This document shows, piece after piece, positions 1 to 36,384 of a stretch of 36,384 bases of DNA (position 1 is the first letter of the stretch; every line of letters begins with the position of its first letter). A model generated the notes under the pieces. It saw only the letters and a list, made by a program, of their open reading frames with translations. It did not search any database and had not been told where the DNA came from. This DNA is from Deltaproteobacteria bacterium (GTDB lineage Bacteria > Desulfobacterota > Binatia > Binatales > Binataceae). Made by a program: the position numbers and the translations under genes. The stretch spans positions 1 to 36,384 of the forward strand of contig PNBD01000085.1 of assembly GCA_003135855.1 (NCBI GenBank), written 5' to 3'.

Positions 1-2022
1 GCGCTGCCGGTGCCGGAGCCTTATGGCGATTACGGCCGCGTGGTCAACTTCAGAATCGACGAATCAATTCCGAAAGCGATCGCCGCGTTCATTAAATGGC
101 TGGTCGATAAAAGCGGATGGACCGTGACCGAGCGCGAGGCGCCCGAGACCCGCGTTGCGATTCGTCCGCGTCACATCTGCGTGCTTTTCCGCCGCATGAA
201 TTCCTTCGGCCGCGACGTGACCCGCTCGTACTTGCGCGAACTCGAGGCGCGTCATCTGCCGCACGTGCTGGTCAAGGGCGGCTCGTTCAACGAGCGCGAG
301 GAGGTCGTCGCGATTCGCAATGTCCTCGGCGCGATCGAACGTCCCGACGACGAACTGCTGGTGTTCGCATCGTTGCATGGCCCGCTGTTCGCTCTTTCTG
401 ATGCGGCGCTGCTTGAGTTCCGCGAAACTGTTGGCAGCCTGCATCCCTTCCGCAAAATTCCAGGCGGTCTCGCTGCGCATCTCGAGGAAGTCAAAAACGC
501 GCTCAACGTGATCCGCGATTTGCATCGCGGCCGCAATCGCCGCCCGATCGCCGAGTCGCTCGCGATGCTGCTTGCGAAGACCCGCGCACACGCCGGCATC
601 GCGATTTGGCCGACCGGCGAGCAGGCGCTGGCCAACATCATGCGCATCATGGATCAGGCGCGCCGCTATGAGGCCCGCAGCGGTGCCACTTCGTTTCGTG
701 GCTTCGTCGACGAACTCGAAGCGCGCGCCGAGCGCGATGAGGCGAGCGAAACGCCGATCGTCGAGGAAGGCACCGAAGGCGTGCGCATCATGACGGTGCA
801 TCGCGCCAAGGGTCTCGAATTTCCGATCGTCATCCTCGCCGATCCCACCTGCAATGAAACTCGCGCCGAGGCCTCGCGCTACGTCGATCCCGCGAGCCGT
901 TTGTGCGCGATGGAACTCGCTGGATGCGCGCCGCGCGAGTTGCAGGACCATGCCGCCGAGGAACTCGAGCGCGACAAGCAGGAGGCCGTCCGCTTGCTCT
1001 ACGTCGCCGCCACGCGCGCACGCGATCTCGTGGTCGTACCGACCGTCGGCGATCTCGATCCGTTCGCGCCGGCCGCGCGCACCGGCGAGCGTGACGGATG
1101 GCTCGATCGCCTCGATCCCGTCATTTATCCCGCGACGCCAAATCGGCGCCCTCCTTTGATGCCGAAGCACGCGGGATGCCCCGATTTCGGCGATGACACA
1201 GTCCTCACGCGTCCCGAGCGCGCGCAGCTCAAGTCCAAACCGGTTGCGCCGGGATTGCATCCTCCGAAAGTCGGCGACCATCGAGTCGTTTGGTGGGATC
1301 CGTCGCGTCTCGATCTCCAAGTCGAAGAAGCGATGGGCCTCCGCCAGAACAAGCTGCTGCAGGTCGATGAAAAAAAGCTGGTCTCCGAACGCGGCAAGCA
1401 AGCTTACGAAGTCTGGCACGCGAAGCGAGCGTCGATGCTCGAGTCTGGCGCCACGCCGTCGCTCAAATTGATCACCGCGACCGAACTCGCGCTCGCGATG
1501 CCCGACGCCGCCCGCAACTATGCCGACGCGATCGTCATCGAGCGCACCGCCCGCGACGCGCGCCGTCCCCACGGCAAGCGCTTCGGCACGCTCGTGCATC
1601 TTGCGATGCTCCGTACGCCCTTCGACGCCGACCCCGCGCACGTTGCCCGTATCGCCGCTGGCGCCGGCCGCATCCTCGGCGCGACCGACGACGAGGTCGC
1701 TGCCGCGTCGATCGCTGTTGTCGCGGCGCTGGCTTCTCCGCTGATGCGCCGTGCCAGCGTCGCGCAAACTGTGATGCGCGAATATCCCTTGATGCTGACC
1801 CTCGACGACGGCGTCACCGTCGAAGGCATCGCCGACCTCGCGTTCGCCGAGCTCACCAACGGCGCCGCCGCCGCATCATCATGTTGGACCGTCGTCGATT
1901 TCAAAACCGATCTCGAAATCGCCGCCCGCCTCGACGAATATCGCGCGCAGCTCGCCATCTACATGAACGCGCTCGCACGCGGCACCGGCGCCGCCGCATC
2001 GGGCGCCATCCTCTGGATTTGA
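1..2022 (+). CDS. AddA/RecB-like UvrD-family helicase-nuclease, 3' part (5' end outside window)
   Basis: The reading frame is open from base 1, so this is the C-terminal part of a longer protein; the GTG at 10 is probably internal. Counting from that GTG, superfamily 1 helicase motif TVHRAKGLEF lies near residue 262 and LLYVAATRARD near 330. The last 150 residues look like a RecB/Cas4-type PD-(D/E)XK nuclease: GTLVH (His) near 527, GIADLAF (Asp) near 608, VVDFKTD near 627, then YRAQLAIY. This order of helicase motifs V-VI followed by a RecB-type nuclease is the AddA plan of AddAB, which processes double-strand breaks for RecA loading. A subunit assignment (AddA rather than RecB) is inferred, because the N-terminal ATPase motifs and a partner gene lie upstream and are not visible. 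The next gene starts 52 bases downstream on the same strand. Confidence 0.85.
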   Translation, partial: ALPVPEPYGDYGRVVNFRIDESIPKAIAAFIKWLVDKSGWTVTEREAPETRVAIRPRHICVLFRRMNSFGRDVTRSYLRELEARHLPHVLVKGGSFNEREEVVAIRNVLGAIERPDDELLVFASLHGPLFALSDAALLEFRETVGSLHPFRKIPGGLAAHLEEVKNALNVIRDLHRGRNRRPIAESLAMLLAKTRAHAGIAIWPTGEQALANIMRIMDQARRYEARSGATSFRGFVDELEARAERDEASETPIVEEGTEGVRIMTVHRAKGLEFPIVILADPTCNETRAEASRYVDPASRLCAMELAGCAPRELQDHAAEELERDKQEAVRLLYVAATRARDLVVVPTVGDLDPFAPAARTGERDGWLDRLDPVIYPATPNRRPPLMPKHAGCPDFGDDTVLTRPERAQLKSKPVAPGLHPPKVGDHRVVWWDPSRLDLQVEEAMGLRQNKLLQVDEKKLVSERGKQAYEVWHAKRASMLESGATPSLKLITATELALAMPDAARNYADAIVIERTARDARRPHGKRFGTLVHLAMLRTPFDADPAHVARIAAGAGRILGATDDEVAAASIAVVAALASPLMRRASVAQTVMREYPLMLTLDDGVTVEGIADLAFAELTNGAAAASSCWTVVDFKTDLEIAARLDEYRAQLAIYMNALARGTGAAASGAILWI

Positions 2023-2074
2023 TGCTTGGTGTCGCGGGCCGCTTTGTGGTGAAATCGCATCCGAGGCAACCACC

Positions 2075-3172
2075 ATGGCGATAGACATTATCTACGGCGA
2101 GCACGTCACCACCGGCGTGGACGCTCGCGAAACCCCTTCCGCACTCTGGCTGAACGCACGCGATCTCGAACGCGTCACCGGATGGGTCCACAAAGCGGAG
2201 GGCTTCTGCAAGGGCGATGTATGCATCCCCGCGCCTGCGTCGCGCAAAAGCGATTTCGTCTCCGGCGATCGATTTAATCTCAGTGCGCTCGCGGGCTTGC
2301 TGGGACGGCCGGTGGTCGCCGACGCGGAGCATCACGTCTGGTGCGTCGGTGAGGCCGCCGCCGATCGCAAGCGCACTCTGACTTCACTCGACGCGCCCGA
2401 TTTTACGCTGCCTGATCTCGCCGGCCGGATGCATTCGCTGTCGCACCATCGCGGCAAAAAAGTCTTCCTCGTCTCATGGGCCTCGTGGTGAGGATGCCGC
2501 TTTGACCTGCCAGTTTGGCAGGCCCTCTACGAAGAACTCGGCCCGAAAGGATTTGTCCCCATCGCGATTGCCTTCGATAGCGGCGGCAACGCGGCCGTCG
2601 AGCCGTGGATCAAAGCCGCGAATCCCACTTATCCATGCCTTGTCGATCGCCGTCACGTCGTCGCCGAACTTTACGATATGGTCAACGTCCCGACCGCGGT
2701 CTGGATCGACGAGCGCGGCAAAATTGTCCGTCCGAGCGAGCCGGCCGGCGTCACCGACGCTTTCCGCAAGATGGATCGCACCAACTTTTCGATTCCGACC
2801 GACGCGATGAACGAGTTGCAGGCCAAGCGCAAGGCTTATCTCGACGCGCTCCGCGATTGGGTTGCCAAAGGCGCGGCCAGCCGCTTTGCGCTGAGCGAGT
2901 CCGAGGTTCTCCGCCGGATGCATACGCCCGATGATTCCCACGTCCGCGCGGCCGCCAACTTCCGTCTCGGCGAGTACCTGTTCGAAAAAGGGCACGCCGG
3001 CGCGGCGAAGAAATATTTCGAGGAAGCCAAGCGGCTTCGTCCTGAAAGCTGGAACTACAAGCGCCAGGCGTGGGCGCTCGAAGATCCGATGAAGGCGGGC
3101 GGGCCCGAGTTCTGGGCCGCCGTCGATTCACTCGGCGAAGGACAATATTATCCGGGCCCCGAAGACATCTAA
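2075..3172 (+). CDS. ResA-like thioredoxin-fold selenoprotein (in-frame TGA at 2489-2491 read as Sec)
   Basis: Two same-frame pieces (2075-2488 and 2492-3172) are separated only by TGA. Read through, they give a 365-residue protein with WASW-U139-G-C141-R at the place where thioredoxin-fold redoxins carry the active-site cysteine. It follows the PDFTLPDLAG lead-in strand typical of AhpC/TlpA/ResA proteins, and NVPTAVWIDERG downstream is the cis-Pro region. The motif fits the known ResA-like WAxxUGC selenoprotein pattern. A stem-loop lies 14 bases after the TGA (separate entry). Residues 1-100 are unassigned; residues 285-335 look like one TPR-like helical pair, followed by a conserved-looking tail ending in YYPGPEDI. 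The likely role is thiol/selenol oxidoreductase or peroxide reduction; no signal peptide is seen. Start ATG has GAGG nine bases upstream. A pseudogene with a nonsense mutation is the alternative, but both halves remain intact. Confidence 0.85.
2506..2522 (+). promoter_or_regulatory. Candidate bacterial SECIS stem-loop
   Basis: CCTGCC (2506-2511) pairs perfectly with GGCAGG (2517-2522) around the loop AGTTT. It begins 14 bases after the in-frame TGA at 2489-2491. Bacterial SECIS elements sit in the coding region just downstream of UGA, and the SelB-contacted loop usually contains GU; here the loop reads A-G-U-U-U with G 22 bases from the UGA. Function is inferred from position and shape. Confidence 0.7.
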
Positions 3173-3203
3173 TAAGACATCCAGGTCGCGTGCTCGCCAA
3201 AGC

Positions 3204-4109
3204 GTGCCGGCTGAAGAACCGAATCGGCATCTGCTCGTCATCGGCTACGGATCGCTGCTGAGCGGCTACGGCCTGCTCGGCGAGCGCCGCAATGGAAATA
3301 GCCGGCTCGTCGCGCGCGATGCCGAACCCGTCGCGATTCAAAACGCGCGTCGCGGCCTCGCGAAGCCGTCCAGCCACGGTAGCTACCTCGCGATGGATAT
3401 CGAGCCGATCGATCGCGCGATGCCGATAACTGCATCCACCTCCACCGGCGCTGCCGGTATCGGCGGTCTGCTGCTGACCTTCGATCGCGACTCCGCGCCG
3501 ATGATCGCCCGCCGCGAGGAGTACTCCCCCGCGGCCTTCGCTCGCCTGCTCGCGCTCGCCGACCGCGCCGCGCAGCCGCTCGGCGCGTATCTCCTCGAAA
3601 TTGCGCGCGCGACCGGCGCTGATTTGCTCGCGTATCGCCGCGCCCTTCGCGACCTGCTCGATTACACGTCGCCCGGCTACGTCTTTCATCCTGTGGCGCT
3701 CGCCGATGGCCGCGTCGCGATCATCGCAATCGCGTCCGGCTTCGACGGCAGCGGCGATCCTGCCGTCCCTTCGCGCCGCCAGGAACTTGCAATGGACCGC
3801 CTCCTCTCGCTCGAGGAGGCGCTCCAACTCGAACTGCCCGAATTCGATCGCGATGGACAAATCGGCTATTTCGCCGAATGCCTCCTCGGCGGCCTTCATG
3901 GCCTCAGTGTTCACGACCTCGCGGGCGGCATCGACGCCGACGGGCGATGCGCCCTCGAAATCGCGCGATGGATTTCGCGCCATCACGCGAGCGAGCGCGA
4001 TCGTTTCATCCAGGCCACTTCGCTCGACGCCGCCCGCTACGGCGCGCGCTTCTCTGTCGTTAGCCATCGAAGCCTTGCGTCGCTTCTCAAGCTCGCGGGC
4101 GTCATATAG
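3204..4109 (+). CDS. Gamma-glutamylcyclotransferase-like protein
   Basis: This 301-residue protein opens with VIGYGSLLS (YGSL at residues 15-18), the substrate-loop signature of the gamma-glutamylcyclotransferase/AIG2-like fold. IARREEYSP around residues 101-109 could hold the catalytic Glu of that fold. The remaining ~180 residues match no domain I recognise, and the protein is longer than a simple GGCT. It may act on gamma-glutamyl amines or be a divergent member of unknown substrate. The start is GTG 3204; no in-frame start lies just upstream and the ribosome site is weak. It is followed after 11 bases by the pterin-synthase gene on the same strand, so the two may be cotranscribed. Family placement is moderate and the substrate is unknown. 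Confidence 0.6.
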   Translation: MPAEEPNRHLLVIGYGSLLSGYGLLGERRNGNSRLVARDAEPVAIQNARRGLAKPSSHGSYLAMDIEPIDRAMPITASTSTGAAGIGGLLLTFDRDSAPMIARREEYSPAAFARLLALADRAAQPLGAYLLEIARATGADLLAYRRALRDLLDYTSPGYVFHPVALADGRVAIIAIASGFDGSGDPAVPSRRQELAMDRLLSLEEALQLELPEFDRDGQIGYFAECLLGGLHGLSVHDLAGGIDADGRCALEIARWISRHHASERDRFIQATSLDAARYGARFSVVSHRSLASLLKLAGVI

Positions 4110-4120
4110 TCAATTGGATA

Positions 4121-4636
4121 GTGACTGTGACGCCGAAATTCTCAGTGCACGTCGCCAAAGAGAATCTCAAATTCTCGGCCGCGCACTTCATCGCCTACGC
4201 CGGCTTCCGCGAGCCGCTCCACGGCCACAACTACCAGGTCGGCGTTTACCTCGAGGGCGGCCTCGCCAGCACCGGTTATGTAATCGACTTCGGGCTGATC
4301 AAGAAGCTCACCAAGGAAATCGTCGATCGCCTCGATGAGCACACCATCATTCCCGCCAACAGCGATTGCCTGACCATCGAGGGTCCCGCGGACGGCCAGC
4401 TACGCGTGCGTTACGAAAACGATGAGTTCGTTTTCCCCGCGCACGACGTACGCCTCCTGCCGATCGTTCACAGCTCGGCCGAGGAGCTTGCGCGCTACAT
4501 CTGGAATCAGCTGACCGACGCGTTGCGCACTCGCGATGCGCTCGCTCAGGTCACCGTGATCGAAATCTCTGTCGCCGAAGGCCCCGGCCAATCCGCCATC
4601 TACCGCAGCGGAATCTCAGCGCTGAAATTCCCATAG
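4121..4636 (+). CDS. PTPS/QueD-family protein of the PTPS-III type (probable folate-pathway enzyme)
   Basis: This 171-residue protein has the T-fold 6-pyruvoyl-tetrahydropterin synthase signature: zinc ligands H22 (SAAHF) and H34/H36 in E31-P-L-H34-G-H36-N-Y. In QueD and classical PTPS a catalytic Cys precedes the HGH. Here the region has no Cys, and Glu sits three residues before the first His of HGH. That ExxHGH pattern is the hallmark of PTPS-III, which converts dihydroneopterin triphosphate to 6-hydroxymethyl-dihydropterin and bypasses FolB. The role in folate synthesis rather than queuosine synthesis is therefore an inference from the motif. Start is GTG 4121; GTG 4127 is an alternative. 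This is the last core-like gene before the lower-GC accessory block. Confidence 0.85.
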   Translation: MTVTPKFSVHVAKENLKFSAAHFIAYAGFREPLHGHNYQVGVYLEGGLASTGYVIDFGLIKKLTKEIVDRLDEHTIIPANSDCLTIEGPADGQLRVRYENDEFVFPAHDVRLLPIVHSSAEELARYIWNQLTDALRTRDALAQVTVIEISVAEGPGQSAIYRSGISALKFP

Positions 4637-4639
4637 CCA

Positions 4640-4664
4640 GGGGTTCAATTCCCCGCCTCCACCA
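4640..4664 (+). other. tRNA/tmRNA 3'-end-like remnant (possible att site)
   Basis: The 25 bases hold a T-arm-like hairpin GGGG-TTCAATT-CCCC followed by GCCTCCACCA, resembling the 3' end of a tmRNA or tRNA including CCA. Upstream sequence is the end of the pterin-synthase gene, so no complete RNA gene is present. The distance from T-loop to CCA is two bases shorter than a standard 12-base T-stem-plus-acceptor arm. It lies exactly where GC content drops and the accessory block starts, which suits an integration scar. I found no second copy at the right edge. Confidence 0.35.
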
Positions 4665-4806
4665 TTTTCTGAAAGGGGAAATAATGCGTCCGAGTAAGAT
4701 TTGGAAGAGAGTCCGGGGAGCAGGCCAGGTGCTCTCTGTCGTCCAAAATGCCGTATTATGACGACGCGTTTTTCCAAGATCCAAAACCAGGAGGGCGAGT
4801 CGGAGG

Positions 4807-5601
4807 ATGGATGCAAAAGATAGCGCGGCTCGAATCCGTGAGCTTGCCGCCGCCCTCGGAGGACTCAGCACTTACCAACTCGAGTGGCTGGAAGGCGTTG
4901 TTAACCAGTTCAAACTGAAACCGGATCTTTGGCGTGAGCCGAAGTCAGAACTTGTAACAGATTGTGTCTCGGAGATGTTCGGAGACGCTCTCCAGATTCA
5001 TCACTGTTTTTCGCGTGAGCCGCTATCAAAGGACCGTTTCGAATACGCGTTCGAGCGTGTCCTCAGCCGCTGCGGCATACCAGCGCAACTGGCTTCAAGG
5101 GGCAACCCCGGTCATGACATCACCATTGCGGGCGAACGGTTCAGCCTGAAGACTCAGGCTGACCGAAGCATAAAAGAAGACTTTTTGCACATATCGAAAT
5201 TCATGGAGTTGGGGAAGGGCAGGTGGAATAAGGCTGAGAAGGACCTGGTGGGCCTGCGAGATCAGGTTTTTAAACACATGAATGGCTATGATCGAATCCT
5301 TCAACTCCGGCGCATCACAGACACCGCGACACTTCAGAAGTACGAGCTCGTCGAAATTCCCAAGGATTTGCTCCTCAAGGCCAAGGATGGAACTCTCCGT
5401 ATGATGCACGGCAGCGCGCAGCGTCCTAAACCGGGGACCTGCACGGTCGCCGCAAAAGACCGCCGCCTATTCGAGCTGTATTTTGATGGGGGAACCGAGA
5501 GAAAATTACAGATTCGATACTTGGATAAACGAGACTGCCAGGTGCACGCATCCTGGGGAATTAAGCGGATTCCAGCGACGATCGTTGAGAAAACAACGTA
5601 G
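4807..5601 (+). CDS. SmaI-like type II restriction endonuclease
   Basis: This 264-residue protein shows a PD-(D/E)XK nuclease core: NPGHD104-ITIAGE110 followed by S113-L-K115. From memory, the blocks NPGHDITI, HISKFMELGKG, EIPKDLLLKAK and YFDGGTERKLQI closely resemble the SmaI endonuclease of Serratia marcescens (about 247 residues), which cuts CCC^GGG. The neighbouring convergent gene encodes an N4-cytosine-type methyltransferase, as expected for a SmaI-type system. Their 3' ends overlap by 41 bases. AGGAGG at 4789-4794 lies 12 bases before the ATG. Base composition is lower in GC than the flanking core genes, so recent transfer is likely. No controller (C) gene is seen beside it. The exact target is inferred, not shown. 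Confidence 0.8.
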   Translation: MDAKDSAARIRELAAALGGLSTYQLEWLEGVVNQFKLKPDLWREPKSELVTDCVSEMFGDALQIHHCFSREPLSKDRFEYAFERVLSRCGIPAQLASRGNPGHDITIAGERFSLKTQADRSIKEDFLHISKFMELGKGRWNKAEKDLVGLRDQVFKHMNGYDRILQLRRITDTATLQKYELVEIPKDLLLKAKDGTLRMMHGSAQRPKPGTCTVAAKDRRLFELYFDGGTERKLQIRYLDKRDCQVHASWGIKRIPATIVEKTT

Positions 5602-6421
5602 TTTGCACGGCAGCCGATGCGATTCTCTTCCTGGCAATCTCTGCGTACTCGGGTTTAAGTTCGATGCCGATGCAGCCGCGGCCGAGTTCCTGTGCCACCA
5701 CACCTACAGTGCCGGCACCGAAGAACGGATCAATGATCTTACTCTTCTCTGGGCTGCCGGCGACCATGCACAGTTTCACCAAGGACGGCGGAAACATCGC
5801 GAAATGAGCTTCTTTCGAAGCCTCAGTATTGATTGACCAAACGGTTCGCCGATTTCTTAGCTGGCCTCGCGTCGTTGTCGGCTCTTTGCTTCCGTCGGAG
5901 TCGTAGAAGTAATCTTCGTTCTTTGAAAGCAAAAACACATATTCGTGTGAACGCGTTGGCCGATCCTTTACACTTTCCGGCTGGCAGTTCGGCTTGTACC
6001 AGATGACGTCCGACCTCAGATACCAGCCATCGGCTTGCAGAGCCAACGCTATTCGCCACGGGATTCCGATGAGTTCTTTGTCTTTCAACCCAGTCGGATT
6101 TGGCGGTCGGTAACTCATCCCGCGTGCGGGATTCTTCTTGTCTGGATCGCGCCAGCCGCGGTTCCCGCTGGTGTAAGAGTCGCCAACATTGAGCCAGAGG
6201 GTTCCGTCGTTGCGAAGCACTCGTCTAACTTCGCGAAAAATCGCTACCAAATCTTCCAGATATCGTTCCAACGTCGGCTCCGCTCCGATTTGGCCCTCGA
6301 TACCGTAGTCACGCAAGCCCCAGTACGGCGGGCTCGTAATGCAACATTGAAAGGTTCTCTCCGGAAAGGAAGCCAATACCTTTCGCGAGTCGCCGACAAT
6401 AATCTCTACGTCAACAGCCAT
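5561..6421 (-). CDS. N4-cytosine-type DNA methyltransferase of the restriction-modification pair
   Basis: This is a 286-residue beta-class methyltransferase. Catalytic motif TSPPYWGLRDYG (SPPY at residues 30-33) is near the N terminus and the AdoMet-binding motif DPFFGAGT (231-238) near the C terminus. SPPY favours N4-cytosine over N6-adenine methylation. It would protect the host from the adjacent SmaI-like nuclease by methylating the same site. ATG 6421 was chosen because the protein then begins just ahead of the conserved VEIIVGDSRKVL strand and matches the ~290 residues of M.SmaI; a TTG at 6502 in the same frame would add 27 residues of no visible merit. Convergent orientation with the nuclease gene makes separate promoters necessary, which could let methylation precede cutting. 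Confidence 0.88.
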   Translation of the reverse strand: MAVDVEIIVGDSRKVLASFPERTFQCCITSPPYWGLRDYGIEGQIGAEPTLERYLEDLVAIFREVRRVLRNDGTLWLNVGDSYTSGNRGWRDPDKKNPARGMSYRPPNPTGLKDKELIGIPWRIALALQADGWYLRSDVIWYKPNCQPESVKDRPTRSHEYVFLLSKNEDYFYDSDGSKEPTTTRGQLRNRRTVWSINTEASKEAHFAMFPPSLVKLCMVAGSPEKSKIIDPFFGAGTVGVVAQELGRGCIGIELKPEYAEIARKRIASAAVQTTLFSQRSSLESA

Positions 6422-6745
6422 CGGGATTCTCTTTGGATTGATTTTCAACTCGTCATCTACCACGTTTGCACTCGATAATCTGTCGCACAAGCCTCCGCTC
6501 AAGGCGATTCCACAAGGGTGGTTCGCTCAATTCCGGCTGATGCCGGCGCGTGGCCGACTGACTGGTGTTTTCTGCGCATCGCGTGCTGCAAATAACGCTT
6601 TCCGCAACTTCCGTCCAGCTATACTGTCCACTCGCTGTTCATAGCCTGTCTCCCGTGCGTCCAACGTGGATGATCTCGCTTCGCGACGTTCCGGAGAATA
6701 GATCCCCGCTATTACCCGCTCGTGCTTTCGTGTTTCGTTCTCCTG
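6422..6745. other. Intergenic stretch upstream of the methyltransferase, containing repeat copy A
   Basis: No convincing gene is seen. It should contain the methyltransferase promoter. Its main content is copy A of a ~110-bp sequence repeated at 9398-9507 (separate entries), and it ends at the target duplication of the IS element. Confidence 0.6.
6583..6690 (+). repeat. Direct repeat copy A with 11-bp-phased GTCCA-like boxes
   Basis: This segment aligns with 9398-9507 at roughly 80% identity, including identical CTGTCCACTCGC and CATAGCCTGTC blocks. Inside it GTCCA-type pentamers start at 6626 (GTCCA), 6637 (GTTCA), 6648 (GTCTC) and 6659 (GTCCA), exactly 11 bases apart. One box per helical turn suggests a protein-binding array. 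Both copies lie outside the IS element and are in the same orientation. Confidence 0.75.
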
Positions 6746-6753
6746 AACTCAAT
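6746..6753. repeat. Target-site duplication, left copy (AACTCAAT)
   Basis: AACTCAAT directly precedes the left end GGGGATTAGG and recurs directly after the right end at 9190-9197. Eight-base duplications are characteristic of IS1595-family insertion. Confidence 0.9.
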
Positions 6754-6776
6754 GGGGATTAGGTGGCACTTGACTC
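6754..6776 (+). repeat. IS left terminal inverted repeat (IRL)
   Basis: Begins GGGGATTAGGTGGCAC and ends with TTGACTC. Compared with the inward-read right end (GGGGATTGGGTGACTG, then TTGACTC), 19 of 23 positions match. The transposase -35 hexamer lies inside it. Confidence 0.88.
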
Positions 6777-6799
6777 TCACGTGTTCTTGAGCGTATAAT
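6770..6799 (+). promoter_or_regulatory. Sigma-70-type promoter of the transposase, inside IRL
   Basis: TTGACT (6770-6775), an 18-base spacer and a perfect TATAAT (6794-6799). Transcription would start at about 6805-6807, essentially at the ATG (6807), so the transposase mRNA is probably leaderless or nearly so. No Shine-Dalgarno sequence would then be present. Confidence 0.75.
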
Positions 6800-6806
6800 C
6801 CAAGGC

Positions 6807-7703
6807 ATGAACGAAACAACGCAATCAGTCGATGCATTCGATAGACGGTATCCGACCGAAGAGTCTTGCCGCGAGGCTTTACGAGATGCGCGCTGGCCTA
6901 ACGGTGTGACTTGCCCTAAGTGCGGCAAGAAAGAAAAGGTCTATGCGCTGAAGTCAAAGCCATTCTATTGGCTCTGCAAGAACTGCAAGAGCTATCGCTT
7001 CAGTGTGATCTCCAGCACGATTTTTGAGAACACAAAGAAGCCGCTGAAAATTTGGTTCAAAGTCGCCTACCTGATGCTGGTCGCGAAGAAGGGTCGGAGT
7101 GCGCTGGAGATTCATCGCACGATGTACGGCGATCCGTTCACTGCCGACTATCATACAACTTGGTACATGTGTACGCGGCTTCGCGCTGCGATGCGGAATC
7201 AGACATGGGAACAACTTATGGGCGTGGTCGAGATCGATGAGGTCTATCTTGGCGGCAAAGAGCACAACAAGCACCGGAGCCAGCGCGTCGGCAATCGCGC
7301 CCTGCAAGGCAAGACCGAAGTGATCGGAGCCATCGCCCGCAAAGGCAATATCGTCTGCCAAATGGTCGAAGAAGCCGACTTTAAGACCTATGACGATTTC
7401 GTCAAAAGGACTGTCTCAAGCAAGGTCGATTTGATCGCTACAGATGAGAGTTTCCGTTATCGGCATCTCAGGCAAATGGGTTATCCGCATGAGTTTGTAA
7501 CGCACAAGAACGATGAGTTTGTGCGCGGTCGAGTCCATACGCAAAGCATCGAAAGTTTCTGGTCTCTGCTCCGGCGCGGCATCATGGGCAGCTACCATAA
7601 AGTCAGCAAAGATTACCTGCCGCTGTATCTCGCGGAATTTTCTTTCCGGTACAATAACCGAAAGAATCCCGACATGTTCCGCGAGCTACTTTCGGGTTGC
7701 TAG
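6807..7703 (+). CDS. IS1595-family (ISXO2-like) transposase
   Basis: This 298-residue transposase has an N-terminal zinc ribbon (C36-x2-C39 and C57-x2-C60) and a DDE-type catalytic core: VEIDEVYLGG (D144), LIATDES (D213) and HTQSIESFWSLLRRG (E249). The tail KVSKDYLPLYLAEFSFRYNN is typical of the family. It cuts and joins the element's ends and creates the 8-bp duplication seen at its borders. No frameshift or internal stop is present, so it may be active. The promoter overlaps the left inverted repeat, so transposase bound to the end could repress its own synthesis; that last point is inference. Confidence 0.95.
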   Translation: MNETTQSVDAFDRRYPTEESCREALRDARWPNGVTCPKCGKKEKVYALKSKPFYWLCKNCKSYRFSVISSTIFENTKKPLKIWFKVAYLMLVAKKGRSALEIHRTMYGDPFTADYHTTWYMCTRLRAAMRNQTWEQLMGVVEIDEVYLGGKEHNKHRSQRVGNRALQGKTEVIGAIARKGNIVCQMVEEADFKTYDDFVKRTVSSKVDLIATDESFRYRHLRQMGYPHEFVTHKNDEFVRGRVHTQSIESFWSLLRRGIMGSYHKVSKDYLPLYLAEFSFRYNNRKNPDMFRELLSGC

Positions 7704-7735
7704 TAAACCGATTGGACGACCGCTAAAATGCCAGT

Positions 7736-7879
7736 ATGTCGTCAAAACCCGCTACCAAAAAAGCCGTCGAAGAAGCGCGCGAAGAACTAAAGCACGCCGA
7801 CATGGAAAAGTTCGATCGGATGTTGCGCGCGCTAGTGAAGGTTACTGGCGACAAGAAACCGAAGCCGCGCAGAAAATAA
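7736..7879 (+). CDS. Small charged passenger protein (47 aa), unknown function
   Basis: ATG TCG TCA... to TAA encodes 47 residues rich in Lys/Glu/Arg, with a central amphipathic stretch (EEAREELKHADMEKFDRML) and a basic tail KKPKPRRK. It follows the transposase stop by 32 bases on the same strand, inside the IS. I know no function; similar short charged proteins can sit next to IS1595 transposases. No clear ribosome site is visible, so it could depend on translation from the transposase transcript. Confidence 0.5.
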   Translation: MSSKPATKKAVEEAREELKHADMEKFDRMLRALVKVTGDKKPKPRRK

Positions 7880-7896
7880 CAGAAGGGGAAACAAGA

Positions 7897-8121
7897 ATGG
7901 TAGCCGTTGACATTCGACAGGTTGAGCAACTCAGCAACACAGTAGCCGAGAAAATCCTAGCCGCGATTGATCGCAATACGAAGGCTCTACAGGCTCTTGC
8001 GGTAATAGTCGCCGCTCACGGCAACCAGACTCTGCCACCATTGCTAGATCCGAAATCGACCGAAGAATATGTTGCCGAACTCTTTAATCGCGTGGTAGGG
8101 CCCGGTCGTTCTCGCGCTTAG
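7897..8121 (+). CDS. Small passenger protein (74 aa), unknown function
   Basis: An ATG preceded by AGAAGGGGAA (good Shine-Dalgarno, about eight bases away) opens a 74-residue frame, mainly helical by composition: VEQLSNTVAEKILAAIDRNT, then KALQALAVIVAAHG. The C-terminal part PKSTEEYVAELFNRVV could be a short binding helix. It follows the 47-residue gene by 17 bases and its 3' end overlaps that of the convergent small gene (8084-8278). The function is unknown; its place inside the IS marks it as a passenger. Confidence 0.6.
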   Translation: MVAVDIRQVEQLSNTVAEKILAAIDRNTKALQALAVIVAAHGNQTLPPLLDPKSTEEYVAELFNRVVGPGRSRA

Positions 8122-8278
8122 CCAGCAATAGTGGACTGTCGGCTTTAACGACTTGTGTAGCCTGCAAAAGGTCGCAAGCGTAGAGTAACGCCGACTTCGC
8201 TATTTCCAGCGACAATCCGTCTAAGACCTGAATCAGTTCGCACGCTAGCTGAGTTTTTGATTTTTCGTGTAAGTCCAT
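8084..8278 (-). CDS. Small protein translationally coupled to the DUF3800 gene (64 aa)
   Basis: ATG at 8278-8276 overlaps the TGA stop (8280-8278) of the upstream DUF3800 gene in a TGATG arrangement, which strongly suggests translational coupling. The 64-residue product is helical by composition, with SKTQLACELIQVLDGLSL and EIAKSALLYACDLLQA. It matches no family I recognise. Tight coupling to a DUF3800 protein suggests the two products act together, for example as partner or regulator; that is inference. Confidence 0.6.
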   Translation of the reverse strand: MDLHEKSKTQLACELIQVLDGLSLEIAKSALLYACDLLQATQVVKADSPLLLAKRENDRALPRD

Positions 8279-9102
8279 CAAATCTTTCGCTTCGGAATAT
8301 TTTGTCGCTGGCAGAAGTCAATCAGACTAGGCGCACGGAACCTTTCTCGGTACCAAGGATGATTGTCTTGCAAGCTAAAATGCGTGTGAGTGTATTTTAC
8401 CTGCAAAAATAACTGACTGAACGCCTTCCATAGCCAAGGTTCGATGCTTTGCTGAACGATCTTTCCGGCTTCATGGTCCCGCATCAAGTTCAATAGCTGC
8501 CATGCCGCGAAGTCGGCGGACTGCAATTCAATAACGTCCTTCTTCTTCTCAGTTTGGATAACTATTCCGAAGTCTCTTTCAACACAGCGCACTAAGCTGT
8601 CTTGATGCGTGTCACCGAATTCAAACACGAAAAGCGGATATTTATATAAGTGGTCATCGCACCAGCCACGAACCCGTTCTACGCAACTCCATCCTGCAAT
8701 GGAGTATGGAAGAAAGTCGCGCTCTGCGAGCGCATAGTCTTTGTTGGCACGTCGCCAGTCATCCAGTATCACAACACTGGCAAAACTAAGCACGACGGTC
8801 TTAACAACGACCTTTATCAACTCCGTTAGCAGTCTCCGCTTATCAGAGGAACGTTTCTCCCATCCCTTGAATTGATGGCTATTGTTGATGAAGTCGGTCA
8901 TATGGAATTGCTGGATGCCCGCCTTTTGAAGCGCGGTCGTCCAAAGCCTTTCAAACTCGCACCAGCGCGGCTCAAACGAGATAAATCCGCCGACCACCAA
9001 AACGTTGCCCTGTTTTGGATGTCCGGCAGCATCGAAGTAACCCGTTAAGACAGCCACTAGACTACTTTCCGCATCGCGCCCACGACGAAGCGCATCGAGC
9101 AT
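8278..9102 (-). CDS. DUF3800-domain protein carried by the IS element
   Basis: This 274-residue protein contains the DUF3800 signatures: LTGYFDAAGHP (D24) near the N terminus, FHMTDF in the middle and LQSADFAAWQ toward the C terminus. The acidic positions suggest an RNase H-like or metal-dependent nuclease fold, but the activity of the family is poorly defined and is not claimed here. The frame extends to a GTG at 9180 inside the right inverted repeat. I chose ATG 9102 because a good promoter (9145-9173) would start transcription near 9138, and ATG 9102 is the first start codon in frame after that. DUF3800 genes are frequent cargo of mobile elements and occur near defence loci. Confidence 0.8.
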   Translation of the reverse strand: MLDALRRGRDAESSLVAVLTGYFDAAGHPKQGNVLVVGGFISFEPRWCEFERLWTTALQKAGIQQFHMTDFINNSHQFKGWEKRSSDKRRLLTELIKVVVKTVVLSFASVVILDDWRRANKDYALAERDFLPYSIAGWSCVERVRGWCDDHLYKYPLFVFEFGDTHQDSLVRCVERDFGIVIQTEKKKDVIELQSADFAAWQLLNLMRDHEAGKIVQQSIEPWLWKAFSQLFLQVKYTHTHFSLQDNHPWYRERFRAPSLIDFCQRQNIPKRKI

Positions 9103-9144
9103 ATGACGAAGGCGAGAGTATGCCTTCGACTCACTGACCGTCGA

Positions 9145-9173
9145 ATCATAGGCTCCCCAGCGGCAGGAGTCAA
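9145..9173 (-). promoter_or_regulatory. Sigma-70-type promoter in the right inverted repeat, driving DUF3800
   Basis: Read on the minus strand: TTGACT (9173-9168), 17-base spacer, TATGAT (9150-9145). The -35 falls in the inverted repeat, mirroring the transposase promoter at the other end. Confidence 0.7.
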
Positions 9174-9189
9174 CAGTCACCCAATCCCC
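9167..9189 (-). repeat. IS right terminal inverted repeat (IRR)
   Basis: Read inward on the minus strand it begins GGGGATTGGGTG and contains TTGACTC, matching IRL at 19 of 23 positions. It is directly followed outside by the duplicated AACTCAAT. Confidence 0.88.
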
Positions 9190-9197
9190 AACTCAAT
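9190..9197. repeat. Target-site duplication, right copy (AACTCAAT)
   Basis: Identical to 6746-6753. Its last two bases are the first two of the first parS palindrome, so the element landed exactly at the edge of a parS site. Confidence 0.9.
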
Positions 9198-9212
9198 GTT
9201 TCACGTGAAACA
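9197..9212. promoter_or_regulatory. parS: parS centromere site 1 (ParB binding)
   Basis: TGTTTCACGTGAAACA is a perfect 16-bp palindrome identical to the chromosomal parS consensus bound by ParB/Spo0J; it extends one base each side to ATGTTTCACGTGAAACAT. Confidence 0.92.
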
Positions 9213-9225
9213 TACGCGCACCAAA

Positions 9226-9241
9226 TGTTTCACGTGAAACA
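9226..9241. promoter_or_regulatory. parS: parS centromere site 2 (ParB binding)
   Basis: A second perfect copy of TGTTTCACGTGAAACA (18 bp with flanking A/T), centred 29 bases from the first. Such sites load ParB onto the chromosome near the origin for segregation. No parA or parB gene is in the window. Confidence 0.92.
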
Positions 9242-9242
9242 T

Positions 9243-9528
9243 TTTACTCGACTCTAATTTCTACCAGCGCGGAGCACGTCTCCGAGGGCAACGCCCGCAT
9301 CCTGGTTGTTTCTCCGTCCCCAATCTCCACAATCTGCGCCATCTGCGGTTCCACTCTTTCCCCCTGACGCCCACCGAAGCCGTTTCTTCCCATTCGTGTG
9401 CTGCGAGTAACGCTTTGCGCGACTTCCTCCCACCTATCCTGTCCACTCGCAGTCCATAGCCTGTCCACCGCCCGTCCAACGTGCGATCATCTCCCCTCGC
9501 GACGATTCCTTAGTCCTCCCAAGCTTCT
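9243..9528. other. Non-coding stretch between parS and the sigma-54 activator gene, containing repeat copy B
   Basis: No gene is supported here. It holds repeat copy B (9398-9507) and must contain the promoter of the following regulator gene, though I see no clear hexamer pair. Confidence 0.6.
9398..9507 (+). repeat. Direct repeat copy B with four perfect 11-bp-phased GTCCA boxes
   Basis: Homologous to 6583-6690. GTCCA starts at 9441, 9452, 9463 and 9474, every 11 bases. CTGTCCACT and CTGTCCACC differ at two positions from TTGTCCACA, the DnaA-box form used by some high-GC bacteria. Without the IS, copies A and B would lie under 400 bases apart with the parS pair between them. Confidence 0.75.
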
Positions 9529-10575
<1,047 letters not shown>

Positions 10576-10587
10576 GGGCGAGACATC

Positions 10588-11031
10588 ATGAGCGAGCAAA
10601 ACCGGCTGCCCCAGATCATGGTGGTCGACGACGATCAGGACACCGTTGCGATCCTCGCGCGACATCTTCAGCGCGAGGGCTTCATCCCGATCGAGGCCAG
10701 CTCTGGCGCGCAATGCCTCAAACTGGTGCATGAGAACGAAGTTGATGTGATCCTGCTCGACCTGATGATGCCCGGGATGGACGGGTTCGAAGTCGTGCGC
10801 GTTCTCAAGAATGATCCGATCACCGCGGAAATACCGGTCATCATGATCACCGCGCGCGACGACCTCGATGCGCGCGCGGAAGGCATGCGCCTCGGCGTGA
10901 GCGATTTCCTCGCCAAGCCGGTCTTTCGCCGGCAACTCGCGACTCGCGTTCGCGCGCAGCTCGAAGTCGTCGAGACTGCCCGCAAAGCCACCGACGCGCT
11001 GACCCGCCTCGAGCGCGCCGAAAAGGCCTAG
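10588..11031 (+). CDS. Stand-alone response-regulator receiver protein
   Basis: This 147-residue CheY-type receiver has acidic pocket D14-D16, phosphoacceptor D58 (LLDLMMPGMDG), T88 (MITAR) and K110 (FLAKP). A ~30-residue helical tail follows (TARKATDALTRLERAEKA), able to form a coiled coil, but there is no DNA-binding domain. It starts 12 bases after the sigma-54 activator with GAGGGCGAG as ribosome site, so the two are almost certainly cotranscribed. I infer that the phosphorylated receiver modulates the activator or a kinase encoded elsewhere; no kinase gene is adjacent. Confidence 0.92.
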   Translation: MSEQNRLPQIMVVDDDQDTVAILARHLQREGFIPIEASSGAQCLKLVHENEVDVILLDLMMPGMDGFEVVRVLKNDPITAEIPVIMITARDDLDARAEGMRLGVSDFLAKPVFRRQLATRVRAQLEVVETARKATDALTRLERAEKA

Positions 11032-11181
11032 CCGCATTCCGCCGCATTCTTCCGGACTGGCTATCGCGGCAAGCTCTCGACTGCGTCGTCGCGCATTGCG
11101 ATCTGCTCGCGCGTTCGATTACACATTAGGGCTCACGAGTCTTCTTTCGCTTCCGGATCCGAAGTCACGGAGGGATTCGCA

Positions 11182-11547
11182 ATGAACGGCGATGCCGCCA
11201 AACCCGCAAACCAACCAATCGCCGCGCTGGCCTACCTCGGATTTTTCGTCAGTGGCGTGATTTTGCTGTTCGTCGAGCCCTACAACCAGGACGAGTTCAT
11301 TCGCTTCCACGCCCGCCAATCGATTGCGTTCACGATCGCGTGGTTCGCCGCCTACATCGTGTTCTCAGTTTTTATCGCCGTGATGCCTCATCCGATCGCC
11401 GTGTTGATCGCGTTGATCGCGCAACTCGTCTATATCGGCTTCGCGGTCTTTTGGGTCATCCTGATGTACAAGGCCTACAACGGCGAGCGTTATCGCATTC
11501 CGCAACTGGCCGACATCGTCGATAGCGTCGCGGGCCCTACGCCCTGA
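11182..11547 (+). CDS. DUF4870/Tic20-like small membrane protein
   Basis: This 121-residue protein has three to four hydrophobic segments: about 14-32 (ALAYLGFFVSGVILLFVEP), 47-66, 68-85 and 86-100. The family-typical FIRFHARQSI sits between the first two. ACGGAGGGATTCGCA before the ATG is a strong ribosome site. DUF4870-type proteins are small inner-membrane proteins of unknown function. It stands alone, with the MscS gene convergent downstream. Confidence 0.8.
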   Translation: MNGDAAKPANQPIAALAYLGFFVSGVILLFVEPYNQDEFIRFHARQSIAFTIAWFAAYIVFSVFIAVMPHPIAVLIALIAQLVYIGFAVFWVILMYKAYNGERYRIPQLADIVDSVAGPTP

Positions 11548-11585
11548 TCGCGCGCGCTCGGGCGGAACGCGCGTAGCAACTCGAT

Positions 11586-13706
11586 CTATTTATCGACCGG
11601 AGCGCCGTCGTCCGCGGCCGGCGGCGGTGACTGCGCTTGGATGTTCGCGATCCCCTGCATCGCGAGGCGCAGATTCGGCTCACGATTGATCGCGTCGAGC
11701 ACCCGCCGCGATACTTCGTCAGTGATCTGCGTCGCGGTGTGCGTCTCCGCCGGGTAGCGAATTATCACTTCGAGCCCGTTCTGACTTAAGCTCAGTCTGC
11801 TTTGCGGCTTGGGCGTGTCGAGCATCATGTTGAGGTCGCGCTCGAGATGCCGATAGTCGCTCAGCACACGGTCGCGATAGCGCGAAAACACTTCATCGAC
11901 CGCGTCCAGCAGTCTTTTTTCGGCCAATCGATAATCGCAATCGGGCGACAGCGTGAGCCGCACTTCATTCCAGATAAAGCTGGTTCCCGGCGCCTGCTTG
12001 AAGTAGTTGCCGCTTGGCTGAAACACGATCGAATTCGAAAAGACCACCACGCGCCCGGTCGGCTGACCATGGCTTGCGGTGCCGCCGAGTTCGAGCAGCG
12101 ACAACTTCACCAACCCGATTTCGATTACGTCACCGGTGACCCCGCCAATCTGCACCCGGTCACCGGCCTTGATTCCGAAGCGCCCGATCAGGAAGAAATA
12201 GCCGGCGATCGACAGGATCACGTTCTGCAGCGCGACTGCGATCCCGGCTGCCGCGAAGCCCATCACCGTCGCAAACGAACTCAGTTCGTCGGCGAAGGTC
12301 AGCAACATTACGATCACGACCAGCATCGCGAGCACGAACCGCCTGAGCGCCATCAGCTGCCCGCGCCGCCGGATATCCTGCACGTAGCGATCGGTGAAGA
12401 TCCGCCACAGCGCGCCGCCCAGGAATATCAGCCCGAAGATCGTCGCCAGGCTGCCCAGCCGAATCAGGAGGTTTCGCAGCTCGGTCGCGGAGCGCTGCTC
12501 GATCGTCGCGCGCCATCGCGCCAGGTTCTTCAGATAAAGATCGAGGATGACGATCTGCTTGCTGAGCGGCAGCGACGCTGCCACCGCCAACTTGTGCTGC
12601 ACCAGCAGCAAGTCGAATGTCTTCTTGCGATCTCTCAGCGTGGCCGCATCGGCGGCCGCCGTACCGTGCGTGAGTGAAGCGCCGCGTTGATCGATATCTC
12701 TCATCTGCCTGGTCAAAGGATCGAGTACGCTTTGCGCGCGCCGCACCAGCGCTTGCGTGAGCGAGGCGGTCTCGTCGAGCGCGTCCTGCTTGCGTTGCAG
12801 CGCGATCAGCTCGGTCGCGATGCCGAAAATCCCCGACGGCTCCGCTCGCCGCGGCGTGACTGCTGTAGCGATAGCGGTGGTAGCGGGCACGGTCGCAGTC
12901 GTCACCGGATGCCTTCCGGTGCGCTCGGACTCGGGAATCGAACGTTCGAGCTCGTCGATTTGGCTGCTCAACCCGCCGCCTTCCACCGGCGAAGTCGTGC
13001 CGCTCTCGAACTGCAGCATCGCCTTGATCGCCGCGGCGCGCGCCGCCACCAGATCGAGTTGGCTCTCCGCCGCCGAGAGTTCTGACGAAATTGCCAGGCG
13101 CTGCTTTCCTCGCGCGGCCGTCAGCCGCGCTTGCAGATCCTTGATCTGCGCCTGCAAAGCGGCGGTTTGCGCATCGGCGGCGTCGGCTCTTTGCTTGAGG
13201 TCGGCCAGCCTGGCTGCTTCGGTGGAATCAATCGTCTTCGGGTTGCCCGTGTCCGACTGGCCGGTCGTCTGCGCGATGAAGTCCGCCTGCGCCCGCGCGT
13301 ACTCGAAGCCGAGACTCAGAATCTCATTCGCCATCTGCCGGCTGTTCGAGAGGAACAGCGTCTCGTACGGATCCTGAACCAACTCCGCCTCGACTCCGAG
13401 ATGGCGATACCAGCTGATCAGGTCGCTCAGATATGACAGGACAGTTTGCGGATCCCATGGCGAGACGACTTGCGCGTTCTGACGCACCGGCGCGGTTGTC
13501 CCCGTTGCCTGAGCAGGCGTCGCGCTTGCGGAAGCGAGGGCCGAAGACGGCGTCGAGATCGATGACGGATTATTGATCGCGGACGGCGGCGACTGTGCGG
13601 ACGCATAAATGGCGGGCATCGCCAGCATCGCCGCGATTAAGATCGTCGCGATTAGGATCGTCCTGGCGCGGAGCGGCCTGCAAAAGTTGCGGCGAGACAC
13701 AATCAT
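11586..13706 (-). CDS. MscS-family mechanosensitive channel with a large periplasmic coiled-coil region
   Basis: The protein is 706 residues. The N terminus is a signal peptide (basic MIVSRRNFCRPLRAR, then a hydrophobic run, ending near ASAQ). A low-complexity Ser/Ala/Pro segment follows, and then a long periplasmic helical region with coiled-coil character (for example TAALQAQIKDLQARLTAARG). Transmembrane helices lie around 390-500, then the MscS pore/beta domain with NVILSIAGYFFLIGRFGIKAGD and VIEIGLVKLSL. It would release solutes on hypo-osmotic shock, resembling the larger MscK/YbdG-type channels. The open frame extends to 14153 but that part runs over the upstream dehydrogenase gene. ATG 13706 gives a proper signal peptide and lies 17 bases after that gene's stop. 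Confidence 0.88.
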   Translation of the reverse strand: MIVSRRNFCRPLRARTILIATILIAAMLAMPAIYASAQSPPSAINNPSSISTPSSALASASATPAQATGTTAPVRQNAQVVSPWDPQTVLSYLSDLISWYRHLGVEAELVQDPYETLFLSNSRQMANEILSLGFEYARAQADFIAQTTGQSDTGNPKTIDSTEAARLADLKQRADAADAQTAALQAQIKDLQARLTAARGKQRLAISSELSAAESQLDLVAARAAAIKAMLQFESGTTSPVEGGGLSSQIDELERSIPESERTGRHPVTTATVPATTAIATAVTPRRAEPSGIFGIATELIALQRKQDALDETASLTQALVRRAQSVLDPLTRQMRDIDQRGASLTHGTAAADAATLRDRKKTFDLLLVQHKLAVAASLPLSKQIVILDLYLKNLARWRATIEQRSATELRNLLIRLGSLATIFGLIFLGGALWRIFTDRYVQDIRRRGQLMALRRFVLAMLVVIVMLLTFADELSSFATVMGFAAAGIAVALQNVILSIAGYFFLIGRFGIKAGDRVQIGGVTGDVIEIGLVKLSLLELGGTASHGQPTGRVVVFSNSIVFQPSGNYFKQAPGTSFIWNEVRLTLSPDCDYRLAEKRLLDAVDEVFSRYRDRVLSDYRHLERDLNMMLDTPKPQSRLSLSQNGLEVIIRYPAETHTATQITDEVSRRVLDAINREPNLRLAMQGIANIQAQSPPPAADDGAPVDK

Positions 13707-13723
13707 CAGCGGCCTGATCGTGC

Positions 13724-14854
13724 TCAGTACGTGGAATCCAGAATCGCTACCAACTGCTCGAGAGTTACATCGGCGCCAACCGTATTGGATCGCTTCACTT
13801 CTTCGAGCACGGTACCCGCGATCCGCGAAATCTCTTCGCGCGGCACGCCGACGTCTCGGAGCCGCGTCGGCACTTCGAACTTCTTGATGAATTGCGCGGT
13901 GCGATCGGCGCATTCCAGGGCTGCCGAGCGAGGATTTCCTCGATCGAAACGAATACCGAATCCTTCCGCAATCGGACCGAAACGATCGGCTGCGATCTCC
14001 GCCATGAAGCGCATCACGTGCGGCAGTGTGATGCACGACGTAACGCCGTGCGGCACGTTCCAGAAGGGCCCGATCTGATGACCGAGCGCGTGCGATACTC
14101 CGCCGCGCGTATTCATCATGCCAAAAATCGACAGCCACGCCGCGAGCTGGCATTGGACGCGGTGCTCGAGTTCCTCATCGCCGGCGGTCTGCAACGACGG
14201 CAGAAGATGGGCGTTCAAAAGCGCGATCGCGCGCGATGCGAGCGTGTCGGTAATCAGCTGATGCCGAATCGAATATGAACTTTCGACCGCGTGATCGAGC
14301 GCGCGCATCCCGGTCGAGGCCCACAGCCAAGCCGGCGTCTCGACCGTCAGCGCGGGATCGAGGATGACGACTTTGGCCTGGAGACGCGGGTCGGCGACGC
14401 CGCCCTTCACACGCGTCGACTCGTTGGTAACGCCGCCCGCCGGCGTGAATTCTCCGGCGGATAAAGTAGTCGGCACCGCGATATGAAGAAGCTCGCGGCC
14501 GTTGTTCTCCTTCATCAACGCCATTGCCGCGGCTTTGACGGTATCGATCGGACTGCCGCCGCCGAAACTCACCATCGCGTCAACTTCAAGGTGGCGCGCT
14601 TCGCCAATCAATTCCGTAACCGTGTTCGACGGCACGTGTTGCGCGGCGCCGGTGAAAACACCGGCGAGAGAAGAGCCCGCGGCAGTTTTCACGCGGTCGA
14701 GCAGCTTAGAGCGCCCAAGCGTCTTGCCGGTGACGATCATCGCGCGCTTTGCACCGCGTCTCGCGAGTTCGGCACCGAGCGATTCAATCTTGCGCGCGCC
14801 AAAGATCACGCTCTCGAGTTGCGTGAAGCGATATTCGCCAGTGGTCTTCTCCAC
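13724..14854 (-). CDS. Iron-containing alcohol dehydrogenase / maleylacetate reductase family protein
   Basis: This 376-residue group III dehydrogenase has the NAD(P)-binding motif SFGGGSPIDTVKA, then IAVPTTLSAGEFTPAGGVT. Metal-ligand segments are RALDHAVESSYS and HALGHQIGPFWNVPHG. The family covers alcohol dehydrogenases, lactaldehyde reductases and maleylacetate reductases. The ordering and the PTT...GEFT block look closer to maleylacetate reductase, but no ring-cleavage genes are nearby and the substrate is open. GTG 14854 was chosen because CCGAGGAGA (14869-14861) lies at ideal spacing; a TTG at 14884 would extend it by ten residues. It probably shares a transcript with the MscS gene downstream. 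Confidence 0.85.
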   Translation of the reverse strand: MEKTTGEYRFTQLESVIFGARKIESLGAELARRGAKRAMIVTGKTLGRSKLLDRVKTAAGSSLAGVFTGAAQHVPSNTVTELIGEARHLEVDAMVSFGGGSPIDTVKAAAMALMKENNGRELLHIAVPTTLSAGEFTPAGGVTNESTRVKGGVADPRLQAKVVILDPALTVETPAWLWASTGMRALDHAVESSYSIRHQLITDTLASRAIALLNAHLLPSLQTAGDEELEHRVQCQLAAWLSIFGMMNTRGGVSHALGHQIGPFWNVPHGVTSCITLPHVMRFMAEIAADRFGPIAEGFGIRFDRGNPRSAALECADRTAQFIKKFEVPTRLRDVGVPREEISRIAGTVLEEVKRSNTVGADVTLEQLVAILDSTY

Positions 14855-14902
14855 CTGAATTCTCCTCGGGCCGCGCCCGCGCAATCTGTCTGCGATCTTC
14901 AG

Positions 14903-15811
14903 CTAGGGCTTGATTATCACAACCGTGCCGACTGGCAGCAGTTTGTAAAGCTCGACGATGTTTAGATTGTCCACCGAAATGCATCCGGTGGTCCAGTTCA
15001 CGCCGTCTTTGTTCAGGAGGGGATTGTCGGTGCCATGAATTCCGATCCTGCCGCCCGCGCCGAGCGGGGCGCCCTCTTCGGCCGGGACGATCCCGCCTTC
15101 GCGCAATAATTCGTAGCGGCGTCGATCGACTTCATTGGGATAGTTCAAGGTGAGAAACCAGAGCCAGCGCTGGCTCAAATGCTTTTCGACAATGGCGTAA
15201 ACGCCTTCCGGAGTGCGGCGATCGCCTTCCCACAACTTGGTGCCCGGTTCAAAGCTTCGGCCAAAAACCGCGCGATAGATTTTGTACAACCGTCCCTTGT
15301 AATAGACCGTCAGTTGATGACGCTTCTTCATTATGGTCACGGACCAACTGAGCGGATCGATGTAGGAAGCATCGCGAGTCGCGCGATATGCGATTAGCCC
15401 GGGGGTCAGCGCGTTGTCGTTCTTGCGAACTTTCTTCGGAGTCGCGGTGGCAGTTGGCGTGGGATAAATCTGCGGAGTTGCGCCAGGACTGGATTCGGGT
15501 TCCGGCGTGGGCATCCCGGGATCGACATACGCGACTACCGTGGGATCGTAGGGCGGCGGTGGCGGCAACGTTCCGGCTTTTTCGGCATCGCCCGCAGTGA
15601 TGGCGTCAGCTGAGGTTATTGGCGTCGCTGTCGGAGTTGCGGTTGGAGTCGGCGTGAGAGTTGGCGTCGCGGTGCGCGTCGCAGTCGGAGTCGCAGTTGG
15701 AGTTGGTCTTGCGCGATGCCGCGCAGCCCACGAAGACGTCGCGGGAGCAATACACAGAACCAAAGTGACTGCGGTTATGGTTCGAACGATCCAGCCCATC
15801 AAAAATAGCAC
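14903..15811 (-). CDS. Exported L,D-transpeptidase (YkuD domain) with Pro-Thr linker
   Basis: The protein is 302 residues: an N-terminal signal peptide (MGWIVRTITAVTLVLCIAPA...), a Pro/Thr repeat linker with PTPTAT-type units (residues ~36-65 and again ~115-128), and a C-terminal YkuD catalytic domain. The active site GIHGTDNP (H259) ... TTGCISVDN (C277) is intact. These enzymes form 3-3 cross-links in peptidoglycan or attach proteins to it. The linker probably spans from membrane to cell wall. The GTG at 15811 and ATG at 15799 are both possible starts; AGGA near 15817 does not decide. The PBP5-type carboxypeptidase later in the window could generate the tetrapeptide donors these enzymes use. 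Confidence 0.92.
   Translation of the reverse strand: MLFLMGWIVRTITAVTLVLCIAPATSSWAARHRARPTPTATPTATRTATPTLTPTPTATPTATPITSADAITAGDAEKAGTLPPPPPYDPTVVAYVDPGMPTPEPESSPGATPQIYPTPTATATPKKVRKNDNALTPGLIAYRATRDASYIDPLSWSVTIMKKRHQLTVYYKGRLYKIYRAVFGRSFEPGTKLWEGDRRTPEGVYAIVEKHLSQRWLWFLTLNYPNEVDRRRYELLREGGIVPAEEGAPLGAGGRIGIHGTDNPLLNKDGVNWTTGCISVDNLNIVELYKLLPVGTVVIIKP
15615..15710 (-). repeat. Hexamer-like tandem repeat encoding the Pro-Thr linker
   Basis: GTCGGAGTTGC-type units repeat with a 6-base (two-codon) period and encode alternating Pro-Thr/Ala-Thr residues of the L,D-transpeptidase linker. Such tracts are prone to length change by slippage. Confidence 0.7.
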
Positions 15812-15916
15812 ATCCTGCAGGTACCATTGTGAAAACGGTTGGGTCGCAGGTCAATTGCCCAGTAGCCTCTAACTGCGATTTCGGTGAAAAATCTGGGAGT
15901 GTCGGGAGTTATCACT

Positions 15917-16441
15917 ATGGACGAAAATTTCGCGCACGCGATGGCCAGTCTCACCACCGGCATCTACGTTCTGACGGTGCGGGAGAACGGGCGCAATCAC
16001 GGGATGTCGTCGTCATGGGTCACGCAGGTCTCGGGCGAACCGCTACTGTTCACCGCCGCAGTGGATATTGGCCATTTCAGCAATGCCGTGATTGCGCGAA
16101 CCGGCGTATTCGGTCTGAATATCGTGGGACGCCGCGGCCGGTCGCTTGAGGATTTTTTCTATTCGTCGCGTGCGCGGCGTGAGGACAATCTCGAGCAGTT
16201 CGAATACGAGCTGTCGCCCACGCTGCAGGTTCCATGGCTTAAACTCGCGATGGCCTCGATCGAGGCGCGCGTCGTGGACCAGGTGATTGCCGGCGACCAT
16301 ACGATCTTTGTCGCATCACCGGTTGGCGTGCGCGCCGGCGACCGCGAGGCCAACGATCGCCCACTCACATCGCTCGAGCTGGATTACGTTTACCTCGGCG
16401 GCAAGCAAGTCATCGCACGCAACCGAACTGGCTGGGAATGA
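15917..16441 (+). CDS. Flavin reductase-like FMN-binding domain protein
   Basis: This 174-residue protein resembles the flavin reductase (HpaC/DIM6-NTAB) split beta-barrel fold: FAHAMASLTTGIYVLTVREN at the start, SSSWVTQVSGEPLLFTAAV, then HFSNAVIARTGVFGLNIV and GDHTIFVASPVGV. The family binds FMN and reduces flavin with NAD(P)H for a partner oxygenase, or uses FMN otherwise. ATG 15917 follows GGGAG by eight bases; a GTG at 15884 in frame would add 11 residues. A second member of the fold follows 86 bases downstream. No oxygenase is adjacent, so the partner is unknown. Confidence 0.82.
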   Translation: MDENFAHAMASLTTGIYVLTVRENGRNHGMSSSWVTQVSGEPLLFTAAVDIGHFSNAVIARTGVFGLNIVGRRGRSLEDFFYSSRARREDNLEQFEYELSPTLQVPWLKLAMASIEARVVDQVIAGDHTIFVASPVGVRAGDREANDRPLTSLELDYVYLGGKQVIARNRTGWE

Positions 16442-16527
16442 AGCAGCGTCGCTCGTCGGTACAATGGTCCGCTAATTTGACCGCTTGCAAAATCGTCTGA
16501 TAGCATCCGCCCCGTTGGAGACTTCAG

Positions 16528-17007
16528 ATGCCTATCGAGAAAAATGAACTGCGTCGCATCATGGGCCATTTCGCCACCGGCGTCACGATTATCACGTCGG
16601 TCCGCAGTTCCGGCGAGTTGCACGGTCTGACCGCCAACGCGTTCACTTCGGTCTCTCTTGTGCCCCCGCTCCTGCTGATCTGCGTGGACAAAAAGGCCGA
16701 GAGCTACCCATGCTTCAGTGAGACCAAGGTCTTCACGGTCAATGTTCTCTCGTCCGACCAGGAAGCGTTGTCGCGCAGGTTCGCCGTGAGCGGCGGCGCC
16801 AAGTTTGAAGGCGTGAGCTATCGGATCGGGGCCAACGGCGCGCCAATCCTCGAGGGCGGTCTCGCGTATATCGAGTGCAACGTGACGCAGGAGATCGACG
16901 CGGGCGATCACACGGTGTACCTGGCCGAGATTCAACAAGCCGAGACCCCGCACGAAGGGAAGCCTCTGCTGTTTTTTCGTGGCGGCTATCGCGAGATGGG
17001 CGATTAG
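16528..17007 (+). CDS. Flavin reductase family protein (HpaC-like)
   Basis: This 159-residue protein is a clear member of the flavin reductase family: RRIMGHFATGVTIITS, GLTANAFTSVSLVPPLLLICVD and FTVNVLSSDQEALSRRFA, then GDHTVYLAEI. It is closer to the consensus than its upstream neighbour and of typical length. It would supply reduced FMN/FAD to a two-component monooxygenase, or act as a stand-alone FMN reductase. GGAGAC seven bases ahead of the ATG supports the start. Confidence 0.9.
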   Translation: MPIEKNELRRIMGHFATGVTIITSVRSSGELHGLTANAFTSVSLVPPLLLICVDKKAESYPCFSETKVFTVNVLSSDQEALSRRFAVSGGAKFEGVSYRIGANGAPILEGGLAYIECNVTQEIDAGDHTVYLAEIQQAETPHEGKPLLFFRGGYREMGD

Positions 17008-17085
17008 CCGGTCGTCTCGCGCTTCGCGAGTTGAATCGTAGTTCGGAAGCATCGCACCGCTCTGACCCGCTGATCGGCGAACGAG

Positions 17086-17826
17086 TTGAATCAACAACCA
17101 GGGAACACTCCCGCGCGCCTGCCCGGGCTCAGCGTTTTCCTGCCCTCACACAACGAGGAAGGGAACGTCGAGCGCGTGGTCGCCGAATTTCTTGCCGAGC
17201 TGCCGCGAGTTACCGACAATTACGAAGTTATCGTGGTCGATGACGGCAGCCGCGATCGGACCGGCGAGATCGCCGACCGGCTGGCTGCCCACGATACTCA
17301 CGTCAAGGCGGTCCATCATCCGGTCAATCGTGGATATGGGGGCGCGGTGACATCGGGAATTCGCGCGAGCACCCAGCCGTACGTGCTGCTCTGCGACGGT
17401 GACGGGCAGTTTGACCCGGCGGACATCGAGCGGATGATTCCGTTCGTGCCGGAATACGACGTCGTCGCCGGCCGGCGTACCCGGCGCGCGGACCACCTGA
17501 TGCGCCGAATCAACGGCAAGGCATGGACGATACTAGTGCGCGCGCTGCTCGGCATAACGATCAACGACATCGATTGCGGCTTCAAACTGTTCAAGCGCGA
17601 AAAGCTGGACGGTTTGGAATTGCGTGCGCACGGCGCGATGATCTCGACGGAATTGATGGCGCGACTGGCCGGTCGCGGCGCCAAGGTCAAGGAAGTGGAC
17701 GTGCAGCACTTGCCGAGATTGAGCGGCGAGCAATCGGGGGCAAATCTCAAGGTGGTTACGCTCGCCTTCAAGGAATTATTTGCACTTTATCGTGATCTGA
17801 AGGATGAGCGTCGGGCGGCGCGATAG
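17086..17826 (+). CDS. Family 2 glycosyltransferase, soluble polyprenyl-phosphate-sugar synthase type
   Basis: This 246-residue GT-A glycosyltransferase has SVFLPSHNEEGNVERVV, the nucleotide-sugar site VVDDGSRDRT, and the metal-binding DGDGQFDPADI near residue 104. DIDCGFKLFKRE and QHLPRLSGEQSGANLKVV follow. This resembles dolichol/undecaprenyl-phosphate mannose or glucose synthases (DPM1-like) but without C-terminal membrane helices, so it probably works at the membrane surface. Acceptor and donor are unknown. The start is uncertain: TTG 17086 is used, since the conserved strand begins about 15 residues later and no ATG lies between. Confidence 0.85.
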   Translation: MNQQPGNTPARLPGLSVFLPSHNEEGNVERVVAEFLAELPRVTDNYEVIVVDDGSRDRTGEIADRLAAHDTHVKAVHHPVNRGYGGAVTSGIRASTQPYVLLCDGDGQFDPADIERMIPFVPEYDVVAGRRTRRADHLMRRINGKAWTILVRALLGITINDIDCGFKLFKREKLDGLELRAHGAMISTELMARLAGRGAKVKEVDVQHLPRLSGEQSGANLKVVTLAFKELFALYRDLKDERRAAR

Positions 17827-17954
17827 CCTCGCATCTTCCTGAACGTCGATCATGCCATACGCAAAGCGGGTACTGAGTCGCACCTTTACGTCATGGTAGA
17901 GCTCGGCCGGCCCAAAAAAAAGGCGTACTTACAGCGGTTTTTGCATTAGCTCCG

Positions 17955-17970
17955 TGGCACGGCTATAGCA
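17955..17970 (+). promoter_or_regulatory. Sigma-54 (-24/-12) promoter
   Basis: TGGCACGGCTATAGCA matches the consensus TGGCACG-N4-TTGCA at all but one position, with GG and GC ten bases apart as required. The expected start is near 17982, giving a ~50-base leader before the His-rich exported protein gene at 18031. Confidence 0.75.
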
Positions 17971-18030
17971 GTAGATGGCATTGACACCGCGGTCGCCTAA
18001 CGACCGCCCAACTCAAGGAGATTCCCGTAT

Positions 18031-18333
18031 ATGAAGCGCACTCTGTCAGTTCTTACCGCCGCCCTGTTCGCGACTGCATTGTCAGCCACGGCTTTTGCCG
18101 CCGACATGCCCCCGGCGGCCGATGCATCGCCTGCAGCGATGGCCAGCCCGGCGACCTCGGAAAGCTCGTCCTCGACCACCACTACCGATTCATCGTCGAC
18201 GACCGCAGCGGCCCCGAAGCATCATCATCGCCATCATCACCGGAAGTCGACGACTACGACCGAGTCCTCGAGTGACAGCAACGCCCCGGCGGCGGCCTCT
18301 TCGCCGGCAAGCACGGAGCCGACGACCAAGTAA
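18031..18333 (+). CDS. Small exported Ser/Thr/Ala-rich protein with a His cluster
   Basis: This 100-residue protein has a textbook signal peptide (MKRTLSVLTAALFATALSAT, cleaved near AFA-AD). The mature part is low complexity: Ala/Pro/Ser, Ser/Thr runs, then KHHHRHHHRK around residues 63-72 and another Ser/Thr and Ala/Ser segment. Six histidines in ten residues suggest metal binding or a polyanion contact in the periplasm; function is otherwise unknown. AAGGAG before the ATG is a strong ribosome site. The sigma-54-like promoter upstream predicts conditional expression through RpoN. A 10-bp hairpin and a strong terminator follow. Confidence 0.8.
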   Translation: MKRTLSVLTAALFATALSATAFAADMPPAADASPAAMASPATSESSSSTTTTDSSSTTAAAPKHHHRHHHRKSTTTTESSSDSNAPAAASSPASTEPTTK

Positions 18334-18353
18334 CTTCAACTCGGTAATTTTCG

Positions 18354-18377
18354 GGAGGCAGAGCAATCTCTGCCTCC
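18354..18377. promoter_or_regulatory. Stable 10-bp hairpin in the 3' untranslated region
   Basis: GGAGGCAGAG pairs perfectly with CTCTGCCTCC around the loop CAAT, 20 bases after the stop of the exported-protein gene. It lacks a following T-run, so it may stabilise the mRNA or form part of a 3' RNA. A second hairpin CCGCGC-TAT-GCGCGG lies at 18400-18414. Confidence 0.65.
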
Positions 18378-18443
18378 AGCGTTCGACGGCTGTCCCTAAC
18401 CGCGCTATGCGCGGCCACGGCTTGTACGACGCCATTTCCTGAG

Positions 18444-18478
18444 GCGCACAGCGTCAAAATACGCTGTGCGCTTTTTAT
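18444..18478 (+). terminator. Rho-independent terminator
   Basis: GCGCACAGCGT and ACGCTGTGCGC form an 11-bp perfect stem with loop CAAAAT, followed by TTTTTATT. It ends the transcript of the His-rich exported protein. Confidence 0.92.
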
Positions 18479-18550
18479 TGATCGAAAATACCTGCTACCA
18501 TCCGGACGCGTCCCCGCGCATTTTTGCGGGCCGCGGGAGCGGTTAATCCC

Positions 18551-19261
18551 TTGAGCTGTCGCAGGTCACGCCTGATTCTTGTGGCTCTGATCAGCCTGGT
18601 ATTCCAGTTGCCGATTAGCGCGTGGGCCCTCGCTACCAGCAACAACAACGTGATTGATGAGCAAGTCTGCAATCCCTTAGCCGATTATTTCCTCGGCATG
18701 GAAGATTACAGCGAAGCGATCCAGCGGCATCGCGTGGTGCTCCATGATGATCCGACCAATGCACTCGCGCACTATCATCTGGGCTTCGCCTATGGCGTGA
18801 CCGGGCAGCATCAGAAGGAACTCGCCGAGTACCAGCGCGCAGTCAATCTCGGCCTGAACGATTGGCAGCTGTTTTTGAATCTGGGGCTTGCATATCTCGA
18901 GAACGGGCACACCGCAGATGCGACCGCAGTGCTGCAGCTCGCGACTCTGCTCGGACCGGCGCGGCCTGAGACGCATTTCAACCTGGCGTTGGCGTACGAG
19001 CGGCGCGGAGCATTGGCGCAGGCAGAGCAAGAGGCGCTGCTATCGCTGCAGATCGATCCCAACCAGCCGGATGCGCGAAACACGCTCGGCGCGATCTACG
19101 CCGAGGAGGGCAAATTTCACCGCGCCGATGAAGAATGGCGCGATCTGATGTCGGCGAACCCCGACTACACGCCGGCCCGTACTAACCTTGCAATTTTGCA
19201 GAACGTCGAGAGTGATCCGCCGAAAGGCGTCGGCGTAAACATCTTCACGCTCTCGCCGTAA
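18551..19261 (+). CDS. Exported tetratricopeptide-repeat protein
   Basis: The N terminus CRRSRLILVALISLVFQLPI followed by SAWALA reads as a signal peptide. About five TPR units follow, for example DYSEAIQRHRVVLHDDPTNA, HLGFAYGVTGQHQKELAEYQ, LGLAYLENGHTADATAVLQL and TLGAIYAEEGKFHRADEEWR. It probably acts as a periplasmic or membrane-attached scaffold. TTG 18551 is proposed as start because GGGAGCGG precedes it at reasonable spacing; the frame extends to another TTG at 18524. The carboxypeptidase gene begins 32 bases downstream, so the pair may be one transcript. Partner unknown. Confidence 0.8.
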   Translation: MSCRRSRLILVALISLVFQLPISAWALATSNNNVIDEQVCNPLADYFLGMEDYSEAIQRHRVVLHDDPTNALAHYHLGFAYGVTGQHQKELAEYQRAVNLGLNDWQLFLNLGLAYLENGHTADATAVLQLATLLGPARPETHFNLALAYERRGALAQAEQEALLSLQIDPNQPDARNTLGAIYAEEGKFHRADEEWRDLMSANPDYTPARTNLAILQNVESDPPKGVGVNIFTLSP

Positions 19262-19293
19262 AACGGAAAAGACCAGATAGAGGGACAATAGAG

Positions 19294-20538
19294 GTGGTGG
19301 AATTGGCAGGGCGGCGGATTATCTCGAAACTGGTGCTGGCGGTATCGATCCTCAGTTTTGCAACTGTGGCAGGCTCGGCGATCGCGAACGCGAGCAAGCA
19401 AGCTCCGCATCGTCATAAGATTTCGCACGCAAAGAAGGGAGCGGCGGTGGCTCACGCGGCGACGGACGGCCGCCTGTACAAAGGCGCGCTGCTCGAAGAT
19501 GCGGATAGCGGGCGCGTGCTGCTCGCCTACAACGCCGATATGGAATGGCCGCCGGCCTCGATGGCCAAGATGATGCTCCTGCTGGTCGCGCAGGAGCAGA
19601 TCGCGCAGAATCGCTTCAATCCCAACGAAATGGTGCGCGTCTCGGAACGCTCGGCGCATACCGGCGGCTCGCGGCTTGGCCTGAAAGAAGGCGACGTATA
19701 TCCGCTGCGTGAGTTGATGAAGGCGGCGCTGGTGAAATCTGCCAACGATGCGGCGGTGGCGGTCGCAGAAAAGATCGGCGGATCGGTCGAAGCGATGGTT
19801 CGAATGATGAATCAGCGCGCGCGCGAACTCGGGATGACCCATACCGAGTATCGGACCGTCGACGGACTCCCGCCGCGCCCGACTCATGACGCCGATCGCA
19901 CGACCGCATACGATCTAGCGACGGTTGGCCGTGCGATCATCCGCGAAACCAATTTCCTCGAATGGTCGGGGCAGGAGAGCGTGGATTTCGATGGCGGCGT
20001 ATGCATGCTGCACAACACGAATCATTTGATCGGGCATTTCGACGGATGCGACGGCCTGAAGACCGGCTTCACCTACCAGGCGGGATTCAACGTCACGACC
20101 ACGGCCAAGCGCGGCAACATGCGGATTATCGCGGTAATTCTCGGCGCGCCGTCGAACGGTCAGCGCTTTGCGCAGGCGGCCAAGCTGATGGAATGGGGCT
20201 TCGACCGCTACACGGCGGTGTCTTTGCTCAAGTCCGGCCAGGCATTGCCGGTGCAGGTGCAGGTACATCGCGGTCCGATCATTCAGCCAGTGGCGGCCAG
20301 CGACCTCAAAGTTGTGCTGCCGAAAACTGATGTCTCGTCATTGAAGCTCGTGTACGATGTACCGCCGACTGTCGACGGTCCGGTGCGGACCGGAGAACAA
20401 CTCGGCCGCGTAATCGTGCACAATCAAGGCGAGGTGCTGACCGAAGTTTCGGCGATCAGCCCGATCGCGTTCACCGCGCCGAGCGATCAGGTGGTGAGCG
20501 ACGGATCCGATGCGGTCGCCACACCAGCGCCCCAGTGA
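19294..20538 (+). CDS. D-alanyl-D-alanine carboxypeptidase (PBP5/DacA type)
   Basis: This 414-residue serine peptidase has all three penicillin-binding motifs: S89-M-A-K92, S149-A-N151 and K256-T-G258. A signal peptide (IISKLVLAVSILSFATVAG) precedes a His/Lys-rich linker, and a C-terminal PBP5-type beta domain (from about 320) ends in a short Ser/Asp/Pro tail. It removes the terminal D-Ala from peptidoglycan pentapeptides in the periplasm. The usual C-terminal amphipathic membrane anchor is not obvious. Start GTG 19294 or the adjacent GTG 19297; AGAGGGA lies upstream. A tiny basic gene follows 23 bases later. Confidence 0.93.
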   Translation: MVELAGRRIISKLVLAVSILSFATVAGSAIANASKQAPHRHKISHAKKGAAVAHAATDGRLYKGALLEDADSGRVLLAYNADMEWPPASMAKMMLLLVAQEQIAQNRFNPNEMVRVSERSAHTGGSRLGLKEGDVYPLRELMKAALVKSANDAAVAVAEKIGGSVEAMVRMMNQRARELGMTHTEYRTVDGLPPRPTHDADRTTAYDLATVGRAIIRETNFLEWSGQESVDFDGGVCMLHNTNHLIGHFDGCDGLKTGFTYQAGFNVTTTAKRGNMRIIAVILGAPSNGQRFAQAAKLMEWGFDRYTAVSLLKSGQALPVQVQVHRGPIIQPVAASDLKVVLPKTDVSSLKLVYDVPPTVDGPVRTGEQLGRVIVHNQGEVLTEVSAISPIAFTAPSDQVVSDGSDAVATPAPQ

Positions 20539-20561
20539 AATTTTGAGACTCCGGAGAACCG

Positions 20562-20687
20562 ATGAAAGTAGAATCCAAACAGAGAAATCGCCGCAATCGC
20601 AAACTCGCGCGCAAGCGGCGGAGAGATCCCGCCCAAGCCAAGTCGAGACTGCGCAAGATGCGCCGCACGCGCGTCCGCGGCAAGTAG
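20562..20687 (+). CDS. Very basic 41-residue protein, unknown
   Basis: ATG with CGGAGAA seven bases ahead opens a 41-codon frame of which about half the residues are Arg or Lys (RNRRNRKLARKRRRDP ... RLRKMRRTRVRGK). There is no signal peptide. Such composition resembles tiny ribosome-associated or nucleic-acid-binding proteins, as in the bTHX or AURKAIP1/COX24-like group, but I cannot match it to a family. It follows the carboxypeptidase gene by 23 bases on the same strand. Too short for default gene finders; support is the ribosome site and composition. Confidence 0.6.
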   Translation: MKVESKQRNRRNRKLARKRRRDPAQAKSRLRKMRRTRVRGK

Positions 20688-20704
20688 CCGCACCAATCAC
20701 AAAC

Positions 20705-20755
20705 GCGCCGTCGGCGCTGAGGGCTCGAAGTCTCCGCAAAACCCGTTGTGGGTTT
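20705..20755. promoter_or_regulatory. Two hairpins after the basic small gene
   Basis: GCGCC-GTC-GGCGC (20705-20717) and AAACCC-GTTGT-GGGTTT (20739-20755). Neither has a T-run on the plus strand; they may act as weak transcription or mRNA-stability elements. The rest of 20688-20886 shows nothing I can assign. Confidence 0.35.
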
Positions 20756-20886
20756 CGGGCCTCCCATCGCGAACAAAGATGCGCGCTGCTTAAGGACTTT
20801 TGCATTCTCCAGACGGGTATTCGGGGAGTGCCCGAGCTTGAGCAACTCGCAGTGAATCTGAGGTGCCCCCTTCAGTCCAGCTACGT

Positions 20887-21672
20887 TTATTCGGGGACCG
20901 ACGCTTCGAGTCCAAACAACTCAGCAATCGCGATTGCGGCGTAGTAGGCTGCACCCCAGGCGATGAAGCGCCATGGCTGATCGTTGAAAATCTCGCCACT
21001 ATGGCCAGCCGCCGAGGGCCACTGGACCGCCATCACGGTGGCTCCAATCCCGAGTCGCGGTAGTGGCAGAGTCATGGCCAAGCCGAAAAGAACGATGTAG
21101 CTCAAAATCTGGCAGCCGAACATCGGAGCGAGTCTCGCGAACTCGGTGGCAGGATCCTCGGTCGAGAAGATCGAGGCGAACGTGCGATTGAGCAGTAGCA
21201 GGCCGAACCACCACAAGCTCGACGAGTAGATCCCGCTCGGATTTCTGAGTACGAGGATCACCACGATGGCGAGCATGATGGCAAACGCGGAGTAGCCCAC
21301 CGCGAGAATCTGGAGAACGAGCGCGCCGAGGTCGCGGAGAAACCATTTCCTCCAGCGGTCGCGGATGCTTGCTCGGTTCTCCACGTTGGCGCGGGTCTTC
21401 TCTGAGTTGGCGCGGTTCTCCTCGCCGAAAAAATAAACGACCATGCGGATCAGCGGCGAGACAATTATTCCCGCGATCAAGGCGGAGAACTCCAGCAGGA
21501 CTAAGGTGACGAATCGGGAGATGGTGTGCTTGCCAAACGTATAGGGCGCGATCCACGAAATGAGGAAGCCCGCAGAGAGCGCAAAGTCGGGCGCTGCGTT
21601 GACTATCGTCGCCGCCGAGATCGGATGGAATCTGAACAATCGGTCACCAGGGCTGGTCGAAAAGTCGCGCAT
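20887..21672 (-). CDS. Polytopic membrane protein, unknown
   Basis: Starting at ATG 21672 this is a 261-residue protein with about six hydrophobic segments, including DFALSAGFLISWIAPYTF, FVTLVLLEFSALIAGIIVSP, LQILAVGYSAFAIMLAIVVI, SLWWFGLLLLN, LSYIVLFGLAMTLPLP and WGAAYYAAIAIAELFGL. A charged cytoplasmic loop (ENRANSEKTRANVENRASIRD) separates the first two from the rest. The layout is Yip1-like but I do not recognise the family. A GTG at 21714 in the same frame is an alternative start. It is transcribed convergently with the carboxypeptidase group and divergently from the beta-helix gene. Confidence 0.7.
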   Translation of the reverse strand: MRDFSTSPGDRLFRFHPISAATIVNAAPDFALSAGFLISWIAPYTFGKHTISRFVTLVLLEFSALIAGIIVSPLIRMVVYFFGEENRANSEKTRANVENRASIRDRWRKWFLRDLGALVLQILAVGYSAFAIMLAIVVILVLRNPSGIYSSSLWWFGLLLLNRTFASIFSTEDPATEFARLAPMFGCQILSYIVLFGLAMTLPLPRLGIGATVMAVQWPSAAGHSGEIFNDQPWRFIAWGAAYYAAIAIAELFGLEASVPE

Positions 21673-21837
21673 GGCGGCAATATATCGTCGCGCTCCTGAG
21701 TAGGAAAACCGCACGTTGCTCTGGTGGTATGGGCGCTGTAATTGGGTCCTCGACTCCCAGATTGACCGGAGCCGTCCTAGTTGTTAGAGCCCACCTGACC
21801 TAGAGTTGACAAGCAAAAGTGACTGCTTGGGGGGCCA

Positions 21838-24800
21838 TTGGCACTGCGGAGACGATCCCGTCAGATTTCGGCGAACCGTGTGCCGCGGATGCGTGGCGTG
21901 CGGGTGCGTCTAGTTAAGTGCCGGCAGCGATGCGCGGCGCGGCAGACGCTCGCCGGGTTGATCTGTCTTGTCATCGTCGCGCTCCTCGGTGATTGGGCAC
22001 CTGCTCGCGCCGCCACGATCAATGTTCCTGCCGACCAGCCGACGATTCAGGGCGCGATCAATGTAGCGTCCGATGGCGACATCGTGATCGTTGCGCCGGG
22101 CACCTACTCAGAGCTGATCAATTTCCAGGGCAAGGCGATTCGGGTCGCGAGCGCCAACGGACCTGCCGTAACCAAAATCAATGGAAACGGCGTCGGGCCG
22201 GTGGTCACGTTTTCCTCGGGAGAGACAGCCAATTCAGTACTGGCCGGCTTTACGATTACGGGAGGAGTCGCATCGTTATTCGGCGGCGGCATTCTGGTCG
22301 TGAGCTGTGCTCCGACAATTTTCGGCAATATCATCACCGGCAACTCCGCGTGCGCCGGCGGAGGGGGAATTGCGGTTTACATCGCGTCACCGACGATTCA
22401 GTCGAACACCATTACGAACAACGGCCAGGCGAATTGCACCGGCGGCAGCGGCGGCGGCGGAATCCTGCTTATTGGTACGGTAACCCCGATGATCCTTTCC
22501 AACACTATTTCCAACAACTCGTGGCTGAGCGGCGATGGCGGCGGGATCTCACTCAATGGCGCTGGTCATCCGGTGATTCTGAACAATCTAATTTCGGGCA
22601 ATCTCGCGACCGCGACCGGCGGTGGCATCTCGATGTTCAACGACTCGAACCCGTCGATCGAGCAGAACGTGATCGTAAACAACAAAGCCGATATTGGCGG
22701 AGGCGTTGCATTTTTGATCGGCGACGGCTCGAGGGGACCCCTGCTAATCAACAACACGATTTTCGGAAACACCGCCACGCAAGGCGTTGGTTCCGCGATC
22801 TTTGCGAGCGGATTCGACGGGCCCAGCGAACTGTTCAACAATCTGCTGATCGCGCCGGGCACGCAAAACGCGGTGTATTGCGATAATACGTTCAGTCCAT
22901 TTCCTCCGGTTTTCGAGTCCAACGACGCCTTCGGCGGCGGCGGCGCATTTTCATCGTGCGGTGTCAGTGTTGGCGAGTTCGGCAACTTTTCGGCCGATCC
23001 GCTCTTCGTTGATTCTGCCCACGGCGATTTTCACCTGACCGCAGGATCGCCCGCGATTGACGCCGCGCTGAATCTAGCGGCCGGGTTTTCTATGACCGAC
23101 TACTACGGCAATCCGCGGATCGTGGCTGGAAGGGCGGGCGATGGCGCAATTGTCGATGCCGGCGCTGCCGAGTACCAGCCGCCATCGCCGGTCGCAACTC
23201 CTACGCCGAGTGCGACGCCCACGCCGGTACCCAATCAGATCAACGTGCCAGCCGATTATCCAACTATCCAGGGAGCAATCGATGCGGCGTCCAGAGGCAA
23301 CGTAATTCGAGTCGCTCCGGGCACGTACTTTGAAGCGATCAACTTCAAAGGCAAGGCGATTCAGGTGATAAGCACCGCCGGCGCAGCGGCGACGATCATC
23401 GACGGTCACGGACTGGGATCGGTGGTCACATTTTCGTCCGGCGAGACCACCGCCTCGGTGCTTTCGGGCTTCACGATTACCGCGGGACTGGCGAATGCGG
23501 GTCTGTATCCTTACGGCGGCGGCATTTTCATTATGGGAGCATCACCCACGATCAAGTCGAATAACATCGTGAGCAACTTCGCGTGCGCGGGCGGCGGTGG
23601 GATTTATTCCAGAACCGGCTCGCCGATCATCCAGGACAATGTAATCACCAACAATCACCAGTTCGGGAACAGCTTTGGTTCGTGCAGTGGAGGATTTGGT
23701 GGCGGAATCGGAATCGCCCAGGGAGGTTCCCCGCAAATAATCGGCAACACCATCTCCGGGAATTCCTGGACCTCTGGCAACGGCGGTGGCATCGACCTCA
23801 ATTACGCCGGAACCTCGCTGGTGATGAACAACACCGTTTCAAACAATGACGTGACATCTCTACCGGGCGCGAGTCCGGTCGACGCAGGGGGCGGTATCTC
23901 CGTGGAGGGCACCACGGCGCGGCTAATTCAAAATCTCGTAACCAACAATTCCGCTGATTTGGGCGGAGGGGTCTCTTTGGCGCCGGCTTCGGGCTCCAGC
24001 GGCAGCGTACTCGTGAACAACACGATCGCGGGAAATAGCAACACCCAGGATCTTGGCTCGGCGCTATATATCGACAAAGCCAGCAATGCGATTCAGATAT
24101 ACAACAATCTGATGATCGGCAGTGGGCAGCAGCACGCGCTTTACTGCACGACGGGAGCGCCCACGTTGAAGACGAACGACCTTTACAGCGACCGCAAGAA
24201 AGCGATTGCTGGTAGGTGCAGCTCTCTCACGGGAACTTCCGGAAACATTTCCGCTGATCCGAAGTTCAAAAGCGCCAAGTTCAATGACTTTCATCTATCG
24301 AGCGGTTCTCGCGCAATCGACGCCGGCACGAACTCGGCGCCCGATCTTCCTGCCAAAGACTTTTATGGCGATCCGCGGATCGTACCCGGAGATGTCGGCG
24401 ACCGTGCGGTCGTCGATATGGGAATCGCCGAAGCCCCGGCGGGTGGGATCAGGCCTAGTCCCACGCCCACCCGCACACCGACCGTTACTCGCACGCCTAC
24501 GCCGACCTCTGGTCGCACACCCACGCCCACGCCTACGCCGGTCGCATCGAAGCTCGTCGTGACGCCGCGAACTCTCCGCTTTAAGGTCACGAATTTGGGC
24601 CAGAGGAGCGCACCCAAGCGCGTCACGCTTTTCAATCCGCGGAGAGCCCGGCGAAACACTCCGATCGTAATTAATGGCGCGTTGGTGAGCGGTCCTTTTG
24701 AGGAAGACGGATTCCTCAGCAATTGCCGCAATGGTGCAAGCATTCGCCCTGGAGGCAGCTGTCACTACGCCTTGAGGTACATCCCTTCCGCGCCCGGCCC

Positions 24801-24882
24801 ACAAAGTGGAACGTTAACGATCTTAAATAGTTCAGCGGCGCACCAATCGGTTGTGACGCTCGAAGGAAGAAGCGTGCCGTAG
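21838..24882 (+). CDS. Secreted parallel beta-helix protein with duplicated domain and Pro-Thr linkers
   Basis: The protein is 1014 residues. After a signal sequence (TLAGLICLVIVALLGDWAPARA) two homologous right-handed beta-helix domains follow (about 59-445 and 463-870). Each opens with INVPADxPTIQGAI and contains VTFSSGET and GFTIT blocks, then GGGI/N-rich coils of the pectin-lyase/CSLREA type. Each ends with AIDA...DFYGDPRIV-type sequence. Pro-Thr-rich linkers (PTPSATPTPVPN; PTPTRTPTVTRTPTPT) follow each domain. The C-terminal ~110 residues (VTPRTLRFKVTNLGQRSAPK ... FEGRSV-like end) resemble an ASPM-SPD-2-Hydin immunoglobulin-like domain. It is probably a cell-surface or secreted carbohydrate-binding or adhesive protein; no lyase active site is evident. 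Start TTG 21838 has GGGGGG upstream; ATG 21889 would give a shorter, more normal signal peptide. Confidence 0.85.
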   Translation: MALRRRSRQISANRVPRMRGVRVRLVKCRQRCAARQTLAGLICLVIVALLGDWAPARAATINVPADQPTIQGAINVASDGDIVIVAPGTYSELINFQGKAIRVASANGPAVTKINGNGVGPVVTFSSGETANSVLAGFTITGGVASLFGGGILVVSCAPTIFGNIITGNSACAGGGGIAVYIASPTIQSNTITNNGQANCTGGSGGGGILLIGTVTPMILSNTISNNSWLSGDGGGISLNGAGHPVILNNLISGNLATATGGGISMFNDSNPSIEQNVIVNNKADIGGGVAFLIGDGSRGPLLINNTIFGNTATQGVGSAIFASGFDGPSELFNNLLIAPGTQNAVYCDNTFSPFPPVFESNDAFGGGGAFSSCGVSVGEFGNFSADPLFVDSAHGDFHLTAGSPAIDAALNLAAGFSMTDYYGNPRIVAGRAGDGAIVDAGAAEYQPPSPVATPTPSATPTPVPNQINVPADYPTIQGAIDAASRGNVIRVAPGTYFEAINFKGKAIQVISTAGAAATIIDGHGLGSVVTFSSGETTASVLSGFTITAGLANAGLYPYGGGIFIMGASPTIKSNNIVSNFACAGGGGIYSRTGSPIIQDNVITNNHQFGNSFGSCSGGFGGGIGIAQGGSPQIIGNTISGNSWTSGNGGGIDLNYAGTSLVMNNTVSNNDVTSLPGASPVDAGGGISVEGTTARLIQNLVTNNSADLGGGVSLAPASGSSGSVLVNNTIAGNSNTQDLGSALYIDKASNAIQIYNNLMIGSGQQHALYCTTGAPTLKTNDLYSDRKKAIAGRCSSLTGTSGNISADPKFKSAKFNDFHLSSGSRAIDAGTNSAPDLPAKDFYGDPRIVPGDVGDRAVVDMGIAEAPAGGIRPSPTPTRTPTVTRTPTPTSGRTPTPTPTPVASKLVVTPRTLRFKVTNLGQRSAPKRVTLFNPRRARRNTPIVINGALVSGPFEEDGFLSNCRNGASIRPGGSCHYALRYIPSAPGPQSGTLTILNSSAAHQSVVTLEGRSVP

Positions 24883-24931
24883 CGGAGCCTTTGGGAATTC
24901 GGTCAGTTTTTGCGCGGCGCGGGAGAGGAAA

Positions 24932-24960
24932 TTGACAAAGGCTGCGGCGCTCGGATACCT
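24932..24960 (+). promoter_or_regulatory. Candidate sigma-70 promoter of the kdsB-pyrG-kdsA operon
   Basis: A perfect -35 TTGACA at 24932-24937 is followed after 17 bases by the weak -10 ATACCT (24955-24960). A TATACT at 24960-24965 is the alternative but with a 22-base spacer. Confidence 0.45.
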
Positions 24961-24993
24961 ATACTTGTGCCCCTCAAATCGCAAACTTCACTG

Positions 24994-25047
24994 AACCGAT
25001 CGGAAGCGTTGAAGAACCGATCGGAACCTTCGCACAACGGATCGGAA
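24994..25047. repeat. Three palindromic ATCGG boxes at 21-bp spacing upstream of kdsB
   Basis: CCGATCGG at 24996-25003 and 25017-25024, and CGGATCGG at 25038-25045, each followed by AA. The 21-base period is two helical turns, so all three face the same side. They lie downstream of the candidate promoter and 40-90 bases before the kdsB start, a natural place for an operator. Confidence 0.65.
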
Positions 25048-25085
25048 ACTTCCCGCATCGGAGAAAAGCTCTGGCCGACGTTTCG

Positions 25086-28320
<3,235 letters not shown>

Positions 28321-28488
28321 TAGTTTGCTTGGAGCGGCACGTTGATTGCGTGACGGTGAGCGCGACTGCCAGAAAATGCGTATAATTGGGGCATTGGAGT
28401 GCTGTTCGGCACAGTTTCGGCGCGTTGCGGCCAGCTTGGTTTACATGAAAAAATCCAGTTGGTACGTTGAGGTATCAGGAGTGGTTAA

Positions 28489-29088
28489 TTGAGTCCCAGG
28501 CGTGTCGCGAAGGCGCTAGGCGGCTTCGGCGCGGCCGCTGTGGTTGTTTTGCTGGCGGTCACGGTTTGGGTCGTGCGGCATCGCTCCGATACGCGCGTAC
28601 TGAAAACGGTGGCCGCGGTCGTGCCGGGTGCGCTGGCGCATGCGCATAATTTTCACTGGACGCAGATGAAAGCCGGCGAGCGGCAATGGGTGCTGACCGC
28701 GTCGGACGCCAGCTATGCCAACGATCGGAGTTCGCTCACCTTGACCGACGCTAAAGTCGAGATGACTTCCAACGACGGCAAATCCGTGGTCGTGACCGCT
28801 CCGTTGGCGGTGATGAGCCTGAACGGGAACCATGTGAATCTCGCTACGCTGAGCGGCGGGACGACGATTCGTTATGGAGATTTCGTTCTCAGCACGGATT
28901 CTGCAACCTTTAAACCAGATGATGATCAAGTCGAGGCGCCTGGATTGGTGACCGTGATTGGCGAAGGGATGAAAGTAACTGGGGTGGGTCTGACGGGCCA
29001 TCCCAAGTCGCGCGTTTTCCAGCTCCATGACCAGGTCAATACGCAGTTTATCCCGAAGAGCAATCATGAAGATGCTAAAGCGAGTTGA
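28489..29088 (+). CDS. lptC: LPS export protein LptC
   Basis: This 199-residue protein has an N-terminal single membrane anchor (FGAAAVVVLLAVTVWVV, residues ~13-29) and a periplasmic beta-jellyroll typical of LptC (WVLTASDASYANDRSSLTLT, VEMTSNDGKSVVVTAPLAV, TTIRYGDFVLSTDSATF). It passes lipopolysaccharide from the LptBFG complex to LptA. Start TTG 28489 follows CAGGAG at seven-base spacing. It overlaps the lptA start by 23 bases. The 168 bases between kdsA and lptC hold a TATAAT (28381-28386) without a good -35, and nothing else I can support. Confidence 0.88.
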   Translation: MSPRRVAKALGGFGAAAVVVLLAVTVWVVRHRSDTRVLKTVAAVVPGALAHAHNFHWTQMKAGERQWVLTASDASYANDRSSLTLTDAKVEMTSNDGKSVVVTAPLAVMSLNGNHVNLATLSGGTTIRYGDFVLSTDSATFKPDDDQVEAPGLVTVIGEGMKVTGVGLTGHPKSRVFQLHDQVNTQFIPKSNHEDAKAS

Positions 29089-30526
29089 TTGCGCCTCGGG
29101 GCACGCGCGATGGGCCGGGCCGATCGCGGCAGTGGCAATCGCGCTCGCCGTCGCAGTACCCGTATGGGCGCAGAACGGTGTTAATTCGGCGGGAACGTCG
29201 GGAGTGTCGGTGCCTCCCCTCACAGACGGCAGCGGCACGGGCACTATAGGCAATACGATTCGTGCTGAGCGGCCGAGCAGTACTGCGCCCGATGCGCCCA
29301 ATGCGAAATCTCCCGACGATGACTTATCCGGCGATACGATCACGGTAACGGGCGGCGTGCCGGGAGCATCGACCCCGGCAAATTCTGGCGCAACTGATAC
29401 TGCGAATGCGCCTGCCGAGCCAGCGTCATCGCCGTCGAGCAGCGCGCCGGCGTCGGAAGCCAACGCATCAACGGCGCCAGTGCCGTTGCCGTCGAGCAGC
29501 GCGTCAGCAGCGCCAGCGGAAGCACCACCTCCGCTAGCGAGTGCGCCGGTAGTTGTGCCGAACGCTCCGCCGCCCGATGTAAGCTTGGCGCCGCGTCTGG
29601 AAGCACCTACGGCGACATCGAATCCGCCGGTCGCGAGTGCGCCGATGACCGCTCCAGAACCAGCCCCGGCGCCAGTCGCGAGTGCGCCAACTACAGCGCC
29701 GATACCGGCGCCTGTTGCTAGCGCACCGGCTGGAGCAGCCGAGACCGCGCCGCCGGCGGTCGCGAGCGCGCCGACTGCAGCGCCAGTGCCGGCTCCTGCC
29801 GAGGCGAGCGCGTCAATTTCAACGGCGCCCGCCCCAGCGCCAGCGGTTCCAGCAGCCGCGACGACGCCGATCACGGCGGCGTCGATCGCGCCACCGGTCA
29901 CGTTCACGGCGCCCGAACCCGACGCGCCTGCGGTGTCCGCGCCGGAACAGCCTGCCGCCGCGCCTGCTCCTTCGGAACAAAAGGTCGCGACCGGCAAGAA
30001 ATCCAAAAAGGCGAAAGCCGATGCCGACGGCAACACGAAGGTCGCGTCGAATCCACCGGCCGACGGCGCTTTTGCCGGACTTCAATTCGGCAACAGCAAG
30101 AGTCCAATCGATATCAAGTCGGAGTCGATGTCACTCGACTACGAGCATCACGCGATCTTGTGGACCGGTCATGTGCACGCGAATCAGGCCAATGCGCAGC
30201 TGACGGCCGATAATTTGCACGTGAACTATCTCGACAAAGATTTCAAACAGATGAAGGACATCGTCGCCGAGGGCAACGTGCGGATCAGCCAAGGCACGCG
30301 CTGGGCCACGGGGAATCACGGCGTGATGGACCAGACCAAGCATACGATGGTGCTAACGGGCAGCCCGGTCGTGCATGATGGCAACGACCAGATCACCGGC
30401 TCGAAAATAACCGTATATCTCGACACCGGCCGAAGCGTGGTGGAAGGCGCACACGCGGTAATTTTCCCGCATCAGGGCGACGAAGCGGACAACTCCGCGG
30501 GGGCGCACGCGACCGATAATCAGTAA
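29066..30526 (+). CDS. lptA: LptA-type LPS transport protein with a very long Pro/Ala/Ser-rich N-terminal region
   Basis: The protein is 486 residues, against about 185 for E. coli LptA. A signal peptide (PIAAVAIALAVAVPVWAQ) is followed by ~280 residues almost entirely Ala, Pro, Ser, Thr and Val. A Lys-rich patch (KKSKKAKADADG) precedes the C-terminal LptA/OstA domain from about residue 335: FGNSKSPIDIKSESMSLDY, ILWTGHVHANQANAQLTADN, NVRISQGTRWATGNHGVMDQ and ITGSKITVYLDTGRSVVEG. The domain forms the periplasmic LPS bridge. Start ATG 29066 overlaps lptC; ATG 29072 is equally possible. The gene runs directly into rpoN with no lptB between them. Confidence 0.88.
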   Translation: MKMLKRVDCASGHARWAGPIAAVAIALAVAVPVWAQNGVNSAGTSGVSVPPLTDGSGTGTIGNTIRAERPSSTAPDAPNAKSPDDDLSGDTITVTGGVPGASTPANSGATDTANAPAEPASSPSSSAPASEANASTAPVPLPSSSASAAPAEAPPPLASAPVVVPNAPPPDVSLAPRLEAPTATSNPPVASAPMTAPEPAPAPVASAPTTAPIPAPVASAPAGAAETAPPAVASAPTAAPVPAPAEASASISTAPAPAPAVPAAATTPITAASIAPPVTFTAPEPDAPAVSAPEQPAAAPAPSEQKVATGKKSKKAKADADGNTKVASNPPADGAFAGLQFGNSKSPIDIKSESMSLDYEHHAILWTGHVHANQANAQLTADNLHVNYLDKDFKQMKDIVAEGNVRISQGTRWATGNHGVMDQTKHTMVLTGSPVVHDGNDQITGSKITVYLDTGRSVVEGAHAVIFPHQGDEADNSAGAHATDNQ

Positions 30527-30532
30527 TCAGCC

Positions 30533-32092
30533 ATGGCGATGGACATAAAACTCGGACAGGACTTGCGGCTTCGTCAGCAATTGGTGATGACGCCGCAGCT
30601 GCAGCAGGCGATCAAGATACTGCAGCTTTCGCTTCCCGAACTTGAATCGATCGTACAAACCGAACTCGAGCAGAATCCGATGCTCGAGCCGCTCGATCAA
30701 AGTCCGGCGGAAGCGGCGGGCGAATCCGAGCCCGACCGGGAGGTCGCCGAAAGCGATGGAGAACCGCTGCCGCCCGAGCCGGATGGTAGCGCGACCTCCG
30801 ATGCAGATGACGAGTGGGGAACCGACGCGCGCGAAGAGAAAGCTGCGCCGGCGGTCGAGGTCGAGGCGCGCGACGCGGCAATCGAAATCAAGGAACTGAA
30901 TAATCTCGAGAAGCTGGATTGGCGCGAGTACCTGGAAACTTATTCGAACAACTGGCAGGAAAGCGCGCCATCGGATCCCGATGACGACCATCGCAGCGCG
31001 CTGGAAAATACGCCGATTCGCCGCAGCTCGCTCGAAGACCACATGATGTGGCAGCTCCGGATGTCGAGCCTGGCCGAGGCCGATCAACGAATCGGCGCGA
31101 CCATCATTTACAACCTGGACAACGACGGGTACCTCGAAACTCCGGTCGAGGAATTGGCGGCGCAACTCGAAATCGAACCGGCTGAAGTCGAGCGCGTGCT
31201 GATGCGCGTGCAACGCTTCGATCCGCCGGGAGTTGCGGCGCGCGATTTGCGCGAATGCCTGCTTGCGCAACTGCAGAATCTCGGGATGGAAGAATCGCTT
31301 GCCGCGCGCATGGTGAAGAATCATCTCGACTTGCTGGAGAAGCATCGCTACGCCGAGATCGCGAAAATTCTGGGCGTCACGATCGAGACGGTCGGGCAGG
31401 CGGCGAAGGTCATCTCGGAGCTGGAGCCCAAGCCGGGCCGTGATTACGGCGGCGAAGAACCGACCTACGTCGTGCCCGACGTTTACATCCACAAGGTCGG
31501 CGAGGAATACGTCGTGACGCTGAATCGCGACGCGGTGCCGCGGCTCCGGCTGGCTGGTTACTATCAGCGCGTGCTCAACGACGTGGACGTCGCGGCCGAG
31601 ACCCGCGAATACCTGCAGGAGCGATTGCGATCGGCGCGATGGTTGGTGAAATCGATCTACCAGCGCCAGCAAACGATCTTCAAGGTTGCGACCTCGATCG
31701 TGAAGTTTCAGCGCGCGTTCTTCGATCATGGAATCAGTCTGCTGCGGCCGCTGGTGCTGAAGGACGTCGCGGAAGACATCGGGATGCATGAGTCGACGAT
31801 CAGCCGCGCGACCGCGAACAAGTACGCGCACACGCCGCAGGGAATCTTCGAGCTAAAATTTTTCTTCACCTCGGGGGTGAAAGGCGCAAGCGGCGAGGAC
31901 GTCAGTGCGGAGACGGTCAAGGAGCACATTCGGGCGCTGGTCGGGGGCGAAACGCGGAGCAATCCGCTTTCGGATCAAGCGATCGCGGAGATGCTGAAGG
32001 CGCGCCAGATCAATATCGCACGACGCACAGTTGCGAAGTATCGACAGGCGATGGGAATTCTTCCATCGGCGAATCGCAAACAGGTCGGATGA
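30533..32092 (+). CDS. rpoN: RNA polymerase sigma-54 factor
   Basis: This 519-residue protein has the whole RpoN layout: glutamine-rich activator region I (LRQQLVMTPQLQQAIKILQL), an acidic region II (about 60-125, rich in Glu/Asp/Pro), the core-binding domain (WQLRMSSLAEADQRIG, RFDPPGVAARDLRECL), the helix-turn-helix (DVAEDIGMHESTISRATANK) and the RpoN box ARRTVAKYR at 496-504, which reads the -24 element. It directs polymerase to -24/-12 promoters and needs AAA+ activators such as the one at 9529. ATG 30533 lies six bases after the lptA stop, so it is probably cotranscribed with the LPS export genes. Confidence 0.97.
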   Translation: MAMDIKLGQDLRLRQQLVMTPQLQQAIKILQLSLPELESIVQTELEQNPMLEPLDQSPAEAAGESEPDREVAESDGEPLPPEPDGSATSDADDEWGTDAREEKAAPAVEVEARDAAIEIKELNNLEKLDWREYLETYSNNWQESAPSDPDDDHRSALENTPIRRSSLEDHMMWQLRMSSLAEADQRIGATIIYNLDNDGYLETPVEELAAQLEIEPAEVERVLMRVQRFDPPGVAARDLRECLLAQLQNLGMEESLAARMVKNHLDLLEKHRYAEIAKILGVTIETVGQAAKVISELEPKPGRDYGGEEPTYVVPDVYIHKVGEEYVVTLNRDAVPRLRLAGYYQRVLNDVDVAAETREYLQERLRSARWLVKSIYQRQQTIFKVATSIVKFQRAFFDHGISLLRPLVLKDVAEDIGMHESTISRATANKYAHTPQGIFELKFFFTSGVKGASGEDVSAETVKEHIRALVGGETRSNPLSDQAIAEMLKARQINIARRTVAKYRQAMGILPSANRKQVG

Positions 32093-32107
32093 CAAGAGGC
32101 GAGGAAC

Positions 32108-32530
32108 ATGAAGACCGGCAGCCAGGGAAAAAGGGCCCGCGCAGCCACTCGCAAAGCGCGCCGCAGCACGCGCCTCGGACAGGCGGCACAATGCAACGTG
32201 ACGGTGACTTTTCGGCACGTCGAACCAACCGAGGCGATTCGGCAATATGCCGAGCGCAAATTCGCGCACGTCGGCAAGCTGATCAAGCGCGCCTGCGAGG
32301 CTCATCTCATTCTCTCGGTTGACAAATATCGGCAGCACGGCGAAGTTACTGTGAAATCGGGCCGGCTGTCCGTGACCGCCGCGGTGGAGACCAAGGATCT
32401 ATATTCTGTGATCGATCTGCTCGCGGACAACGTTGGACGCCAACTGACGAAACATCTGGAGAAAATCAAGGCGAAAAAAGTCAGGTCGCCATCGACCGGA
32501 GTGGTCCTGGCTGCCAGCGAAGAACTGTGA
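32108..32530 (+). CDS. hpf: Ribosome hibernation-promoting factor (short HPF/YfiA type) with basic N-terminal extension
   Basis: This 140-residue protein has the HPF domain at residues 28-122 (NVTVTFRHVEPTEAIRQYAE, KFAHVGKLI, CEAHLILSVDKYRQHGEVTV, DLYSVIDLLADNVGRQLTKH). There is no C-terminal dimerisation domain, so it is of the short type. The first 27 residues are an Arg/Lys-rich extension (GKRARAATRKARRSTRLG) not usual in the family. It binds the ribosomal decoding region and silences ribosomes in stationary phase. GAGGCGAGGA lies just ahead of the ATG. Its position after rpoN is conserved in many Gram-negatives. Confidence 0.93.
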   Translation: MKTGSQGKRARAATRKARRSTRLGQAAQCNVTVTFRHVEPTEAIRQYAERKFAHVGKLIKRACEAHLILSVDKYRQHGEVTVKSGRLSVTAAVETKDLYSVIDLLADNVGRQLTKHLEKIKAKKVRSPSTGVVLAASEEL

Positions 32531-32684
32531 TTGGCGGCGTTGAATCTCTACCGCGCGACTGGAAACCGCGCTGGTATCTAGCGCAATTCGACGGGCGCTG
32601 TCATTGACGATTCGATGGCGGATCGCGGGTCGGAATTGAATGTTGATCCGCATTTTTTGAACTTCAATTGACTGAGACATCTAA

Positions 32685-33146
32685 ATGAAAATTTCCGAAA
32701 TTCTGAGCCCGGACATGGTCGTTGCCGATTTGAAAGGGACCACCAAGCCCGACGTTTTGAATGAACTCGCGCAGGCGCTGGCCGCGAAATACAAGGAAAT
32801 ACCGCTCAGCCATTTGACCGCCGTGCTTGCAGAACGCGAACGGCTGGGCTCGACGGCGATCGGCGACGGGATCGCGATTCCGCACGGCAAGCTGCGCGGT
32901 GTGACCAAGATCATCGGCGCCTTCGGACGGCATCGCGTGGGCGTGGACTTTGATTCGCTCGATGGTGAGGCGACGCATTTGTTCTTTGTGCTGGTTGCGC
33001 CGGAGGATTCAGCGAGCCTGCATTTGAAAGCACTTGCGCACGTGTCGCGATTGCTAAAGGACAGTTCCTTTCGCGATCGACTGATCGCGGCGCCCGATGC
33101 GGCCGAACTTTATCGCCTGATCAAGGACGAAGACGGTAAGTTCTAG
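32685..33146 (+). CDS. ptsN: PTS-Ntr EIIA component
   Basis: This 153-residue EIIA of the mannitol/fructose type has the phosphorylatable H67 in GDGIAIPHGKL. Other family blocks are KPDVLNELAQAL, LAERERLGSTAIG, FDSLDGEATHLFFVLVAPED and LKALAHVSRLLKD. It is the terminal phosphoacceptor of the nitrogen PTS and regulates potassium transport and other processes by protein contacts. The 154 bases before it contain no gene and no strong promoter that I can see. rapZ follows after 51 bases, as in many proteobacteria. Confidence 0.95.
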   Translation: MKISEILSPDMVVADLKGTTKPDVLNELAQALAAKYKEIPLSHLTAVLAERERLGSTAIGDGIAIPHGKLRGVTKIIGAFGRHRVGVDFDSLDGEATHLFFVLVAPEDSASLHLKALAHVSRLLKDSSFRDRLIAAPDAAELYRLIKDEDGKF

Positions 33147-33197
33147 CCAAAGCGTTAGCGCCAAACTCTACGATCGGCGCACCTAACACAGAGTCTC

Positions 33198-34073
33198 ATG
33201 AGCGCGCCCGAAAAACCCCAGTTGATAATCGTAACTGGTGTTTCGGGCGCCGGGCGCGCGTCCGCGATGCGAGTGCTCGAGGACCTCGGGTTCTACTGTG
33301 TTGACAATCTGCCGGTCGCGCTCGCGCCGAACGTACTGGAGCTGACAGCCGGCCGCGATCCGGCATTGAAGGGTGTCGCACTTGGCGTTGATGCGCGCGA
33401 GCGGCTGTTCTTTCCACATTGGCCACGCATCTTTGCCGAGCTTGAAGCGAGCGGGATTCGTCCCGAGGTTATTTTCCTTGACGCGGCCGACGATGTGCTC
33501 GCGCGGCGCTACTCTGAGACTCGCCGACCGCATCCGATGGCGCAGAGCGGCAGGTCAGTTACCGACAGTATCCGGCTGGAACGCATCGCGCTGGCTGAGA
33601 TCCGCGAGCGCGCCAATCGCCTGATCGATACGACGGCGCTCACCGTTCACGAACTGCGCGAAGTCATTACGGCGGCGGTGCTTGGATCGGGAACGGGATC
33701 GCGCATGGCAATTTCGATCGTCTCGTTCGGCTACAAGTATGGCATGCCGGTCGGGATGGATTTGGTGCTCGACGTGCGATTCATCCCGAACCCGTTTTTC
33801 GTGCCGGAATTGAAACCACTGACGGGACTCGATGCCAAAGTCCGCGACTACGTACTCGAGCAGCCCGAGGCGCGCCGGTTTATCGACGAGGTCGGCAAGT
33901 TGCTCGATTTCCTGATTCCGCTATATCAGCGCGAAGGCAAGAGTTACCTGACGATCGGGCTCGGATGCACCGGCGGACGGCATCGCTCACCGGTGCTTGC
34001 GCACGAGCTGATGGAGCGGCTGCAGCGCGCAGGCTTCGAAGGGACCGTTCGCGATCACGATATCGCGCACTGA
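33198..34073 (+). CDS. rapZ: RapZ/YvcJ-family nucleotide- and RNA-binding protein
   Basis: This 291-residue protein has N-terminal P-loop region IVTGVSGAGRASAMRVLEDL, CVDNLPVALAP, and RRYSETRRPHPM (Walker B/base-recognition area). The conserved C-terminal domain reads SIVSFGYKYGMPVGMDLVLDVRFIPNPF, then LTIGLGCTGGRHRSPVLAHEL. In enterobacteria RapZ controls glucosamine-6-phosphate synthase through the GlmZ small RNA; elsewhere the role is less clear. The usual Walker A ending GKS reads GRA here, so classical ATP binding by Lys is doubtful, although Arg is known at this place in some RapZ homologues. It closes the rpoN cluster. Confidence 0.94.
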   Translation: MSAPEKPQLIIVTGVSGAGRASAMRVLEDLGFYCVDNLPVALAPNVLELTAGRDPALKGVALGVDARERLFFPHWPRIFAELEASGIRPEVIFLDAADDVLARRYSETRRPHPMAQSGRSVTDSIRLERIALAEIRERANRLIDTTALTVHELREVITAAVLGSGTGSRMAISIVSFGYKYGMPVGMDLVLDVRFIPNPFFVPELKPLTGLDAKVRDYVLEQPEARRFIDEVGKLLDFLIPLYQREGKSYLTIGLGCTGGRHRSPVLAHELMERLQRAGFEGTVRDHDIAH

Positions 34074-34112
34074 AATCCTCACGATCTCGCGCGCGGCCGC
34101 TTCGCGACTCAC

Positions 34113-34895
34113 TCAGTTCATGATGCTGCCGCAATCGACGTTGATCGTCTGGCCAGTCACGCCCGCGTAAGCATCCGAGACGAGAACCAGCGCGACGCGC
34201 GCGACTTCTTCCTCGGTGGCCATCCGATTCAATGCGGCGGTTGAAAGAAAGCCGGCTTTGACTTGCTCGTATGGTTGCTTAAGAGCTTCGGCGCGCGCAC
34301 GCATGACCCGTTCGATGCGATCGCCTTCGATCGCGCCGGGACAGATGCAGTTGCATCGGATGCCGCGCTGGCCCCATTCACCGGCGATCGTCTGAGTGAG
34401 TCCGATCATTGCCCACTTCGCCGCGGCGTACGGCGAGCGCATCGGATAGCCGCGTCGTCCCGCGCCCGACGAGATATTCAGGATGTTACCGGAGCGCTGC
34501 TTGTCCATCGCGGGCAACACGGCGCGGCTGGCAAGCCAGGTGCCGGTCAAATCGATATCGATGGTCTCCTGCCATTCCGCGAGCGACATGTCGGTGATGC
34601 GCTTGGTCGGTCCGGAGATGCCGGCGTTGTTGACCAGGATATCGATACGACCGAAAGCCTTGAGCGTTTCGTCCGTCATCTTCGCGCAGGCGGCTTCTTT
34701 GGAGACGTCGGTGGCAACGTAGATCGATTTTGCACCAGCGCGCTCGAGTTCGGCGCAAGTCTGTTTCATCGGTTCGAGCGAGCGCGCCGCGAGCACGACC
34801 TTGGCGCCGGCCTTGCCGTAAAGCAGGGCAATCTGTTTGCCGATTCCGTAGCCGCCGCCAGTGATGATTGCGACTTTGTCTGCGAGTTCGTTCAT
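34113..34895 (-). CDS. Short-chain dehydrogenase/reductase
   Basis: This 260-residue classical SDR has the cofactor loop TGGGYGIG (residues 12-19), NNAG (89-92), and catalytic S143, Y156 and K160 (SPYAAAK). It ends in GQTINVDCGSIMN. The Arg38 after the second strand (LAARS) favours NADPH. Substrate is unknown; similar enzymes act on acyl or hydroxy intermediates and steroids. ATG 34895 follows AAGGAAGA at eight-base spacing. The open frame continues upstream but without sense. It is convergent with rapZ and divergent from the membrane protein gene. Confidence 0.92.
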   Translation of the reverse strand: MNELADKVAIITGGGYGIGKQIALLYGKAGAKVVLAARSLEPMKQTCAELERAGAKSIYVATDVSKEAACAKMTDETLKAFGRIDILVNNAGISGPTKRITDMSLAEWQETIDIDLTGTWLASRAVLPAMDKQRSGNILNISSGAGRRGYPMRSPYAAAKWAMIGLTQTIAGEWGQRGIRCNCICPGAIEGDRIERVMRARAEALKQPYEQVKAGFLSTAALNRMATEEEVARVALVLVSDAYAGVTGQTINVDCGSIMN

Positions 34896-35025
34896 CGATA
34901 TAGGTCTTCCTTTTCGCCGCGCAAATGTTGTGATGGTAGCGACCTTAGTAGCATCGCCGACGGCTCCTGACGAGGGCCGAGCCTTGTGTCGTTCCGCAAG
35001 CGCCAAATATCATAAAGCGATCGCC

Positions 35026-35727
35026 ATGGCAGCCGTCAAACCAATCCAAAACGTAACGGAAAAGCGAGCCGAGGGCTCGAAGCTCGCGAATTATCTGAGA
35101 CTCGCGATCATCGTAGTGCTGGTCGGCGGCTCACTCTGGCTACTGCTCGCGCACTCCGAATGGTTTCGCGATCCCAAGGCGGTCAAGGTGGAAGTCCTGG
35201 CCTGGGGCGTCTGGGGCCCGGTGATCTTCATGCTGATGTACGCGGTGGGGCCGTCCTTTCTGGTGCCCGGCGCGGTGATGACAATTGCCGGCGGACTCGG
35301 GTTCGGCACTTTCTGGGGCGCCATTTATTCGCTGATCGGCGCGAATGTCGGAGCGTTGGTGGCATTTGGCGCGGGACGATTTCTCGGCAAATCTTTCGTC
35401 GAAGGAATTGTCGGCGAACGTTTCCATGCTCTGCTCCAGAAGATTGCGAAAAACGGCTTCCATATCATTTTTTATTTGCGAGTCGTGCCGGTGATTCCGT
35501 ACAACGCGCTGAACCTGTTGGCGGGAGCGTCGCCGATCGCGTTCCGCGATTACTTCTGGGCGAGCGTGATCGGAATGATCCCGGGGACCATCCTGTTTGC
35601 ATTTCTGGGCGATGCGCTGTGGCATCCGCTGTCGCCGAAGTTCCTGCTGGCGCTGCTGCTGATCGGCACGTCGGTCGGATGCGGCGAGCTTTATCGCCGC
35701 TGGTCGCGCGTCAAACTCGCCGACTAG
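35026..35727 (+). CDS. VTT-domain (TVP38/TMEM64, DedA-like) membrane protein
   Basis: This 233-residue inner-membrane protein has hydrophobic segments near 27-42, 65-82, 85-105, 107-125 and 180-225. The VTT-domain core is present: PSFLVPGAVMTIAGGLGFGT, GANVGALVAFGAGRFLGKSF, FYLRVVPVIPYNALNLLAGA and WASVIGMIPGTILFAFLG. These proteins are linked to lipid scrambling, for example undecaprenyl phosphate or phospholipid flipping, and to membrane integrity. ATG 35026 gives a normal cytoplasmic basic N terminus; upstream frame has no support. Confidence 0.9.
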   Translation: MAAVKPIQNVTEKRAEGSKLANYLRLAIIVVLVGGSLWLLLAHSEWFRDPKAVKVEVLAWGVWGPVIFMLMYAVGPSFLVPGAVMTIAGGLGFGTFWGAIYSLIGANVGALVAFGAGRFLGKSFVEGIVGERFHALLQKIAKNGFHIIFYLRVVPVIPYNALNLLAGASPIAFRDYFWASVIGMIPGTILFAFLGDALWHPLSPKFLLALLLIGTSVGCGELYRRWSRVKLAD

Positions 35728-35782
35728 CAGCCGACGCGGCTAAAGAGAAACCACAGATTCTTGTTCGAGACGACCCTCTGTA

Positions 35783-35793
35783 TTACATTGTAA
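35783..35793. promoter_or_regulatory. Palindromic operator candidate before the toxin-antitoxin genes
   Basis: TTACA-T-TGTAA is a perfect inverted repeat ending three bases before the antitoxin ATG (35797) and overlapping a possible -10 (TATTAC, 35781-35786). Ribbon-helix-helix antitoxins commonly bind such sites to repress their own operon. Confidence 0.5.
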
Positions 35794-35796
35794 GTC

Positions 35797-36018
35797 ATGA
35801 AGCGCGACGTAGTTACTGTTCGCCTTGACAGCGACCTGAAACCGCTGCTGGAAAAGGCTGTTCGACGCTCGGGCAGGACACGGAGCGAGATCGTCCGCGA
35901 GGCGCTCAGGCGTCACCTGCTGATTCTTCAGTTCGAACAAATCCGGCACAAAGTGATGCCGTCGGCTGAAGCGCGCGGCTACCTGATTGACGAGGACATC
36001 TTCAAAGACGTTTCGTGA
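35797..36018 (+). CDS. Ribbon-helix-helix (CopG/Arc-like) antitoxin
   Basis: This 73-residue protein has an N-terminal ribbon-helix-helix domain: strand VVTVRLDSDL, then LLEKAVRRSGRTRSEIVREALRRHL. A C-terminal tail (residues 45-73, acidic and hydrophobic) suits toxin neutralisation. Its TGA stop overlaps the toxin's GTG start (GTGA), so translation is coupled. The close preceding palindrome suggests autoregulation. The pair is a type II toxin-antitoxin module. Confidence 0.9.
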   Translation: MKRDVVTVRLDSDLKPLLEKAVRRSGRTRSEIVREALRRHLLILQFEQIRHKVMPSAEARGYLIDEDIFKDVS

Positions 36019-36384
36019 GAGTCTTCCTGGACACGAACGTGCTGGTTAGCGCGTTCGCGACTCGCGGGCTTTGCCGCGATCTGTTCGCACGAGTTGTCCG
36101 AGAACATGAGTTCCTGACATCGGAGGTGGTGATCAAGGAACTTCGCCGAGTTTTCAAGCGGAAGCTGAAAGTGGATGACGCAACGATCGAAGAGACCGAG
36201 GCGTTTCTGCGGAATTTTCACGTCGAAACCCAGCCCGTGGAACTTCCCGCCATCTCGATAACCGACAAAAGCGATATTGAGGTATTGGGTTCGGCGGTTG
36301 CCGCTCGCGCCGAAGTTTTCATAACGGGGGACCGCGAACTGCTTGCGCTCGGTAAGGCAATTCGCGGCCTCGATATTCTCGATC
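36015..36384 (+). CDS. PIN-domain ribonuclease toxin, 5' part (3' end outside window)
   Basis: GTG 36015 opens a frame that runs to the window end (123 codons seen). The PIN signatures are VFLDTNVLVSAFATRG (first Asp), VVIKELRRVFKRK (Glu), ISITDKSDIEVLGSAVAARA (Asp) and VFITGDRELLALG (final Asp), with all acidic residues present. It belongs to the PIN-family toxins paired with ribbon-helix-helix antitoxins and would cleave RNA until neutralised by the coupled upstream protein. Confidence 0.9.
   Translation, partial: MRVFLDTNVLVSAFATRGLCRDLFARVVREHEFLTSEVVIKELRRVFKRKLKVDDATIEETEAFLRNFHVETQPVELPAISITDKSDIEVLGSAVAARAEVFITGDRELLALGKAIRGLDILD

Follow-up and report, generated by a model that had tools for sequence, protein, structure and literature searches.

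Scattered parS sites paired with a second sequence motif in a bacterial genus, and one such pair split by an IS1595-family transposon

ParB loading is thought to act mainly near the replication origin, since ParA exerts its pull there and SMC starts from there. The great majority of parS sites described so far lie within about 20% of the chromosome around oriC (PMC7022226). In Caulobacter, distant parS sites are harmful and a second parS cluster is tolerated only in a region of about 500 kb around the native cluster (PMC5815017); in P. aeruginosa, parS is functional only in a region of about 650 kb around oriC, and a distant site fails to support segregation (PMC5098823). A few lineages, such as the Bacilli, have scattered parS sites whose purpose is unclear (PMC8357415). 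Among multi-parS chromosomes, that of B. subtilis has eight sites over about 0.75 Mb (PMC8357415) and that of Myxococcus has 22 near the origin (PMC3899335). Noc, which acts in the nucleoid occlusion of Firmicutes, has binding sites (NBS) that are scattered over the chromosome, except near the terminus, and differ in sequence from parS (PMC7383237; PMC4331003), and the two specificities go with different residue pairs, R173/G201 for the parS type and Q173/R201 for the Noc type (PMC7383237). By analogy, Noc may be the nearest functional counterpart of the units described here, which resemble it in being ParB-family sites scattered over the chromosome, but which contain exact parS instead of NBS and an added partner motif.

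The stretch of DNA analysed, hereafter the window, comprises 36,384 nt and corresponds to contig C65 of its genome (G000), a draft assembly of 4.5 Mb in 157 contigs. It contains two perfect 18-bp parS palindromes, both exact matches to ATGTTTCACGTGAAACAT, at 9196-9213 and 9225-9242; the 16-mer TGTTTCACGTGAAACA is exact at 9197-9212 and 9226-9241, and the copies lie 29 bp apart, centre to centre. The linker of this doublet (9214-9224, minus strand) is related to TTTGGTGCGC, the linker sequence found in further doublets of the same genome (C42, C49, C72 and C114), and a degenerate CAGCGCGTAGCGCGCATC repeat copy follows the pair at 9259-9300. No further parS match with up to three mismatches occurs elsewhere in the window, and shuffled versions of it hold 0.06 matches on average, with two matches in none of 100 shuffles. 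The earlier note had described two perfect sites of the chromosomal type, 29 bases apart, and both points hold: the matches are exact, practically none are expected by chance, and the genome also encodes a canonical chromosomal ParB. Over the whole genome there are 27 exact parS 16-mers and 29 exact 14-bp parS cores, the latter on 16 contigs, against 0 for the reversed-pattern control and about 0.008 expected at this base composition.

In the case of the window's genome, the chromosomal parB lies on C139, where assembly gaps interrupt it, and encodes ParB_N and ParB HTH domains; ParB_N is present in 37 of the 38 genomes searched. The ParB of a relative (G005) retains the parS-type residues R173 and G201 in Caulobacter numbering (alignment to 6t1f, residues as in PMC7383237), and hence not the Q173/R201 pair of Noc. 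A second, distant ParB_N match lies in a 498-aa open frame on C103 (60432-60686, L053), and similar long frames occur in some relatives. Comparison of relatives locates the origin-type arrangement: parA and parB accompany a parS cluster in G003, G005 and G013, gidA/gidB adjoin where tested, and in several relatives parS lies 16-31 kb from dnaA. The corresponding cluster of G000 is at the start of C134, which carries gidA by Pfam, with parB on C139 and parA in the gap between these contigs; therefore the window is not the origin cluster. The count and map relative to dnaA that the earlier note had proposed gives the 27 exact 16-mers and sets the window contig apart from the dnaA contig (C35) as well as from those with parB and gidA, in a draft assembly without contig order. 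Its observation that no parB is near the pair is confirmed, since the window contig lacks a ParB_N match and both of the genome's ParB_N matches lie elsewhere, on C139 and C103. Its suggestion that the pair marks the origin region is not supported, the origin-type cluster being on C134/C139. The system thus matches chromosomal ParABS in the exact consensus TGTTNCACGTGAAACA (two copies), in a canonical ParB with parS-type specificity residues and in the gidA-gidB, parA-parB and parS neighbourhood, and differs from it in having about thirty copies on 16 contigs, the scattered ones with a partner motif close by at a nearly fixed distance.

This bipartite unit consists of one or two perfect parS sites followed on one side by a 23-bp motif, AGTTCAGGAGAACGAAACACGAA, whose start lies mostly 4-7 bp from the 14-bp parS core when all G000 sites are compared. 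The arrangement parS-N3-9-AGTTCAGG is confined to the window's genus, occurring in seven of seven genomes (35 units) and in none of the 34 other genomes of the family. Exact AGTTCAGGAGAACGAAACACGAA copies number 23 in six genomes, and nearly all either lie beside a parS that is intact or has decayed slightly, or have an IS1595 element, or what is left of one, between them and their parS; motifs that seemed free-standing proved, in the cases examined, to be IS-split units or to lie beside a decayed transposon. Among scattered parS, the motif is found at eight of nine sites in G005 and at six of seven in G006 (one IS-split unit counted), or 14 of 16 in these two genomes together, compared with none of their seven origin-cluster sites (P = 1.5e-4). 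A good part of the parS sites of G003 have other neighbours or none. At some sites of G000 and G003 the shared neighbours are CGCCGTTTGTTCG, TTCAGCCGTCTCATCC or CAGCGCGTAGCGCGCATC (L042, L043, L164, L171-L173, L034, L045, L322), and parS is thus embedded in mosaics of short repeats there. According to our crude gene calls, the units are mostly intergenic, with neither a bias in gene orientation nor a common neighbour gene. A bidirectional terminator (A-run, palindrome, T-run) suits the copies of G005 and G006 but not those of G000, and was rejected. Neither scattered parS of this kind nor a parS partner motif was found in the literature searched. We know of no fixed parS partner motif in Streptomyces, Myxococcus or Bacillus, whose arrays likewise comprise many parS per chromosome but, unlike the units here, are origin-centred.

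A second, independent case occurs in another genus of the same family. The genome G013 has 24 parS cores, nine of which form the origin cluster, and a different motif, TCCMCAGGAAWTTT (up to three mismatches), lies to one side of the core at a distance of 25-31 bp at 11 of 12 scattered loci (L191-L193, L195-L200, L316 and L318), against none of the nine origin sites (P = 3.4e-5). Exact TCCMCAGGAA occurs eight times in the G013 DNA examined, each time at a parS. Between core and motif the DNA is unrelated among loci, and a common motif and spacing around unrelated DNA argue against the plain spread of a repeat. Judged by contigs and assuming one replicon, the parS sites of G013 must extend over 50% of the genome or more, so that not all of them can be origin-proximal, a further departure from chromosomal ParABS. 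A regular site spacing of 150 kb was considered for G013 and dropped on the full site list. The motif TCCMCAGGAAWTTT itself holds TATCCACA-like stretches that resemble DnaA boxes, with TTATCCACA at L318.

In the window, the unit is interrupted. An IS1595-family transposon of 2,436 bp (6754-9189, plus strand) occupies the junction between parS and partner motif, so that AGTTCAGGAGAACGAAACACGAA (6727-6749, minus strand), once 4 bp from the core of the first parS copy, is now 2.4 kb off. The element has an 18/22 terminal inverted-repeat match, a transposase at 6807-7703 (plus strand; DDE_Tnp_IS1595, PF12762, E 6e-36; zinc ribbon PF12760) and a perfect 8-bp target-site duplication, AACTCAAT, at 6746-6753 and 9190-9197, the last base of the second copy being the first base of the parS 16-mer. 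It shares transposase, terminal inverted repeats and 8-bp duplication with IS1595 transposons that carry passenger genes, as in ISApl4 (PMC12561309). The passenger gene (8278-9180, minus strand) has a weak DUF3800 match at the curated cut-off (PF12686, E 5e-4). When the flanks are rejoined without the transposon, a canonical doublet unit results. The earlier note had considered a remote centromere site or descent from a mobile replicon. With 29 cores on 16 contigs the pair is not a lone site of this sort, and the mobile replicon is not supported, the pair being one of many scattered, genus-specific units of parS and motif, later split by a transposon. Four more insertions, with differing 8-bp duplications, hit the same junction (G003 C24, G003 C46, G002 C80 and, divided over contigs C28 and C43, one in G006), and such repeated use of one parS/partner-motif junction by five independent insertions sets them apart from known IS1595 transposons; most of the roughly 42 IS1595 matches in the seven genus genomes lie elsewhere.

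We give about even weight to the reading that the units are chromosome-wide putative ParB loading stations, each with a candidate partner-protein site, maintained by selection. ParB binding, the partner protein and the function are all inferred. ParB-CTP would load at parS sites scattered over the arms of the chromosome, and the partner motif would be occupied by a second DNA-binding protein that sets what the loaded ParB does, perhaps its sliding direction or the recruitment of SMC, membrane or division machinery. These arm stations would be separate from the partition complex formed at the origin and would work in a Noc-like manner, as at the scattered sites of Firmicutes, though built on authentic parS and an ordinary ParB. 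A wider version, which we hold more tentatively and rate somewhat below even, is an arm-wide centromere system: ordinary ParB would be loaded at numerous parS stations, at each of which another sequence-specific protein acts as the gate, and the system would have arisen, or been rebuilt with another partner motif and spacing, on separate occasions in two genera of this family. If this is true, perfect parS over much of the chromosome together with a second motif would mean another, arm-wide job for ParB, and the partner motif would offer a sequence handle for finding the protein by which distant parS becomes harmless or useful.

The main rival to gated ParB stations, which we consider unlikely though clearly the strongest of the alternatives, is that a REP-like or miniature mobile repeat, located between genes, happens to hold parS and spreads by itself without a cellular role, even if ParB may bind it. 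Like REPs, the units are short, mostly intergenic, present in many copies and used as transposon targets. In G000, copies match one another at 84-94% over 44-63 bp and lie within mosaics of other short repeats, and their likeness in longer flanks and in the common doublet linker is that of a spreading repeat. Presence and absence vary between close relatives: many copies are missing at orthologous places, with the whole unit lacking, so no single copy is essential. Against this, the G013 loci have only parS, motif and spacing in common and not the intervening DNA, and the perfect parS core is kept in 16 of 19 motif-ascertained, uninterrupted units. In six orthologous comparisons, parS core and motif are each 95% identical amid near-random surroundings (spacer 54%, flanks 58-62%, with 49% for unrelated DNA aligned alike), in a set restricted to loci that retain the unit, which inflates the contrast. 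Moreover, empty-site comparisons reveal neither terminal repeats of the unit itself nor a duplicated target, and the units differ from REPs in holding an authentic parS. The earlier note had set two findings against a centromere role, namely lack of any ParB homologue and many copies scattered at random. The first does not apply, given the chromosomal parB on C139; the second holds by half, the copies being many and scattered, but most of them in a fixed arrangement with the partner motif.

An ordinary multi-parS origin domain of the Streptomyces, Myxococcus or Bacillus type, merely fragmented by assembly, is less probable still. Such genomes exist (22 parS in Myxococcus, PMC3899335; eight in B. 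subtilis, PMC8357415), and the minimum span that contigs can prove for the window's genus amounts to only 20-25% of the genome, for draft assemblies taken as single replicons. A compact origin cluster of differing architecture is nevertheless present separately, and sites over at least half of the G013 genome, if it is one replicon, exceed such a domain.

Very improbable is the idea that the partner motif derives from part of ccmH and has no role of its own. An in-frame copy of parS and motif near the start of a CcmH-family protein encodes LFVFLSPELKNVSRETF (SPELKNVSRET) in five of seven genomes (L047 in G000, L180 in G005, L189 in G006, L312 in G002 and L315 in G004), and some G000 copies match this unit over a few extra bases. 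In the ccmH copy the gap measures 4 or 7 bp and so preserves the reading frame; copies outside ccmH also have a frame-breaking 6-bp gap and still conserve the motif, and for this reason the unit as a coding fragment was rejected. That the palindrome serves another regulator as its operator, a notion that the mostly intergenic position would suit, is the least credible reading, since the sites are identical to those beside parAB in relatives and have neither a consistent gene orientation nor a common neighbour.

Other IS1595-family copies lie in the loops of inverted repeats, for example CTCGCCCG-TTACTTTA-CGGGAGAG (L283, L291, L292, L304, L307), which suggests a taste of the family for intergenic palindromes. 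Adjoining the transposon of the window is a low-GC stretch with a restriction-modification pair, composed of a SmaI-like type II restriction enzyme (4807-5601, plus strand; PF17411, E 9e-82) and a convergent N6/N4 DNA methylase gene (5561-6502, minus strand; PF01555).
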